Shown one piece after another: positions 1 through 64,000 of a stretch of DNA of 64,000 nt; position 1 is the stretch's first letter, and each line of letters starts with the position of its first letter. The stretch is taken from assembly GCF_018035235.1 (NCBI RefSeq), contig NZ_WPCV01000004.1:496001-560000 (forward strand), given 5' to 3'. Both the position numbers and the translations under genes were made by a program. Source of the stretch: Citrobacter sp. On2M. GTDB lineage: Bacteria > Pseudomonadota > Gammaproteobacteria > Enterobacterales > Enterobacteriaceae. Below the pieces are notes generated by a model. It had not been told where the DNA came from. It made no database searches and was given only the letters and a program-made list of their open reading frames with translations.

Positions 1-629
1 CGCACCGTGTTAACCAGTGGGAAGCTGGCTAACTATTGTTCTCATAACTCGTATTGCGCCTAATGTGTAACTATTTTGCTGTTAAGCCGCGAAGTACAAA
101 AGTGTTAAATCCTAAATAATGCATAGAAATTTCGTTACGCAATAAATATTACATTTTAAATGAAGTTAGTGAAAGTTATTTTTTCTAACTGAGGGGATAA
201 GGATTATTTATTTCATCATAATTTTTACTGTTATATTAATGAAAATGTTTTATAAGAAAATAACTTTTACAATGGTCTAACCACGTCATAAATTAACAAT
301 CTAAACTCCTCCTGAGTTTTTATTAAGTTCAGATAATATGGAAGAAACATTTACTCGGTGTCAACTTATCCAGTAATTCGCTCGAAAATTATCATTTGTA
401 TTTTTATAACAACCTTTCTGTGATTACATGTTCATTATCCAACATACTGAACTATAAGGTGACAATAATTATTACTGTGATGAGACAAGCTCAATACCAA
501 CCACGGGTTCATCTGTTACCGCCAACGTGCTCTGTGATCCTTCTCACGTAATGTAAATTTAGCTTCAGGCGCTCCAGTTACACTCATCCGATGCTTCAAA
601 AAATATAATTTTTTTATAAGGTTAGACCG

Positions 630-676
630 TTATATAAGAAAGCGCCCAGAACAAATGGGTGTTTTCTTATATATAA
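630..676. other. Long near-perfect inverted repeat in the 5' AT-rich gap
   Basis: The first 924 bases hold no convincing gene. The one clear structure is an inverted repeat with arms at 630-648 and 656-676 and a 7-nt loop, pairing an AAGAAAGCGCCCA core with TGGGTGTTTTCTT. A-rich and T-rich flanks would allow it to act as a bidirectional terminator. It could also be a remnant of a small repeat. Confidence 0.4.
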
Positions 677-924
677 GACAATAACAATAAAAGATAATAA
701 CAAAAATAAAATAGGGATATTTAATAACGTTATTATAAACAATAACCGAAGACATAACTCATTGATATAAAAACTAACCTGGCATTTTTTTAAGAATAGC
801 GCCATGAGACAGGATGCAGGCAATTCATATATCCGAAATATAGAAACCTTTTATTCATCAAATGGTGAATTTTAAGAGTTACATTTTTACAACATTTAAT
901 TCCTTCCGGGAGATGACTGAACAT

Positions 925-3600
925 ATGAACATTTCACGTATGCGCAACATTAACTCAGTAATATTTAATAAAAAACTGCTTGCCAGTTTGATTACTCTTT
1001 TTGTTAGTCCGGCCTATGCTGCAGGAGCATGTGACTATATCTCACCAGTGGCTCCTGTTCCTGGAGTAACCTGTTCATTAGTCGATGACTGGAGGAATAT
1101 TAATATTAACAATGATATTCTTAAAAGTGATAACCTTGCCCCTGCTTATCATTTTGAGTCTTACCATGCCGATAACATTACTTACAAAACAGTTATTAAT
1201 CTGGAAGATGGGAAAACAATTACGTCAGATGTTACAGGCATTATGGCTTTAGGGTTTCCTTTGGCGTCATATGACTCTCATGGAGAGCCATATGTAAATG
1301 CAGAGCAAATTGAAATTAATGTTTCAGGGAATATATATACTGGTAGATCCACCGATATTGATGGTTCTGCACCACAAGAACCAATTGTAGGGCCTTCTGG
1401 CTCTATGATCTTTGCCGAGAATAATATTCGAGAGACACAACATTCGGGTATTTATATGGCGGGGGCTTCTGGTATGCTCTTAGGTTTGGGTGTTGTACAT
1501 CAGAACGTAGATAGTCAGATTATCAATAAAAGCGCCAGCAAGGATACTGCGGCTGTTTATATTAAGGCTCTCGAATCCCGCGTTACAACCTCCGGTATTA
1601 TTCGTTCTCAGGTTGGCGATGCAGTACGACTACAAGATACAGGCCCCGTTTATAATTATAGCAGCGGGGGATATGTCATTCACGACCCAGAAAATATTTT
1701 TGACGTTAAACTTCAGGCTGGTAGCGTCGTTGAGGGGGGAGCTGAAGGGGCTGGTCTGAAAATTATCGGTGGCGCTACCTCTAATATTATTATTGATGCA
1801 GGTGCAACATTGGGGGCTCTATCAGACATTGCTATTAGCGCTGATGGTTATGAACATTATGGTTATAATGATTATGGTGAATTTGTATCGCGTCATTATA
1901 CGGGCGCGGAGACAAACATCACGAATGCAGGAAGTCTGAATGGTGTTATTCAACTGACTAGCGGAAAAGATACCTTCATTAATGAAGTGACTGGTGTCTG
2001 GAATGTTAGAGAGTGGTCAGATTCTGATCGTGATGGCATCAGGGATACCATTGCACCTGTGGCAACAAGTGACTTTGGTGGTGGAACAACAGAGTTAATC
2101 AATCGTGGACAAATTATACTGGCGGCCAACAGTGATGGAACCCCTAACGATGCACTCTTTCAAAATCTGAATACATTTAAAAACCAGGGTCGATTGACAT
2201 TGGCCAACGGTGTTGCAGGCGATCGGTTCATAATTGGAGGTGATTACATTGGCGATCAAGGTGTAATTGAACTTGATACTCATCTTGGAAGCGACGACTC
2301 TCCGTCAGACAGAGTGATTATTAATGGCTCGACATCAGGTCAAACCTATCTATCGGTTAATAATATTGGCGGGAAAGGTGCTCAGACAGTTGAAGGCATC
2401 AAGGTTATTGAAGTCCAGGGGGCCTCATTAGGTGAATTTGTACAGCAAGGCCGTATTGTCGGTGGTGCATACGAGTACTATCTGCATAAAAATGGTGTGA
2501 ACGACCAAAATGGAGATTGGTACTTGCGATCGCAACTTCCTGCAATAATACCGCCGACTACGGACCCAGTACCACCTATTACTGACCCAGTACCGCCAAC
2601 TACTGACCCAGTACCACTTACCCCTATTAACAGGCCCGAACCTGGCAGTTATATGTTTAATCATATGGCAACAAATACTCTCTTTTTGCTACGTCTACAC
2701 GACCGCTCAGGGGAGACTCAATATACAGATATCCTGACAGGAGAGGACAAAGTAACCAGTTTGTGGTTACGCCAAACTGGTGGACACAACCGAGCCAGTG
2801 ACAACAGCCAGCAGTTGAAAAATCAGGGGAATCGCTATGTCACTCAGATTGGGGGAGATATCGCTCAATGGAGTAGCGATGGCCTGGATCGCTGGCATCT
2901 CGGCCTGATGTCGGGATATGCGAGACAAAATAGCAATACAGTATCTGAATACTCTGAATATACATCCAGCGGCTCCGTTGAAGGGTACAGTGTGGGTCTT
3001 TACGGTACGTGGTATGCCAATAATAAGGATAAAACAGGTAGCTATATTGATACATGGGCACTTTATAACTGGTTTGATAACGAGGTTAAAGGTGAGCAAC
3101 TCGCAACGGAAAAATACAAATCCCGTGGGATCACTGCCTCACTTGAAGCGGGCTATACTTACAAGCTAGGAGAAAGATACAGTAATGGTGATAAATACTT
3201 TCTTCAGCCCAAAATTCAGCTTGTGTGGATGAATGTCAGAGCTGACGAGCACACAGAGCGCAACGGTTCGCGAATCTCATTTGAAGGCGATGGTAATATT
3301 CAGAGCAGAGTTGGTGTCCGGGCTTATATCAATGGTCACAACACGATTGATAACGGGAAAGATCGCCAATTCCAGCCGTTTGTTGAAACGAACTGGATCC
3401 ATAACACCCGAGCTTTTGGTGTAACTGTCAATAACGACTATAACAATATTGATGGAACTAAAAACATTGCTGAATTGAAGGTGGGGGTCGAAGGACAACT
3501 GTCCAAAAACGTGGATTTGTGGGGCAATGTGGCACAACAGCTGGGAGATAATGGTTACAGCGACACCCAGGCTATGTTGAGCCTTAAATACCGTTTCTGA
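925..3600 (+). CDS. AIDA-type autotransporter (type Va secreted outer-membrane protein)
   Basis: Self-secreting surface protein: an N-terminal Sec signal, a passenger domain and a C-terminal beta-barrel that anchors it in the outer membrane. The signal has basic residues, a hydrophobic core and a cleavage site after SPAYA. The passenger (about residues 33-540) is rich in Gly, Asn, Thr and short hydrophobic repeats, as expected for a beta-helix. A proline-rich linker with repeated TDPVPP units (about 542-570) leads into a roughly 280-residue barrel ending in KYRF; a C-terminal Phe is typical. The frame is open from ATG 862, but ATG 925 is preferred because it gives a normal 32-residue signal and has a GGGAG motif upstream (12-nt spacing). 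ATG 862 and 913 remain possible. No protease triad was recognised, so an adhesin-like role is inferred from the family. It sits in an accessory region next to a glycosyltransferase. Confidence 0.85.
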   Translation: MNISRMRNINSVIFNKKLLASLITLFVSPAYAAGACDYISPVAPVPGVTCSLVDDWRNININNDILKSDNLAPAYHFESYHADNITYKTVINLEDGKTITSDVTGIMALGFPLASYDSHGEPYVNAEQIEINVSGNIYTGRSTDIDGSAPQEPIVGPSGSMIFAENNIRETQHSGIYMAGASGMLLGLGVVHQNVDSQIINKSASKDTAAVYIKALESRVTTSGIIRSQVGDAVRLQDTGPVYNYSSGGYVIHDPENIFDVKLQAGSVVEGGAEGAGLKIIGGATSNIIIDAGATLGALSDIAISADGYEHYGYNDYGEFVSRHYTGAETNITNAGSLNGVIQLTSGKDTFINEVTGVWNVREWSDSDRDGIRDTIAPVATSDFGGGTTELINRGQIILAANSDGTPNDALFQNLNTFKNQGRLTLANGVAGDRFIIGGDYIGDQGVIELDTHLGSDDSPSDRVIINGSTSGQTYLSVNNIGGKGAQTVEGIKVIEVQGASLGEFVQQGRIVGGAYEYYLHKNGVNDQNGDWYLRSQLPAIIPPTTDPVPPITDPVPPTTDPVPLTPINRPEPGSYMFNHMATNTLFLLRLHDRSGETQYTDILTGEDKVTSLWLRQTGGHNRASDNSQQLKNQGNRYVTQIGGDIAQWSSDGLDRWHLGLMSGYARQNSNTVSEYSEYTSSGSVEGYSVGLYGTWYANNKDKTGSYIDTWALYNWFDNEVKGEQLATEKYKSRGITASLEAGYTYKLGERYSNGDKYFLQPKIQLVWMNVRADEHTERNGSRISFEGDGNIQSRVGVRAYINGHNTIDNGKDRQFQPFVETNWIHNTRAFGVTVNNDYNNIDGTKNIAELKVGVEGQLSKNVDLWGNVAQQLGDNGYSDTQAMLSLKYRF

Positions 3601-3608
3601 CCACAAAG

Positions 3609-3643
3609 GAAATCAGTCAAGCTTGTTATAGTTGACTGATTTC
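3609..3643 (+). terminator. Hairpin after the autotransporter gene
   Basis: A 12-bp perfect stem (arms 3609-3620 and 3632-3643, AATCAGTCAA / TTGACTGATT core) lies just downstream of the autotransporter stop. No strong U-tract follows, so it may attenuate transcription rather than fully stop it. Confidence 0.5.
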
Positions 3644-3699
3644 ATGATTAACCTATTGATATTGCTACATGCATCTCAGATTGTACAACAGGAACAACT

Positions 3700-4842
3700 A
3701 TGCAACCTCGGGTTTTAATTGTTACAACTGAAGCTCCTGATATATTTTTCAGTGGCCTTAGCTTCTTTAATCAAGAGTTTTGGGCGGAGTTAAAACGTCG
3801 CAACTATCCTTTTAAAGTTTTATATCTGAATAACCAAAAAACACGACCATCCCAATTGGCTGACTATGAGGTAATAGTTGAGCCTGCTTTACCTTTTGAT
3901 TCATCGTTTGAGTCTCTTGTATTAAACGTAGCATGGAGTACATCACAGAAAATCGCTCCAATTTTGAAGGAATTCAATCCAGATGTTATCTCTGTACACG
4001 AGAATACTCCATTGCTTCCGTTCTATTTCGAATTGGAACGTGTTCAGTTCACTCTGCATTCAAGCTATATAGGCATGCAGCATTATCTAACCCGGACGCA
4101 AAAAGGTATGCAGAATTATTGGGAACAACGAATCGCCGTCAGGCAAAGTGGTGCTCTCATATTGCATAGTAATTGGGCTCATCGTTCAGTTATTGATTTT
4201 GTATCCGCTGATAGTATTACACCCAATATCTTTCCTATCGGCGTTGACTTCACTCACTACCCGACAAAGAAAATACATCATCCTGAAGGGAAGATTGTCA
4301 TTAGCTTTTTTGGACGTTTTACTGATATTGTTAAAAACTTTTATGTTTTTCGCGATGCTATCAACACATTACCTTCGTCATATCGAAATCGCGTGGAAGC
4401 AAGAGTCTATGGCCCTGAAAAAATCCCTGATTATTTGGTAAATGAGGGGTTTAAAGGACTGACATTCGTTCAGGGAGAAGATAAAAAACAAGCGCTGGCT
4501 GAAACTGATATTGTCGTTTTCCCAAGTATACAAGAAAGCTACGGAATAGTGGGGCTGGAAGCATTACTATCAAACTGCGCGCTTATCGCTACACCAGGGT
4601 TAGGTATGGATAGCTATATGAAATCTGAATATAGCTGTGAACCAACGGTTTCCGCGATACAGAATAAGATTATAGGCTATTTATCAAATGTGAAAAAACT
4701 GCGTAGCGATCAAGCTGAGAATACTTTTCGAAATAGCGTCAACCGCTCTGAGTTTACTCTTGGGAAAATGACTGAGTCGTATATAAAAGTCTGGAAGGAA
4801 CTGTATGAAAAAAATTTAGCATCATCATTCGGCAATAAATAG
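3700..4842 (+). CDS. GT-B fold glycosyltransferase, GT4-like
   Basis: A 380-residue cytoplasmic protein shaped like a family-4 glycosyltransferase. The N-terminal half starts with the RVLIVTTEAP strand-turn motif. The C-terminal Rossmann half carries ISFFGRF at its start and a PSIQESYGIVGLEAL segment near residues 270-285, which corresponds to the nucleotide-sugar-binding E(x7)E region of GT4 enzymes. An AGGAACA Shine-Dalgarno precedes the ATG. It lies 100 bp downstream of the autotransporter on the same strand, with a hairpin between. Donor and acceptor cannot be told from sequence. It could modify the autotransporter or act on a surface polysaccharide. It is not an obvious member of the AAH/TibC heptosyltransferase group that usually pairs with AIDA-type proteins. 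Confidence 0.75.
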   Translation: MQPRVLIVTTEAPDIFFSGLSFFNQEFWAELKRRNYPFKVLYLNNQKTRPSQLADYEVIVEPALPFDSSFESLVLNVAWSTSQKIAPILKEFNPDVISVHENTPLLPFYFELERVQFTLHSSYIGMQHYLTRTQKGMQNYWEQRIAVRQSGALILHSNWAHRSVIDFVSADSITPNIFPIGVDFTHYPTKKIHHPEGKIVISFFGRFTDIVKNFYVFRDAINTLPSSYRNRVEARVYGPEKIPDYLVNEGFKGLTFVQGEDKKQALAETDIVVFPSIQESYGIVGLEALLSNCALIATPGLGMDSYMKSEYSCEPTVSAIQNKIIGYLSNVKKLRSDQAENTFRNSVNRSEFTLGKMTESYIKVWKELYEKNLASSFGNK

Positions 4843-5357
4843 AAAGTTGATAATCACAAAGATGAGAAAAAGTTGTACCCAATACCACGACACTTTTTTC
4901 TGATTATGTGTTCTTCTGAGAAAAAGATTGGCAGTGACGGTAAGGTAGCTAAATTTCCAGCAACCACCGCATTGAGCGGCATTGATGATTACGAGTTAGA
5001 ATCAGTCTTGCATCGGGGAAGTCTGCAGAAAGAAGAAAATTTCTGAGCCCACTTTCTACATCTATGGACTCCCCGTTTTGTACGTACAGAATTTTGTTTT
5101 GCGTTGTAGCTTTCATCTATCCGGCCAGGAAGATCACTTTTCGCATTTACTTTTCGTAAAAATGAGGTGAGTGGCATATCGGATAAAATGCTCTGCTTAT
5201 GCGCAGGAGGGGAAAACAAGCTCCCTGTGCAACCCCCCGCATCTAACTCTCAGAAATGAGAGGCCGATCCTCTGAGCAGGACTTTTGTCCTCAATCCTCT
5301 TCAAACGTCTGGTTACAATCCCTGCATATCTCCAATACTCATAATTCAGGAATTGTT
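4843..5357. other. Intergenic stretch with a possible gene fragment
   Basis: No intact gene is evident. A short plus-strand frame (4906-5046, about 46 codons, ending QKEENF) reads like a protein C-terminus but was not recognised. A small perfect hairpin (CTCTCA-GAAA-TGAGAG, 5247-5262) and a TACAAT box at 5314-5319 lie upstream of the phosphorylase gene and may belong to its promoter region. Confidence 0.3.
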
Positions 5358-6065
5358 ATGACTGCACATATTAATGCTAAAGCGGGTGATTTTGCGCCAA
5401 CCGTGATTATGCCGGGCGATCCGCTGCGCGCTAAATTTATTGCCGAAAATTATCTTATGGATTACCGCGAAGTTACCAACGTGCGCAATATGCTGGGCTA
5501 TACCGGTCTTTATTTTGGGCAACCTGTTTCGGTGATGGGACACGGCATGGGTATTCCGTCTATGACGCTATACGCCCATGAGTTGGTACATGATTTTGAT
5601 GTGAAGAGAATTATTCGCGTTGGTAGCCTGGGGGCAACACAACAGCATGTAAAAATGCGCGACATTATCCTGGCTCTTGCTGCCGGAACGGACTCTGTCA
5701 CAAATTTAAAACGTAGCGCGGGCTACACGATGGCGACATCCGCTCACTTCCCATTACTACAACAAGCGTGGATGCTGGCGCAGAAGGCCGGGATTGACAT
5801 TAAAGTCGGCAATATTTTTAGTGGCGATCTCTATTACGATCCTGACGAAAACCTCATTCCGGCACTGGAAAAGTTTGGTGTACTGGGTGTGGATATGGAA
5901 GTGGCCGGCTTATACGCCTTAGCACACCAATTTAATATTGAAGCACTGGCTATTTTAACGGTGTCCGATCATTGCCTGACAGGCGAAGAAACCACGGCAG
6001 AGGAACGACAATTAACCTTTAAAAATATGATTGAGCTGGCGCTAAATACAGCCGTTACGGCTTAG
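5358..6065 (+). CDS. deoD: Purine-nucleoside phosphorylase, DeoD type
   Basis: Catalyses phosphorolysis of purine (deoxy)nucleosides to free base and (deoxy)ribose-1-phosphate in the cytosol. The 235-residue product matches the length of hexameric DeoD enzymes (239 in E. coli). Visible family signatures are the phosphate-binding IMPGDPLRAK near the N-terminus, RVGSLGA, the ribose-binding VDMEVAGLYAL and the catalytic-Asp segment TVSDH. The ATG at 5358 follows an AGGAATT ribosome site; the longer frame from 5256 is not supported. It is probably a second copy, because the main deoD belongs to the deoCABD operon elsewhere in enterobacteria. The next genes encode an MFS transporter and a Tsx-like channel, so it looks like part of a dedicated nucleoside-salvage module. 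Substrate preference cannot be settled from sequence. Confidence 0.88.
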   Translation: MTAHINAKAGDFAPTVIMPGDPLRAKFIAENYLMDYREVTNVRNMLGYTGLYFGQPVSVMGHGMGIPSMTLYAHELVHDFDVKRIIRVGSLGATQQHVKMRDIILALAAGTDSVTNLKRSAGYTMATSAHFPLLQQAWMLAQKAGIDIKVGNIFSGDLYYDPDENLIPALEKFGVLGVDMEVAGLYALAHQFNIEALAILTVSDHCLTGEETTAEERQLTFKNMIELALNTAVTA

Positions 6066-6103
6066 CATAGGCTTTTAATTGAACCAATCAGGGATGTCAT
6101 TAT

Positions 6104-7267
6104 ATGAAGAATAAAATAGCGCTTACACTGATTAGTTTTCTGGCAAATTTTATTATGGCGGGGTTTGCCAGTCAGTTTGGAATGCTGATTGAACCGATTG
6201 CGGTACGTTACAGTGCTGATGTGAATACCGTTGCTTCGATATTTTCGCTGCTTAACGGTGGGGCGTTAGCTGGGACCATTGCTGCCTTTTTCCTGATAGA
6301 AAAAATTGGCGTCAAGCGAATGACGTTTATTATCTATTCGATAGTGTTCCTTTGCGCTCTGGCAATGCACTTAAGCCCTGGCTTATGGCCAGTGATGGTC
6401 GCCATGACTCTGGTGGGATTCTGCGGTGGGATTGGTCTGTGCGTGGCGGGAACGATTGTCGTTTCGGTGTGGCAGGATCGCATTCAAAGTACGATGCTGG
6501 TGGTGCAAGACGCCACCTTTAACGTCGCAGGCGTTGTTTTCCCGCTGATCACCACCTTCGCCCTGACGCACAATATGTCATGGAGTTACAGCTATCTGAG
6601 CGTTGGTATGGTGGCCTTACTTACGTTAGGTGTTGTGGCGCTCACTCGTTTTACTGCCTGTGAAACCGCACCTGCGGAGGATCGGACAGACGCGGTGAAA
6701 TCTGAGTGGAACCCAGGGATTATCAGCGGAGGAATTGGTCTGTTCTTAGGTATGTTGGCGTTGTATACCTTCCTGACCTGGGCACCATTATTTGTGAAGA
6801 ACAAATTTGGCATTCCTTTTGAAGAAGCTGGCAATATTATTACGCAATACTGGGGAGCGGCGTTGGTTGGGGCGTTAGTATCAACCGTCATTGTTTCTCG
6901 TGTAAGGATACATTATTTCCTGTTGAGTATTATATTGCTCGCTTGCGTAATTACTACCATTATTGTATCGAAAGAAAATATCTCCGGACTTGATTATCTG
7001 GCATATAGTTACGGATTTGTTTGTGCGGCGCTGTATAACTCCTTCATCGCCTATGGAGTTTCATTTGTGAAGCGCGCAAGTAGTCAGAACGTTTCTTATA
7101 TTTTAATTAGCGGTAGCGCCGGGGCCATGTTTAGTCCAGCGATCAGTGCGTTAATGGAAAAAACAATGGGATTGCAGAAAATCATGTACGCAATACCAGT
7201 ATTATATTTAATTATCTTTATCATGTTGATAGGTACATTAAGACTTAAACGTAACAAAGTGCAGTAA
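6104..7267 (+). CDS. MFS transporter, TsgA-like, probable nucleoside/base permease
   Basis: A 387-residue inner-membrane protein with about 12 hydrophobic segments and a short basic C-terminus. The N-terminal half (FLANFIMAGFASQFGM, then GVKRM after TM2) resembles the TsgA branch of the major facilitator superfamily. A hydrophilic central loop near residues 187-200 separates the two six-helix halves. It follows the phosphorylase by 38 bp and is followed by a Tsx-like outer-membrane channel, so uptake of a nucleoside or related compound is the simplest reading. That substrate is inferred from context only. Confidence 0.75.
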   Translation: MKNKIALTLISFLANFIMAGFASQFGMLIEPIAVRYSADVNTVASIFSLLNGGALAGTIAAFFLIEKIGVKRMTFIIYSIVFLCALAMHLSPGLWPVMVAMTLVGFCGGIGLCVAGTIVVSVWQDRIQSTMLVVQDATFNVAGVVFPLITTFALTHNMSWSYSYLSVGMVALLTLGVVALTRFTACETAPAEDRTDAVKSEWNPGIISGGIGLFLGMLALYTFLTWAPLFVKNKFGIPFEEAGNIITQYWGAALVGALVSTVIVSRVRIHYFLLSIILLACVITTIIVSKENISGLDYLAYSYGFVCAALYNSFIAYGVSFVKRASSQNVSYILISGSAGAMFSPAISALMEKTMGLQKIMYAIPVLYLIIFIMLIGTLRLKRNKVQ

Positions 7268-7299
7268 TAACACTTACCTCTCTAATTAGATAGTCAGTC

Positions 7300-7326
7300 G
7301 CCACACCATTTATTTGGTGGGGTGGC
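7300..7326 (+). terminator. Stem-loop between the MFS and Tsx-like genes
   Basis: A GCCACACCA arm pairs imperfectly with a TGGTGGGGTGGC arm around a TTTATT loop. It lies in the 86-bp gap before the outer-membrane channel gene and may be an attenuator or mRNA-processing site. No U-tract follows. Confidence 0.35.
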
Positions 7327-7353
7327 ACTCAACCTTGCTCAAAGGAATTGAAA

Positions 7354-8187
7354 ATGCTGAAGAATAAATTAATGATTAAAAAAGCTGTTCTGGGCGCAGT
7401 CGTTGCTATGAGCTGTACGCAAGCGCTTGCTGCTGATTATACCGATGGCAACATCCGAAAAAATGATTTTAACTGGATGCAGATGAACTTAATGCAAAGT
7501 GTGGATGCGAAAGTGCCATATGGTATTCGTAATGACACTTATCTGGAACTGGAGTTTGGGGCACGTTCCGGAATTATCGATCTGTATGGTTATGTCGATT
7601 TCTTCGATATTTTGGACCGCAAGCAGGATGACCGCCACGGCGGCGATAACTTCTTCGCCAAGATATCCCCACGGTTTTCCCTGGATGCTCTTTTTAATAA
7701 GGATTTATCCGTTGGGCCGTTTAACGAATTCTATATCGCAACGGTAAATAACATTGGCGACCGGGAGTTATTTGAGCATTATGTCGGTCTGGGCACGGAT
7801 GTTAAGGTTCCGTGGTTTGGCCTTGTGGGAATGAACATCTATGCGCATTATGTGCGAGAAAACTACGGTGCGGATAATGAAGGCAAGTGGGATGGCTATA
7901 TGTTCTCGACCAACTGGTCGACGCCGTTCTATACCTTTGCCAACGGCAGCTACCTGAATTATCAGGGTTACTTTGACTATCAGTTCGCCGCTAACAAGAT
8001 TGCTAATCAACCGTTATACAGCAATAACGCGATTGAATGGTATAACGGCATCTACTGGCATTCAGAGCATTATGCGGTAGGTTATGGCCTTAAGTATTTC
8101 CGTAACATGGCATTGATGGAAAATCACGGTGGAGCAGGGCGCACCACCGGACTCGGTCACTATTTCAACCTCAGCTATAAATTCTGA
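7354..8187 (+). CDS. Tsx-like nucleoside-specific outer-membrane channel (OmpK/Tsx family)
   Basis: A 277-residue outer-membrane beta-barrel. The signal peptide ends in TQALA before ADYTDG; the mature N-terminus carries NDFNWMQMNLMQ, typical of Tsx/OmpK proteins, and the barrel ends in YKF with the C-terminal Phe expected for assembly by BAM. ATG 7354 is chosen because AAAGGAA lies six bases upstream; an in-frame TTG at 7348 overlaps that site. Tsx channels let nucleosides diffuse across the outer membrane. Here the gene closes the phosphorylase-MFS-channel series, which supports a complete outer-membrane-to-cytosol salvage route. A hairpin follows the stop. Confidence 0.88.
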   Translation: MLKNKLMIKKAVLGAVVAMSCTQALAADYTDGNIRKNDFNWMQMNLMQSVDAKVPYGIRNDTYLELEFGARSGIIDLYGYVDFFDILDRKQDDRHGGDNFFAKISPRFSLDALFNKDLSVGPFNEFYIATVNNIGDRELFEHYVGLGTDVKVPWFGLVGMNIYAHYVRENYGADNEGKWDGYMFSTNWSTPFYTFANGSYLNYQGYFDYQFAANKIANQPLYSNNAIEWYNGIYWHSEHYAVGYGLKYFRNMALMENHGGAGRTTGLGHYFNLSYKF

Positions 8188-8196
8188 TTGTGCTGA

Positions 8197-8236
8197 ACTG
8201 ACACACTTACCCTCTTTGCGGGGATGGTGTGTCAGT
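8197..8236 (+). terminator. Hairpin between convergent genes
   Basis: A 10-bp perfect stem (ACTGACACAC at 8197-8206, GTGTGTCAGT at 8227-8236) lies between the Tsx-like gene and the convergent regulator and overlaps the regulator's stop codon. It could end transcripts from both sides. Confidence 0.5.
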
Positions 8237-8918
8237 CAATGATGTCATTGCCGAGGAATTTTCGTAGCCCATCCAGATCCTTAATTTCCAGTCCTTGTTT
8301 CGTGCGCGTTACCAACCCGGCATCCGTCAGGGCTTTAACCGCCCGCCGATAGACCCGATCGGTGGTACCGAATCGTTCTGCTTCCTGATATTTTTTATGG
8401 AAACCATCCATCGGTTGTTTGTTCTGATGCTGGCGATACAGGTCATACGCCACGTTATGAACGATAGGGTAGAGCATCCGGTGCAGGAAGATTTCCAGCA
8501 TATCCTGATAATCAATCGCCATCGCACTGGCAAAAAATATCGCCAGTCTGGGATGTTGGTTCAGCGCTTCTTCCAGACGTTCGCAGCTACACACCGCCAC
8601 GGTCAGCGGCTCTTCGGCCACGATATCGAGCTGGCAGCGATACCCGGTAAAAAACTCCATTTCACCAAACAGTTGCTCATCGCATTCCATTGCGCCAAGC
8701 TGAAAACGGCGACCATTTTCCGCACTGTAACGCAGGGAAATTCTCCCTGATTGCACCATGATAAGTCGATCGACTACCTGTCCCTGGTGATAGAGATACT
8801 CATCTTCGTGGATAATCTGCGTTTCAGAGAGTAGCTCCTGGAATATCTTCTCAATTAAGGCATCATCCTGCTGCCAGATATTGTGAAAACGACCTTTTGT
8901 GAGGGGCTTAAGCTGCAT
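8232..8918 (-). CDS. Crp/Fnr-family regulator, YeiL-like
   Basis: A 228-residue regulator with a cyclic-nucleotide-binding-like beta-roll (about 35-125; GQVVDRLIMVQSGRISL is the roll core), a helical dimerisation segment (about 125-160) and a C-terminal winged helix-turn-helix (about 175-220; TTDRVYRRAVKALTDAGLV). Length and sequence are closest to YeiL, which in E. coli lies next to nucleoside genes (yeiM/nupX, rihB). Cysteines at about 109 and 111 (AVCSCE) are noteworthy, because YeiL has been suggested to sense redox state or oxygen. It converges on the Tsx-like gene, so control of the nucleoside module is a fair inference, not shown by any operator I can identify. Confidence 0.8.
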   Translation of the reverse strand: MQLKPLTKGRFHNIWQQDDALIEKIFQELLSETQIIHEDEYLYHQGQVVDRLIMVQSGRISLRYSAENGRRFQLGAMECDEQLFGEMEFFTGYRCQLDIVAEEPLTVAVCSCERLEEALNQHPRLAIFFASAMAIDYQDMLEIFLHRMLYPIVHNVAYDLYRQHQNKQPMDGFHKKYQEAERFGTTDRVYRRAVKALTDAGLVTRTKQGLEIKDLDGLRKFLGNDIID

Positions 8919-9010
8919 GACTCAACGTCTTAGTGTTTGCGAAAATTCTTATCACTGACTGTATGCTATCTACTGCTTAATGTCATTAAGAGCAGGTTTC
9001 GGACAATAAA

Positions 9011-9032
9011 AGGGCCAGCCCCATGCCGGCCC
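9011..9032 (-). terminator. Rho-independent terminator of cbpA-cbpM
   Basis: Read on the minus strand, a GGGCCGGC / GCTGGCCC stem (one G-U pair) is followed by TTTTATT, just after the cbpM stop. Confidence 0.75.
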
Positions 9033-9039
9033 TGAGAAT

Positions 9040-9333
9040 TTAAGGATGACTGATAAAACGAGACAACCGCTGGCGCAGGAGGCGATTTTCCTGCCGCAGT
9101 TGAACGTTCTCTTCCAGCAACGTCAACGCAACGGCTATTCCTGGCCAGTCAAGCTCCAGTTCCTGACGCAGGCGCACCGCGCGACGCATTATGGTTAGCG
9201 CATGATCGTCGAACGTTTCGTCTTCATGGGGTTCTATCACTCCTAAGCCGACAATCTCATGCAGCTCCTCTTCTGATACCCCGGTGTACAGACAAAATTC
9301 GGTAATAGTAAAGGTGACGGTGACGTTAGCCAT
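9040..9333 (-). CDS. cbpM: CbpM, modulator of the CbpA co-chaperone
   Basis: A 97-residue MerR-like all-helical protein that binds the J-domain of CbpA and inhibits both its co-chaperone and DNA-binding activities. The start [14 protein letters not shown] is nearly identical to E. coli CbpM, as is the tail [12 protein letters not shown]. The ATG at 9333 overlaps the cbpA stop by one base (TAATG), a translational-coupling arrangement. An upstream in-frame ATG (9348) would lie inside cbpA and is not needed. The loop [12 protein letters not shown] is a few residues shorter than I recall for E. coli (101 aa). Confidence 0.95.
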
Positions 9334-10253
9334 TATGCTTTCCCCCACTCTTTGCGCGGATCAAAGGACTTTTGTGCATCCGCCAGTTGCTGCCACAGGG
9401 CGGCGCTGGTGTCGTCTGGTTTTGGCGGCATGACGATTTTGATCACTGCATACAAATCGCCAGTGTGTTTTTTACTTACCAGGCCCTTGCCCTTAATGCG
9501 TAACCGCTGCCCGGCCTGGCTACCCGCTGGAATGGTCAGCAGGATGCTCTCTTTTAGCGTAGGAACCGTTACTTTCGCGCCCAATGCGGCTTCCCATGGT
9601 GCCAGAGGAACCACCACTTCAAGATCCTGATTAACGATGTCGAACAGCGGATGCGGTGCAATATGAATTACCAGCCACAAGTCACCGTTCGGCCCACCGT
9701 TTTCACCTGGGGTGCCCTGGCCTTTAAGACGGATACGCTGACCGTTGCCGACGCCAGCCGGAATTTTCACATTCAGCGTTTTGGGAATTTCACGTTCTAC
9801 CATGCCGAATGCGTTGTAGACCGGCAGGTTGTAACTGATCGTGCGGCTATGCTCAGTAAGCGTTTCTTCCAGGAACACCGCAACTTCAATTTCAATATCG
9901 TGTCCGCGGCTGGCATGACGCTGGCGCGGCTGGTGTGCATGCTGACCAAAAATGGAGGAGAAGATATCGTCGAAATCTTCGGCGCTGTAGCTTTGCCCCT
10001 CACCTTGCTGGAATTGACGGTTGAACTGTGGGTCGTTGCGATGCTGCCACAGCTGGTCGTACTCGGCACGTCGCTGTTCATCACTCAGGACTTCCCAGGC
10101 TTCAGCAACCTCTTTAAACCGGGCCTCAGCGTCAGTCTCTTTGCTGACATCAGGATGATATTTACGGGCGAGTCGACGATAGGCGGTCTTGATTGTCTTG
10201 AGATCGTCTGTCGGTTTCACGCCCATAATGGCGTAATAATCCTTTAATTCCAT
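9333..10253 (-). CDS. cbpA: CbpA, curved-DNA-binding J-domain co-chaperone
   Basis: A 306-residue DnaJ-type co-chaperone of DnaK that also binds curved DNA and is a nucleoid component in stationary phase. The N-terminal J-domain carries the HPD motif at residues 33-35. A Gln/Gly-rich linker (about 75-110) joins it to two C-terminal beta-sandwich substrate-binding domains ([18 protein letters not shown] and [18 protein letters not shown] repeats). There is no zinc-finger domain, as expected for CbpA. First gene of a coupled two-gene operon with cbpM. Confidence 0.96.
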
Positions 10254-10447
10254 AGCGTTCTCTCGTGTAAATCAACACTTGAAGAAGGTGTACCCCGACA
10301 ACAGGTAACACCGCTAAGTTTAGGGTAATCCTGATAACGGCGAATGCCAACCGGGAAGAAAGGATATTGGTATAAATGATGTGATTGCGCACCACCAACA
10401 GCACTTTTTGCCAGTTGTGTGGTGCGAAAAGTGAGATTAGCGAAAGG

Positions 10448-11077
10448 TCAGGATTTGGTGATCAGATAGCGGACCGTATCTGCGTAGCTCTTCACAAAAG
10501 AGTTCAGGTCATCCGATTTCAGTCCTTTCGGATTGATCATATATTTACCGTTGATAAAAATGGCGGGCACACCGGTTAAATCTACAGCTTTAGCCATTTC
10601 TTGCTGTTTTGCGGTTAGTGATTTCACGGCAAAACTGTTCCATGCGGCATCATAATCACTGGCGCTGACGCCCGCGCTGATAAATACGTTACGAATATCG
10701 TCCGCTGTTTTAATGGTTTGTTTTTTCTGCACGGCATCAAAAAGCAACGGTTTAACTTTATCTTGTACATTCAACAGCATGGCGACGGACCAGGCATGCG
10801 TCATGTCTTGCCCCAACGGGCCTAAAAAGTCGACATGGTATTCGGTGAGTTTTACATCAGCAGGCAAGACTTTTTTCACGTTATCGGTGATTTCAAAAAC
10901 TTCATCGTACTGATAACAGGAAGGGCAATAGAATGAGAAAAACTTCAATGCAGCTGGTGCGGAAGCGACAGGTTTTTCCAGTGAGATGAACTCTTTGCCG
11001 TCGGTAAATGATGCTGCCTGGGCGCTCATTGTAAAAAGTAACGCAATCAGGGGTAATAAATATTTTTTCATTTCCAT
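10448..11077 (-). CDS. Periplasmic DsbA-like thiol:disulfide oxidoreductase (CPSC active site)
   Basis: An exported thioredoxin-fold protein with an inserted helical domain, 209 residues from ATG 11077. The signal peptide ends near SAQA-ASF. The redox motif is C51-P-S-C54, not the CPHC of canonical DsbA, which would tune its redox potential. GVPAIFINGKY supplies the cis-proline loop opposite the active site. The start at MEMKKY is preferred because the upstream extension would break the signal peptide and AGAG lies before this ATG. It occupies the place that yccE has in E. coli, about 0.9 kb from the scs thioredoxin-fold cluster. Client proteins are unknown; it may be a general paralogue of DsbA or serve a subset of substrates. 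Confidence 0.85.
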   Translation of the reverse strand: MEMKKYLLPLIALLFTMSAQAASFTDGKEFISLEKPVASAPAALKFFSFYCPSCYQYDEVFEITDNVKKVLPADVKLTEYHVDFLGPLGQDMTHAWSVAMLLNVQDKVKPLLFDAVQKKQTIKTADDIRNVFISAGVSASDYDAAWNSFAVKSLTAKQQEMAKAVDLTGVPAIFINGKYMINPKGLKSDDLNSFVKSYADTVRYLITKS

Positions 11078-11439
11078 ATACTCTAAATAACATTTAACAA
11101 ACAAATTTCGGCGAATGAATACACCATTCATTGCGTCTGGCTATAATACGATAATGACCTGAAAATGCGCTGACCCTTACTTTCATTTACGCATTCGTAA
11201 GTTGTGGTCATTATTTATGTGCAGTCATAGAAATACTCACGGGTATTCTTCGCAAATAGTGAATAATAACTTCCGTGATATTTATGTGGTTATTTTTAGC
11301 AATGTTATAGTGTAATGAATAAAGGCGAAAATAGAGTCATTATCATTTCGCTTGTAAAACGTGAGTGGTAAGGCGTTGCGCATACATTATGCCAAAGTAT
11401 CTGAAAGATTTTCTTGTCGCACAGGAATGAATAGGGTAA
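11078..11439. other. Divergent intergenic region
   Basis: About 360 AT-rich bases between the DsbA-like gene (leftward) and the VOC gene (rightward). It must carry the promoters for both. Several TATAAT-like boxes occur, for example TATAAT near 11142, but none is convincing enough to assign. Confidence 0.3.
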
Positions 11440-11865
11440 GTGTCAGAGACGAGCAACCAAATGGATATCGTTATGATTGACCGCCTGGATCACCTGGTAC
11501 TGACCACCAATAATGAAGAGGCTTGCGTACGTTTTTATGTCGAACTATTAGGAATGAGGCTGGAAACTTTCGCGCAAGGGCGCAAAGCCTTCGTCTTTGG
11601 TAATCAAAAGATTAACCTCCACATTCGGGGAAAAGAGTTTGAACCCAAAGCTTATCTACCTACACCGGGGGCGCTGGATCTGTGTTTTATCACCACGCGT
11701 ACGCTGGATGAAGTGATGGCAACGTTTCAAACGCATGGGATCGATATCGTTGAGGGACCGGTGGCGCGCACTGGCGCGACAGGAGCGATTCGCTCGGTTT
11801 ACATCAGAGATCCCGATCTTAATCTGATTGAAATTGCGGTATATCCAGCCGACAGCAGGACATAA
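11440..11865 (+). CDS. VOC-family (glyoxalase/bleomycin-resistance fold) protein
   Basis: A single-domain protein of about 130-141 residues with paired beta-alpha-beta-beta-beta modules. RLDHLVLTT opens the first module; the second has ALDLCFI, and DPDLNLIEIA ends it with the metal-ligand glutamate typical of the superfamily. VOC proteins include lactoylglutathione lyases and dioxygenases; it resembles the small Salmonella VOC protein annotated as a virulence protein (STM3117 type), but no substrate can be assigned. The start is uncertain: GTG 11440 has AGGGTAA just upstream, while ATG 11461 or ATG 11473 (MIDRLDHLV) would match the usual family N-terminus better. Confidence 0.8.
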   Translation: MSETSNQMDIVMIDRLDHLVLTTNNEEACVRFYVELLGMRLETFAQGRKAFVFGNQKINLHIRGKEFEPKAYLPTPGALDLCFITTRTLDEVMATFQTHGIDIVEGPVARTGATGAIRSVYIRDPDLNLIEIAVYPADSRT

Positions 11866-11935
11866 CTTTACAGCACAAAGGTTGCCAAAACCTGGCGAGT
11901 GGTTAAGATAACTCGCATCAATCAGTGAGGGTATA

Positions 11936-12298
11936 ATGGCGAAACGTCAACGGATGGGATGGTGGTTCCTCTGTCTGGCATGTGTTGTGGTGATGGTTTG
12001 CACCGCACAACGCATGGCAGGTCTGCATGCGTTGCAGATGAACACTGTTGCCGCCAGCATTGTCGTAAGCGCACCCGCTCAGACCGATGAGGCCTCACCC
12101 GTTACCCCGTGTGAACTGAGCGCGAAGTCGTTACTTGCCGCACCTCCTGTACTGTTTGAAGGCGCTATTCTGGTGCTGTGTCTGCTTTTGTCGCTGCTGG
12201 CGCCAGTGCGGGCATTTCGTTTGCCTTTTTTCCCACCGCGAGCCATCTCGCCCCCCACTCTCAGGGTACATCTGCGATTTTGTGTCTTCCGTGAATGA
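11936..12298 (+). CDS. scsA: ScsA, suppressor of copper sensitivity protein A
   Basis: A 120-residue inner-membrane protein with an N-terminal hydrophobic segment (about 8-24), a periplasmic stretch with one cysteine (VTPCEL) and a second membrane segment (about 73-92). Short length, topology and position directly before scsB match Salmonella ScsA, the least understood Scs protein; some work links it to peroxide tolerance. First gene of scsABCD, 48 bp ahead of scsB. Confidence 0.88.
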   Translation: MAKRQRMGWWFLCLACVVVMVCTAQRMAGLHALQMNTVAASIVVSAPAQTDEASPVTPCELSAKSLLAAPPVLFEGAILVLCLLLSLLAPVRAFRLPFFPPRAISPPTLRVHLRFCVFRE

Positions 12299-12346
12299 CA
12301 GAACAGCTGTTGCTGACTGTTAGATAATTATTCACGGAGAAAATTT

Positions 12347-14227
12347 ATGATGACTGTTTTCAGGCAGGCGTTGTTCTGTCTGTTATTGCTATGGCTGCCC
12401 GTATCCTGGGCGGCTGAACCCGGCTGGCTGCGTTCACCCGATAACGATCACGCCAGCGTACGGTTACGCGCTGATACGTCCGCTGGTGGCGAAACCCGTC
12501 TGTTGCTGGATGTTAAACTGGAAGATGGCTGGAAAACTTACTGGCGTTCGCCGGGTGAGGGCGGGGTCGCACCTTCTGTCGCCTGGCAAGGGGAAATGCC
12601 CGTGGTCGACTGGTTCTGGCCAACCCCTGCACGCTTTGAAGTTGCAAACATTACTACCCAGGGGTATCACGATCAGGTGACGTTCCCAATGGTTGTGCGC
12701 GGCAGATCACCTGCCACGCTCAACGGTATTTTGACGCTATCTACCTGTAGCAACGTATGCCTGCTGACGGATTTTCCCTTTTCCGTGACGCCCACAGCTC
12801 AGGACCCGGCTTTTGCGCATGACTATGCTCAGGCGATGGGGCAGGTTCCGCTGGCCAGCGGCCTGACCGATGCTCTGAGCGCCGGCGCGCGGGCGGGAGA
12901 GTTAGTCGTCGAAGCTCATCGCCAGGGCGGCTGGACTCAGCCTGAACTTTTTCTGGATACCGTTGATGATGCGGATTTTGGTATGCCGCAAATTCACGTC
13001 GAAGGTGAGACCCTACGCGCTACGGTACCTGTTCATGACGGTTGGGGGGAAGGCGCGCCGGATTTACGCGGTAAGTCAGTCACGCTGGTTCTGGCGGATA
13101 ACGGTGTTGCCCAGGAAAGTCGTCTTACGATTGGCGAAGCCCCGGTTATTGAAAACGCCTCACTCCCGTTGTGGCAGGTGGTGTTAATGGCGTTATTGGG
13201 CGGTTTGATTCTCAACCTGATGCCCTGTGTGTTACCGGTTCTGGGCATGAAGCTGGGCTCAATTTTGCTTGTTGAGGAAAAAAGCCGTCGCCAGATCCGC
13301 CGTCAGTTTCTGGCATCGGTAGCCGGAATACTGGTTTCCTTTATGGCCCTGGCGCTATTGATGACGGTGTTGCGTTTAACCAATCAGGCGCTCGGCTGGG
13401 GGATCCAGTTTCAGAATCCGTGGTTCATTGGCGTGATGGTATTGGTGATGCTGACGTTCAGTGCCAGCCTGTTTGGTTGGTTTGAATTCCGCCTGCCGTC
13501 GGCGATGACCACGACGCTGGCGACTCACGGCGGCAACGGCCTGTCGGGACATTTCTGGCAAGGCGCATTTGCGACGCTGCTTGCTACGCCGTGCAGCGCC
13601 CCGTTTCTGGGAACAGCGGTGGCGGTAGCTTTAACCGCTTCGCTGCCAACATTGTGGGGGCTGTTTATCGCACTTGGGGTGGGGATGAGCTTGCCGTGGC
13701 TGCTCGTGGCCCTGCGTCCCGGTCTGGCGCTGCGTTTGCCGCGTCCAGGGCGCTGGATGAATATTTTGCGGCGTCTGCTCGGTGTGATGATGCTGGGTTC
13801 GGCTATCTGGCTTGCGACACTGCTGCTCCCGCATTTAGGGTTTGGTGGGCAAAGTGGCGCGAAAGAAAGCGTGAACTGGCAACCGCTAAGCGAGCAGGCG
13901 ATAGAGGATGCACTGGCGCAACATAAGCGCGTGTTCATTGACGTGACTGCCGACTGGTGCATTACCTGTAAAGTAAATAAATACAACGTCTTGAATACAG
14001 ATGACGTACAAGCCGCTTTACAACAACCGGATGTGGTGGCGTTGCGCGGCGACTGGACGCTCCCTTCTGAAGCCATCACCGAATTTCTCAAAAAACGCGG
14101 CCAGGTTGCTGTGCCGTATAACCAAATTTATGGCCCCGGTCTGCCGGAAGGCCAGGCGTTACCCACGTTGTTAACCCGCGATGCGGTACTGCAAACGCTG
14201 ACCAATGCCCAAGGAGTCACTCCATGA
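12347..14227 (+). CDS. scsB: ScsB, DsbD-like transmembrane thiol reductant conductor
   Basis: Moves reducing equivalents from cytosolic thioredoxin across the inner membrane to periplasmic ScsC and ScsD. Domain order in 626 residues: signal peptide; large periplasmic N-terminal domain (about 25-270, with a CSNVC motif); eight-helix membrane core (about 275-495) with the paired-Cys helices NLMPCVLPV and LATPCSAPF; C-terminal periplasmic thioredoxin domain with C538-I-T-C541. This is the DsbD/CcdA plan with a bigger N-terminal domain, as described for Scs proteins. SD GGAG precedes ATG 12347 and the adjacent ATG 12350. Its stop overlaps the scsC start by four bases (ATGA), indicating coupled translation. 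Confidence 0.95.
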   Translation: MMTVFRQALFCLLLLWLPVSWAAEPGWLRSPDNDHASVRLRADTSAGGETRLLLDVKLEDGWKTYWRSPGEGGVAPSVAWQGEMPVVDWFWPTPARFEVANITTQGYHDQVTFPMVVRGRSPATLNGILTLSTCSNVCLLTDFPFSVTPTAQDPAFAHDYAQAMGQVPLASGLTDALSAGARAGELVVEAHRQGGWTQPELFLDTVDDADFGMPQIHVEGETLRATVPVHDGWGEGAPDLRGKSVTLVLADNGVAQESRLTIGEAPVIENASLPLWQVVLMALLGGLILNLMPCVLPVLGMKLGSILLVEEKSRRQIRRQFLASVAGILVSFMALALLMTVLRLTNQALGWGIQFQNPWFIGVMVLVMLTFSASLFGWFEFRLPSAMTTTLATHGGNGLSGHFWQGAFATLLATPCSAPFLGTAVAVALTASLPTLWGLFIALGVGMSLPWLLVALRPGLALRLPRPGRWMNILRRLLGVMMLGSAIWLATLLLPHLGFGGQSGAKESVNWQPLSEQAIEDALAQHKRVFIDVTADWCITCKVNKYNVLNTDDVQAALQQPDVVALRGDWTLPSEAITEFLKKRGQVAVPYNQIYGPGLPEGQALPTLLTRDAVLQTLTNAQGVTP

Positions 14228-14847
14228 AGATGATGATTGTTCTGCTGTTAACCCTGTTTTCTGCCGTCAGCGTAGCGAAAGAGCCGGCACCGTTTACTCC
14301 GGAACAGGAAAAGCAAATTGAAGCATTAATTCAGGAAGCCCTGTTCAACGATCCCAACAGCCCGCGGATTGGCGCAAAGCAGGCAAAACTGACCCTGATA
14401 AACTTCACTGATTACAACTGCCCATACTGCAAGCAACTGGATCCGATGCTGGAAAAAATAGTGCAGAAATACCCTGACGTGGCGGTAGTGATTAAACCGT
14501 TACCGTTTAAAGGGGAAAGTTCGGAACTTGCGGCGCGGACCGTGCTGACTACCTGGCGTGAGCATCCGCAGCAGTTTCCGGCGCTACATGAAAAACTGAT
14601 GCAGAAGAAAGGTTACCATACCGACGTCAGCATCAAACAGGCGCAGGAAAGAGCGGGTGTCAATCCGGTGACGTTGGACGCCCAAAGTGCGGAAACGCTG
14701 AGCACTAACCTGCAATTGGCGCGGCTGGTGGGTGTGCAGGGAACTCCCGCAACGATTATTGGCGATGAACTTATTCCCGGTGCAGTGCCGTGGGAAACTC
14801 TTGAGGAAGTGGTAAAAGAAAAGCTGGCGGCGGCCAATGCTCAGTAA
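14224..14847 (+). CDS. scsC: ScsC, periplasmic thioredoxin-fold oxidoreductase
   Basis: A soluble DsbA/DsbG-like periplasmic protein kept reduced by ScsB. It protects or reshuffles cysteines and contributes to copper tolerance. The 207 residues comprise a signal peptide ending near VSVAKE, a short helical N-terminal segment (oligomerisation region in related Proteus ScsC; about 20-50) and a thioredoxin fold with active site C66-P-Y-C69. GTPATIIGDE carries the cis-Pro loop. Translationally coupled to scsB (4-base overlap) and scsD (11-base overlap). Confidence 0.95.
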   Translation: MKMMIVLLLTLFSAVSVAKEPAPFTPEQEKQIEALIQEALFNDPNSPRIGAKQAKLTLINFTDYNCPYCKQLDPMLEKIVQKYPDVAVVIKPLPFKGESSELAARTVLTTWREHPQQFPALHEKLMQKKGYHTDVSIKQAQERAGVNPVTLDAQSAETLSTNLQLARLVGVQGTPATIIGDELIPGAVPWETLEEVVKEKLAAANAQ

Positions 14848-15343
14848 GCTGCGCCGCTGGCTGCGCGAAGGACTGATTTTACTGGCGCTGTTGGCAGGGA
14901 CGATGCTACTGATGGATGTCTGGCGCGCGCCGCAGGTCCCTGCCTCTTTTGACAGCACGCCTTTGCAAACGCTGGAGGGGGAAACCGTCACCCTGGCGAC
15001 GCTCAGTAAAGACAAACCAGTGTTGCTCTATTTCTGGGCGAGCTGGTGCGGTGTATGTCGCTTTACAACGCCGGAAGTTGCCAGACTGCGTTCAGAAGGG
15101 GAAAACGTGATGACCATTGCGTTACGCTCCGGAAGTGAAGCCGAGGTATCTCGCTGGCTGTTGCATAAAGGCGTGGAGTTTCCGGTGATCAATGATGCGA
15201 ACGGAGCCATCTCCCGTAGTTGGGATATTAGCGTCACACCGACATTGGTGGTGATGTCACAAGGACGGGTAGTATCAACAACCAGCGGTTGGACCAGCTA
15301 CTGGGGCATGAAGTTTCGGTTGTGGTGGGCGAAAACGTTCTGA
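14837..15343 (+). CDS. scsD: ScsD, membrane-anchored TlpA-like thioredoxin
   Basis: A 168-residue protein with one N-terminal membrane anchor (about 10-28) and a periplasmic TlpA/ResA-type domain. The active site is WASWC71-G-V-C74, and VTPTLVV is the cis-proline strand. Last gene of scsABCD, overlapping scsC by 11 bases and followed by a strong terminator. The family role is thiol reduction downstream of ScsB. Confidence 0.94.
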   Translation: MLSKLRRWLREGLILLALLAGTMLLMDVWRAPQVPASFDSTPLQTLEGETVTLATLSKDKPVLLYFWASWCGVCRFTTPEVARLRSEGENVMTIALRSGSEAEVSRWLLHKGVEFPVINDANGAISRSWDISVTPTLVVMSQGRVVSTTSGWTSYWGMKFRLWWAKTF

Positions 15344-15349
15344 TATTCG

Positions 15350-15376
15350 TGCCGGGGAAACCCGGCATTTTTTTAT
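15350..15376 (+). terminator. Rho-independent terminator of scsABCD
   Basis: TGCCGGG-GAAA-CCCGGCA stem-loop followed by a run of seven T, seven bases after the scsD stop. Confidence 0.9.
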
Positions 15377-15592
15377 CATTCCCCGTAAATGGGAAGACAT
15401 ATTTCGTTGCCTGGCGAAGCTGGCACGGCGTTCAACGTCCAGAATAGGTTATCTTCGCTTTTCAGGAAAATTGAAAGTGAGTTCGGCGTTAAAACAACGC
15501 GGTAGATGATTCGTTTTGCGAAAGCGTTCCCGGAAAAATGTCATATTTCTGTCACACTCTGTTGTGATTGATAACAACAAGAGGTCGTAGGG

Positions 15593-16834
15593 ATGAATAA
15601 ATCGTTAATCGCCGCAGCCGTGGCAGGGGCTGTATTACTGTCTACCGCCGCGCAGGCTCAGACCGCGCCGGAAGGCTATCAGCTTCAACAAGTATTGATG
15701 ATGAGTCGGCATAACTTACGCGCACCTTTAGCCAATAACGGCAGCGTTCTTGAACAGTCCACCCCCAAGCAATGGCCAGAATGGGATGTCCCCGGCGGAC
15801 AACTGACTACTAAAGGCGGTGTGCTGGAAATCTATATGGGCCACTATATGCGGGAGTGGCTGGCAGAGCAGGGGATGGTGAAATCGGGCGAATGTCCGGC
15901 ACCGGATACAGTCTATACCTATGCTAACAGTCTGCAGCGTACGGTCGCCACGGCGCAGTTCTTTGTCACCGGCGCTTTCCCTGGTTGTGACGTTCCGGTT
16001 CATCATCAGGAAAAAATGGGTACCATGGATCCCACCTTTAACCCGGTGATCACCGATGATTCTGCCGCCTTCAGCCAGCAGGCCGTTCAGGCAATGGAGA
16101 AAGAGCGTAGCAAAATGCAGCTCAACAACAGCTATCAGTTGCTTGAGCAAATGACCGACTACAAGGACTCACCGTCCTGTAAAGAAAAGCAGCAGTGTTC
16201 CCTGACCGATGCCAAAGATACGTTCAGCGCGAAATATCAGCAGGAGCCTGGTGTTTCGGGGCCGCTGAAGGTGGGGAATTCGCTGGTTGATGCCTTCACG
16301 TTGCAATATTACGAAGGTTTCCCGATGGACCAGGTCGCCTGGGGCGAGATTAAATCCGATCAACAATGGAAGGTATTGTCGAAGCTGAAAAACGGCTATC
16401 AGGACAGCCTGTTCACCTCCCCTGAAGTGGCGCAGAACGTCGCCAAACCGCTGGTGAAATATATTGATAATGCGTTGGTTACGGAACGCGTGAAAGCGCC
16501 GAAAATTACCGTGTTGGTGGGCCATGACTCAAACATCGCATCGCTGCTCACTGCGCTGGATTTCAAACCATACCAGCTTCACGATCAGAACGAGCGTACG
16601 CCGATTGGCGGGAAGATAGTCTTCCAGCGCTGGCATGACAGTAACGCGAATCGTGACCTGATGAAGATCGAGTACGTGTATCAGAGCTCGCAGCAGTTAC
16701 GTAATGCTGAGGCCCTGACGCTGAAGTCTCCGGCGCAGCGCGTAACGCTGGAGCTGAAAGGATGTCCGATAGATGCGGATGGTTTTTGTCCGATAGATAA
16801 GTTCGACAGCGTATTGAATGAGGCGGCGAAGTAA
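15593..16834 (+). CDS. agp: Periplasmic glucose-1-phosphatase (histidine acid phosphatase)
   Basis: Hydrolyses glucose-1-phosphate in the periplasm, allowing growth on it as carbon source; the family also shows some phytase activity. The 413 residues match E. coli Agp. The signal peptide ends at AQA-QTAPEG. The catalytic phosphohistidine motif R39-H-N-L-R-A-P45 and the proton-donor pair H311-D312 are intact. Paired cysteines in the mature protein (for example [24 protein letters not shown]) fit the disulfide pattern of this fold. SD AAGAGGT precedes the ATG. Confidence 0.96.
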
Positions 16835-16841
16835 AAGAAAA

Positions 16842-16865
16842 ACTCCCCCGCGAGCGCGGGGGAGT
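16842..16865. terminator. Bidirectional terminator between agp and yccJ
   Basis: Ten-bp perfect GC-rich stem ACTCCCCCGC / GCGGGGGAGT with a 4-base loop. On the minus strand it is followed by TTTTTC, so it ends wrbA-yccJ; agp converges on it from the left. Confidence 0.88.
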
Positions 16866-16872
16866 CAGAGCG

Positions 16873-17100
16873 CTAGACGTTTTTGCGTTCGATAGTCTGT
16901 TCACCCCAAAAGAGCGAATCTTTGTCTGTTTTCTCAAAGGCTTTGATGAGTACTTCGTCGCTACCTTCTTCCCAAATTTTTTCCGCCAGTTTCTCGTCAT
17001 AATTCGCGACTTCAAAAATGGCTTCGGCTATTTCCGGCGATGTATTGCGCAGACTTGCCCATTCACCGACGTGATGAGCTTTCGCTTCTTGAGTTGGCAT
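16873..17100 (-). CDS. yccJ: YccJ family small protein
   Basis: A 75-residue conserved enterobacterial protein of unknown function, encoded 20 bp after wrbA, as in E. coli. The sequence [20 protein letters not shown] and the acidic, helix-rich middle are characteristic. No signal peptide or membrane segment is present. Co-transcription with wrbA suggests a stationary-phase or stress role, but none is established. Confidence 0.93.
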
Positions 17101-17120
17101 TCGAATCCTCCTGTTGAAGA

Positions 17121-18103
<983 letters not shown>

Positions 18104-18277
18104 ATGGCAAACCATCGGGGCGGTTCCGGTAACTTTGCGGAAGACCGCGAAAGAGCATCAGAAGCAGGTCGAAAAGGTGGCCAGCACAGCGGGGGCAACT
18201 TTAAGAATGACCCGCAACGCGCTTCAGAGGCAGGCAAAAAAGGGGGCAAAAATAGCCACGGCAACAACAAATCGTAA
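18104..18277 (+). CDS. ymdF: YmdF, KGG-repeat stress protein (con-10-like)
   Basis: A 57-residue, very hydrophilic protein with two copies of the GNF-x2-D-x3-RASEAG-x-KGG module (about residues 9-27 and 31-49), the signature of the YciG/YmdF con-10-like family. SD GGAGGT lies at 18092-18097. These proteins are small RpoS-dependent stress products; YciG affects swarming in E. coli, but no biochemical role is fixed. The position downstream of wrbA is conserved. A terminator follows at 18345. Confidence 0.92.
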   Translation: MANHRGGSGNFAEDRERASEAGRKGGQHSGGNFKNDPQRASEAGKKGGKNSHGNNKS

Positions 18278-18344
18278 TTGCCAGGTTATCTGTCAGATAT
18301 AGCGTGACGGCTGAGGATCAGAGTCAGACGTTACGAAGCCACCG

Positions 18345-18372
18345 CCGCCGGGTTTTTCCGGCGGTTTTTTTT
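18345..18372 (+). terminator. Rho-independent terminator after ymdF
   Basis: CCGCCGG / CCGGCGG stem with a GTTTTT-type loop, followed by eight T. Confidence 0.9.
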
Positions 18373-18438
18373 ATCTGCAAGGTTGAACTGTAACAAAACG
18401 CAACGCAGACTAACGATATTCAGTTAATCGGGTGTCTC

Positions 18439-19353
18439 ATGTCATTACTTTCTCGTTATTCCTTCTCTGTTAAACCTCAGGAAGCGATCCTTATTGTGAT
18501 CACCATGTTCTGGGGTGGCACGTTTCTGGCGGTGCAATATGCCGTTACCCTGAGCGGACCTTTTTTCTTTGTTGGCGTACGTTTTGCCACCGCTGCGCTG
18601 GCGGTCGCGCTTTTGTCGTTACGCACATTGCATCAGCTAACGTGGCTGGAATTCAAAGCAGGGGTGGCAATCGGTATCGCCATTGCGCTGGGCTATAGTC
18701 TGCAAACCTGGGGACTACAGTTTATTCCCAGCAGTAAATCGGCGTTTATTACTGCGATGTACGTGCCGTTGGTACCGCTTTTACAATGGTTGTGTCTGGG
18801 ACGTATGCCCGGACTGATGCCGTGTATCGGTATTGTTCTGGCCTTTATCGGGTTGATTTTCCTTGCCGGGCCGGGAGGCAATGTGTTGGCTTTAGGCGAA
18901 GGGGAGTGGATAACGCTCGCTGGCGCGGTGGCGATTGCGGCGGAAATTATCCTGATTAGCGCGTGGGCGGGAAAAGTGGATGTGCGGCGGGTAACAGTGG
19001 TACAACTGGCAACTGCTTCTATCGTGGCGTTTATTGCGATGGCCCCTGCCGGAGAGTCCGTACCGTCGATGTCTACCGGATTGCTGGTTGTGGCGTTGGG
19101 GCTGGGGATTTTCAGTGCGATTATCCAGGTTACCATGAACTGGGCGCAGCGCAGCGTTTCGCCGACGCGCGCGACGGTCATTTATACCGGCGAGCCGGTA
19201 TGGGCAGGGATCTTTGGTCGTCTGGCGGGGGAACGCTTACCGCTCCTGGCTTTGCTCGGCGCGGCCTTCATTATTGTTGGCGTGCTGGTCAGTGAACTAA
19301 AGTTCAAAAAGAAAAAAACGGTGGTACAAGAGGTACCGCCGGAGTCGCTTTAA
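18439..19353 (+). CDS. DMT-superfamily (EamA) inner-membrane exporter
   Basis: A 304-residue protein with ten predicted membrane helices in two EamA repeats (about 17-142 and 157-290) and a basic C-terminal tail. FWGGTFLAVQYAV in TM1 and YTGEPVWAG in the second repeat are family hallmarks. Members export amino acids, bases or drugs; the substrate is unknown here. It sits where rutG lies in E. coli and directs transcription towards rutR, 58 bp away, so it may be co-transcribed with that regulator. Confidence 0.85.
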   Translation: MSLLSRYSFSVKPQEAILIVITMFWGGTFLAVQYAVTLSGPFFFVGVRFATAALAVALLSLRTLHQLTWLEFKAGVAIGIAIALGYSLQTWGLQFIPSSKSAFITAMYVPLVPLLQWLCLGRMPGLMPCIGIVLAFIGLIFLAGPGGNVLALGEGEWITLAGAVAIAAEIILISAWAGKVDVRRVTVVQLATASIVAFIAMAPAGESVPSMSTGLLVVALGLGIFSAIIQVTMNWAQRSVSPTRATVIYTGEPVWAGIFGRLAGERLPLLALLGAAFIIVGVLVSELKFKKKKTVVQEVPPESL

Positions 19354-19411
19354 TTTAACCATTCACCGCGTGATTTGGTATGCTGACGCCCTCACAAGAA
19401 GGAGAGGGCGC

Positions 19412-20050
19412 ATGGTTCAACGCGCAGAGAAAAAAACAGGTAAGCGCTCGCAGGCCGTCAGTGCAAAACGCCAGGCCATATTAACCGCGGCATTAAATAT
19501 CTTCTCCCAATATGGGATCCACGGCACGCGCCTCGAACAGGTCGCTGAGCAGGCGGGGGTGTCAAAAACCAATCTGCTTTATTACTACTCGTCAAAAGAG
19601 GTGCTTTATATTGCCGTTTTACGGCAAATCCTCGACATCTGGCTGGCACCGTTGAAGGCGTTTCGCGAAGACTTTGCGCCGCTGGTGGCCATCAAAGAAT
19701 ATATTCGTCTTAAGCTGGAAGTGTCCCGGGATTACCCTCAGGCGTCACGGCTGTTTTGTATGGAGATGCTGGCAGGCGCACCGTTGTTGATGGCTGAATT
19801 AACGGGCGATCTCAAAACGCTGATTGATGAGAAGTCCGCGCTGATCGCCGGGTGGATTAAAAGCGGGAAGCTGGCGCCGGTCGATCCGCACCATCTGATT
19901 TTTATGATTTGGGCATCAACCCAGCATTACGCCGATTTTGCTCCACAGGTGGAGGCGGTGACGGGCGCAACGCTGCGTGATGAAGCCTTTTTTAACCAAA
20001 CCGTTGAGAGCGTGCAGCGAATGATTATTGAAGGGATCCGCGTGCGTTAA
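19412..20050 (+). CDS. rutR: RutR, TetR-family pyrimidine-responsive regulator
   Basis: A 212-residue TetR regulator, the same length as E. coli RutR, whose ligand is uracil (or thymine). In E. coli it controls the rut operon, carAB and other genes. The N-terminal helix-turn-helix is GTRLEQVAEQAGVSKTNLLYYY. The ligand-binding half (FCMEMLAGAPLL, WASTQHYADFAPQVEAV) is almost identical to E. coli. ATG 19412 has SD AAGGAG; the frame extends upstream without support. The rutABCDEFG operon it represses in E. coli is absent from this interval. Its 3' end overlaps the convergent LprI-like gene by 4 bp. Confidence 0.93.
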   Translation: MVQRAEKKTGKRSQAVSAKRQAILTAALNIFSQYGIHGTRLEQVAEQAGVSKTNLLYYYSSKEVLYIAVLRQILDIWLAPLKAFREDFAPLVAIKEYIRLKLEVSRDYPQASRLFCMEMLAGAPLLMAELTGDLKTLIDEKSALIAGWIKSGKLAPVDPHHLIFMIWASTQHYADFAPQVEAVTGATLRDEAFFNQTVESVQRMIIEGIRVR

Positions 20051-20442
20051 CCGGCCGGCGGTAACGGACAGCTTAAATCACCTTCTTCGCACTGTAAGAG
20101 CGAGGCGAGAAACGCTTCGCGCTCGTTGGTTTTATCCGTCAGGCACTGGCTGGATATCATCGCCTGGACACTGCCGCCTTCGGTACCGGAACTGATTAAC
20201 GCACAGTCCGCATCGCGCAAGGTTATCCATGCGTTTTGCGCTTTTTTCAGTAAATCGCGCTGGGTTGGGGCGGCGCGCTTCAGCGCATTCTGATAGGTTT
20301 CATTCAGTTTGGCATCTGCCGTCTTAAACTGTCCTGCCGCACAGGTGTTCATTTCAATCTGCGTGTTCGCGCTGGCGCAGTCATCCGCCAGTACCTGGCC
20401 GCTAAGCAGCAGCGCTGCACATGTCAGTAAAATTCGTTTCAT
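20047..20442 (-). CDS. LprI-like periplasmic protein (DUF1311)
   Basis: A 131-residue secreted protein: signal peptide ending at VLA-DDC, then a small helical domain with five more cysteines (NTCAAGQ, DADCAL, SSQCLT, QCEEGDLSCP). The pattern matches the lysozyme-inhibitor LprI N-terminal family, named after M. tuberculosis LprI. Lysozyme inhibition in enterobacteria is inferred from the family and has not been shown for this branch. A Salmonella gene in the same place between rutR and putA appears homologous. Confidence 0.8.
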   Translation of the reverse strand: MKRILLTCAALLLSGQVLADDCASANTQIEMNTCAAGQFKTADAKLNETYQNALKRAAPTQRDLLKKAQNAWITLRDADCALISSGTEGGSVQAMISSQCLTDKTNEREAFLASLLQCEEGDLSCPLPPAG

Positions 20443-20460
20443 GTTTCCCTCTGACTTTAC

Positions 20461-20484
20461 AAAAAAGGCCCCGTTACCGGAGCC
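20461..20484 (-). terminator. Rho-independent terminator of putA
   Basis: Minus-strand reading gives GGCTCCG-GTAA-CGGGGCC (one G-U pair) followed by TTTTTT, 17 bp after the putA stop. Confidence 0.88.
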
Positions 20485-20500
20485 TTAATTAACCACAACC

Positions 20501-23500
20501 TTAACCGATTGTCATCAGGCTGGCGTTCCCCCCGGCAGCGGCGGTATTGACGCTCAGGGAGCGCTCAATGTACAGCCTCTCCAGCAGAATATTGCTTTCG
20601 CCGCGGGCAAAGCCCTGGACCGAGACAATCGCCCCTTCGCGGGCCGCCACCGCTTCGCACAATGCGCGAAGCTGATCGGAATCACCGTGGAAAATAACGG
20701 CATCAAACGGCTGCGAGGTGATGTTGTCTGCTTTGGCAAACTGAATGCGCCCGGAAACCTCAGTTGGCAGGCATTTTGCCAGGTCGCGATGGAATGCATC
20801 ATCAGGCCACAGGATTAAGCTACCTACGGAAGCCACGGCGGCAACCTGTACCAGTGCATCTTGTTCGTCATCGGCAATACATAGCACGCGTTCGCGCGGC
20901 AACAGCGTCCAGGTATTGCGCTCGCCGGTGGGGCCTGGCAGCAGACGTTGGGTACCGGCTTGCGCCAGTTCGCCAAACTGCTGGCAGAGCGCACGCAGCG
21001 ATGGACGATCGGTTGCCCATTCACTGAGCGCTTCCAGCGGCTGAATGAGTGCAGTTTTTAGCTGCGCATCAACCGGGTAGTCTGCATCCTGACGCGCAAG
21101 CGTGATGCCTAACGCATTTTCCGGACGGTTAGCCAGCAGGCGATACAGATACAGCGGTCCACCTGCTTTTGGCCCGGTTCCTGACAAGCCTTCGCCGCCG
21201 AATGGCTGCACGCCGACGACGGCACCGACCATATTGCGGTTAACGTACAAGTTACCCACATGTGCCGATCCCGTGACCTGGGCAATGGTTTCATCGATAC
21301 GGGTGTGCACACCCAACGTCAGGCCGTAGCCGGAGGCATTAATTTGCTCAATGAGGCTGCCCAGATTGTTACGGGTGAAACGCACGACATGCAGTACCGG
21401 GCCGAACACCTCTTTTTGTAATTCGTCGAAGCTTTCCAGCTCGATAAGCGTTGGCGCGATAAAGGTACCTGTTTGCCATTCACGGGCATCGTCGCTGTTT
21501 TCACGCACGGCCTGGAATACCGGACGTCCTTTGGCGCGCATAGACTGAATGTGGCGCTCAATATTGTTTTTCGCTTCTTCATCGATAACCGGCCCGATAT
21601 CGGTCGTCAGGCGGCCCGGGTTGCCCATGCGGCATTCCGCCATCGCGCCGCGCAGCATTTTCAGCGTGTGGTCGGCCACATCATCCTGCAGACACAGGAC
21701 GCGCAGCGCGGAGCAGCGCTGTCCGGCACTGTCAAATGCAGAGGCCAGGACGTCGACCACGACCTGTTCCGTCAGGGCGGAGGAGTCGACAATCATTGCG
21801 TTCATCCCACCCGTTTCGGCGATAAGTGGGATTGGGCGCCCCTGAGCATCAAGGCGGGTTGCGATATTGCGTTGTAACAGCGTGGCGACTTCTGTGGAGC
21901 CGGTAAACATCACGCCGCGAACGCGCTCATCGGAAGTGAGCTGCGCCCCAACGGTTTCACCCTGACCGGGCAACAGTTGCACCACGCCCGGAGGGACTCC
22001 CGCTTCAAGCAAGATTGCGATGCCCTGAGCGGCAATCAGCGGGGTTTGTTCTGCCGGTTTCGCCAGCACGCTATTGCCCGCTGCCAGCGCGGCGGCAATC
22101 TGTCCGGTGAAAATAGCCAGCGGGAAGTTCCATGGGCTGATACAGACCACCGGGCCTAATGGACGATGAGTTTCATTATCAAAGTCATCGCGGACCTGGC
22201 CGGCATAATAGTGCAGGAAGTCGACCGCTTCGCGTACTTCCGCAATGGCGTTGCTGAAGGTTTTACCTGCTTCACGCACCAGGATGCCAATCAACTGCTG
22301 CATCTGACCTTCCATCAGCACGGCGGCGCGATGCAAAATAGCGGCGCGCTCCTGGGGCGGCGTGGCGAACCAGATCGGCGCGTTATTTACCGCGTTCTGC
22401 AACGCCAGTTCCACTTCGCTGTGTGTCGCTTCACGCACGTAACCGACAATGTCTTTCGGTTCAGCCGGGTTGACGACTGGCGTCATTTCACCGTCAGCGA
22501 CTGGTTGTTCGAGCATTGGTTTGGCGTGCCATTTTTGTAGCGCGCTGTTGAGCAGGGCAGAAGACAGCGAGGCCAGACGATGTTCGTTAGCTAAATCCAG
22601 TCCGCCTGAGTTTTCCCTGCCTTTACCGTACAGGTCTCGCGGCAGGGCAATCTTCGGATGCGGCAGCCCGGCCTGACCTTCCTGCTGTGCCAGTTTTTCA
22701 ACGGCTTCGACAGGATCAGCAACCAGTTCATCCAGCGGCAGGGTGGTGTCTGCAATACGGTTGACGAATGAGGTGTTGGCGCCGTTTTCCAGCAGACGAC
22801 GCACCAGGTACGCCAGCAGCGTTTCGTGCGTGCCGACCGGCGCATAAATGCGGCATGGACGGTTCAACTTGCCATCAGCGACTTTGCCGGTGACCTGCTC
22901 ATATAGCGGCTCACCCATGCCGTGCAGGCACTGGAACTCGTACTGCCCTGGGTAGTAGTTTTGACCCGCTAACTGATAAATGGCCGCCAGCGTATGGGCG
23001 TTGTGGGTGGCAAACTGTGGGTAGATCAGGTTGGGGACGGCCAGCAGTTTTTTCGCACAGGCCAGATAGGAGACGTCGGTGTACACCTTACGGGTGTAGA
23101 CCGGATACCCCTCAAGACCGTCCATCTGAGCGCGTTTGATTTCGCTATCCCAGTACGCGCCTTTGACCAGGCGGATCATCAGTCGGCGGCGGCTGCGTGT
23201 AGCCAGATCAATGAGATAATCAATCACATACGGGCAGCGCTTCTGGTAAGCCTGGATTACAAAGCCAATCCCGTTCCAGCCCGCCAGCTCAGGTTCAAAG
23301 CACAGTTTTTCCAGCAGATCGAGGGAGATCTCCAGTCGGTCGGCTTCTTCAGCGTCAATGTTAATGCCGATATCGTACTGACGTGCCAGAAGAGTAAGCG
23401 ATTTCAGTCGAGGATAGAGCTCGTCCATGACGCGGTCATACTGCGCGCGGCTATAACGTGGATGCAGCGCCGACAGTTTGATAGAAATACCTGGTCCTTC

Positions 23501-24463
23501 ATAGATACCACGACCGTTCGAGGCTTTACCAATGGCGTGGATCGCCTGTTGGTATGAAACCATATAAGCCTGAGCATCAGCGGCGGTCAGCGCCGCTTCG
23601 CCCAGCATGTCATAAGAGTAGCGGAAGCCTTTTTCTTCCAGTTTACGCGCATTAGCCAGCGCTTCGGCGATGGTCTCCCCGGTGACAAACTGCTCACCCA
23701 TTAAGCGCATTGCCATATCGACGCCTTTACGCACCAGCGGTTCACCGCTCTTGCCGATAATACGGTTCAGTGAGCGTGAGAGACTGGCTTCGTTATGCGT
23801 AGAAACCAAACGACCGGTAAACAACAACCCCCAGGTCGCCGCGTTGACGAACAGGGACGGGCTGCGTCCAATGTGCGACTGCCAGTTACCGTTGCTGATT
23901 TTGTCGCGGATTAACGCATCGCGGGTTGCCTTATCAGGAATACGCAACAAGGCTTCGGCCAGACACATTAGCGCGACACCTTCCTGCGAAGAAAGAGAGA
24001 ACTCCTGCAATAAACCCTGTACCATCCCGGCGCGCCCGCTGGCGGTCTTCTGGTTGCGCAGTTTATCGGCCAGGCTGTACGCCAGCTTATGCGCCTGCTC
24101 GGCGATGGGCTGCGGCAGGCGAGCCTGCTCCATCAGCATTGGCACTGCGTCGGTTTCGGCACGGCGGTACGCGGCGGTAATTGCTGCGCGTGAAACAGAC
24201 TGTGGCAGGATCTGTTCGGCGAACTCCAGGAAAGGCTGATACGCTTCATTCTGCAGCGTGGTGGATTCCTCACCCTCATTCGCAGCGCCCGCCAGCAGAG
24301 CTGGCAGTTCAGGAAGCGCATCGTCATTTTCCAGTCTTTCGAGATAATTAAAGATGGCTTGCTTAATCAGCCAGTGTGGTGTGCGATCGATTCGTGATGC
24401 TGCTGTTTTAATACGCTCGCGAGTGGCGTCATCCAGCTTAACCCCCATCGTGGTGGTTCCCAT
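20501..24463 (-). CDS. putA: PutA, trifunctional proline dehydrogenase / P5C dehydrogenase / repressor
   Basis: Oxidises proline to glutamate: an FAD proline dehydrogenase passes electrons to the quinone pool and an NAD P5C dehydrogenase finishes the reaction. Without proline it represses the put genes. Order in 1320 residues: ribbon-helix-helix DNA-binding domain (1-47; MGVKLDDATRERIK), proline dehydrogenase barrel (about 260-610; RLVKGAYWDSEIKRAQ, GTHETLLAYLVRR), aldehyde dehydrogenase (about 650-1130; FTGSTEVA, SAGQRCSALRV with catalytic Cys) and a C-terminal lid domain. The RHH domain marks the trifunctional enterobacterial form. Divergent from putP across a 421-bp control region. Confidence 0.97.
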   Translation of the reverse strand: MGTTTMGVKLDDATRERIKTAASRIDRTPHWLIKQAIFNYLERLENDDALPELPALLAGAANEGEESTTLQNEAYQPFLEFAEQILPQSVSRAAITAAYRRAETDAVPMLMEQARLPQPIAEQAHKLAYSLADKLRNQKTASGRAGMVQGLLQEFSLSSQEGVALMCLAEALLRIPDKATRDALIRDKISNGNWQSHIGRSPSLFVNAATWGLLFTGRLVSTHNEASLSRSLNRIIGKSGEPLVRKGVDMAMRLMGEQFVTGETIAEALANARKLEEKGFRYSYDMLGEAALTAADAQAYMVSYQQAIHAIGKASNGRGIYEGPGISIKLSALHPRYSRAQYDRVMDELYPRLKSLTLLARQYDIGINIDAEEADRLEISLDLLEKLCFEPELAGWNGIGFVIQAYQKRCPYVIDYLIDLATRSRRRLMIRLVKGAYWDSEIKRAQMDGLEGYPVYTRKVYTDVSYLACAKKLLAVPNLIYPQFATHNAHTLAAIYQLAGQNYYPGQYEFQCLHGMGEPLYEQVTGKVADGKLNRPCRIYAPVGTHETLLAYLVRRLLENGANTSFVNRIADTTLPLDELVADPVEAVEKLAQQEGQAGLPHPKIALPRDLYGKGRENSGGLDLANEHRLASLSSALLNSALQKWHAKPMLEQPVADGEMTPVVNPAEPKDIVGYVREATHSEVELALQNAVNNAPIWFATPPQERAAILHRAAVLMEGQMQQLIGILVREAGKTFSNAIAEVREAVDFLHYYAGQVRDDFDNETHRPLGPVVCISPWNFPLAIFTGQIAAALAAGNSVLAKPAEQTPLIAAQGIAILLEAGVPPGVVQLLPGQGETVGAQLTSDERVRGVMFTGSTEVATLLQRNIATRLDAQGRPIPLIAETGGMNAMIVDSSALTEQVVVDVLASAFDSAGQRCSALRVLCLQDDVADHTLKMLRGAMAECRMGNPGRLTTDIGPVIDEEAKNNIERHIQSMRAKGRPVFQAVRENSDDAREWQTGTFIAPTLIELESFDELQKEVFGPVLHVVRFTRNNLGSLIEQINASGYGLTLGVHTRIDETIAQVTGSAHVGNLYVNRNMVGAVVGVQPFGGEGLSGTGPKAGGPLYLYRLLANRPENALGITLARQDADYPVDAQLKTALIQPLEALSEWATDRPSLRALCQQFGELAQAGTQRLLPGPTGERNTWTLLPRERVLCIADDEQDALVQVAAVASVGSLILWPDDAFHRDLAKCLPTEVSGRIQFAKADNITSQPFDAVIFHGDSDQLRALCEAVAAREGAIVSVQGFARGESNILLERLYIERSLSVNTAAAGGNASLMTIG

Positions 24464-24523
24464 GCCATTTACTCCTGTTGTACTTAAATACGGGTCTGAT
24501 AGTTACCGAGAAATATCCACCAT

Positions 24524-24698
24524 GTTGCAACTTTGTGCAACCATGTTAAATGTGACTTGGTTTGCAAGCTTGGAAATGAATGAAATGTTAATAAATATGA
24601 TCGTTATGCCAGGGACTGAAAAAGTTACTGAATCTTTTTCTCTGCGGTAGTTAACACTTTTAAAAGGTGCAACCAAAAAAAATGTGAGAGAGTGCAAC
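24524..24698. promoter_or_regulatory. put control region with PutA operators
   Basis: The known PutA recognition core GTTGCA (or its complement TGCAAC) occurs at 24524-24529, 24526-24531, 24536-24541, 24668-24673 and 24693-24698. That gives two clusters within the 421-bp putA-putP divergent region, one near putA and one central. Spacing and clustering resemble the E. coli put control region, so autoregulation by PutA is well supported. Confidence 0.8.
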
Positions 24699-24884
24699 CT
24701 ACAGAAAAATGCTATCTACTCTGGATTAAATTTGATGTAAATGGTGTGTTAAATCGATTGTGAATAACCATCGCTTCCGGCAGGATACGGTCGCCTGGTA
24801 AACATAGATATCTTTGCCACGTTCCGGCAGGGTAATAAAACGGCAAGCCACGGCATTGCTGATACATAATTTTGGAGAGTTTTG

Positions 24885-26393
24885 ATGGCTATTAGCACAC
24901 CGATGTTAGTGACATTCTGTGTCTATATTTTCGGCATGATATTGATAGGGTTTATTGCATGGCGTTCGACCAAAAACTTTGACGATTACATTCTTGGTGG
25001 GCGCAGTCTGGGTCCATTCGTGACCGCGTTATCCGCCGGGGCATCTGACATGAGCGGCTGGCTGCTGATGGGGCTGCCTGGCGCAATTTTCCTGTCGGGG
25101 ATTTCAGAAAGCTGGATCGCTATCGGTCTTATTTTGGGCGCATGGATCAACTGGAAACTGGTGGCCGGACGTTTACGCGTACACACCGAATACAATAACA
25201 ATGCACTGACGTTACCGGATTACTTTACCGGACGCTTTGAAGATAAAAGCCGGATTCTGCGTATTATCTCCGCGCTGGTTATTCTGCTGTTTTTCACCAT
25301 CTATTGTGCTTCCGGTATTGTGGCAGGGGCGCGTCTGTTTGAAAGCACCTTTGGTATGAGCTACGAAACCGCGCTGTGGGCGGGGGCGGCCGCGACTATC
25401 ATTTACACCTTTATCGGTGGTTTCCTGGCGGTAAGCTGGACCGATACTGTCCAGGCCAGCCTGATGATTTTCGCCCTGCTCCTGACGCCGGTGATGGTTA
25501 TTATTGGCGTGGGTGGGTTCGATGATTCACTGGAAGTGATTAAACAAAAGAGCATTGAGAACGTGGACATGTTCAAAGGGCTGAATTTTGTTGCCATCAT
25601 TTCGCTGATGGGCTGGGGTCTGGGCTATTTCGGTCAGCCGCATATTCTGGCGCGCTTTATGGCGGCAGATTCTCATCATAGTATTGTTCATGCTCGCCGT
25701 ATCAGTATGACCTGGATGATCCTCTGTCTGGCAGGAGCAGTTGCCGTTGGCTTCTTTGGTATCGCTTACTTTAACAACAATCCGACGTTGGCCGGTGCCG
25801 TTAATCAGAACGCCGAGCGCGTGTTTATTGAACTGGCGCAAATCCTGTTCAACCCGTGGATTGCCGGTATTCTGCTGTCTGCGATCCTCGCTGCGGTGAT
25901 GTCGACGCTGAGCTGCCAGCTGTTGGTATGCTCGAGTGCAATCACTGAAGATTTGTACAAAGCGTTCCTGCGTAAAAATGCCAGCCAGAAAGAGCTGGTT
26001 TGGATTGGTCGCATCATGGTGCTGGTCGTGGCGCTGGTGTCTATCGCGCTGGCGGCGAACCCGGAGAACCGCGTGCTGGGCCTGGTAAGCTACGCCTGGG
26101 CGGGCTTCGGCGCGGCGTTTGGCCCGGTGGTTCTGTTCTCGGTAATGTGGTCGCGTATGACCCGCAACGGCGCGCTGGCAGGGATGATCATCGGCGCGGT
26201 AACGGTAATCGTCTGGAAGCAGTTCGCCTGGCTGGGTCTGTATGAAATCATCCCGGGCTTTGTTTTCGGCAGCATCGGGATTGTGGTCTTCAGCCTGTTG
26301 GGTAAAGCACCTTCAACTGCTATGCAGCAACGTTTTGCCGAGGCTGACGCCCATTATCACTCAGCTCCGCCATCGCGTTTACAGGCAGAATAA
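24885..26393 (+). CDS. putP: PutP, Na+/proline symporter
   Basis: A 502-residue SSS-family inner-membrane symporter that brings proline in with sodium. It has about 13 hydrophobic segments; SAGASDMSGWLLMGLPG forms the conserved TM2 Na+/proline site, and LSAILAAVMSTLSCQLLV is the TM9-type SSS signature. ATG 24885 with SD GGAGAG is chosen over the in-frame TTG three bases upstream. Divergent from putA and controlled by the operators between them. Confidence 0.97.
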   Translation: MAISTPMLVTFCVYIFGMILIGFIAWRSTKNFDDYILGGRSLGPFVTALSAGASDMSGWLLMGLPGAIFLSGISESWIAIGLILGAWINWKLVAGRLRVHTEYNNNALTLPDYFTGRFEDKSRILRIISALVILLFFTIYCASGIVAGARLFESTFGMSYETALWAGAAATIIYTFIGGFLAVSWTDTVQASLMIFALLLTPVMVIIGVGGFDDSLEVIKQKSIENVDMFKGLNFVAIISLMGWGLGYFGQPHILARFMAADSHHSIVHARRISMTWMILCLAGAVAVGFFGIAYFNNNPTLAGAVNQNAERVFIELAQILFNPWIAGILLSAILAAVMSTLSCQLLVCSSAITEDLYKAFLRKNASQKELVWIGRIMVLVVALVSIALAANPENRVLGLVSYAWAGFGAAFGPVVLFSVMWSRMTRNGALAGMIIGAVTVIVWKQFAWLGLYEIIPGFVFGSIGIVVFSLLGKAPSTAMQQRFAEADAHYHSAPPSRLQAE

Positions 26394-26411
26394 TTTATCT
26401 CCTGTCCCTGA

Positions 26412-26434
26412 AGCCCGCCGTGCGCGGGCTTTTT
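26412..26434 (+). terminator. Rho-independent terminator of putP
   Basis: AGCCCGC / GCGGGCT stem (loop CGTGC) followed by TTTTATT. Confidence 0.88.
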
Positions 26435-26528
26435 ATTGCGCCCCCGCAAACCTGCATAACCATTACCCGCCTAACTGTTTACATTAAGTCATCATTCTCA
26501 AAACATTCTGCTTGAGTTTTTCTTTGCT

Positions 26529-26547
26529 GTAATGATAATCACTATCA
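26529..26547 (+). promoter_or_regulatory. Fur box upstream of efeU
   Basis: The 19-bp sequence at 26529-26547 closely follows the Fur consensus (ATGATAATCACTATCA against ATGATAATCATTATC). It lies about 60 bp before the efeU start, so iron repression of efeUOB is expected. In E. coli the operon is also controlled by low pH through Cpx; no CpxR site was identified here. Confidence 0.8.
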
Positions 26548-26605
26548 CTGTAATTTACTTTTCTTTTCATCAATTGACCGAGAATAACGTTTAAGGGTTC
26601 TTCGC

Positions 26606-27439
26606 ATGTTTGTTCCATTTCTCATTATGTTGCGCGAAGGGTTAGAGGCCGCGCTGATTGTCAGCCTGATTGCCAGCTACCTGAAACGGACTCAGCGTGG
26701 TCGATGGATTGGGGTGATGTGGATTGGTGTTCTGCTGGCGGCGGCATTATGCCTGGCGTTAGGGATTTTCATCAACGAAACCACCGGTGAATTTCCGCAA
26801 AAAGAACAGGAGCTGTTTGAAGGCATCGTGGCGGTCATTGCCGTGGTGATCCTCACCTGGATGGTGTTCTGGATGCGTAAAATTTCCCGCAACGTCAAAG
26901 TCCAGCTTGAACAGGCTGTAGATAACGCGTTGCAACGCGGTAATCATCACGGCTGGGCGCTGGTGATGATGGTCTTTTTTGCTGTTGCGCGAGAAGGGCT
27001 GGAATCGGTGTTCTTCCTGCTGGCGGCATTCCAGCAGGATGTCGGCATCTGGCCGCCGTTAGGCGCGATGTTGGGACTGGCTACCGCAGTGGTACTGGGA
27101 TACCTGATTTACCTCGGCGGCATTCGCCTCAACCTCGGGGCATTCTTTAAATGGACCAGCCTGTTCATTTTGCTGGTAGCTGCCGGTCTTGCCGCTGGGG
27201 CGATCCGCGCTTTCCACGAAGCCGGATTGTGGAATCATTTTCAGGATGTGGCGTTCGACATGAGTAGCGTGCTTTCGACGCATTCGCTGTTTGGCACATT
27301 AATGGAAGGTATTTTCGGTTATCAGGAAGCGCCAAGCGTCAGTGAAGTTGCTGTCTGGTTTATCTACCTGATTCCAGCTTTGGTTATGTTTGCACTACCG
27401 CCGCGCTCAGGTACTACGGCATCGCGTACCGCACCCTGA
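26606..27439 (+). CDS. efeU: EfeU, ferrous-iron permease (Ftr1/OFeT family)
   Basis: A 277-residue inner-membrane protein with seven predicted helices. Two REGLE motifs, at residues 10-14 (TM1) and 129-133 (TM4), are the iron-binding signatures of Ftr1-type permeases. The frame is intact, whereas E. coli K-12 efeU (ycdN) carries a frameshift. First gene of efeUOB, behind the Fur box. Works with EfeO and EfeB in low-pH ferrous uptake. Confidence 0.95.
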   Translation: MFVPFLIMLREGLEAALIVSLIASYLKRTQRGRWIGVMWIGVLLAAALCLALGIFINETTGEFPQKEQELFEGIVAVIAVVILTWMVFWMRKISRNVKVQLEQAVDNALQRGNHHGWALVMMVFFAVAREGLESVFFLLAAFQQDVGIWPPLGAMLGLATAVVLGYLIYLGGIRLNLGAFFKWTSLFILLVAAGLAAGAIRAFHEAGLWNHFQDVAFDMSSVLSTHSLFGTLMEGIFGYQEAPSVSEVAVWFIYLIPALVMFALPPRSGTTASRTAP

Positions 27440-27496
27440 TAAAAATGCGATGCAGAATATTTTTTAGTTACAACATACTTATTAAAGGGCCAGGTT

Positions 27497-28624
27497 ATGA
27501 CGCTTCATTTTCGCCGTAGTGCGCTGCAGTTGGGTATTGCTGTGCTGTTTGCATCCGCTTTTTCTGCTCAAGCCGCCGATATTCCGCAGGTAAAAGTCAC
27601 GGTTAACGACAAACAGTGTGAGCCGATGACCCTCACGGTTAACGCCGGGAAAACGCAATTCATCATCCAGAACCATAGTCAGAAAGCGCTGGAGTGGGAA
27701 ATTCTTAAAGGCGTCATGGTGGTTGAAGAGCGTGAAAACATTGCGCCAGGCTTTAGCCAGAAAATGACGGCTAATCTGCAGCCTGGCGAATATGAGATGA
27801 CCTGTGGTCTGTTGACTAACCCGAAAGGCAAACTGATCGTAAAAGGTAGCGCAACGGCGGATGCTGCGCAGAGCGATGCTCTACTGAGCCTGGACGGTGC
27901 GATTACCGGATACAAAGCCTATGTGACAGCAGAAACCGCGCAGCTGGTTACGGGGACTAAAGCCTTCACCGATGCGATTAAAGCCGGCGATGTGGAAAAA
28001 GCGAAATCGCTGTATGCGCCAACGCGTCAGCATTATGAGCGTATTGAACCGATTGCTGAATTGTTCTCCGATCTCGACGGCAGCATCGATGCCCGTGAAG
28101 ACGACTACGAGCAAAAAGCCGCTGATCCTAATTTCACCGGTTTCCACCGCCTGGAAAAAGCGCTGTTTGGCGACAATACCACCAAGGGTATGGATAAATA
28201 CGCCGATCAGTTGAACAGTGACGTTATCGATCTGCAAACGCGCATTAGCGCACTGGCCTTCCCACCGTCAAAAGTGGTTGGCGGGGCAGCCGGTTTGATT
28301 GAAGAAGTCGCTGCCAGCAAAATCAGCGGGGAAGAAGATCGCTACAGCCATACCGATCTGTGGGATTTCCAGGCCAACGTCGATGGCGCACAGAAAATTG
28401 TCGATCTCCTGCGTCCTCAGTTACAAAAATCCAATGCTGAACTGCTGGCGAAGGTGGATGCGAACTTCAAAAAAGTCGATAGCATTCTGAGTAAGTACCG
28501 TACCAAAGACGGTTTTGAAACTTATGACAAACTGACCGATGCCGATCGCAATGCGCTGAAAGGGCCGATCACGACGCTGGCGGAAGATTTGTCGCAATTA
28601 CGCGGTGTTCTGGGCCTGGATTAA
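27497..28624 (+). CDS. efeO: EfeO, periplasmic cupredoxin/M75 iron-uptake protein
   Basis: A 375-residue periplasmic partner of EfeU. The signal peptide ends at SAQA-ADI. An N-terminal cupredoxin domain (about 27-120; [16 protein letters not shown]) is followed by a helical imelysin/M75 domain with the HxxE metal motif H217-R-L-E220. It is thought to bind iron and deliver it to EfeU. Second gene of the operon; efeB starts 6 bp downstream. Confidence 0.95.
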
Positions 28625-28629
28625 GCACT

Positions 28630-29913
28630 ATGCAGCAAGATTATGAAAACGGCGTGAGCGAACCGTCACGCCGACGTTTACTGAAAGGGATGGGCGCTCT
28701 GGGTGGGGCGCTGGCGCTGGCGGGTGGGTGTCCGGTTGCTCACGCGCAAAAACCACAAAGCGCGCCGGGAACGCTGTCCCCTGATGCGCGTAGCGAAGCG
28801 CAGCCGTTTTATGGTCAGCATCAGGCTGGGATCCTGACGCCGCAGCAGGCATCAATGATGCTGGTGGCGTTCGATGTGCTCGCCAGCGATAAAGCCGATC
28901 TTGAACGTTTGTTCCGGTTACTGACCAGCCGATTTGCGTTTCTGACTACCGGCGGGCCGGCGCCGGATACGCCGAATCCGCGTCTCCCCCCTATGGATTC
29001 CGGTATCCTCGGCGCATATATTGCACCAGACAACCTGACGATGACGTTATCAGTCGGCTCCTCGCTATTTGATGAACGTTATGGTCTGAAATCGCAGATG
29101 CCGAAAAAGCTGCAAAAAATGACCCGCTTCCCGAATGATTCGCTGGATGCGGCGCTGTGTCATGGTGATTTGCTGCTGCAGATTTGTGCCAACACGCAGG
29201 ACACCGTCATCCATGCGCTGCGCGATATTATTAAACATACGCCTGATCTCCTCAGCGTACGTTGGAAACGTGAAGGGTTTATTTCCGACCACGGCGCGCG
29301 CAGTAAGGGTAAAGAGACCCCGGTCAACTTACTTGGCTTTAAGGACGGCACCGCGAATCCTGACGCTACGAATGCGAAGTTGATGCAAGAGGTCGTGTGG
29401 GTGACGGATGGGCAGGGTGAACCCGCGTGGGCGCAAGGTGGGAGTTATCAGGCCGTCAGGCTCATTCAGTTCCGCGTTGAGTTCTGGGATCGTACGCCGC
29501 TACAAGAGCAGCAAACGATTTTTGGTCGCGATAAACATACCGGCGCGCCGCTGGGTATGCGGCACGAGCACGATGTGCCTGACTATGCCAACGATCCTGA
29601 CGGTGAGGTGATTGCGCTCGACAGCCATATCCGTCTGGCAAATCCTCGCACCAAAGAGACTGACTCCAGTTTGATGATGCGCCGTGGCTATAGCTATTCA
29701 CTCGGCGTGACCAGTTCCGGTCAGCTGGATATGGGACTGTTGTTTGTTTGCTATCAGCATGACCTGGAAAAAGGTTTTTTGACGGTGCAGAAACGTCTGA
29801 ACGGCGAAGCACTCGAAGAGTATGTCAAACCGATTGGTGGGGGATACTTCTTTGCTTTGCCGGGCGTCAAAACCGCAGACCATTATCTGGGACAGGCCCT
29901 GATCGAAGCCTGA
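28630..29913 (+). CDS. efeB: EfeB, Tat-exported DyP-type haem peroxidase
   Basis: A 427-residue periplasmic peroxidase of the EfeUOB system. The N-terminus carries a twin-arginine signal (SRRRLLKGM, then a Gly/Ala-rich hydrophobic stretch ending HAQ). The dye-decolourising peroxidase signature GxxDG is G236-F-K-D-G240, with the conserved distal Asp, and the proximal-haem region is around [13 protein letters not shown]. The family role is oxidation of ferrous iron or substrate to support EfeO/EfeU uptake. Haem-iron extraction has also been proposed and is disputed. Confidence 0.95.
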
Positions 29914-29920
29914 TGATGAT

Positions 29921-29944
29921 GCCCCGCAGTAAAGCGGGGCTTTT
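29921..29944 (+). terminator. Rho-independent terminator of efeUOB
   Basis: GCCCCGC-AGTAAA-GCGGGGC stem-loop followed by TTTTC. Confidence 0.88.
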
Positions 29945-30003
29945 CTGACATCTTCATGAATGAACAAATTATTTTTTATGCTTGGTGCGTGACTGAAATA
30001 TTT

Positions 30004-30031
30004 CTGTCATCTCTCTGCAAGAGACTGTCTC
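30004..30031 (+). promoter_or_regulatory. Pho box upstream of phoH
   Basis: CTGTCAT at 30004, CTGCAAG at 30015 and CTGTCTC at 30025 form the 10-11-bp-spaced direct repeats bound by PhoB. TAAGAT near 30038 could be the matching -10 element. The about 400-bp leader between this site and the phoH ATG is unusually long. Confidence 0.65.
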
Positions 30032-30434
30032 TGGTGATAAGATAGACATTAAGTTAACGACAAGTAAAAATATTGTTGCATTAGCAAAAGATTATGATGT
30101 ACTTATAAGTATTAGCGGTAGTTCCCGGCGGTGATGGTTGTTCACTATGGAGATCGCGAATGGAAAAGTCCTGCATTGGACATGTTTTTCACAATAGCAG
30201 CTGTACCCTACGCGGACGTTTCTCTTCCGGTAGCCTCCTCGTCACCGCTAAATCTCTCTCTCATTCACTTCTTCTCCTTGTAACTGACACCCTGTACGGT
30301 GCGCGTAGCCGTGTGTGGCGTCTTATCCGAAAGCAAGCAATGGCTTACAAGGAAGCCAACCCTCAGATGTTCGTGCGCATAATCGTGCCGCCAACGGCGC
30401 GTGTGATGTATACCTACAACTCAAGGTGCTATCC

Positions 30435-31223
30435 ATGGGAAGACAAAAAGCAGTGATCAAAGCTCGTCGTGAAGCAAAACGTGTGCTGAGGCGGGATTCG
30501 CGTAGTCATAAACAACGTGAAGATGAGTCGGTCACATCGCTTGTGCAGATGGGCGGCGTAGAAGCGATCGGTATGGCGCGTGATAGTCGCGATGCCACGC
30601 CAATCACGGCGCGAAATGAGGCTCAGGCGCACTACCTGAATGCTATCGAGAGTAAACAGCTGATCTTCGCCACCGGTGAAGCCGGGTGTGGTAAAACCTG
30701 GATCAGCGCAGCAAAAGCAGCAGAGGCCCTGATCCACAAAGACGTGGACCGGATCATTGTAACCCGTCCAGTTCTGCAAGCTGATGAAGACCTCGGCTTC
30801 TTACCTGGAGATGTTTCTGAGAAGTTCGCTCCCTATTTTCGCCCAGTGTATGACGTACTGGTGAAGCGCCTGGGAGCCTCCTTCATGCAATATTGCCTGC
30901 GACCTGAGATTGGTAAGGTGGAAATCGCACCGTTCGCCTATATGCGTGGACGTACATTTGAAAATGCAGTGGTCATTCTTGACGAGGCTCAGAACGTTAC
31001 TGCTGCGCAAATGAAGATGTTTTTAACTCGCCTCGGGGAGAATGTGACGGTGATTGTGAATGGGGATGTGACCCAGTGCGATCTACCTGCGCACGTTCGC
31101 TCAGGGCTAAGCGATGCGCTGGCCCGTTTCGAAGAAGATGATATGGTTGGTATAGTTCGTTTCAATAAAGACGATTGCGTCCGTTCGGCGCTCTGTCAGC
31201 GGACGCTCAACGCTTACAACTGA
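30435..31223 (+). CDS. phoH: PhoH, phosphate-starvation-inducible ATPase
   Basis: A 262-residue cytoplasmic P-loop protein: basic N-terminal segment (1-35), Walker A ATGEAGCGKT and Walker B VVILDEAQN. In E. coli it is induced by phosphate starvation through PhoB; an RNA-helicase role has been proposed for the family. The start MGRQKAVIKARREAK (ATG 30435, AGGTG upstream) is chosen because longer frames run into poorly conserved leader. Some E. coli annotations use a longer 354-residue form. An upstream overlapping frame (30160-30456) ends 21 bases inside the gene. Confidence 0.93.
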   Translation: MGRQKAVIKARREAKRVLRRDSRSHKQREDESVTSLVQMGGVEAIGMARDSRDATPITARNEAQAHYLNAIESKQLIFATGEAGCGKTWISAAKAAEALIHKDVDRIIVTRPVLQADEDLGFLPGDVSEKFAPYFRPVYDVLVKRLGASFMQYCLRPEIGKVEIAPFAYMRGRTFENAVVILDEAQNVTAAQMKMFLTRLGENVTVIVNGDVTQCDLPAHVRSGLSDALARFEEDDMVGIVRFNKDDCVRSALCQRTLNAYN

Positions 31224-31241
31224 TAAGTACTCCGTCTCCAG

Positions 31242-31262
31242 AGCCCGGGAAACCGGGCTTTG
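31242..31262 (+). terminator. Terminator-like hairpin after phoH
   Basis: AGCCCGG-GAAA-CCGGGCT stem-loop followed by TTGTTATTTG. Confidence 0.82.
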
Positions 31263-31278
31263 TTATTTGTTAACGGTA

Positions 31279-31572
31279 TTACAGAATATCTTTTATAGCT
31301 GCCGTCGTCATTGTTGCTTCAAATGGGATCAGCTCAACTTTTGCGATACCTGACTGTTGGAAGGGATCCTGGTTGAGGTAGTTTTTAAGTTTTTCAGTAT
31401 CATCACATTTTGCCAATATCACGCCACCAGAACGTGGGATTTTAGGACCTGAAGTCAGGAATAAACCCTCGGCATAACCCTTTTTCAGCCACTCGACGTG
31501 TGCAGGAAGTAGGCTATCAACTTCATTTAACGGTTTGACATAGGTTAAAACGACCACACTAATAACGCTCAT
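31279..31572 (-). CDS. YciI-family protein
   Basis: A 97-residue ferredoxin-like-fold protein of the YciI family. LLPAHVEWLKKGYAEGLFLTSGP carries the conserved His and Gly residues of the fold, and DPFQQSGIAKVELIPFE is the typical C-terminal strand. No enzymatic activity is settled for these proteins. ATG 31572 (GGAC upstream) is preferred over ATG 31584. It is convergent with phoH and is the last core-type gene before the island edge. Confidence 0.85.
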   Translation of the reverse strand: MSVISVVVLTYVKPLNEVDSLLPAHVEWLKKGYAEGLFLTSGPKIPRSGGVILAKCDDTEKLKNYLNQDPFQQSGIAKVELIPFEATMTTAAIKDIL

Positions 31573-31684
31573 TTTATTGTCCATGTATACATGCGGGATA
31601 CCACGGTAGCATGCGACTCAATAGAGATAGAATATTTTATTGGGGTTGCCAGGGGATTTAATGCTATTCCGGACGGATCACATA

Positions 31685-31738
31685 CGAAAAAAAGTCTGTG
31701 CTTGCGTACGAGATCTTGTTTAAAGATGGCGGTGAAGG
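31685..31738 (-). repeat. Distal attachment-like copy of the serX 3' end (island left edge)
   Basis: This segment matches the sequence ending at the serX 3' terminus (62515-62582) at roughly 48 of 55 positions, in the same orientation. Shared blocks include CTTGCGTACGAG, TTTAAA and ATGGCGGTGA; the last is the complement of the tRNA 3' end with CCA. serX points leftwards, so a direct copy about 30.8 kb to its left is what tRNA-targeted integration leaves. The mismatches indicate an old event. Confidence 0.7.
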
Positions 31739-31743
31739 GAACT

Positions 31744-31919
31744 GCTAAATATGAAGACAAAGGTGTGCTACACGGCGCGCTGATAGTCAATCCTGATACT
31801 CTCCGCCTCCTGGTTCTTCTTGATGACAGCTACAGAAAACAGTTTGCTCAGTTGTCAAAAACACAACTGCTTATCCTGGACTGTCTGAGCATAACACTCA
31901 CCGGTTGGGATGAAAGGTG
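31744..31919 (+). pseudogene. IS21-family istB remnant (AAA+ transposition helper)
   Basis: The translation contains SYRKQFAQLSKTQLLILD followed by CLSITLTGWDER. This aligns with the IstB Walker B region (family pattern GSYRKLLKQLAKTDLLILDDWGL...LT..ER). The Walker A part and the C-terminus are missing and no istA is visible. Found right inside the left island edge. Confidence 0.5.
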
Positions 31920-31920
31920 A

Positions 31921-32303
31921 ACCAACGAGATATGCTGGTACAGGTTGACACAAAATGAATAGTGGAGCTGATAAATTAATGTTAGGGCATGTTAAGAAAT
32001 AACGCGTTCACGTTCCTCAGAAGCGAAATATACACAAGTTGTAAAAACTGGCGGCTGTTGTAGATTTTGCGCAGTTGGCGTCCTGAAAATGCAGGGGATT
32101 CGCGGTTGTGGAATAAACTCTAATTGAGATAGATTCTTAATTTAATAAATATGGCGATATTAAATGAATTAATGTTTTATATTATAAAACATCATTTTAA
32201 TGCTCTTGATGTTATTGTTTGATGTGATTAGTATGCAGACGTGAATTTAATCTTGATTAATTCATTTTCTATTTTTAGTTAAAACTAACGGAATATTTCA
32301 TAT
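31921..32303. other. AT-rich region upstream of the fimbrial operon
   Basis: No gene seen. The AT content rises sharply here, typical of H-NS-silenced acquired DNA. It should contain the fimbrial promoter. No invertible-element inverted repeats of the fimS type were recognised. Confidence 0.3.
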
Positions 32304-32846
32304 ATGAAAATTAATAAACTTGTCATTGCTGTGGGAGTAGGTTTGGTAATGGCTTCAGGTAGCGCCTTAGCTTTGCCGGGTGCTGACTCTGGTCATGGTA
32401 CCGTGACTTTTACGGGGACCATTATTGATGCGCCGTGCTCCATTGCCCCTGACTCTATCGATCAGACTGTTAGTCTGGGACAGATCTCTAACAAGGTGTT
32501 GGAAGGTGGCGGCAAGTCAACACCGGTTCCTTTCCAGATCAAACTGGAAGATTGTAATGTCGAATCGCTGACAGATAAAACAGTAACGACAACGTTTGAT
32601 GGTACTCCGGCCGGTTCTGCAACGGATCTGTTTGCCATTGCAGGTACTGCTTCTGGCGCAGGCGTTGCCGTTACTGCTGACGATGGCGTTCCCGTGACAT
32701 TAGGTGAAGCGGCCTCAACCACTGGTATTATGAGCGGTGACAACGAGCTGAATTTTGCCGCCTATCTGACCGCGTTGGATGCTTCGAGCGCCATCGTTCC
32801 AGGTGACTTCACTTCTGTAGCAAACTTCACTCTGGCTTATAACTAA
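32304..32846 (+). CDS. Major fimbrial subunit (chaperone-usher pilin)
   Basis: A 180-residue pilin: Sec signal ending near ALALPG, the GHGTVTFTGTIIDAPCSI strand with the first Cys, a second Cys in LEDCNVES, and a C-terminal donor strand ending FTLAY-N with the penultimate aromatic recognised by the chaperone. First gene of the operon and followed by a hairpin, as usual for the most abundant subunit. The central part (about residues 98-145) is unusually rich in Ala, Ser, Thr and Gly (TPAGSATD, GTASGAGVAV, GEAASTTG). That makes it a candidate acceptor for the oligosaccharyltransferase encoded later in the operon, by inference only. Confidence 0.88.
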   Translation: MKINKLVIAVGVGLVMASGSALALPGADSGHGTVTFTGTIIDAPCSIAPDSIDQTVSLGQISNKVLEGGGKSTPVPFQIKLEDCNVESLTDKTVTTTFDGTPAGSATDLFAIAGTASGAGVAVTADDGVPVTLGEAASTTGIMSGDNELNFAAYLTALDASSAIVPGDFTSVANFTLAYN

Positions 32847-32860
32847 GTACTGAGTAAACG

Positions 32861-32882
32861 AAAAGGGGAGCAATCCCCTTTT
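32861..32882 (+). terminator. Attenuating hairpin after the major pilin gene
   Basis: AAAAGGGGA-GCAA-TCCCCTTTT perfect 9-bp stem. Such hairpins between major pilin and downstream genes set subunit stoichiometry in fimbrial operons by partial termination or by protecting the upstream mRNA. Confidence 0.8.
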
Positions 32883-32911
32883 ATCAATTCTGATAAATAA
32901 AGGTTAAATGT

Positions 32912-33469
32912 ATGGGGCGGCTTTTTATTATTGATAAGTTTAGCCTGCATTTACCTATTTTATTATTGACGCCAGCTTGGGTGGGGGCGACAGATTTTGG
33001 ACATGGTAATGTCAATGTCGGTGGTTCGATTGTTGATACTCCTTGTGCTATTGATACCGAAAGCCAGGATCAGACTGTGCTTATGCCGACGATGACGGTT
33101 GGTTCTATATTAGGACAAAACAAGAAGAATAAAAAAGATTTTTTTATTAAGTTAATCAACTGCGACACAGTTTCAGTGAATAAACCAGATCATCAATGGG
33201 GATATTATAGTATTACATTCTATGGTGATAATACCAGCCAAACGTACCCTTCGAGATTATTTGATGTAAAAGGTGAGGCAAAGGGAGTTGGGCTGGCGAT
33301 AAGAACAGTTGCGGGTGAGCAAGCTACTCCAGGGGCTTCCTTTGATAATCACATGATAGCTAAGGGCGAGAACATACTGGCGTACTCCATGTATTTAGAA
33401 TCAAATGGGCAAAAGATTAAGCGTGGTACTTATAGTGCAGTGATTCGATTCGCCATGAATTATTATTAA
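32912..33469 (+). CDS. Fimbrial subunit, second pilin
   Basis: A 185-residue pilin-like protein with a signal peptide ending near WVGA-TDF. GHGNVNVGGSIVDTPCAI parallels the first pilin, the second Cys lies in LINCDTV, and the C-terminal strand ends RFAMNYY. It lies between the major subunit and the usher, a position often taken by a terminator or anchor subunit. No SD stands out before the ATG. The usher starts 4 bp after its stop. Confidence 0.85.
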   Translation: MGRLFIIDKFSLHLPILLLTPAWVGATDFGHGNVNVGGSIVDTPCAIDTESQDQTVLMPTMTVGSILGQNKKNKKDFFIKLINCDTVSVNKPDHQWGYYSITFYGDNTSQTYPSRLFDVKGEAKGVGLAIRTVAGEQATPGASFDNHMIAKGENILAYSMYLESNGQKIKRGTYSAVIRFAMNYY

Positions 33470-33473
33470 TATT

Positions 33474-35957
33474 ATGACTCATTATTTTCAATACATTTCC
33501 TTTTCAGGTGAAAAATTGTTTATGTTTTTCATTCTGATTATATACTCTAATTGTAGTAATGCAGCGCAAGAACAAATTGAATTTAATACAGATGTCTTGG
33601 ATGTTGCTGATCGCTCCTCAGTGGATTTGTCGAAGTTTTCTGCTGGTGGTTACATTATGCCAGGCAAATATCCGATGGTTATTCAGATCGGTGAGAGTAC
33701 CTTGCCTGAGCAGTTGGTTGAATTTTATGCTGAGTCCGATGATAAGAGTTTACCCTGTGTCAATAAAGACATTGTTGATTCTTTAGGGTTTAAGAAGAAG
33801 TTTCTTAGCGATCTAAAGTGGGTTCGTGATAATCAATGCTTAGATTTGTCTAGCCTCAAGGGATTTAGTGCGAAAGGCGATCTGTCGGCGGGGGCATTAT
33901 ACATTAATGTTCCTCAGGCTTATGTTGAGTATGTGGATGAAAACTGGGAGCCTTCCGCACGTTGGGATGAGGGACTTTCCGGTGTCATGCTTGATTACAA
34001 CATTAATGCGCAGCGGCAATATATCTATCAGGGCGATAATTCAACGAACGTTAGTGCCAATGGAGTATTAGGGTTGAATGCTGGTCCCTGGCGCCTACGT
34101 GCCGACTGGCAGGAACAGTATGAGAAAAGTAAGTTCGTGACGGATTCTCAGTTCGATTTTTCGCGTTTTTATGCCTATCGAGCCTTAAAGGATCTGCAAC
34201 TGAAGTTGGTTTTGGGAGAGGATTATTTTCGTTCGGATGTATTTGATTCGTTTCGTTTTGCAGGGCTAAGTGTGCGCTCGGATGACAGCATGTTACCGCC
34301 AGGCCTGCGGGGATATGCGCCGGAGGTGAGAGGGATTGCGCAAAGTAACGCCAAGGTAACGGTGAGCCAAAAGGGTCGGATAATCTATCAAACGCAAGTG
34401 GCAGCCGGGCCGTTCCGTATTCAGGATTTGGGGGATACGGTGAACGGTAAGCTCGACGTCAAGGTGCAGGAAGAGGATGGTTCGGTCAATACGTTCCAGG
34501 TCGATACTGCCTACGTGCCTTATCTGACTCGTCCGGGAACTGTACGCTATAAATTTGCCTCCGGGCGACCAAGCAACATGGATCATAGTGTTGAAGGTCC
34601 ATTGTTTGCCTCTACAGAGGCGACCTATGGGGTGAATAATGGTTGGTCAATCTATGGTGGGGGGCTCTTTGCAAAGGATTACGGAATTGGTGCTGTGGGG
34701 ATTGGCCGCGATTTATTGACTTTCGGGGCAATATCGCTGGATATCTCTCAGTCGAAAGCGCAGGTTAGGGAGTACTCCCTGTCGGGAAGATCGTATCGCA
34801 TTAACTATTCGAAGACTTTTAGTGATTACGATAGCCAGATAACGTTTGCCGGATATCGCTTTTCCGATAAAGACTTCCTGAGTATGGATCAGTTTATCGA
34901 TCTGTTACGCGATGATGCTATCTATTCGAGGGGGAGGGAACTTTACACTGTCACATTTAATCAGCAATTAAAAAAACTAAATCTAAACTTTTTTCTTAAC
35001 TACAGTCGCCAGACTTACTGGGATCGACAGCCCGACAGCACCTACAGTCTGACTGTTTCTCGTTATTTTGATATTGGTAATTTTAAGAATGTGAATGTCA
35101 GTTTATCGGCGACGAAGACCAAGAATAATTATCAAAATGATGAGACTTCATATTATCTCGGTATGTCGATTCCTATCGGCGATCGTGGAAGTATAGGCTA
35201 TAACCTGCAAGAAGATAGAGGCAAGGTATCCACGGGTTTAAGTTATTACAATGCTATTGACGATAATAACTCTTACCAGGTTAGAGCTGGATTAGACAAT
35301 GGCGATCGCTCGCGGGCGAGCGGTTACTTTCAACATGATGGTGACATGGCTTCAGTCACGGCGTCGGCGGGGTATTACAACCAGAGTTATCGCAGTTTGG
35401 GGCTTTCCATGGAGGGGGGGGTGACTGCAACGACACAAGGGATTGCTCTGCATCGCATCAATAGCCCGGGTGATACTCGGATTATGTTGGATACAGGGGT
35501 GGCAGGGATCCCGGTACGTGCTGAGTATGGCGGGGTCATCTTTACTAACCGTTTCGGCAAGGCCGTTAGTCCCGATGTCCAGAGTTATTATAAGAATAGT
35601 TATTATATCGATTTAAATAAATTACCTGAAAACGCCGAGGCTATTGTTTCGCTCAAACAGTCGGCCCTGACGGAAGGTGCTATTGGTTATCAATCCTTTA
35701 ATGTGTTAGCCGGTAGTAAGGCAATGGCGGTAATCCGCTTTGCCGATGGGAGTTATCCACCGTTCGGCGCGATGGCGAGCAATTTGAAAGATATCTCTAC
35801 AGGTATGGTCGCGGATAATGGCGTGATATGGCTGGCCGGGATGAACCCTGATGAAACAATGAAAGTTGCCTGGGGGGATGGGAATACATGTGAATTCACC
35901 TTGCCGCATGAGATCCCCACTACGTTTGACACTAAATTACTGTTGTTATGTAAATGA
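33474..35957 (+). CDS. Fimbrial outer-membrane usher
   Basis: An 827-residue assembly platform through which pilins are exported in folded form. After the signal peptide comes the N-terminal chaperone-docking domain (EQIEFNTDVLDVADRSSVDLSKF), the 24-strand barrel with plug domain (GYAPEVRGIAQSNAKVTV and IYQTQVAAGPFRIQDL are classical usher signatures), then two C-terminal domains (SYPPFGA, CEFTLP, final LLLCK). Length is normal and no frame damage is seen. It is co-directional with the whole operon, with a 16-bp gap to the chaperone gene. Confidence 0.95.
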   Translation: MTHYFQYISFSGEKLFMFFILIIYSNCSNAAQEQIEFNTDVLDVADRSSVDLSKFSAGGYIMPGKYPMVIQIGESTLPEQLVEFYAESDDKSLPCVNKDIVDSLGFKKKFLSDLKWVRDNQCLDLSSLKGFSAKGDLSAGALYINVPQAYVEYVDENWEPSARWDEGLSGVMLDYNINAQRQYIYQGDNSTNVSANGVLGLNAGPWRLRADWQEQYEKSKFVTDSQFDFSRFYAYRALKDLQLKLVLGEDYFRSDVFDSFRFAGLSVRSDDSMLPPGLRGYAPEVRGIAQSNAKVTVSQKGRIIYQTQVAAGPFRIQDLGDTVNGKLDVKVQEEDGSVNTFQVDTAYVPYLTRPGTVRYKFASGRPSNMDHSVEGPLFASTEATYGVNNGWSIYGGGLFAKDYGIGAVGIGRDLLTFGAISLDISQSKAQVREYSLSGRSYRINYSKTFSDYDSQITFAGYRFSDKDFLSMDQFIDLLRDDAIYSRGRELYTVTFNQQLKKLNLNFFLNYSRQTYWDRQPDSTYSLTVSRYFDIGNFKNVNVSLSATKTKNNYQNDETSYYLGMSIPIGDRGSIGYNLQEDRGKVSTGLSYYNAIDDNNSYQVRAGLDNGDRSRASGYFQHDGDMASVTASAGYYNQSYRSLGLSMEGGVTATTQGIALHRINSPGDTRIMLDTGVAGIPVRAEYGGVIFTNRFGKAVSPDVQSYYKNSYYIDLNKLPENAEAIVSLKQSALTEGAIGYQSFNVLAGSKAMAVIRFADGSYPPFGAMASNLKDISTGMVADNGVIWLAGMNPDETMKVAWGDGNTCEFTLPHEIPTTFDTKLLLLCK

Positions 35958-35973
35958 TATAGGTTGAATTTTA

Positions 35974-36720
35974 ATGAACTTAAAAAAACAGCTGTCGATG
36001 ACCTTGATTAGCGTTCTGTATGCACTGTCTGGCTACGCTCATGCGGCAATTGCCCTGGATCGGACGCGCATTGTGTTTAATGGTGACGCTTCATCTATGA
36101 GCGTCAATATTCAGAATCATAATAAACAGCTACCCTATTTAGCGCAGGCATGGGCAGAGGATTCCCAGGGGAAAAAGATCACCTCGCCATTGACTATTCT
36201 GCCTCCTTTGCAGCGCGTTGAACCGGGAGCAAAGAGCCAGGTAAAATTGCAGCTGACCAACGAGGCGGCCAGAGGGTTACCTCAAGACAGAGAGAGTCTT
36301 TTTTTCTTTAACTTGAGAGAGATTCCACCTAAAAGCAATAAGCCTAATACGTTGCAGATTGCCTTGCAGACAAAAATCAAGATTTTTTATCGACCGAAAG
36401 CTATCGTCATTAAGGACTATGGCGATCCTTTTCAAAAGGGGATAACTATTGAGCGCAAGGGGAATAAACTCGTGGTTAATAACCCGACACCTTATAACGT
36501 AACTATTGCTTATGCTTCTAATTCAGAGAAGGGAAAAGCGCTTGGCGGGTTTGAGCCCATCATGATTGCACCGAAGTCGAGTGCCGATTATAAGGGAGAT
36601 GAGAAGGCGTTGGGGAGCACGCCAGTTCTGACGTATATCAATGACTTTGGTGGCCGACCGAAACTGGTGTTTGGCTGTAGCGGAAGCCAGTGTAAAGTCA
36701 CATCGAATATTAACGGTTAA
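35974..36720 (+). CDS. Periplasmic fimbrial chaperone (PapD-like)
   Basis: A 248-residue two-Ig-domain chaperone that completes pilin folds by donor-strand complementation and delivers them to the usher. The signal peptide ends at AHA-AIAL. LDRTRIVFNG opens domain 1; RVEPGAKSQVKLQ and ESLFFFNLREIPP are the F1-G1 family signatures (short F1-G1 loop, FGS type). KIFYRPKAI starts domain 2. C-terminal cysteines in FGCSGSQCKV suggest a disulfide in domain 2, as in several family members. Confidence 0.95.
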   Translation: MNLKKQLSMTLISVLYALSGYAHAAIALDRTRIVFNGDASSMSVNIQNHNKQLPYLAQAWAEDSQGKKITSPLTILPPLQRVEPGAKSQVKLQLTNEAARGLPQDRESLFFFNLREIPPKSNKPNTLQIALQTKIKIFYRPKAIVIKDYGDPFQKGITIERKGNKLVVNNPTPYNVTIAYASNSEKGKALGGFEPIMIAPKSSADYKGDEKALGSTPVLTYINDFGGRPKLVFGCSGSQCKVTSNING

Positions 36721-36769
36721 TGTGTGATTGAAACGGCGCGATATTGGTGGCTTTTATCGGTGGAGGCAT

Positions 36770-37366
36770 ATGATTAGCTCCTATATAAAGAGACTGTATA
36801 TTGTACTCGCGTCTCTGATGATCACGGTGAGTGTTAATGCCAGAGCCCTTGACTCGCTGGCCATTGATGGTGAGCATGGGACTTTAAATGTAATTGGTGA
36901 GTTAGTCGAAGGGGCATGCTGGATCGATAATGGCTCGGTGTATCAACAAATCGAGCTGGGTGAAGTGAACTTTGCCGAACTGGCTGATGAGAATGCGAAT
37001 ATTCAGCCTCGCCGATTCTTTATCGCCTTGCGTGATTGCATTTATTATTCTGGAGATATGCGTGACGCGCGTAACGGTAATCTGACGACGAACAGCATGC
37101 AGCCTATTGTTAAGATCTCATTTGCTACAGTACAAGAACAAGAGCAAAAAAACGTTATCGAGGTCGAAGGCATGGCACAGGGCATCTCTTTACGATTGAG
37201 TGACTCGCAATATCGTCCTGTCTATTTGAATGATAATAATAGGCCCTACGTCATCAATTCTATCAATGATAAGCTTATTTATAATGTGCAAGTTGTACGT
37301 AATAACCATAAGTTGATCGCCGGACCTTACCGTGCGACGCTTAACTTTAAGTTGGATTACGATTGA
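36770..37366 (+). CDS. Minor fimbrial subunit
   Basis: A 198-residue pilin-like protein. ATG 36770 is chosen because GGAGG lies five bases upstream and it gives a clean signal peptide ending at NARA-LDS. DGEHGTLNVIGELVEGACWI holds the first Cys and FIALRDCIYY the second. The end, ATLNFKLDYD, is a G-strand donor-type end. Possibly an adaptor or minor shaft subunit; the position after the chaperone fits tip-fibrillum components. Confidence 0.8.
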   Translation: MISSYIKRLYIVLASLMITVSVNARALDSLAIDGEHGTLNVIGELVEGACWIDNGSVYQQIELGEVNFAELADENANIQPRRFFIALRDCIYYSGDMRDARNGNLTTNSMQPIVKISFATVQEQEQKNVIEVEGMAQGISLRLSDSQYRPVYLNDNNRPYVINSINDKLIYNVQVVRNNHKLIAGPYRATLNFKLDYD

Positions 37367-37410
37367 CGAATTATAAGGCAGGGGGAGGTATTTATTGGAG
37401 GGGACGTGCT

Positions 37411-37917
37411 ATGATGTACAGGATGTTTTTATTTATACTGTTATCCAGCGTTACCATTATTAGCAGGGCCGATACGAGAAAGTTAAATTTTTCTACTGGT
37501 ATTAATATATCGGGGACTGTAATTTCGACCGGAGCTTGTAGTTTTAATAAGACTGAGCTCGATATCAATTTTGGTGACGTATATATTGCTGATTTGGTAG
37601 GAGATAGCAACCGTAAAGACATTGGCTATACCCTTAGCTGTACGGGTGACTATGCGTATAGCGATATTCAGTTACATATATCGGGCACTGTGAGTAGTAG
37701 TGATAGGTCTCTTTTAGCAACAAATGTACCAGGCGTCGGTATTAAGCTATTTCGTGATAATATTCAACTTAAGCCAGATGAAATAATTTCACTCGGTGAC
37801 GATCCATCCATAGCACCTAAATTAAGGGCTGCGGTAGTTATTGGTGATGCCGATGTTTCTAAGTTAAATGGTGTGAGGTTTTTTACCTCTGCAACCTTGA
37901 CTGTGGCATTTAATTAA
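37411..37917 (+). CDS. Minor fimbrial subunit
   Basis: A 168-residue pilin-like protein. ATG 37411 follows a strong GGAGGGG; a longer TTG-initiated frame overlaps the previous gene and is less likely. Signal peptide ending near SRA-DTR. NISGTVISTGACSF and LSCTGDY hold the two cysteines, with a C-terminal TATLTVAFN-like strand. Low similarity to the neighbouring subunits suggests a distinct tip position. Confidence 0.8.
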   Translation: MMYRMFLFILLSSVTIISRADTRKLNFSTGINISGTVISTGACSFNKTELDINFGDVYIADLVGDSNRKDIGYTLSCTGDYAYSDIQLHISGTVSSSDRSLLATNVPGVGIKLFRDNIQLKPDEIISLGDDPSIAPKLRAAVVIGDADVSKLNGVRFFTSATLTVAFN

Positions 37918-37934
37918 GTGAAGGGGGCGTTTTA

Positions 37935-38438
37935 ATGAGGACGTTGATGCTTTGTTTAGGCCTGTGGATATTAATAATGCCAGTTAGTCAAGCAATAACT
38001 TCTGATAATCATCTAACAGGTGATACGACTAATTTAAGATTCTATGGAGTATTAAAAAGAAAACCATGCCATATTAATGGTGACAGTTTGATAAATATCG
38101 ATTTTGGAAAAGTAAGGATCAAAAAAATAGATGGATTAAATTATAAACAAAAAATCCCTTACTCCATCACATGCGAAGAGTATTCTCCAGAGTTAAAGCT
38201 GACTCTGGCGATTAATGGAGCCAGTTATTTCGAGAAGTCCGTGCTAACGACAACGGTAGATGGGTTAGGCTTAAAATTACTTGCTAACGGTGCAGACTTT
38301 GAAATGAATAAACCAGTTCAGATTAATTTCGATTCGGGAAGTCTAATCCTTGAGGCGGTTCCCGTGCAGAAACCAGGTGCAACGCTACCTGAGAAAGCTT
38401 TTAGCGCCACGGCGACGCTACTCGCAGAGTATTTATAA
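37935..38438 (+). CDS. Minor fimbrial subunit
   Basis: A 167-residue pilin-like protein with SD AAGGGGG and signal peptide ending VSQA-ITS. Cysteines occur in KRKPCHING and ITCEEYS; the end FSATATLLAEYL is a donor-strand-like terminus. Spacing of 17 bp from the previous gene and 9 bp to the next indicates one transcript. Confidence 0.8.
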   Translation: MRTLMLCLGLWILIMPVSQAITSDNHLTGDTTNLRFYGVLKRKPCHINGDSLINIDFGKVRIKKIDGLNYKQKIPYSITCEEYSPELKLTLAINGASYFEKSVLTTTVDGLGLKLLANGADFEMNKPVQINFDSGSLILEAVPVQKPGATLPEKAFSATATLLAEYL

Positions 38439-38447
38439 GGGGGAGAC

Positions 38448-38999
38448 ATGAGTATTAGAATCAGTTTGCTTATGTTGATTTGTTTAATAGATATGGCGGG
38501 AATACATTCGGCTCAGGCAGATGATAACTTAAAGTTTAGTGGTTTTTTAGTTATGGATCCATGTGAACTGGACCCAGATACCTCTGATGTTGAGGTATCT
38601 TTTGGAACCATTGTCGACAAGTATTTGTATTTGAACCAGAGAACGCATAGCCAACAATTTGTTATTAATTTAAAAGATTGTGATATTGACTCTGGAAACA
38701 TCGTACAGATGACGTTTAGCGGTACACCGAGCACAGAATTACCTGGTTATATTGTTCCATCGTCCGGTGAGAAGACGGGTATCGCCGTGGGTATGGAGCG
38801 CGTCGTCAATGACGGTTCTGGCCCAATCGTACAGTTGTTACCCTTTAATGAGGCTATGCCGACCTCGCCACTGTTTAATGGTACGACGACGTTGAGATTT
38901 CGTGCTTTTATACAGGGAATACCTAGCGCGATTGCCTCGCATAGTATTGTTCGCGGTAACTTTAGCGCCGTAGCAACCTTTACTATCGAGTACCCCTGA
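38448..38999 (+). CDS. Minor fimbrial subunit
   Basis: A 183-residue pilin-like protein with SD AAGGGGGAG and signal peptide ending AQA-DDN. LVMDPCELDP and LKDCDIDS hold the cysteines. The layout (TFSGTPSTE... AIASHSIVRGNFSAVATFTIEY) parallels the major pilin more closely than the other minor subunits do. Its stop is 7 bp before the oligosaccharyltransferase-like gene, so the two are almost certainly co-expressed. Confidence 0.83.
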   Translation: MSIRISLLMLICLIDMAGIHSAQADDNLKFSGFLVMDPCELDPDTSDVEVSFGTIVDKYLYLNQRTHSQQFVINLKDCDIDSGNIVQMTFSGTPSTELPGYIVPSSGEKTGIAVGMERVVNDGSGPIVQLLPFNEAMPTSPLFNGTTTLRFRAFIQGIPSAIASHSIVRGNFSAVATFTIEYP

Positions 39000-39006
39000 G
39001 GCTGGT

Positions 39007-40617
39007 ATGACGATTAATCTACTGCGAAGCTATACCTATAAGAATGCAATATGCCTACTGATTGCATTGTACTTCCTGGTTCTGATGCATATCTATTTAC
39101 CAAACCGAGGCGGAAATGGCCTGAATCTTCCTCTCAATATCTTTGCATGGCTGTGGATCTGTATGTTGATGTGCGTAATTGCGTTCAGTGGCAATCGAGG
39201 CCGCTTTATCTATCCGCGTTACATCAGCGCTATGGTTTTGGGGGGCTTTCTGCTGACGGTTCCCCTGTTTTGGGCCAGCCGCGCAGGCATGATGAATGCT
39301 GTCTGGCGAGTAATGGCATTATGGGGTGGGCTGTTTATTTACGTCCTGCTATACCAATTGAGATTATGTTTCACGCAAAAGATCAGGGTAATGTGGGCGA
39401 TCTTCGGCGCTACCGTGATTGAAGCGGTTGTCTCCTTATGGCAGATCGGTCAATTGCTGATGGGAGCGGGAAGCCGCCCCGGCGGAATTTTTCAACAAGT
39501 TAACGTACTGGCTTCTTTTCTTGCGACGGGGCTGGCCATCTCTTTTATCCTCTATTCGATGAGTAAGCCAGCTTGGGTGAGGGCTTTCCTGGCACTTAGC
39601 CAGATTATGATATCTCTGATTTTGGTGATGTTGTCATCGCGAGTCGGCTGGTTGGCGGGGATAGTGGTCTATACACTGTATTTAGGCCGTTATCTGACCA
39701 GACGGCACGATACGGTTGCTGCTGTCTTGTTGTACCCTTTGCTCGGCGCGGGAGTGGGCATCGGGATCATGTATGCCGTGCAACAAGGTTGGTGGGTTTT
39801 GGACGGCTTATTGGTTGATAAGCAGATGTCGAGCCACTTGCGATGGATCCTTTTGATTGCCACTTGGTCAATGATAAAGGCCCATTTACTCACCGGGGTG
39901 GGATATGGTGAATACGCCTATACCTTATTACGTACCCTCTCTGCACCCCAGGCGCAAGAGGCCTGGCGGGTGACACACCCGCATAATGAAATTCTATATT
40001 GGTGGGTTGAAGGAGGAATATTAGCACTTGTTGGGATCGGTTGTATCATCTATGGGATTCTGCGTCAGGCGACCAGACCTAAATGTAATGAGAATTACTT
40101 ATGGCTATATGTGATGCTTCCCATTGCTTTGCATACAATGACCGAATTTCCCTTTTATCTGTCAATGCCGCATTTATTTATTTCTTTGCTGTGCATCTCT
40201 TTCTTGCGTGATGATGGAAGACCTATTCTCAGGGGGCGCGCATGCCTGCTTAGAATAACTTTTGGCGTTGTTTTTTTTCTTCTCGCTGCGATTTTTATCT
40301 TTATGCTACAGGCTAATTTCTATTTATATCAGTTTGAGCGTAGTGGGATGAAGAATAAAGACTATCTGGCACGAATCGATATGCCCATGCTTCAATGGGA
40401 GCGCTATCAGTTCGATCGACATATCAGTATGTTGTTGAGTTATAATGCTACGCGAAATGATCAATTACTAATCGAGTTTGAGCGTTGGGCCCGTGACTAT
40501 AGCGACCGAAATAACGATCGAAATGTCTGTTGGACGAGGGTGAATATTGCGAAGCATTTTCGATTGGCAGATAAATATTCCGCACTGAAAAGAGAGTGTA
40601 CTGTACTTTATCCTTAG
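39007..40617 (+). CDS. PglL/Wzy_C-type O-oligosaccharyltransferase-like membrane protein
   Basis: A 536-residue inner-membrane protein with about 11-12 helices and a roughly 95-residue hydrophilic C-terminal tail (about 442-536). It carries landmarks of the O-antigen-ligase/PglL superfamily: GGIFQQVNVLASFLATG (159-175; the QxNVLA motif is typical of PglL protein ligases), SSRVGWLAG (210-218), a large periplasmic loop with HPHNEILYWWVEGG (324-337) including the catalytic-type His, and TEFPFYLSMPHL (379-390). WaaL lipid-A ligases usually lack the QVN and HPHNE-W-EGG combination. The family moves a lipid-linked glycan to Ser/Thr of periplasmic proteins. Its place inside a pilus operon points to pilins as acceptors (inference). 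Alternatives are a Wzy-type polymerase or an inactive relative. Confidence 0.8.
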   Translation: MTINLLRSYTYKNAICLLIALYFLVLMHIYLPNRGGNGLNLPLNIFAWLWICMLMCVIAFSGNRGRFIYPRYISAMVLGGFLLTVPLFWASRAGMMNAVWRVMALWGGLFIYVLLYQLRLCFTQKIRVMWAIFGATVIEAVVSLWQIGQLLMGAGSRPGGIFQQVNVLASFLATGLAISFILYSMSKPAWVRAFLALSQIMISLILVMLSSRVGWLAGIVVYTLYLGRYLTRRHDTVAAVLLYPLLGAGVGIGIMYAVQQGWWVLDGLLVDKQMSSHLRWILLIATWSMIKAHLLTGVGYGEYAYTLLRTLSAPQAQEAWRVTHPHNEILYWWVEGGILALVGIGCIIYGILRQATRPKCNENYLWLYVMLPIALHTMTEFPFYLSMPHLFISLLCISFLRDDGRPILRGRACLLRITFGVVFFLLAAIFIFMLQANFYLYQFERSGMKNKDYLARIDMPMLQWERYQFDRHISMLLSYNATRNDQLLIEFERWARDYSDRNNDRNVCWTRVNIAKHFRLADKYSALKRECTVLYP

Positions 40618-40744
40618 TGAGGGTCATATACTATGTTTTTCAACACTATTTATGAGAATGGTATATTTTATTTCCAGGATAGATTTGCATTAACTGAGTT
40701 TTAATATATTACTTAACAATTTTGTTCTTGTGGAGGGGCTATAG

Positions 40745-41722
40745 GTGATTAAATCATTGGTATATATTTTTTTCGTGGTTGTGACTTTAGTCACACCCCC
40801 AGTATCTGCAAGTTATTTATCTGGTGATCCGGGTGATGCGGGGTGTGGGAGCACCTCTGGAATTGCTTGTGTTAAAAGAGGTCCAGCTAATAATTATGTC
40901 ACTGCCGTACCACATGTATTCGATGTAGTAATGAATGGTAATCCTGCTGTTTGGGCTAAATCAAACGCAATTAAAATTGCACTTGGTGTTCGTCAAAGTT
41001 CAGTGGGTACCAATACGTATACGGACTCAAATAAGTATACTTGGCTGACTGCATCCCATGATTTGTCTAAGTCCGCGGGGCCGCTTAAACCCATGAAATG
41101 GGTTTATATAGATCAAACCGATCCCGGTTACTTAGCTCAGGGCATCGCTTATTATTACCCTCAGCTTGGTTCTACGATTACTACGGGTGTGGGTAGTGTT
41201 TATTGCGTGGGTTTATTCTATGACACTGGTATTGGTAACCCCACGGGTATTTCTGGTTTAGTGGAAGGCTTTGGTTGTAAGAGTGATATGGGGGGCTCAG
41301 AAAGTAAACCTCCGATCGAAAAATGTGTAGCGACTAGTACGCTGAATATTGATTTTGGTGAGGTTGATAGAGCCGGTATAACGAATACTGGAGCCTACGA
41401 AAAATCTGTTAAATTGAGTATTAACTGTAGTGGGGTCTCCGTGCTTCCCGTTCATACTTTTCAGGCCAAATTAAGTGGTACAGGAGTAACATGGGCTGGT
41501 GGACAGCTTAAGACTTCCAACCCCGCACTTGGTGTGAAGTTTAATATTGCGGGCAAGGACGTCAATGCAAATTCTTCACCCTTCGATCTTGGGTCAACAA
41601 GCGGTGGGGCGCTAAATGTGACAGTAAAGGCGGCCTTAGCCAAGAATCCAAGCGTAATTACACGTGATATTGCTACCGGTAGTTTTAACGCGAATGCGAC
41701 ATTAATTATTGAAGAAAAATAA
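40745..41722 (+). CDS. Two-domain fimbrial tip adhesin
   Basis: A 325-residue secreted protein, roughly twice pilin size: signal peptide ending PVSA-SYL, an N-terminal receptor-binding-like domain (about 23-190, with CGSTSGIAC and YCVGLFYD...FGCK cysteine pairs), then a C-terminal pilin domain (about 195-325; STLNIDFGEVDRAGITN, INCSGV, ending FNANATLIIEEK). This is the plan of FimH/PapG-type tip adhesins. It starts with GTG 40745 behind a strong GGAGGGG. A 127-bp gap separates it from the ligase-like gene. No named lectin was recognised; the receptor is unknown. Confidence 0.82.
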   Translation: MIKSLVYIFFVVVTLVTPPVSASYLSGDPGDAGCGSTSGIACVKRGPANNYVTAVPHVFDVVMNGNPAVWAKSNAIKIALGVRQSSVGTNTYTDSNKYTWLTASHDLSKSAGPLKPMKWVYIDQTDPGYLAQGIAYYYPQLGSTITTGVGSVYCVGLFYDTGIGNPTGISGLVEGFGCKSDMGGSESKPPIEKCVATSTLNIDFGEVDRAGITNTGAYEKSVKLSINCSGVSVLPVHTFQAKLSGTGVTWAGGQLKTSNPALGVKFNIAGKDVNANSSPFDLGSTSGGALNVTVKAALAKNPSVITRDIATGSFNANATLIIEEK

Positions 41723-41830
41723 TTGTTTCATATTTTTATATGATGAACTACCCGTATTCCTGGTATATGGTGTTTATCCAGTTTTGAGCGTATGCACTTA
41801 ACCGGTCTTAGCACCAACTTCCAGAGCTGA

Positions 41831-43447
41831 ATGATGCCAGGGACAGAAGCAATGATAAATAACAAGATGCTTTTCGCTATCTCCTGCGGAAAAAAAGCCT
41901 TGTATGTCGCTTTTTCTGGGGGGCTGGTACTGGCCGTAACTCTGGCAACTGTGACCTGGTGGTCTGTCGAATCCCTCCGGAAAGACACTCTCACACGTAT
42001 AAATTTTGCACAACATCACATTGACACCATTATTTCAAATGCCAGAGCGGTGGCGAATGTGACCCGAAATCTTGCCGGGATGCCCTGTACCGGAAACACA
42101 CTTTCCCAGCTCCGTCATGATGTAATCCGCACACCGAATGTGCGCGCTATCGACCTGGTACGTCAGGGTCGCATTTACTGCACTTCGCTGTATGGCGCAA
42201 CAGATGAACCCGACAGGCTCTCCCTCCCGTCTGCCCGGAACAACCTGCAGTTGCTTCCCGGTAACACAGCCACACCGCATTTATCTGTGCTGGTATACCG
42301 TACTACCCAGCCCAAGGGCACGTTACTTATTAGTATTGACGGGTATTTTGTTGCTGAAACGCTCTTTGCGATTCGTACACTCCCTTTGGTTTATTTTCAG
42401 GTCGGGAATACTCTGATGTCGAAATCCGGCCAAATCCTGACACCTGCGCAACTCCCCGCCGGGAAACGCGAGTTCATTACATCTCCGGACTGGTCTTACC
42501 GGCTTGTTATCGTCACGCCGACGGGGACACTGTTCGGCAACATCGTGCATAACTACTGGAGGAGTATGTTGGTTTGCCTGCTGCTTGCTTTGGCGGCCTC
42601 ACTTCTGTGTTACCGGATATTGACTCGCCCTCTGACGCCTGTGGAGCAATTACAAAACGCGCTGGCACGCCATGAATTCGTGCCATATATTCAGCCGATC
42701 GTCGATATCACTACACATCGCATTAAAGGTGGTGAGATTTTAATTCGCTGGAAACATCCGGAAGCAGGCCTCATCCCTCCGGACCAGTTTATCCCGCTGG
42801 CGGAAACCTCAGGTCTGATTGTGCCCATGACGCGGCAGTTGTTTGCAGATACAGGCCGCTTTTTTCAGGCGCACACAGCCCGGCTTCCAGCCGGTTTTCA
42901 CCTGGGATTCAATATCAGCAAGTCTCACCTTGCAGACCGTCACCTCATGGAGGATTGTCAGAATATCCTGGCCGAGTTGTTGCCCTGCAGGGCAGAGCTG
43001 GTCCTCGAGTTACTGGAACGGGATACCGCTGAATGCACTGCTGAAATGAAAACTGCGTTCAGCAAATTAAAGCAGGAGGGGATAAAGTTCGCGCTTGACG
43101 ATTTTGGAACCGGATATTCGACGCACGCCTGTCTGCAGAATTTCAGTACCGATTATATCAAGATAGACAAAAGCTTTATTCAGATGGCAGGTGTTGATGA
43201 TATATCCCGGCATATTGTAGACAACGTCATTGCATTGGCAGAAAGTCTGAATATCAATATTATCGCTGAAGGCGTTGAAACTGCGTCGCAGGAGGCATAT
43301 TTACAGGGGCGTAATGTGAAATATCTGCAAGGCTATCGCTATGGCCGTCCGGTTTCTCTGGATCAATTTGTAAAGAACCACCTGAGTGGTGGCGACGGAC
43401 CGTTTTTCACAGGTTCACCGGCGTTGGCATATCAGGCTGAACAATAA
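41831..43447 (+). CDS. CSS-motif/EAL cyclic-di-GMP phosphodiesterase
   Basis: A 538-residue inner-membrane enzyme with two helices (about 22-45 and 235-258) flanking a periplasmic CSS-type sensor (two cysteines, MPCTGN and GRIYCTSLYG), followed by a cytoplasmic EAL domain (about 275-520). The EAL motif is EIL; downstream residues expected for activity are present: FNISKSHL, ELLERD, LDDFGTGYS, KIDKSFI, AEGVETASQ. Same plan as PdeC (YjcC)-type enzymes, whose periplasmic cysteines respond to redox state. Located directly after the fimbrial adhesin, so it may tune attachment versus motility. The start could also be ATG 41852. Confidence 0.9.
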   Translation: MMPGTEAMINNKMLFAISCGKKALYVAFSGGLVLAVTLATVTWWSVESLRKDTLTRINFAQHHIDTIISNARAVANVTRNLAGMPCTGNTLSQLRHDVIRTPNVRAIDLVRQGRIYCTSLYGATDEPDRLSLPSARNNLQLLPGNTATPHLSVLVYRTTQPKGTLLISIDGYFVAETLFAIRTLPLVYFQVGNTLMSKSGQILTPAQLPAGKREFITSPDWSYRLVIVTPTGTLFGNIVHNYWRSMLVCLLLALAASLLCYRILTRPLTPVEQLQNALARHEFVPYIQPIVDITTHRIKGGEILIRWKHPEAGLIPPDQFIPLAETSGLIVPMTRQLFADTGRFFQAHTARLPAGFHLGFNISKSHLADRHLMEDCQNILAELLPCRAELVLELLERDTAECTAEMKTAFSKLKQEGIKFALDDFGTGYSTHACLQNFSTDYIKIDKSFIQMAGVDDISRHIVDNVIALAESLNINIIAEGVETASQEAYLQGRNVKYLQGYRYGRPVSLDQFVKNHLSGGDGPFFTGSPALAYQAEQ

Positions 43448-43469
43448 GTCGGAATACTGCGCACTGATA

Positions 43470-43893
43470 TGACGTCTTTACACCAGTCGCGTTATCCGAC
43501 AAATCCGCGATGAGCGCTCATTTTCTCGAACAATCTAATCAGGGGCTACGCGGCCCGTAATGCTGCGCTGGCGTTGCATCAGGGAGAGTGGGTGGTGTCC
43601 TGAATGCGGATGATGGTATTGCTGACGAGTTTATTGAACCCCGGTGGCGGACGACAGTTGCGACACAGAGCGACGTGGTGCTATTCAATGTCTGGCATTC
43701 TGTTACAGAGCACAACTGAAGGGTCGTACACACCCGGCCACTCTGCTGGCAGAGTTTCACAGGCTACGACTGGATATTTAGCAATGAGACTTTCATCACG
43801 CACCGGGCGGATTATTATGATGTTCGTGCGATGATCTATATCGGTGTAATAACAGAAATCATCAGACGGGCGAAACGGGACGGTGTGAGATAA
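43470..43893 (+). pseudogene. Broken GT2-family glycosyltransferase
   Basis: Pieces of a family-2 glycosyltransferase appear in different frames. YAARNAALALHQGEWVV matches the GT2 AARNxxLxxAxGEWV segment, and after a frameshift LNADDGIADEFIE gives the DxD-type metal site. Later frames give YDWIFSNETFITHRADYYDVRAM and end IIRRAKRDGVR at 43893. The N-terminal Rossmann start is lost and stops interrupt all frames. It may once have built a glycan used by the neighbouring ligase-like protein. Confidence 0.6.
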
Positions 43894-44129
43894 AAAAATC
43901 CCCAACGGAGATGATGGGGAAGGTAGTGTTTGAAGTTGTGTTGTTATTATCTGTCGTCAATGTGTTAGCACGTATGATTTTAATTTGATATATAAGTGGT
44001 AATCAAATTAAATATTTTAATTGTCATTATTATAATGGAGTAAAGCAAGGTTTATTGAGTAAAAACTTCAGACTCCTACAGCAACAAAATTTCACAAATG
44101 TCAGCTGGTTTTATATTCCGGCCTTTTTC

Positions 44130-44300
44130 AGCTACCGGCACGGGTTACCACTAGCGCTGGGGGGACGGCGTCCTGCAGCTGAATGCCGGACTGAATCATC
44201 TGTCTGGGATCCTGGTTAACGAAAGTGCCCAGGCTATGCTGATTGTCATCATCACCGCCCTGGCCACCGTTTCTCGGTTCTGCCGGCGCGAAATTCTTCC
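44130..44300 (+). pseudogene. Fragment of a BCCT-type (choline/betaine) transporter
   Basis: One frame reads GVLQLNAGLNHLSGI and then AQAMLIVIITALATVS. This resembles the helix-loop-helix of BetT/BetU-like BCCT carriers that ends in the ITALATVSV(L/A)SG signature. The remainder is missing or frameshifted. The surrounding 43894-44785 has no intact gene. Confidence 0.35.
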
Positions 44301-44788
44301 TCAGGAAGGACGATTCCCGCTGTATCGGTTTGATTATGGCGCTTATATTGGGGCGACTGCTGTATGATCCGGATATCTTACTCGTTCGAACCTTCAAGTT
44401 CGGATGGTATGTATGCACGCCAAAGTTCAGTATCGGCATCATTATACTGTTTATGTAAGCCGGCATATGTCACCTAATCCCGAACAGTGCTGCGAGTGAA
44501 CAGTTACGGAGGAAAATGCCATTCTGGCCAGGAATCCGTCTTTTATCTTCATTTTTCCTTCTTGGGGCTCCTCTATGGCTGCGTCAGTATGCCGAATCTG
44601 GAAAAGAGTATAATTAGTAGTTTTAATTTCCTTATTAATCATCGATTTTGCGATTTATTAATATATGGAATTAATAATTATCATGTAATGAATGAAGTAT
44701 TTGTCATGAAAAACATTTTTTTGTTAAAAAACAAAATGCAAAACGGGTAATTATGCACTCGTGACCCAGAGAAAAGGGGGTTAGTTTG

Positions 44789-45019
44789 GTGACAAAAGAA
44801 CGTGATGAAACGATCGCGCTGGAAGCGGTAGAAGAATATTTAAACAACATCGACTGGATTAACGATGAGATAAGAGCAACTCTAAATTATGCGATAGAGG
44901 CGATGATAAGCACTGCGGAAAAGCACGAAAGTAGAATGTTCAAAATTGTGATGGCGCAGGAAGGAAGGAGGACTGCCTGGGGGCATGAGTTAATCGAAGA
45001 AATGGAGCATATCCCGTAA
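44789..45019 (+). CDS. Small acidic protein, paralogue 1 of 3
   Basis: A 76-residue soluble, acidic, helix-rich protein of unknown function. The segment ALEAVEEYLNNIDWINDEIR (11-30) aligns with matching segments of the next two genes (pattern: hydrophobic-xx-Y/F/C-L/M-N-xx-D/G-xL-x-D-x-A-K/R). GTG 44789 is 8 bases after GGGGG; TTG 44786 is possible. The family was not recognised. Confidence 0.55.
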   Translation: MTKERDETIALEAVEEYLNNIDWINDEIRATLNYAIEAMISTAEKHESRMFKIVMAQEGRRTAWGHELIEEMEHIP

Positions 45020-45052
45020 CCGTAACGTAGTTTATTAACTAAAACATTCAAA

Positions 45053-45337
45053 ATGATAAATATGAAAAATATCCAGAGCAGAGATGAAAAAGTATATCGT
45101 AGAATGGTGAGTGATACGATGGTTGGGTTCATGAACACAATGGGTGATCTCAGTGATGAAGCAAAAGACGATTTGCTTTCGATCATAGTGGAAGCTATGG
45201 AGACGAATGCTAACGAAGACGAAGAAAGCAGGAGAAAAATAAATCTGAAGGTACATGAGGTATCAAAGGAATACAACATTCCGATACTTAACATCTTTTC
45301 TGTTATTTCAATGGTTTTCATAGATTTCGAGTACTAA
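45053..45337 (+). CDS. Small acidic protein, paralogue 2 of 3
   Basis: A 94-residue protein of unknown function (or 91 from ATG 45062). It shares two blocks with the third paralogue: RRMVSDTMVGFMN-x4-LSDEAKDDL, and a later VSKEYNIPILNIFSVISMVF. Predicted mainly helical and highly charged in the middle (ETNANEDEESRRK). No signal peptide. Same strand and 33 bp from its neighbour, suggesting an operon. Confidence 0.6.
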   Translation: MINMKNIQSRDEKVYRRMVSDTMVGFMNTMGDLSDEAKDDLLSIIVEAMETNANEDEESRRKINLKVHEVSKEYNIPILNIFSVISMVFIDFEY

Positions 45338-45394
45338 AATATTCCCAGTTAAAGCTCATGGGAATGTTATTTTCAATAAAGAAAGGAGGGAAGG

Positions 45395-45691
45395 ATGTCT
45401 TCATGCAAAGAGGAAGATGATATGTGTAAGAGGATCGTCGCGAGAACAGTAGCTGAATGTCTTAATAGCATTGATAACCTTCATGATGGGGCTAAGGAAG
45501 GATTAACCTATGTTATAGCAAGGTTGGTTGATAACCCTGATTCAAATGATGAAATGAAAAAGAACATCATTGCGATATCCAGAGAATACAATATCAGCGA
45601 GGGGGCGCTTTTTGTCCTTATTACAGATATATTCACTGTGTGTGAGATGGTGCTAACGCATAAGGAAAGGTGTGGGGAAGTAATCCACTAA
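45395..45691 (+). CDS. Small acidic protein, paralogue 3 of 3
   Basis: A 98-residue protein of unknown function (shorter from ATG 45422) behind a strong GGAGGG ribosome site. CKRIVARTVAECLNSIDNL and ISREYNISEGALFVLITDIF correspond block for block to paralogue 2. Tandem duplication and separate ribosome sites argue that these are real genes and not chance frames. Confidence 0.62.
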   Translation: MSSCKEEDDMCKRIVARTVAECLNSIDNLHDGAKEGLTYVIARLVDNPDSNDEMKKNIIAISREYNISEGALFVLITDIFTVCEMVLTHKERCGEVIH

Positions 45692-45985
45692 GTGCGGGTA
45701 AAACGTTGCTTACAATTCGTGCCAGTTACACTGTATTTTATCTTACAAGCTGTAATGCTAACTTCTATGAGAAATGAAGCCAGGGTAAACATAGAAAAAA
45801 CTACTGAACACAAAATCCCTGCTCTATGGAAAGCCTACCTGTATCTCAAGAGTAGACTGATGGGGTTGTTGGCCGATTTTTTACAAGATATCCAGTGTAT
45901 AACACCAAAAAAATTTACATATCCTGTCAATAATTTTTCCTGGCATATCTCTTGAGTGTTTTTTTGACTACTAAGTAGGTGGGTA

Positions 45986-46381
45986 ATGATTAAGCAATTG
46001 TATTATTTGACAGGGTTAATCTCTGTTATGGTCATGATGCATACGGCGTGGAGCAGCTTCTTACTTCAAAGAAAAACAGTGAAGTGCGTCAGGAGTTCAT
46101 TTTTTATAAAAATTGAGATGTTATTTGTGATGGTGTCTGTTTTATTGATTCATTGTATGGAAGCATCCATTTTTGCAATATTTTATTATGTTAATGATGC
46201 TTTGCCAGATATGGAAACATCCATGTATTTTTCACTGGCCAGTTATGCAACTGTTGGTTACGGTGATGTACTTTTACCTGAGGGGTTCCGATTAACTGGG
46301 GCGGCTGAAGGACTTGTTGGTACATTAATGGTTAGCTGGACGGTAGCCACATTAATTAGCTACTTTGGTGATAAAAAATAA
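45986..46381 (+). CDS. Mini potassium channel (Ion_trans_2 type)
   Basis: A 131-residue membrane protein with hydrophobic segments at about 5-23, 42-68 and 105-126. The pore loop carries the K+ selectivity filter T89-V-G-Y-G-D94, preceded by a pore helix (YFSLASYA). There is no RCK/TrkA-N or voltage sensor; a tetramer of such subunits would form a simple K+ pore. ATG 45986 has AGGTGGG upstream. It follows the three small paralogues on the same strand, with about 290 bp in between. Confidence 0.82.
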   Translation: MIKQLYYLTGLISVMVMMHTAWSSFLLQRKTVKCVRSSFFIKIEMLFVMVSVLLIHCMEASIFAIFYYVNDALPDMETSMYFSLASYATVGYGDVLLPEGFRLTGAAEGLVGTLMVSWTVATLISYFGDKK

Positions 46382-46621
46382 TGCGATAATCAGACCTTTT
46401 GTAAAGAGCTTGGTTTTTGGATTGCTTGCGGCACCTTTTAGTTCACTTGGCTGAACGAAATTAATATGAACGTAACATCGTTTATACAGGGGGGGAGTTG
46501 AAAGGGATTTCCAATATTGACTGTGCATCAGATATGATGAAATTGTGGCAAGTGACAGCCAGAAAGGATTAAACTGGACAGCAATTACATCATTGAATCA
46601 GTGAGTTAAAAAGAAAAAAAA

Positions 46622-46645
46622 GCCTCAACCCAAAAAGGTTGAGGC
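46622..46645 (-). terminator. Strong leftward terminator without a matching gene
   Basis: GCCTCAACC / GGTTGAGGC nine-bp stem. On the minus strand it is followed by a T-rich run, and on the plus strand by AATAAAA. No intact minus-strand gene lies upstream (only an IS3 remnant), so it may end a small RNA transcribed leftwards from about 46,700-46,780, or be left over from a lost gene. Confidence 0.6.
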
Positions 46646-46814
46646 AATAAAACTTCAAAGGAAAGTAAGAACAGTTCACCTACTCATATACGCAAAACTA
46701 TATTGCCAGTGTAATGCTTATCTTGCAAATTAATTGTGTTAAATATCTTTATTAATATTCCTGGGGCGAGGGGGGATTGTAAATAACAATGAATCTACAC
46801 CTCAGAGCCATTTA

Positions 46815-47040
46815 TGGACGGACCTCATGACAATAGACATTTTATGCTCTTGTAACAAAACCTGTTCGAGAGTCTCAGGGCTTATATCATCAAGGTGACA
46901 GTGGTGTCAGACCCAGTTGTAGAACACTTCAATGTAATCGAAGATCAGAGCCCGGGTTTTATAGAACCGTTTTCAAAACCTCTGCCAGAGTATCCGCTCA
47001 GATTCGAACACACAATGACTTCACTGTCTGGTTTTCGACG
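46815..47040 (-). pseudogene. IS3-family transposase (orfB) C-terminal remnant
   Basis: Minus-strand translation gives YKTRALIFDYIEVFYNWV, a stop, then HHCHLDDISPETLEQ. This is the (R)A(L)IFDYIEVFYNRxRRHSxLGxxSPExFE ending of IS3-group integrase-type transposases. Internal stop, no catalytic DDE residues and no ends detected: an inactive fossil. Confidence 0.7.
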
Positions 47041-47042
47041 CA

Positions 47043-47177
47043 ATGTCAATTATTGGGTTAAGTTACATATTAACAGCAACAGGTGCTGTTGCGATGGATA
47101 AAACAGCTGGGGGAGCTATTGCCGGGGCTACCGTTGGCGCTGGTGCCGGTGGAATGATCGGTAAGGCAGCTCGATAG
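47043..47177 (+). CDS. Possible 44-residue glycine-zipper membrane peptide
   Basis: An open frame with a hydrophobic start (SIIGLSYILTATGAV) and a glycine-zipper stretch GGAIAGATVGAGAGGMIG, like the helix pair of OsmB/YmgG-type envelope lipoproteins, but with no lipobox and no good ribosome site. It may be the truncated C-terminus of such a gene, cut by the adjacent IS remnant. Confidence 0.35.
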   Translation: MSIIGLSYILTATGAVAMDKTAGGAIAGATVGAGAGGMIGKAAR

Positions 47178-47866
47178 GATTAAAATCACTAATATGTAGT
47201 GAATCCCCTGAGCGGTGGGGCAAAACAATGCTCTAACGAACACGTAATAGCACTGTGGCTGACCAAAAACTCACCGGTTAATCTCGGTACCGTAACACCT
47301 GTTCATCAATGTTTCATTGTAGTGAGCCTCATTCTTTCCAGCTAATTCTGAATATAACATAGTTCGCGTTTACCTGAAAATGTGGTTGCTTTCGCAAAGT
47401 TGTCTAATGACCGCATTACGGAATTACGCTTTACGCTAATTTTTTATATTGTTGTCTGGAACATCCAAACGTATTCTCAGTTAAGTACCCTTATTAATAT
47501 TCTTTTAGGCGTCTTTACAATGCTACTCTCTACCTGCCACTGATTTTTTAATTGCTTTCTGGTGCTTCTGTTTCACTTACCTAAGAAGTTAAAATTATGG
47601 GGTTTTATTATAAATCATTATAATTAATCTCAATAATAATGGTGATTAAAATTAATCCGTTTCTTGTGCGGAACTTAAAGATTAACTTGTGCTATATATA
47701 TGGCGTAATGTATTGCATTAAGCGTGGCTGGGATATTATCAAATGATAGCGTACATCCAGTGTTAACGTTAGTGGAATACGAAGGAGATGTAATAACAGA
47801 GGTTGTGCACCTCGCTCAATCTCATCAATATCTAGCATGGTTTTATAAAATAAAGGATCCTAAAAC
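47178..47866. other. Long AT-rich leader of the porin gene
   Basis: About 690 bp without a supported gene. Classical porin genes have long upstream regions with OmpR and H-NS sites; a TATATAT-type stretch near 47695 could be promoter-related. I could not identify OmpR boxes with confidence. Confidence 0.3.
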
Positions 47867-49009
47867 ATGAAAAGAAAAGCACTGGCTCTGGTTATTCCCG
47901 CATTACTGGGAATGGGGACAGCACATGCTGCAGAAGTGTACAATAAAGATGGCAACAAGCTTGATCTCTACGGTAAGGTAGATGGCCTGCATTACTTTTC
48001 TGATGACTCAAATAATGATGGAGATCAATCGTATGTTCGATTTGGTTTCAGAGGTGAGACACAGATTTCCGAACAACTGACTGGTTATGGTCAGTGGGAA
48101 TACCAGATGCAGGCTAATCAAACCGAGAATGGCGGTAATGATTCATGGACTCGTGTTGCCTTTGCTGGTCTGAAATTTGGTGATTACGGTTCATTCGATT
48201 ATGGCCGTAATTATGGCGTACTGTATGACATTGAAGCGTGGACCGATACATTACCTGAGTTTGGTGGTGATTCTTACTCCAAAGCCGATAACTTTATGAC
48301 TCATCGTGCAAGTGGCCTGGCAACCTATCGAAATGGCAATTTCTTTGGTCTGGTTGATGGTTTGGCCTTTGCTTTACAGTACCAAGGTGCTAACGAAAAT
48401 CAGTCACCTGAACAAGAAGGTACAGGTAACGGCGGTGACCGCAATATGAAGAGCTCTAACGGCGACGGCTTTGGTATCTCATCTACTTATGATATTGGCA
48501 TGGGCTTCAGTGCCGGCGCGGCTTACAGTACGTCCGATCGTACCAGTGAGCAAACGAGCAAGTCTACTGCGGGCGGCGACAAAGCGGATGCGTGGACCGT
48601 TGGTGCGAAATATGATGCAAACAACATCTATTTCGCAACGATGTACTCGGAAACTCGCAACATGACGCCTTATGGTGACAGCAGTAATACCATAGCCAAC
48701 AAAACGCAGAACTTTGAAGTTACCGCGCAATACCAATTCGACTTTGGTCTGCGTCCGGCGGTATCCTTCCTGATGTCTAAAGGTAAAGATCTGACTCTGC
48801 GAGGAAATGCAACAGGCCCTGCGGGAACCAGCGGCGATAAAGATCTTGTTAAATATGTTGATGTAGGCGCAACCTACTACTTCAATAAAAATATGTCTAC
48901 CTACGTTGATTACAAGATCAATCTGTTGGACGAAGATGATTCATTCTACGAGAGTAATGGTATCGGTACTGATGATATTGTTGCATTAGGATTGGTTTAC
49001 CAGTTCTAG
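47867..49009 (+). CDS. OmpC/OmpF/PhoE-family general porin
   Basis: A 380-residue trimeric outer-membrane porin: signal peptide ending [19 protein letters not shown] (the classical porin N-terminus), constriction-loop-3 motif LPEFGGDSY, and C-terminal VYQF. Length and surface loops differ from the housekeeping OmpC/OmpF, and the location is an island, so it is an accessory porin of the OmpN/OmpS type. SD AAAGGATC precedes the ATG. A terminator follows at 49044. Confidence 0.93.
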
Positions 49010-49043
49010 TTTCCAAGAAAATTATTCATTTAAAGCAATTATC

Positions 49044-49072
49044 AAAAGAAGAACCAGTGGTTCTTCTTTTTT
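49044..49072 (+). terminator. Rho-independent terminator of the porin gene
   Basis: AAGAAGAACCA / TGGTTCTTCTT stem with a very short loop followed by TTTT. Confidence 0.88.
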
Positions 49073-49244
49073 ATGGTCACCCCTAAGATGGACGCCAGCG
49101 TTAGAAAATACAGTTTAATTGATTTCTTTTTGGCGTGGTTAAGCATAATAGCTATGAATGTTAATAATTTTACAGCTGGAATACTCTACGTTAAGCTTGT
49201 CTTTGCCACTGTTTGCTATATATTTTGATATTTATTTTATTTTT

Positions 49245-49272
49245 GCCTCAAACGTATGTTTGAGGCTTTTTT
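49245..49272 (+). terminator. Second terminator with no gene in front of it
   Basis: GCCTCAAAC-GTAT-GTTTGAGGC perfect 9-bp stem followed by TTTTTT. It lies 170 bp beyond the porin terminator with no open frame between, which suggests a small non-coding transcript (about 49,100-49,272) or a backup terminator. Confidence 0.75.
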
Positions 49273-49523
49273 ATATTCTCTAATCATATAAAAACAATGT
49301 CATTTATTTTATTTGATTCTTGGGTTGGTTATGAGTTATTTTTATGCAAAATACATTTCCAGCAATATTAAAGAGTGATGTGTTTTATTAAATGAATATA
49401 AGTTATGTATAGAATTATTAATTGTACTCATGATAATAATGAATATTAATGACTTGCAAAATGAGCATAAAAAAATATCATATAAGAATATTTGTGAAAG
49501 AAAACTATTTAATAGGTAGTAAA

Positions 49524-50276
49524 ATGAATTTAAAAAAAAGGCACATTATATTACCATTAACATTGTTACTTACAAACTGCATCATTGTTTCTGCGCGAGC
49601 GGAACTGTCATTAGGTACCGGGATTATTGCATTAAATACTCCCTATAAGGACTATGACATGCAAACCACCCCGTTTCCTGTCATTAATTACAAAGGCGAC
49701 AATTTCTGGATAAATGGACTGGGGGCGGGTTACTATCTCTTCAATGATGCCACAGATAAATTGTCGATTATTGGTTATTATGATCCTACACAATTTAAGC
49801 ATGACGATAGCGATAGCCGGGAAATGCGGCGTTTACTAACACGTAAAGGAACAATGATGGCCGGGCTTTCATATGTTCACAAAACGCGTTATGGATCGTT
49901 AAGAGCTGCCTTAGCTGGCGATGTACTCGATAACAGCGATGGGATGGTTGTCGACATGGCTTGGTTGTACCGCTATGAAAATGGAGCATTCACAATTACC
50001 CCTGCAATAGGTTTCAAATGGAACAGTGATAATCAGAATGATTATTATTATGGAGTGTCAAAATACGAATCAAAACGTAGTGGAATTAACACGTATACTC
50101 CAGATGCAAGTATCAATCCTTATGCTGAATTATCAGTCAGTTATGAGTTTTTATCCAACTGGAATATATATGGTGTAGGTCGCTGGACACGTTTAAGTGA
50201 TGAAATAACTGACAGTCCAATGGTGGAAGATTCTTGGGATAGTATATTGTCTATGGGCATTACATATACCTTTTGA
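49524..50276 (+). CDS. MipA/OmpV-family outer-membrane protein
   Basis: A 250-residue beta-barrel of the MipA/OmpV family (MltA-interacting / outer-membrane scaffold or pore). The signal peptide ends at SARA-ELSLGTG. YYLFNDATDKLSIIGYYDP and ITPAIGFKWNSDNQNDYYYGV (in parts) are family segments; the end GITYTF has the C-terminal Phe. ATG 49524 (AGGTAG upstream, clean signal) is chosen over the longer frame from 49449. Divergent context is lacking; a LysR gene follows on the same strand. Confidence 0.87.
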   Translation: MNLKKRHIILPLTLLLTNCIIVSARAELSLGTGIIALNTPYKDYDMQTTPFPVINYKGDNFWINGLGAGYYLFNDATDKLSIIGYYDPTQFKHDDSDSREMRRLLTRKGTMMAGLSYVHKTRYGSLRAALAGDVLDNSDGMVVDMAWLYRYENGAFTITPAIGFKWNSDNQNDYYYGVSKYESKRSGINTYTPDASINPYAELSVSYEFLSNWNIYGVGRWTRLSDEITDSPMVEDSWDSILSMGITYTF

Positions 50277-50321
50277 GTATTTTTTAGCAAGCGACTTACG
50301 AGTATACTGTTTAAGATGTTC

Positions 50322-50355
50322 TGCACCCTTTATCATACTCATGATAAAGGGTGCA
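50322..50355. terminator. Perfect 15-bp hairpin after the MipA/OmpV gene
   Basis: Arms 50322-50336 and 50341-50355 (TGCACCCTTTATCAT / ATGATAAAGGGTGCA), 4-base loop ACTC. No U-tract follows. Probably a terminator or RNA-stability element. Confidence 0.6.
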
Positions 50356-50476
50356 TAAACCCTCCATTACCAATGATGTAAATGATACTTACATTTAGTT
50401 TTAAGAAAATATGCTGATAATAATTAATAAAATGTTATGCTTCATAACATAAATTTTCTAGTGCAAAGGGAATCAT

Positions 50477-51412
50477 ATGTTGCAAAATAATTTTTCAAAA
50501 GTAATCAGGAGTGATATCAACTTATTAGTTACTTTATATTTTTTATTGGAAAACAGGCAAGTGAGTAGAACTGCAAAACAACTATATATAGGTCAGTCTG
50601 CAGTTAGCCATCAGCTAAATCGTTTGCGTGAAATGTTTGATGATCAATTATTAGTTCGAACCGCAGCAGGGATGATGCTAACTCCCTTTGCTGAACAAAT
50701 CTATCCGACACTTGGAAATGTTGTTGCTGACCTTGAGGTATTGCTAAAAAAGAAGAATAAAAATTTACATCCACATCCAATAAAGGATATCTATAGAATA
50801 TGTGTGCCTGAAGATACTTATATTGAGGATGTATCTGTACTATTTTATGATTTTGCTCATGATGAAAATATTCGTGATAATGTAACCTTCGAAGTTTTTA
50901 ATAGATATGATTCTTGCATTTCAGATTTAAATGAGGGGAAAATTGACTTTTTCTTTGGTTCCAGCGACAATTTATCAGGAGCTATATGCTCCAGTAAATT
51001 AATAGAAACAGAATTTTGCCTGGCAGTTAGAGCAGATCACCCTCTGGCAAATAAAACAGTTCAACTTGCAGATATAGTTAAATATCCTTGGATAGATATT
51101 CTTTTTCGAGAAAAAGCCAATTCTTATGCGAATGAACATTGGGGAGAGGCAATTAATAACATGAGGTGTGTATTAAAAACATCTTCAGCGAATGCGGCAA
51201 TTACGTTGCTAAGTCATTCTGATGCAATATGTTCATTATCTGATGATATTATTAATAAGCGTGGGCTTGCCCAAGTAAAAACTAAGAATAAAATAAAAAT
51301 CACAAATTATCTTTACTGGCATAAAATTATGGGTGATGACATTTTTCATCGTTATATTCGTGAGGGGTTAATTAGTAGGTATGTTTCTGAAAATATCAAT
51401 GCAAGAAAATAA
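50477..51412 (+). CDS. LysR-family transcriptional regulator
   Basis: A 311-residue regulator. The N-terminal winged helix-turn-helix (about 13-72) reads DINLLVTLYFLLENRQVSRTA with SAVSHQLNRLR as recognition helix. The periplasmic-binding-like effector domain (about 100-300) contains FFFGSSDNL and ETEFCLAVRADHPLA. Low GC, like its neighbours. Likely targets are the adjacent OmpV-like or porin genes, by position only; some LysR proteins of this kind (LeuO-like) are pleiotropic. SD AAAGGGAA precedes the ATG. Confidence 0.88.
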   Translation: MLQNNFSKVIRSDINLLVTLYFLLENRQVSRTAKQLYIGQSAVSHQLNRLREMFDDQLLVRTAAGMMLTPFAEQIYPTLGNVVADLEVLLKKKNKNLHPHPIKDIYRICVPEDTYIEDVSVLFYDFAHDENIRDNVTFEVFNRYDSCISDLNEGKIDFFFGSSDNLSGAICSSKLIETEFCLAVRADHPLANKTVQLADIVKYPWIDILFREKANSYANEHWGEAINNMRCVLKTSSANAAITLLSHSDAICSLSDDIINKRGLAQVKTKNKIKITNYLYWHKIMGDDIFHRYIREGLISRYVSENINARK

Positions 51413-51443
51413 ATAGCACACAGAACTTACCAACTATTTCTCT

Positions 51444-51484
51444 ATTACTTCTTTGGTAGCTTCAGGCGCTACCAAAGAAGTAAT
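51444..51484. terminator. Perfect 17-bp inverted repeat after the LysR gene
   Basis: Arms 51444-51460 and 51468-51484 (ATTACTTCTTTGGTAGC and its complement) around a 7-base loop. Position right after the regulator stop fits a terminator; the exactness and length also allow a protein-binding palindrome. Confidence 0.55.
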
Positions 51485-51635
51485 TAATGCTATTGATGAA
51501 GTTAATTTATTATATTTAACTATGATGGTGGGTGTTTCACTGAGTGCAAGTGTGATAATACGAAGCATGGTGGTTGGTGGTATTTTTGTAATGAGTTACT
51601 AATTCTCTTGATGAGATGAACAGGAGAAGTATAAT

Positions 51636-52328
51636 ATGATGGGAAATATGAGATTATTATTAACGAATGATAATTCTCCAGCAGCCATAGGGGTTTGTAA
51701 CATCTTAGAGAATCTACCGTCGCGTAGCATTTTGTCTAATAAACATATTTTTGTTATGACTGGTGGGCTTCCTTATACTGAAAAACAACATAAAATTATT
51801 ACACAAGTCATCACAGATCCTTCCATGATAGTAATCATTATTGAGCTTAGATCTAGAGCATTATCAAACTATCATCTGCACCTTCAGCGTGATTATGTCT
51901 ATTATTTGGATGGAACAATTAGTCTTCAGGCGATCACCAGTCATCTTAAAAACATTTTGAATAGTGTTGCGGATGAAGTAAAAAATAACTTTGGGGCACT
52001 GCCGGAACAATCTATTGTCGATAGAGTTACCATTGCCGAAAAAGCGTCCATTGTGGGAATGCTTTCTAATCAAAGTTGCAAATTATATGCTGAAACATAT
52101 GGGCTCAGTATAAGGTCGGTCAGCGAGGACAGGCGGAACGTGATTGTAAAATTTGGTACATGTAGTCCAGCATTATTACATGCCCAACTCTGTGTGGATA
52201 GTGCCTTCGAAAATAATATTGTAAAGGCTACATTTAATGAGAAGGGTACTGCCAGTTCAATATACTATGCAAGGATATTGCAAGATCTAATTACTCTTGA
52301 AGGCATCAAAGTTCTTCGCGATCTTTAA
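51636..52328 (+). CDS. LuxR-type helix-turn-helix regulator, divergent
   Basis: A 230-residue protein. The C-terminal third (about 128-185) reads VTIAEKASIVGMLSNQSCKLYAETYGLSIRSVSEDRR in pieces, the layout of a LuxR/GerE helix-turn-helix (xxEKxVxxLLxxGxSxKxIAxxxxxSxxTVSxxRRxxxxKxG). The N-terminal half lacks a clear receiver signature (no convincing phospho-Asp triad), so control by phosphorylation is doubtful. It resembles enteric orphan LuxR-like regulators of surface structures. SD AGGAGAAG precedes the start. Confidence 0.65.
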   Translation: MMGNMRLLLTNDNSPAAIGVCNILENLPSRSILSNKHIFVMTGGLPYTEKQHKIITQVITDPSMIVIIIELRSRALSNYHLHLQRDYVYYLDGTISLQAITSHLKNILNSVADEVKNNFGALPEQSIVDRVTIAEKASIVGMLSNQSCKLYAETYGLSIRSVSEDRRNVIVKFGTCSPALLHAQLCVDSAFENNIVKATFNEKGTASSIYYARILQDLITLEGIKVLRDL

Positions 52329-52450
52329 TAAAAAAACGTATATCTAAAACTATCAAAAACTGTTGTAAGTATCCCGCATAATCGTGCCATTCACATTTAG
52401 AGATCCTCCGGCATAATCGCACTTGAGATGATGCCAGAGCATAGGGTGGC

Positions 52451-52668
52451 AGTTTCACAAACTGGTACAACGTTGAACATAAACATAGTGGGATAAAATA
52501 TATCACGCCAGAAGAACGCCATCAAAGTCTGGACGAGAAAATGCTGGCAGCCAGAAAATCGGTCTGTTAATTAGCCTGGGCGCTCATCCTGAACATTAGA
52601 GTAAGCAACTACGTCACTGGGACTACATATCAGAAGTTTATTTGAACCCTGAAAAAGAAACGTCATAA
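52451..52668 (+). pseudogene. IS3-family transposase C-terminal remnant (second)
   Basis: Frames read SFTNWYNVEHKHSGIKY then ITPEERHQSLDEKMLAARK; after stops and a shift they give AHPEH and KQLRHWDYISEVYLNPEKE. These are the consecutive closing blocks of IS3-group orfB (WYNxEHxHSGIxxxTPxxRH ... LAxR ... HPERW ... W...VxLNPE). Several stops: inactive. Confidence 0.75.
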
Positions 52669-52832
52669 CGTAATTTTATTGCATTAAGCGACAATTTCTA
52701 TGACAAACGCCGTTGCTCACCGATCTCCTTCATGGTAATACGCAGTTATGCTGCTTTGACGTTAAATTAAAGAACAGTAAATTTAGCGCCGATTCAAATC
52801 TCCATTTAAACTGGCGCACATACCAGCCATCA

Positions 52833-53465
52833 CTACTTCACGGTCCACGCCTCGCTGTACTCCTTTTCCTGGAACAATTCCGCCAGCCCGCTGATTTGCT
52901 TTAGTCTCAGCACTTCGTCAGCATCCATGCCTAACTCTTCAGAAATTCGGGCATCACCCCAGCCCAGTTTATACAGGTCCTGTACAATCGCACTCATTGC
53001 GGCTATATGATGTTTTCCTCTGGCACGATTATGACGGATGGTTGCTGCAATGCGATCGGCCGGTTTCAGGTTTCGTTCCGTTACCAGCGTAACAGGGAGA
53101 TAACCATTCAGTTTTTTCCGCAGCACAGGTTTAGATTTGCCCAGAGAATAACGATGGAAGCCATCAATGATGGCATAGCCTTTAGCACACGCTGTCACAA
53201 CAACAGGCTGGGTATACCCATCGGTTTCAAGGGACCGCTGAAGCAGTTTTTTTTCCGGGGGAGCCATGACATTTGGATTATAATCATTGGGATGTAGTGC
53301 CGTTGACTGAATCCAGAGCACACAGTCAACCGGTTCACCTGAAAACGGACTATGTTGATGTAGTGCTTTTTTAAAGGTGTTAAGCACTTCAATTTTTTGC
53401 TTCTCGTCAATTATATTTTCGAAAAAAGTATCAACTTCAGCCAGTAAATCTTTTAAAGACATCAT
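52833..53465 (-). CDS. ibrB: IbrB, ParB/sulfiredoxin-fold regulator
   Basis: A 210-residue protein with a ParB-N/sulfiredoxin-like domain (about 45-145). The core is GYTQPVVV...GYAIIDGFHRYSLGK (DGFHR at 101-105), followed by RGKHHIAAMSAIVQDL and a helix-turn-helix-like end (GDARISEELGMDADEVLRLKQ in parts). IbrB with IbrA was described in E. coli ECOR-9 as an activator of eib immunoglobulin-binding protein genes. ATG 53465 overlaps the ibrA stop (TAATG), so translation is coupled; an ATG at 53480 would lie inside ibrA. Confidence 0.9.
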   Translation of the reverse strand: MMSLKDLLAEVDTFFENIIDEKQKIEVLNTFKKALHQHSPFSGEPVDCVLWIQSTALHPNDYNPNVMAPPEKKLLQRSLETDGYTQPVVVTACAKGYAIIDGFHRYSLGKSKPVLRKKLNGYLPVTLVTERNLKPADRIAATIRHNRARGKHHIAAMSAIVQDLYKLGWGDARISEELGMDADEVLRLKQISGLAELFQEKEYSEAWTVK

Positions 53466-54685
53466 TATATTATTCCCCATTGCTGACGCTTTTGTTTCAT
53501 TCGCTCAAGGTAACGCTTGTAATGTCGGGGGGCGTTGGGGCTGAAAGAAAGTCGCTGGCACCAGAAATCATTTCTTATTAGTGTCTTGCATATTCTTCGC
53601 CAGGACGGAATATCTTTACAACCCAGGTCCTTTTCTTGCTCGTCAGGAATGCCGTGCGGCCAGTCGTGCTCCAGATACCACTTGAGATAAATCGCCAGCT
53701 TGTTCCGGTAATGTTCTGCTGTGTGTTCGGGCATGCTTTCCAGTAAAAAATAGGCATAACTTTCCCAGGTGTGATGTTCTGGTTTGGTGATGCTTTTATG
53801 TAGTGCAAAAAATTCCCCGCTCTGACTTCCGTAACAGGCTCCACTGTTCGCGCCAGCTACCCGGTAACACATCCGCTCCCAGGTATCAGGTTCCAGAACA
53901 TGGTAAAGCCAGAGGCCTCGTCTTTGTTCAGGTCCAAAAGGTTCACACACGCGCATACTTCCAAGAGGAACTCCTGCCTGGTACATTAAATCATACAGTG
54001 AGTTATATGCTTTGTTCTCTTTGGCACAGTACGTCCATATATCACTGGCTTTCCAGTCATAAAGGGGATAGGCAGTATAATACGTACCTTCAACTGATGC
54101 TGTTGTCCACGGTTTGTCATCGGCGTAGCGCAATTTCGAGTGCGAGCTGATGGCCATCATTCGGTGCAGTGATTCATCAGCCCGTATACCCACGAGTATA
54201 ATCTGGGAATAATCGCCATTCTTTTTTGTCAGCCAGCGGGAGAATGCGGGGATGAATTCCTCGAATGTCATTGCATGTTTGTAAAAGGAGAAAAAAGACT
54301 CATCCGTGATAGCACCATGTGGTGGTTTTCGAACCCACTGAGCGCCCGGTGCCCAGGCCACCCATTCGGGCTCATGCTGGGATACTCCACTGACAGTCGT
54401 CATGGGGAGTGCCACCCAGTAGAAATTATCAATAACATCAGCGTACAGATGTTTCATCTTTTCGATATGCTCAATAGTCAGAGAAAATTGCGCTTCCCAA
54501 TCGATGAACAGTACCGATATTTTCCTTTTTTGTCTTCTTGCAGACTCAGCGACAAGATGCAGGAGTACTGTCGAATCTTTGCCCCCAGAAAAAGAAACAC
54601 AGATATGCCTGAATGTATCAAATGTCCATGAGATGCGTTTGCGGGCAGCGGAAAGAACAGTGATTCCTTTGAAACTTTTGTTCAC
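53465..54685 (-). CDS. ibrA: IbrA, PAPS-reductase-like PP-loop protein (DUF3440)
   Basis: A 406-residue protein with the adenine-nucleotide alpha-hydrolase PP-loop S33-G-G-K-D-S-T39 near the N-terminus, HxxD/LFIDWEAQ and LVGIRADES segments, and a DUF3440 C-terminal region (EPFGPEQRRGLWLYH, PSWRRICKTLIRND). GTG 54685 with AGGTG upstream is preferred; it gives the N-terminus MNKSFKGITVLSAARKRI that matches known IbrA, whereas the longer frame adds an AT-rich, unconserved 34 residues. PP-loop relatives activate sulfate or modify nucleic acids (compare DndC), but no IbrA reaction is proven. Confidence 0.9.
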   Translation of the reverse strand: MNKSFKGITVLSAARKRISWTFDTFRHICVSFSGGKDSTVLLHLVAESARRQKRKISVLFIDWEAQFSLTIEHIEKMKHLYADVIDNFYWVALPMTTVSGVSQHEPEWVAWAPGAQWVRKPPHGAITDESFFSFYKHAMTFEEFIPAFSRWLTKKNGDYSQIILVGIRADESLHRMMAISSHSKLRYADDKPWTTASVEGTYYTAYPLYDWKASDIWTYCAKENKAYNSLYDLMYQAGVPLGSMRVCEPFGPEQRRGLWLYHVLEPDTWERMCYRVAGANSGACYGSQSGEFFALHKSITKPEHHTWESYAYFLLESMPEHTAEHYRNKLAIYLKWYLEHDWPHGIPDEQEKDLGCKDIPSWRRICKTLIRNDFWCQRLSFSPNAPRHYKRYLERMKQKRQQWGII

Positions 54686-55047
54686 AAATAAACACCTGGC
54701 ATTTTTGAAGATTTTAATAAAATAAATTATTACTTTTCTTATTTCAATGTTATTTGTATTCATAGAGAGCATGAATATAAATAACATTACTTCATGTCGG
54801 AGTGTGGTAGAATCACCGAGGATATAAGATTTTATTTTGTGAGTTACTCATTGTTTTATATTGATGATGACTGATTCTCTGTACGAAGAAAAAAAATATA
54901 TCATCATGATGAGAATGCTATAAATAATATTTATATTATCACGCGATATTTATTGATACTTAACTCAGTACGTGTATTGAATATTTATTCTATCTTTAAT
55001 GGGTTGAATAATAATGATTAATTAACAATCTAAGATTATATCCGGTT
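54686..55047. other. AT-rich gap upstream of ibrA and the fimbrial remnants
   Basis: No gene seen. Divergent promoters for ibrA and the wrecked fimbrial genes must have been here. Confidence 0.25.
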
Positions 55048-55338
55048 ATGCGTTTAAATTTAGTTTCTTTTTTACTCTTTATTTTTGCATCTTCAGCGTC
55101 GAATATTGCGGGGGAAACTAGCGTTATCAAATTCGAGGGTAATGTCGTTGTGGATACCCGCAGCCTGGCCTCGGCGTCAAAAAATCAGTCTGTTCCTCTG
55201 GGTGATGTATCCGCAAATGCATTTACAGGCACCGGCACCACAACCAGGGACACGGCATTCTCTATCGTACTGGACGACTGTGACATAACAATTGCAAAGA
55301 CGTCGACAATTTGGAAGAACTTCCTCTTTCAGGAATAA
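55048..55338 (+). pseudogene. Truncated fimbrial subunit (second fimbrial operon)
   Basis: A 96-codon frame with signal peptide (FASSASNIAG), then FEGNVVVDTRSL, a QSVPLGDVS strand and FSIVLDDCDI, a pilin N-terminal half. The normal C-terminal half with the donor strand is absent and the first Cys position is changed. It joins directly to a chaperone remnant, so subunit C-terminus and usher have been deleted. Confidence 0.7.
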
Positions 55339-55340
55339 AT

Positions 55341-55880
55341 CATGTCTGTCTCATTTTTTACTAAAAAGTGGGTGGTATCAGTATTACTGGCCGGGGGGTT
55401 CCCGGCAATGGCCTATGCAGGCGGCGGTATCGTGCTGGGCTGAACCCGTATTATCTATCCTGCCGATCAAAAAGAAGCCAGCATTTCGGTGCGTAACACG
55501 TCGGACACGTCCCGCTTTTTGGTGCAGTCCCGGGCAGAAGACCGCAACGGTAAAAAGGCTGACGATTTTATCATCACTCCACCGCTTTATGTCAGCAATC
55601 CGGGGAGTGAGAACACCCTGCGTCTGATGAATGCCGGTCCCGCTCTACCGTCTGACCGTGAAACCCTCTTTATATCTCTCGGTCAAAGCCATTCCGGCTG
55701 TTGATAAATCCGGGACTGCAGGGAAAAACGTTCTGATGCTGTCGGCCGCCACCCGTATAAAGCTGTTTGTCCGTCCGGCTGGTCTGAAACCGTCCCCGAA
55801 AGAAGCGGTGTCAAAACTGACCTTCAGCCGTAATGGCAGGCAGATCACCATCACTTATCCTGTTGCCAGTGCCTGCAGAT
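55341..55880 (+). pseudogene. Broken fimbrial chaperone
   Basis: PapD-type chaperone with an in-frame TGA at 55441-55443 (GIVLG-stop-TRIIYPADQKEASISV) and a frameshift near 55640-55650. Before it the frame reads NTLRLMNAGPALPSDRETLF; after it a second frame continues LSVKAIPAV, IKLFVRPAGLKPSPKEA and FSRNGRQITITYP. Domain 2 is cut short. Clearly inactive. Confidence 0.85.
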
Positions 55881-56041
55881 AGCATTGCCACTGTTTTTTG
55901 CTGGTGAAAATCTGTATCGACGGAGCCTCAAACGATTTCTGTTATGTGGCAATGCTCACACATAAATATCACAGATGGCGATAGTTTGGAGATGCAGAAG
56001 AGAGCTATCTGCGATGTGTTTAACGTATCCCGGGATGTTTA

Positions 56042-56263
56042 ATGTTTCCAGAGTATCGAGAGTTAATTACACGTTTAAAAACACAGCACCCACGTTTTCA
56101 GTCACTGTTTGAGAAGCACAACGCGCTTGATCATGAAATAGCACGACTGGAAGGTGAAGATGGACACGGGTATGGACAGGAGGTGGCAAAGCTGAAAAAA
56201 GAAAAGCTACAAACTAAAGATGCAATGTATCAGATACTCCTCGAAGTGAGTTCAAAATCCTGA
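56042..56263 (+). CDS. YdcH-family protein (DUF465)
   Basis: A 73-residue, highly charged coiled-coil-like protein: MFPEYRELITRLKTQHPRF, then KHNALDHEIARLEG and LKKEKLQTKD. It matches the E. coli YdcH pattern block for block. Function unknown. The chromosomal ydcH lies elsewhere in enterobacteria, so this is probably an extra, island-borne copy. Own terminator at 56288. Confidence 0.9.
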   Translation: MFPEYRELITRLKTQHPRFQSLFEKHNALDHEIARLEGEDGHGYGQEVAKLKKEKLQTKDAMYQILLEVSSKS

Positions 56264-56287
56264 TAGCGAAATTTCTACTATCCTGAG

Positions 56288-56311
56288 GCCCCGCAATCGC
56301 GGGGCTTTTTT
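56288..56311 (+). terminator. Rho-independent terminator of the YdcH-like gene
   Basis: GCCCCGC-AATC-GCGGGGC followed by six T. Confidence 0.92.
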
Positions 56312-56919
56312 GATACTGAAGCGAAAATAAGATGGATTTTTTTCATTCGATTCAACTCTGACAGTTGAAGAAAAAAACGGAGGGAAATTTTTTGACTGGG
56401 GACCTGACAGGCTCAGGAAAGAGACTGAATTTTAAAGATAAAAATTATTATAATAAATGGCAATCATTATCATTTGATGGTGAATTAATCCTGGTGACCA
56501 GTTACCGATGCTGCCACTCGACCTTTCCATTCCTCATACTGAACCCTGTTTTAAAAAGTACTCCAGGCTGACAGCTCTGCCACGAAGAGTAGCGGTAAAT
56601 GAAAGAAGAGGTGGCTGTGTTGAAAAGCTGGAGACAATCACACGGAGCAGCGATGGCTGGCCGGAGGGCAGGAATTAACCGTTCCACGACGCCTGTCATT
56701 CTGGAAATGCCTGGACACTATCAATGATGTGTTTACACGCCTTTTTCTTTATATCTTTCTGAGGATAACCGTGATGTGATTTAAGTGCCTGCCGGGCTCG
56801 AGAGCGATCTTACCAGCGCGTCCCGTTTTCTTATGTGTCAAAGAGTTAAATAAACTGAAACTGTAATTATTAAGAAATATAAAAGTTTGATTAAACAGTA
56901 TATTCATAAAGAATTTTAA
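56312..56919. other. Degenerate stretch without intact genes
   Basis: Short open frames exist on both strands but none has family motifs or a ribosome site I can support. Composition changes from AT-rich to GC-rich near 56,580-56,720, which suggests stitched gene remnants. Confidence 0.3.
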
Positions 56920-56950
56920 ACTAAAACCACCGTTAACAGGTGGTTTTAGT
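56920..56950 (-). terminator. Hairpin after the small periplasmic protein gene
   Basis: ACTAAAACCACC / GGTGGTTTTAGT 12-bp perfect stem with a 7-base loop, 8 bp past the stop of the minus-strand gene. Confidence 0.75.
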
Positions 56951-56957
56951 TAGGTTT

Positions 56958-57236
56958 TTATTTAATATTTGCGGCTTCCATTGTTTGCTTGAGCGCGTCA
57001 AGTCCTTGTTTACATGTCATTTCCTGACTTTCTGCTGGCAGGTTTTTAATCTGTGTAAAAGACTGTTCGAATTGCTGTGACAACATATCTATCTGAGTTT
57101 GCTGAGTACCCATTTCTTTCATTTTAATTAAGTATGAATCCATCTGCTTTTTATAAGATTCGCATGATTCTGAAGTGGCAGCAAGGGCACTGTTTACAAA
57201 TAATAAACTCAGGGAGAGGATGATGATTTTTTTCAC
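56958..57236 (-). CDS. Small periplasmic helical protein
   Basis: A 92-residue secreted protein: signal peptide ending SALA-ATS, then a short, all-helical mature part with two cysteines (ESCESYKK and MTCKQGL) that could form one disulfide. Similar small proteins with a Cys-x(n)-Cys helical hairpin are annotated as DUF5339 in enterobacteria; I am only moderately sure of that assignment. No function known. Confidence 0.72.
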   Translation of the reverse strand: MKKIIILSLSLLFVNSALAATSESCESYKKQMDSYLIKMKEMGTQQTQIDMLSQQFEQSFTQIKNLPAESQEMTCKQGLDALKQTMEAANIK

Positions 57237-57931
57237 TGATTATTTCCTTGTTGATAAGAGTAAATCTGCAACATGTATGGGATAACGTTAGTTTGTCACC
57301 CAGAATCCAGTCTGGGTAATGCTTATATGCCAAATTAATAGCAAAAAAAATATGATATGCCGCAAATTAATATTCTGTTCAAAGGTGATCAGATGAGCAG
57401 GAAAACTCCTGGTATTATTGATTTTTCATTAATCCGATATTTGAAAATTGTAAGCCGCGGTGTTTGGCGCTGCAGTACCATATTGGGCCCGGATAGCTGG
57501 ACACCCTGGCGGCATTCTGCACCATGTAGCTCTCGACATTAACAAGACCTGCTGCCCATGAACTCCCGTGCTGACACTTCAATGGCATTAACATATAGCA
57601 GAGATAACCATCATTTGAATTAGTCTGATTTTTATTGACCCTCTGTCAAATCTCGTCCCAGGTCGCTACGGTATCGTTATATTTCCTTCCTGAGAATTCA
57701 GTCATGGTTTTTGTTAACGAGAAATTACTCCCCGAAGGCCGCGCCTGCAATGACTTTGGGCGTGAGCAAGTCGCTTTCCACAATCACTCACGCCTGGAAA
57801 AACCACTTCCACCGCTGCGGCTACTCCATGGTGAAGCATGCTTCAAGAGAAAATCTGATTCTGGCGCTGCCTTATATGAAATTAAAGAGAAATACAATAT
57901 TATTGAGATAAAATGATGATGGCAAGTAATA
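57237..57931. other. Degenerate stretch without intact genes
   Basis: Overlapping short frames (for example 57635-57916 and 57711-57911) disagree with each other and carry no recognised domain. Probably remnants of deleted genes. Confidence 0.3.
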
Positions 57932-58297
57932 ATGAAGATATTAAAGATGGTATTAAATTCAAAAAATACAATTTTTTTTGATAAGCGATTTGATTGTTTT
58001 TTTGCAACTGCAATCTATTCGCAAGTAATCGGTTCAATTATTAATGAATTTTGCGATTCAATAATTTTAAAAACAATAGTTATCCCTCTGTTTTTAGTGG
58101 CTATATTTTCTGTTCTATATTCTTTCTATCTTAATAACTATCTTGAGCCAATAAGAAGGAAAATTCAAAATGTATCAAAAGGAGAGGTTGTTGCGGCAAT
58201 ATTTGATAATGTTGAATTTTATCTAATCACTTTTTCATTAATTGTGTATGACATTAAATCTATGTTTGACATTATTTTCTTATTCTTAAAAGGCTAA
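57932..58297 (+). CDS. Small integral membrane protein, unknown family
   Basis: A 121-residue AT-rich gene product with hydrophobic segments at about 45-67, 95-110 and possibly 111-120, and a basic loop between ([15 protein letters not shown]). No family recognised. The stop codon overlaps an ATG (TAATG at 58295-58299). Confidence 0.5.
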
Positions 58298-58312
58298 TGG
58301 AGGAATATCGCC

Positions 58313-58348
58313 ATGCTAATAGCGGGATATACAGGAAAACAGCGCTGA
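58313..58348 (+). CDS. Possible 11-codon leader peptide
   Basis: ATG at 58313 sits 9 bases after a perfect GGAGG (58299-58303) and opens an 11-residue frame ([11 protein letters not shown]) before TGA. It lies between the small membrane protein and the YebB-like gene. It may be a translated leader or a decayed start; no evidence of function. Confidence 0.25.
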
Positions 58349-58386
58349 AACCGGTTAACGTGTTTAGAAAAAGAATGGAAAAAAAC

Positions 58387-58956
58387 ATGAAGAATAATTA
58401 CCCAGCCGTTTTTGAAACGGGTGATATCGTTTTTACCTGTATCGGAGCGTCCTTGTTCCGTGAAGTGTCGACCGCCTCGCGGTGCTGGTGCAACCATGTC
58501 GGGATCATCACCGGATATCATGGTGATGATTATCAGGTGGCTGAAAGCCGTATTCCCCTCTCCGGCATCACTACTCTGTCGGCATTCATTCAGCGTTCTG
58601 CCGGACAACGTTATGCCGTGCGTCGTCTGCAGGGAGGGCTGACCGTGGAACAAAAGCTGGCAGTGATGCAGCAGGTCCCCACACGTCTGCATAAACTGTA
58701 CCATACGGGGTTTGACTACGAGTGTTCCCGGCAATTTTGTTCAAAGTTCGTGTTTGATATTTACAGAGAGGCGTTGGGTGTTCAGGTTGGCAGCGTGGAG
58801 ACCTTTGGCCAGTTACTGAAAAATAACCCGGGAGCCGATCTGCTGTTCTGGCGGTTCTGGTTCCTGGGCGCCATTCCGTGGGACAGAAAAACGGTCACAC
58901 CCGCCAGTTTATGGCAGCATCCGGGGCTTGAGGGGATTTATGACAGTCCCAGATAG
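58387..58956 (+). CDS. YebB-family permuted papain-like (NlpC/P60-type) protein
   Basis: A 189-residue protein with the circularly permuted papain fold: NHVGIITG (H37) near the N-terminus precedes the Cys-bearing helix [16 protein letters not shown] (C118), the reverse of normal papain order. [11 protein letters not shown] and [20 protein letters not shown] match E. coli YebB closely. Relatives act as lipid or amide hydrolases; the substrate is unknown. ATG 58387 (GGAA upstream) is chosen because it matches the YebB N-terminus; the frame is open from 58297. Confidence 0.85.
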
Positions 58957-59165
58957 TCGCTTTCTGTTCGGGCGTGTAGTAAATGAGCGTTCTTCGTTTT
59001 ATTGCAACGTCCCCCTTTGATTAAGGATAGCGTTGCATAGACCCGTTGAACTCACAGCTCTCAGCGGACGTTCGTATAATTGTTGGCCGACGTGGAATGG
59101 CAGCAGCGCTTTTGATGGGACGTCGCATTCATCAGCCTGTTTCCGAGCAGAGTAACGTCATTATC

Positions 59166-60080
59166 TTACATCTGATTTTGCAGAAGAATCATGATTTCCT
59201 CATTTATATGGTCCAACAAGGCATACCGTCTCCGGTATTCCGCGCGTTTTTTACTGGCAAGCTCATTAAATGACTTACGCTCTACAGAAATTGGCAACTT
59301 ATACCACTTACCGTATGGACGACCAGCAACTGATTCCCAAAAATCACTGTACAGGGCAACAAAGTATTTACGTTTCTTATACCGGTATCGCCATTGCCTG
59401 AAAACATGGCTCTGTTCACTGACTGCTAAAATATCAGTGATTTCACAGCAACGCATCAATGAACAAAGTGCCTCAAAAACGATCCGCTTAGGGAATAGTC
59501 CATAGCAGGCTTTAGTAGCGTCCCGAATAATGTCTGGACCAATATTTTTTGGCGCCCCCTGCAAACCGCCAATAAATGCACAATGTCCTTTTTTTGACGG
59601 GATAACCGAGAAGGACAATCGGGCCACCGGGATGTTGTTAAAACTAAGAGACAACATCAGTTCGCCTTCACGATCAAAACCGCCTGAAGAACAGTGAATA
59701 TTAAAATCCTCACCATTTTTTCCGGTGAATTGAACCAATAGCACATCTTTGTCTGGTAATAAAAACGCCTGTTGTTTCATTGGTAAACTTTGGACAAAAC
59801 GGTAGTGTCCGACAATGTTTTTCCTTCGATTTCGTGCCAACCCTCCTTTATACAAATAGGGACGATGAATTTTTGCTGGTAACGTAGGTTGCATCTCCAG
59901 AATCTTATCAATTGATTTAAGAGAAAGTAATTCTTGATAATATCGAACACTGGAGACTGGACTTATCATAGAGCGTAAAAGATACATGAGTCGAAATTTT
60001 TTGTTCTTCCATTTGCCATGTAACGGGTCACGTGCCAATAAAGTTTTGTTAAAAAAGCTTAGGTATGATGTATTTTTCAT
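59166..60080 (-). CDS. VirK/YbjX-family protein (DUF535)
   Basis: A 304-residue protein of the VirK/YbjX family. HPx-type segments include GHYRFVQSLP, IGGLQGAP and CEITDILAVSEQSHVFRQWRY. Shigella VirK affects IcsA production; Salmonella VirK and YbjX are PhoP-linked and involved in resistance to antimicrobial peptides and late infection. Here it is an island-borne copy with low GC. No PhoP box could be assigned upstream. Confidence 0.88.
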   Translation of the reverse strand: MKNTSYLSFFNKTLLARDPLHGKWKNKKFRLMYLLRSMISPVSSVRYYQELLSLKSIDKILEMQPTLPAKIHRPYLYKGGLARNRRKNIVGHYRFVQSLPMKQQAFLLPDKDVLLVQFTGKNGEDFNIHCSSGGFDREGELMLSLSFNNIPVARLSFSVIPSKKGHCAFIGGLQGAPKNIGPDIIRDATKACYGLFPKRIVFEALCSLMRCCEITDILAVSEQSHVFRQWRYRYKKRKYFVALYSDFWESVAGRPYGKWYKLPISVERKSFNELASKKRAEYRRRYALLDHINEEIMILLQNQM

Positions 60081-60789
60081 AAGTATTTATCATTAAGCCA
60101 GGATGTATAAATTCATTTACGTGCAAGGTGTAAATGCTGGAGTCTCTACACTGTTTTGTTAATGCGAAAAATTACTGTTAAATGAATTCATGTCTGACAT
60201 GCCAGTTTTATTGATAATCATTAGGGTGCTCTCTCGTTAGCCTGTCCTGATAAAACAATTTTTTCATTCTACAGAGAGGAACATATATATTTGTTAAACA
60301 AAATGTGTTTTACAAACATATCGCTGTTCATTGAGTAAACTGGTGAGTTGAGTTGTCAACAACATAGCGAAGTAAATCATGTGCTTCAGCGAACATGGGG
60401 GAATGCACGATTTTGAACGACAGGACAAATTTCTGAACGATGACGGCTAACTTAATTGGATGTAATCCCGCGAAATATGCCGATTTTCGTAGATTAAGTT
60501 CAAATTGAATATCTTAAATGGGGGGGCGTCATTCCTGACTTCTTTCCGGATATAATGCCCTGTATATTTTTGGTAACTTTTTGTGCTGAAAGGCGTTCGC
60601 TTTGTATGTTTATGAAACTGGTCAGCAAAAAAATACCAGGGGAGACCTGATTCGTTGGCGTTTTATATAATCTCGATAAATGACGGGGTAATCTTGAGTA
60701 AACAAACTCGAGTTGTTTACTCATTCATATCTGAGCGCGTGTTCCAGTAAAACGAAAATGCATACTGAGTTATACACTCAGCATGTACA
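60081..60789. other. AT-rich gap between the VirK/YbjX and RarD-like genes
   Basis: No gene supported; short minus-strand frames lack motifs or ribosome sites. It contains the upstream region of the VirK/YbjX-like gene. Confidence 0.3.
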
Positions 60790-61704
60790 TTACCGTAAAG
60801 TGCCTTCCGGATGATTCCTTTTAGCTCCTGGAGGATAACGTCGGTAATGATAGCAAAGACTCTCAAATATACATAGCAATAATCCAAACCATACTGCTGA
60901 AAAACACAATAACTCGGGGTAATTAATAACCTCTCTAAATATAAGTATGGCAATGAGAAATTGCAGTGATGGCTCTATATACTGTGCAAGACCTGTCACA
61001 ATAAGGGATGTATGATTTAACGCTACCGCAAATAACACTAACGGGATGACTGTAACGGGAGCGGTTAATATATAAAGAAAGACAGGGATATCAGATGATG
61101 TTGTTATACTAGAGTCAGTATATATAAAAATGATAATAGCGACAGGCAGAGCCCAGAATGTTTCAAGTGTGATTGAGGTTATTGCATCGTAATGGATAAA
61201 TTTACGCGCCAGTCCGTACAATGCAAAAGAAAACCCCATGATTAGCGCCAGTGAAGGGAAACTGTTCGCGGAAATAATCTGATAGGCAAGACCACATACC
61301 CCGGATATTACCGCTATAAGCTGAAATAATGATAGTTTTTCTTTAAGGAAAATACAGCCAAGGGAAATGACAATAAGTGGATTGATAAAATATCCCAGAC
61401 TGGCATCAAGTACTTTATGATTTGTTAGTGCATAAATAAAAGCTGACCACGAAATTACCATTAACAAACCTGCTATCATGCAGGATATGAAGGATTTTTT
61501 ATCTTTCAGTAAATCGCGAAAAAACGTTCTCTTACGAAATAACAGTCTTATTGGCAGTAATAGAGGTATAGACCAGAAAACTCTGTACATCAAAATCTCA
61601 GCAAGGGCTCCGCCGGACAGATATTGATAAAACAATGGGATCAGGCCCCATAATATAAATGCCAGAACAACAACTGCGGGTCCATTTCGCAGAAACTTTA
61701 CCAT
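60790..61704 (-). CDS. RarD-type EamA transporter
   Basis: A 304-residue inner-membrane DMT exporter with ten helices. FILWGLIPLFYQYL (TM1), LMYRVFWSIPLLL (TM2), NHKVLDASLGYFINPLI and AQYIEPSLQFLIA are RarD signatures. RarD proteins confer resistance or export amino-acid-like compounds in some species; substrate unknown here. AT-rich and island-borne, so probably an acquired paralogue. Confidence 0.85.
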   Translation of the reverse strand: MVKFLRNGPAVVVLAFILWGLIPLFYQYLSGGALAEILMYRVFWSIPLLLPIRLLFRKRTFFRDLLKDKKSFISCMIAGLLMVISWSAFIYALTNHKVLDASLGYFINPLIVISLGCIFLKEKLSLFQLIAVISGVCGLAYQIISANSFPSLALIMGFSFALYGLARKFIHYDAITSITLETFWALPVAIIIFIYTDSSITTSSDIPVFLYILTAPVTVIPLVLFAVALNHTSLIVTGLAQYIEPSLQFLIAILIFREVINYPELLCFSAVWFGLLLCIFESLCYHYRRYPPGAKRNHPEGTLR

Positions 61705-62204
61705 TTATGTGTATCCTTGCTTGCCATACCGACATGTCCTTCTGAAGAGCATTTTCAGCCCTTCATTCTGGCTCGTACCTGCTCTTAAGAGCAAAGTTTT
61801 CTGTTACAGAACTCAATCTCATTTACAGTCAGGTTGATATAAAAAATAAGGTCAATTTTATCATAGTCGTATCGGTAAATGATGATAAAAATCAATGGGA
61901 AGACTTCCGATTTGTATCGCGGACTGATGGAGGACATTTCTGAGCAGCCACAGGTAATGCGGCCATTCTCGTTGACCCAACAGCTTGCTGATATCTCAGC
62001 ACTAATCGGGAGTATTGGCGGGCCAACTGTGCAGGACTGGGCAATGGGTGATGGCTTCTGTTGCCCGCGATAAGTGGAGCAGAAACCTTGAGTGGGGCGA
62101 TATCCCCGCTATCAGCGAAGAGAACATTATCAGTACCTTTAAGCCGTTGCATTGCAGCAAAGATAAAATAAAAATCCTATGCTAATTAATAATATGCATT
62201 CGTA
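61705..62204. other. Gap with fragmentary frames
   Basis: A short plus-strand frame (61879-62073) and a continuation in another frame up to about 62180 (DKWSRNLEWGDIPAISEENI) look like one broken gene of unknown family. Nothing else is supported. Confidence 0.3.
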
Positions 62205-62385
62205 ATATGGCGGTGAGGCGGGGATTGACTCGCTTAGCTCGCCCTGCGGGCAGCCTGTTCGCTGCACTCGCAGTCTGTCCAACTGGCTGCGCCAGTAGTC
62301 GAACCCCGGTCCGGGCTTCTCATCCCCGCCATGCTGTGCATTATGCGAAAAAAAAGCCTGTACTTGCGTACGAGCTCTTCTTTAA
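62205..62385 (-). repeat. RtT-like tandem repeat unit 2 (181 bp), downstream of serX
   Basis: Period of exactly 181 bp (repeat starts at 62205, 62386 and 62567). Read in the tRNA sense, each unit ends with the last about 19-20 nt of tRNA-Ser, CCA included, and contains a long GC-rich stem region and a GGGGTTCGA element reminiscent of a T-arm. This is the organisation of the repeats after tyrT in E. coli that give rtT RNA. Differs from the other unit by only a few bases. Confidence 0.75.
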
Positions 62386-62566
62386 ATATGGCGGTGAGGC
62401 GGGGATTGACTCGCTTCGCTCGCCCTGCGGGCAGCCTGCTCGCTGCACTCGCAGTCTGTCCAACTGGCTGCGCCAGTAGTCGAACCCCGGTCCGGGCTTC
62501 TCATCCCCGCCATGCTGTGCATTATGCGAAAAAAAAGCCCGTACTTGCGTACGAGCTCTTCTTTAA
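62386..62566 (-). repeat. RtT-like tandem repeat unit 1 (181 bp), adjacent to serX
   Basis: Same 181-bp unit as 62205-62385, directly abutting the serX 3' end. Because it starts with tRNA-derived bases, it could be co-transcribed with serX and released when the precursor is processed. Plus-strand open frames across the repeats are antisense artefacts. Confidence 0.75.
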
Positions 62567-62569
62567 ATA

Positions 62570-62657
62570 TGGCGGTGAGGCGGGGATTCGAACCCCGGAT
62601 ACGTTGCCGTATACACACTTTCCAGGCGTGCTCCTTCAGCCACTCGGACACCTCACC
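62570..62657 (-). tRNA. serX: tRNA-Ser (GGA)
   Basis: 88-nt class II tRNA on the minus strand, 5' GGTGAGG at 62657 and encoded CCA ending at 62570. The anticodon loop CTGGAAA gives anticodon GGA (reads UCC/UCU). The long variable arm (GTGTATACGGCAACGTATC), the T-loop GGTTCGAATCC and the acceptor stem GGTGAGG/CCTCACC are all complete. It is the integration target of the 31-kb island and is conserved next to ghrA, as in E. coli. Confidence 0.97.
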
Positions 62658-62892
62658 ATATTGTTGTTCCTGTGCTACCGGAACGGGCGCTAATTTAGGG
62701 AAATACCGCTGCGGCGTCAATCAACTTTTTGAAAAAAACGTGCATTTACACAAACTTCAATCAATATGGAGCTTAAATAAGCGGGAATTGTTTTTTTTGC
62801 CAGCATCCTAAAATTTGCTACTCTGATGTTCCCTCTAAAAATGATGATTATAAGTGCGAGAAAGCTCCGCATAACAATGTTCAGGAGACAAT

Positions 62893-63831
62893 ATGGATAT
62901 AATTTTCTATCACCCAACATTCGATACGAACTGGTGGCTTAAGGCGCTGATAAAGGCCATTCCTGGAGCGAACGTTCGGCAGTGGAAAGCGGGTGATAAT
63001 GCCCATGCAGACTATGCGCTGGTCTGGCATCCTCCGGTTGAAATGCTCGCCGGACGAAAATTAAAAGCTGTATTTGCGCTGGGCGCGGGCGTCGATTCTA
63101 TCCTCAGTAAACTCAACACTCATCCGGAAATGCTGGATGCCTCAATCCCGCTTTTCCGTCTGGAAGATACGGGTATGGGCCTGCAAATGCAGGAATATGC
63201 GGTCAGTCAGGTACTGCACTGGTTTCGTCGCTTTGATGATTACCAGGCATTAAAAAACCAGGCGAAATGGCAACCTTTGCCAGAATATACCCGCGATGAG
63301 TTTACCGTCGGGATCATGGGGGCCGGTGTTTTAGGGGCGAAAGTTGCAGAAAGTCTGCAAACATGGGGCTTCCCGCTGCGCTGCTGGAGTCGTACGCGTA
63401 AATCCTGGTCTGGTGTGGAAAGCTTTGCCGGTACTGAAGAGTTAGGCGCGTTTCTGAGTCAGACACGCGTGCTTATCAACCTTCTACCCAATACGGCAGA
63501 AACCGTGGGCATCATTAACGCGGAGTTACTCAACCAATTGCAGGATGGCGCTTACGTGCTGAACCTGGCGCGTGGCGTTCATCTCAATGAAGACGATCTC
63601 CTGGCATCGCTGGACAGTGGCAAGGTGAAAGGTGCCATGCTGGATGTCTATAGCCGTGAACCGCTGCCGGAAACCAGCCCTCTATGGAAACATCCACGTG
63701 TGGCCATGACACCGCATATTGCTGCCGTAACACGTCCGGCAGAGGCGGTGGACTATATCTCCCGCACGATTTTGGATCTTGAGAGCGGGAAATCTGTTAC
63801 GGGTCAGGTCGATCGCGTGCGAGGCTACTAA
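62893..63831 (+). CDS. ghrA: GhrA, glyoxylate/hydroxypyruvate reductase A
   Basis: A 312-residue NADPH-dependent D-2-hydroxyacid dehydrogenase that reduces glyoxylate to glycolate and hydroxypyruvate to glycerate. The length is the same as E. coli GhrA. The N-terminal catalytic domain carries [12 protein letters not shown]. The Rossmann motif is [12 protein letters not shown], catalytic-region motifs are NLARGVH (Arg) and SREPLPE (Glu), and TPHIAAV supplies the catalytic His. SD AGGAG is well placed. The gene marks the right-hand core flank of the island. Confidence 0.97.
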
Positions 63832-63862
63832 AGCCAAGCCAGTCGATGCCGGGTTTCAGCTA

Positions 63863-63989
<127 letters not shown>

Positions 63990-64000
63990 ATTGGCGACGA

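Follow-up and report, generated by a model that had tools for sequence, protein, structure and literature searches.

Chaperone-usher (CU) pili serve as models for the adhesive organelles of enteric bacteria and, to our knowledge, have been treated as unmodified protein polymers. The genome of Citrobacter sp. On2M raises the question of what a glycan-transferring enzyme does within such a system: in a 64,000-nucleotide (nt) stretch of contig NZ_WPCV01000004.1 (the window), a gene resembling those of PglL-type O-oligosaccharyltransferases (OSTs) lies among fimbrial genes. Here we confirm that a PglL-type OST gene is present in a CU operon. Comparative sequence analysis makes it probable (about 0.7, in our estimate) that this operon builds a CU pilus whose own OST O-glycosylates the major pilin, and with it the rod, at a serine in an exposed loop (Ser161 of the window protein).

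The operon comprises ten genes (32304–41722), and the OST gene lies inside it. The genes, and a downstream neighbour, are as follows:

32304–32846, + strand: major pilin, 180 amino acids, assigned as 'major' by position and homology; best PDB sequence match PapA (5flu)
32912–33469, + strand: fimbrial subunit (PF00419)
33474–35957, + strand: outer-membrane usher (PapC_N, Usher, PapC_C)
35974–36720, + strand: periplasmic PapD-type chaperone (family profile matches)
36728–37366, + strand: fimbrial subunit (PF00419)
37363–37917, + strand: fimbrial subunit (PF00419)
37935–38438, + strand: fimbrial subunit (PF00419)
38448–38999, + strand: fimbrial subunit directly upstream of the OST gene (PF00419; top NCBIfam match StfG, below cut-off)
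39007–40617, + strand: PglL-type OST, 536 amino acids (PglL_A match at 39478–39543)
40745–41722, + strand: fimbrial protein of two domains, the presumed tip adhesin; its pilin domain spans residues 194 to 322
41831–43447, + strand: neighbouring CSS-motif EAL protein, c-di-GMP phosphodiesterase-like; a candidate regulator, possibly part of the operon

An usher, a PapD-type chaperone and fimbrial subunits, the components that define a CU operon, are thus all present in the window according to Pfam. The top NCBIfam matches of the usher are StfC-like (907 bits, below the cut-off of 972), SteB and StdB, and the 325-residue presumed adhesin combines its C-terminal pilin domain with an N-terminal part that has no Pfam match over cut-off. 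As the initial annotation proposed, the OST gene starts 7 nt past the stop codon of the preceding pilin gene, ends before the gene of the two-domain fimbrial protein and sits within an intact CU operon, which extends beyond the span described there, back to 32304. The gap of about 130 nt between the OST and adhesin genes contains one weak promoter-like match, which is uninformative because the scan gave fewer sites (14) than its shuffles (mean 23).

The OST carries every PglL motif named in the initial annotation, namely Q164-V-N166, S210-S-R-V-G-W, HPHNE (residues 324 to 328) with EGG (335 to 337), and H376-TMTEFPFY. It exceeds the Pfam cut-offs for PglL_A (32.1 bits; cut-off 25), Wzy_C (55.2; 31.7) and Wzy_C_2 (50.2; 28.5), and among its homologues Wzy_C is found in 23 of 23 and PglL_A in 20 of 23. 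The available part of PMC3643930 describes seven residues that are conserved in PglL and absent from WaaL (Q178, N180, G316, G318, H400, E404 and P406 of NmPglL). All seven are present in the window OST (Q164, N166, G297, G299, H376, E380 and P382), in a correspondence set by motif and spacing rather than by aligning the NmPglL sequence, and each is conserved in 78–80 of 80 homologues. P313, described in the same source as conserved in PglL and WaaL alike, corresponds to Leu294 in the window OST, to proline in 77 of 80 homologues and to aspartate in the genome's own WaaL-position protein, and this column has no power to separate PglL from WaaL. A PDB search with the single OST protein sequence returned no match, and neither did a DNA-level search of E. 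coli genomes.

The association with ushers recurs well beyond the window. Among 295 genomes of the same family, 35 hold 39 PglL_A matches, and 35 of these matches have an usher gene no more than 7 kb away, where about 1.3 would be expected by chance. Usher linkage was also found in 10 of 13 plasmid records, and profile A1 added 20 new loci, 15 of which have an usher in the fetched stretch. The linkage is spread over many divergent branches; in other families, 0 of 19 PglL_A matches were near an usher. Three split OSTs (L079, L082 and L110), taken unmended, were counted as present for linkage but entered neither the residue counts nor the OST tree. Of the listed ushers, 38 (the window's own among them) share at least 50% identity with the window usher, and 18 of these have a PglL_A match no more than 12 kb away; the OST is thus a module gained or lost within the usher clade. 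This count is a lower bound because PglL_A alone misses members such as the L134 locus of genome G056, which was recovered with profile A1. The absence of the gene from the same operon in relatives, named in the initial annotation as grounds for doubt, is therefore seen beside part of the usher clade, whereas these 18 ushers have it nearby.

A comparison of operons with and without the OST points to a specific pilin residue. Ser161 (codon 32784–32786) lies within an Asp-Ala-Ser-Ser-Ala segment, in a turn (residues 158 to 162) that joins the final two strands of the predicted structure. An Ala-Ser pair in this loop occurs in 33 of 36 OST-bearing operons of the discovery set, compared with 2 of 20 sister operons from OST-free genomes. 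The pattern was first noticed by eye, and the criterion was fixed before new genomes were drawn; in these, the counts were 9 of 9 and 1 of 16, respectively. Where the OST lies elsewhere in the genome, only 4 of 9 operons carry Ala-Ser. The serine column ranks first among 597 tests in the major pilin (p = 1e-14). Across five further proteins of the operon (the usher, the chaperone and subunits at three other positions), 5548 tests gave no column stronger than p = 2e-6. In a control on the usher tree, seven pairs on supported branches gave 5.2 differences in the same direction, 0.1 in the opposite direction and 1.8 with no difference (sign test, median p 0.06, with few independent pairs). Ser161 aligns next to PapA Val143, which is solvent accessible and in no rod interface (PMC4715182, available part), and PglL acceptors favour serine with alanine at −1 (PMC8423747, available part). 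These results suggest a single, specific serine as the site at which the enzyme coats the pilus shaft with sugar. Low-complexity Ser/Ala/Pro regions were also considered as acceptors and rejected: Ser plus Thr content, STAPG-rich windows and lengths were alike with and without the OST in four pilin classes, the sole difference being a small one in the length of the first post-chaperone subunit (p 0.04).

Several features of the samples bear on these counts. Discovery and test genomes share genera, and the nine scored OST-bearing test loci represent five genera. The loop was unscored in 20 OST-bearing rows and one 'elsewhere' row of the first set, where L092 and L141 have another pilin type, and in 11 of 20 OST-bearing loci (including Kluyvera loci, also with another pilin type) and four OST-free loci of the test set. 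The final loop rule replaced one that missed loops and mispicked pilins where a longer antisense open reading frame hid the major pilin; the recovery of open reading frames came after the criterion and added one test locus (8 of 8 and 1 of 16 beforehand). A looser pattern (45 of 45 and 5 of 36) was fitted afterwards and is set aside as evidence. Near-copies or repeats were dropped (L050, L051, L053–L056, L061, L093, L135, L162, L163 and L167), and four similar loci were retained (L049, L052, L067 and L069). OST absence was rechecked with profile A1 (E 1e-5) in 33 OST-free genomes: 19 gave no match, 11 gave weak matches (34–51 bits) in the Wzy_C part only, and G217 and G290 (loci L152 and L168, without Ala-Ser) have a 464-residue frame with a two-piece match (best 93–94 bits). 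Among the OST-free operons carrying Ala-Ser, L166 belongs to a genome, G087, that holds a 62-bit OST fragment, and L169 and L195 stand as exceptions. Without G217, G290 and G087, the OST-free discovery count is 1 of 17.

Three other readings were weighed. A role for the OST as a ligase of the WaaL type or a polymerase of the Wzy type, producing or capping a surface polysaccharide whose regulation is shared with the pilus, is very unlikely. In favour of such a role, the only significant fold match of the OST is a WaaL structure of the same superfamily (7TPG), homologues appear in several plasmid records under the labels 'O-antigen ligase' or 'Wzy polymerase', and three homologues adjoin glycan genes. 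The OST gene lies outside any lipopolysaccharide (LPS) locus, and a second Wzy_C gene occupies the WaaL position beside rfaC, rfaF and rfaD; therefore, the OST is not needed as an O-antigen ligase. That WaaL-position protein lacks five of the seven PglL-specific residues (the equivalents of N166, G299, H376, E380 and P382), all present in the OST, whose profile aligns with 9RMK (deposited as an oligosaccharyltransferase) through the regions of these residues. The initial annotation had held that matches to WaaL or Wzy sets alone would count against it; the PglL_A score above cut-off and the PglL-specific residues place the protein outside that case. A ligase or polymerase would also leave the pilin serine unexplained.

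A general OST that modifies many periplasmic proteins and is kept in fimbrial loci by happenstance is likewise unlikely: such PglL systems are known (PMC3643930, available part), the window enzyme is the only PglL_A match in its genome, and 4 of the 39 family matches have no usher nearby, but the linkage far above chance on many divergent branches and the correlation with one pilin serine argue otherwise. Rather unlikely, too, is a target in the tip adhesin or the adjoining minor pilin, with the loop serine a by-product of shared ancestry. In favour of this reading, the last minor pilin gene and the adhesin gene flank the OST gene, many loci have a fimbrial subunit gene about 100 nt or less from the OST gene, and neisserial PglL modifies several proteins, according to the available part of the literature. 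However, the usher-proximal pilin and the first and last post-chaperone subunits have no strongly OST-associated Ser or Thr (best p 0.002–0.006 in the column scans of these three), and changes in the OST and in the loop serine tend to coincide across the usher tree. The initial proposal was pilin or adhesin glycosylation; the comparison points to the major pilin.

The PglL signature, operon membership, recurrent usher linkage and OST–serine correlation support the interpretation of a PglL-like OST that glycosylates the pilus, and from them we infer its catalysis, acceptor, donor and timing. The OST would reside in the inner membrane. On the periplasmic side of that membrane, undecaprenyl pyrophosphate would supply a preassembled glycan, which the OST would transfer to the exposed-loop serine of the major pilin (Ser161 in the window) in the periplasm, ahead of pilin polymerisation by the usher. 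Along the outer face of the resulting rod, each subunit would display roughly one glycan. The source of the glycan in this genome would lie elsewhere, for example in an O-antigen or enterobacterial common antigen lipid-linked unit, and three related loci may bring their own.

In these three loci (L057, L058 and L134; two of them in the window's genus), candidate glycan-synthesis and export genes follow the OST gene, encoding a nucleotidyltransferase, a WavE family protein, an ABC-2 permease with its ATPase and a HAD phosphatase; in L057 they sit between the OST and a two-domain fimbrial protein. The cluster was found in these three loci only, and none is present in the window. In the Scandinavium record, one gene bears the label of a family 2 glycosyltransferase, but by Pfam its homologues are nucleotidyltransferases.

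The initial description of 'a new kind of chaperone-usher pilus' would fit this evidence. We lean slightly towards a wider picture, in which a widespread class of CU pili, found in Enterobacteriaceae and their plasmids, depends on a dedicated PglL-type enzyme of the operon to glycosylate one surface serine along the whole rod. Some loci would also encode a glycan factory, and the pilus would serve as a fibre for displaying sugars as well. If so, a dedicated O-OST would give CU pili a means of displaying glycans and possibly of varying in antigenicity or adhesion, and the range of PglL acceptors, so far type IV pilins, would come to include the Ig-like pilin fold. The acceptor serine is a one-residue prediction checkable by mass spectrometry, and the natural OST–acceptor pairs, with enzymes 25–33% identical to the window OST (22 homologues), are of interest for glycoprotein engineering.

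The window operon shares an usher, a PapD-type chaperone and a PapA-like major pilin with P pili and Stf/Ste/Std-type fimbriae. We know of no OST gene in those systems, and the window operon differs from them in its OST and its Ala-Ser pilin loop. With the O-antigen ligase WaaL, the OST shares the Wzy_C domain and overall fold, but the genome's WaaL-position protein differs in its LPS core locus and its missing PglL-specific residues. The pilin of the Pseudomonas aeruginosa PilO/TfpO system is of type IV. As far as the available sources describe it, PilO/TfpO is encoded beside a pilin gene, as is the window OST. PilO/TfpO lacks the PglL motifs (PMC3643930, available part), unlike the window OST. 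With the PglL/PglO OSTs of Neisseria, Acinetobacter, Burkholderia and Vibrio, the available sources indicate a common domain set, common conserved residues, a serine acceptor with alanine at −1 and a frequent pilin-gene neighbourhood. Neither 'fimbri' nor 'usher' occurs in the available text of PMC3643930, and no paper among the matches listed from the open-licence PMC literature describes a PglL gene in a CU operon. In the available part of PMC3643930, PglL neighbours are type IV pilins in 21 of 31 cases, the Yersinia rows of its Table 1 being given as such, and otherwise contexts such as uvrA/aminotransferase, whereas the neighbours of the window OST are CU pilins.

A PglL-type O-oligosaccharyltransferase (OST) gene had been placed by the initial annotation within a chaperone–usher (CU) pilus operon, and this gene is real and correctly described, with an open reading frame (ORF) of 536 aa at that site. 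The operon spans 32304–41722 with all genes on the + strand, in the order two fimbrial subunits, usher, PapD-type chaperone, four fimbrial subunits, OST and presumed tip adhesin. The genes around the OST are as follows.

38448–38999, + strand: pilin ORF upstream of the OST, separated from it by 7 nt
39007–40617, + strand: OST, ORF of 536 aa
40745–41722, + strand: two-domain fimbrial ORF downstream of the OST, presumed tip adhesin

The top-scoring models for the usher are of the StfC, SteB and StdB types, with scores below their cut-offs, and a sequence search of the PDB with the first pilin gives PapA as the top match. The genome (G000) has 17 usher matches, the second highest number among 35 genomes compared (range 5–21). 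Downstream of the operon lies a gene for a CSS-EAL protein resembling c-di-GMP phosphodiesterases (41831–43447); EAL-type or LuxR-type regulatory-looking genes, identified mostly by eye and annotated in L108, also follow the OST or pilus operon at loci L049, L055, L062, L063, L073, L077 and L108. A small ORF at 45986–46381, preceded by two short look-alike ORFs at 45053 and 45395, contains a TVGYGD sequence, which we take to be potassium-channel-like.

Pfam matches of the window OST to PglL_A, Wzy_C and Wzy_C_2 are all above the cut-offs, and 23 diverse homologues, including this one, match these profiles in 20, 23 and 23 cases, respectively. An excerpt of PMC3643930 lists residues conserved in PglL and not in WaaL; their equivalents in the window OST, assigned by motif and spacing, are Q164, N166, G297, G299, H376, E380 and P382, which are kept in 78–80 of 80 homologues. 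P313, common to the PglL and WaaL families in the same excerpt, corresponds to Leu294. The other Wzy_C protein of the genome retains Q164 and G297 and has a gap, Ser, Tyr, Asp and Leu at the N166, G299, H376, E380 and P382 columns. Its gene adjoins rfaC, rfaF and rfaD, the position of WaaL, so the operon OST is not needed as an O-antigen ligase. The alignment of an OST-homologue profile to 9RMK, a structure deposited as an oligosaccharyltransferase, runs across the Q-x-N and H-x3-E-x-P regions, and that to WaaL 7TPG is confined to the Wzy_C part. The AlphaFold model of the OST (pLDDT 78, pTM 0.79) gave one significant fold match, WaaL 7TPG, among the best 50 matches listed, which did not include 9RMK; this predicted resemblance agrees with the superfamily assignment and cannot by itself tell PglL from WaaL.

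PglL_A matches (39 in total, 38 above the cut-off) occur in 35 of 295 genomes from the window's GTDB family, and the surroundings of all 39 were taken, with the window used for its own match. An usher lies within 7 kb in 35 of the 39 loci (same strand in 30, opposite in 5), where about 1.3 would be expected by chance given the 314 usher matches in the 35 genomes; L060, L065, L074 and L084 have no usher within that distance. Profile A1, used to find OST homologues, yielded 20 further loci (18 from newly drawn genomes, and two, L176 and L186, seemingly repeats of earlier Kluyvera loci), 15 of which have an usher in the stretch. Thirteen records matched in a plasmid collection: in ten, from Serratia, Klebsiella aerogenes, Hafnia, Pantoea and Scandinavium, an usher is no more than 7.3 kb away, in one there are fimbrial genes at a distance of 5.4 kb from the OST match, one has no usher within the stretch and apparently one about 12 kb away on the same plasmid, and in an Aeromonas record no usher was found. 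None of 19 OST loci from the order's and class's other families has an usher nearby (20 fetched, one short contig giving no OST ORF and some stretches ending at contig ends), a raw count unscaled to the number of ushers in those genomes.

In an OST tree rooted by choice on these other families, the same-family sequences split from them (SH-aLRT 94); six of these sequences lack an usher in the stretch and are dispersed among the 45 that have one. At least three arrangements of CU genes accompany the OST, among them a type-1-like fim operon and, in Kluyvera, a layout with two chaperones. Of the 38 listed ushers that share 50% or more identity with that of the window, 18 have a PglL_A match within 12 kb, and the OST is therefore a module gained and lost among related usher operons. 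Gene decay in some carriers is seen as OSTs split into two ORFs (L110, a Hafnia alvei plasmid, L079 and L082) and as a C-terminal fragment (G087:C23:33757–34041), the only OST match of the A1 search in G087. DsbA-like genes adjoin the OST at two loci with other pilus layouts (L092:10247–11221, − strand, called by eye; L141:10767–11678, by annotation).

Operons with the OST (OST+) were compared with sister operons of the same usher clade in genomes without it (OST−). An Ala-Ser dipeptide in the major-pilin loop before the last strand was first spotted by eye, and the hypothesis was recorded in writing before scoring. Ala-Ser is present in 33/36 OST+ versus 2/20 OST− operons of the discovery set. 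The newly drawn genomes gave 9/9 versus 1/16 (Fisher p = 5e-6; 8/8 versus 1/16 before better ORF recovery), with 15 of 40 loci unscorable and the nine scored OST+ operons coming from five genera, all present in the first draw. The three OST+ exceptions, L057, L073 and L077, still carry a serine in the loop, with Asn, Ser or Thr before it. Where the OST lies elsewhere in the genome, four of nine operons have Ala-Ser. When the OST− genomes were searched again with A1, G087, which contains the Ala-Ser exception L166, proved to carry an OST fragment. G217 and G290, both with pilins that have no Ala-Ser, yielded doubtful relatives of 464 aa, and the remaining genomes gave no match or weak Wzy_C-region matches only. 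With these three genomes set aside, the discovery OST− count is 1/17, and L169 and L195 remain real OST− exceptions carrying Ala-Ser. L195 (G1010:C17) has the usher closest to that of the window by tree path, its genome gives only a WaaL-like A1 match, and recent OST loss or an assembly gap is possible there.

In a scan of common residues across pilin columns (597 tests), the serine ranks first (38/40 versus 4/36, p = 1e-14), followed by the Ala before it (p = 4e-10), and the third-ranked residue reaches 4e-5; applied to the usher, the chaperone and the subunits at three other positions (5548 tests), the scan gave no p below 2e-6. Shared ancestry could also produce such a correlation. On the usher tree the OST and the motif each change 13 times, and supported branches yield seven independent pairs. 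Averaged over random pairings, the motif differs in the same direction as the OST in 5.2 of these pairs, in the opposite direction in 0.1 and shows no difference in 1.8 (sign test, median p = 0.06). These pairs make shared ancestry a less probable explanation.

A model of the window's major pilin (32304–32846; pLDDT 82) places Ser161 (S161), the candidate glycan acceptor, in a turn (158–162) between strands 145–157 and 163–179, and in the sequence alignment PapA Val143 immediately precedes it. An excerpt of PMC4715182 places Val143 outside all interfaces of the P-pilus rod and describes a probe at 143 as solvent accessible with pilus formation retained; by analogy with this homologous site, the acceptor position would be exposed. 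In excerpted text of PMC8423747, the mapped Burkholderia cenocepacia sites are serines with Ala preferred at −1, and WPAAASAG is the proposed optimal Neisseria motif; that of PMC3643930 states that a turn is needed just after the acceptor serine. In most of these pilin loops the serine is followed a few positions later by Pro-Gly or Glu-Gly.

From the observed gene content, residues, usher linkage and OST–serine correlation, we infer the chemical steps of the most likely sequence of events. Pilins would cross into the periplasm by Sec and then be bound by the chaperone, the OST would move a glycan from an undecaprenyl-PP carrier to the pilin loop serine, and the usher would polymerise the glycosylated pilins into a rod with glycans on its outer side. 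Three Glycos_transf_4 genes in the window genome could be starters of the lipid-linked glycans. A glycan-gene cluster follows the OST in L057 and L058, of the window's genus, and in L134, a Scandinavium goeteborgense plasmid (L162 is a second fetch of L057, and L167 seemingly of L134), and is absent within the stretch of every other locus searched, including the window. The cluster encodes a nucleotidyltransferase, a WavE-family protein, an ABC-2 permease, an ABC ATPase, a HAD phosphatase and unknown proteins, assigned by Pfam in L057 and L058 and by similarity and annotation in L134. In L057 the cluster is flanked by the OST on one side and by a two-domain fimbrial protein of 329 aa (PF00419 score of 20.2 bits, under the cut-off) on the other; the window has only the adhesin in this slot. 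Two cluster proteins of 569 and 160 aa (L058:11617–13805 and L134:12517–14712) gave no Pfam match in L058 and were not found in the otherwise similar L057 cluster.

PglL genes adjoining type IV pilins are already known, as an excerpt of PMC3643930 describes, and no report of PglL in CU operons appeared among the matches listed in the open-licence literature. We class the OST as a new branch within a known family, and the CU pilus encoded with it as a new variety.
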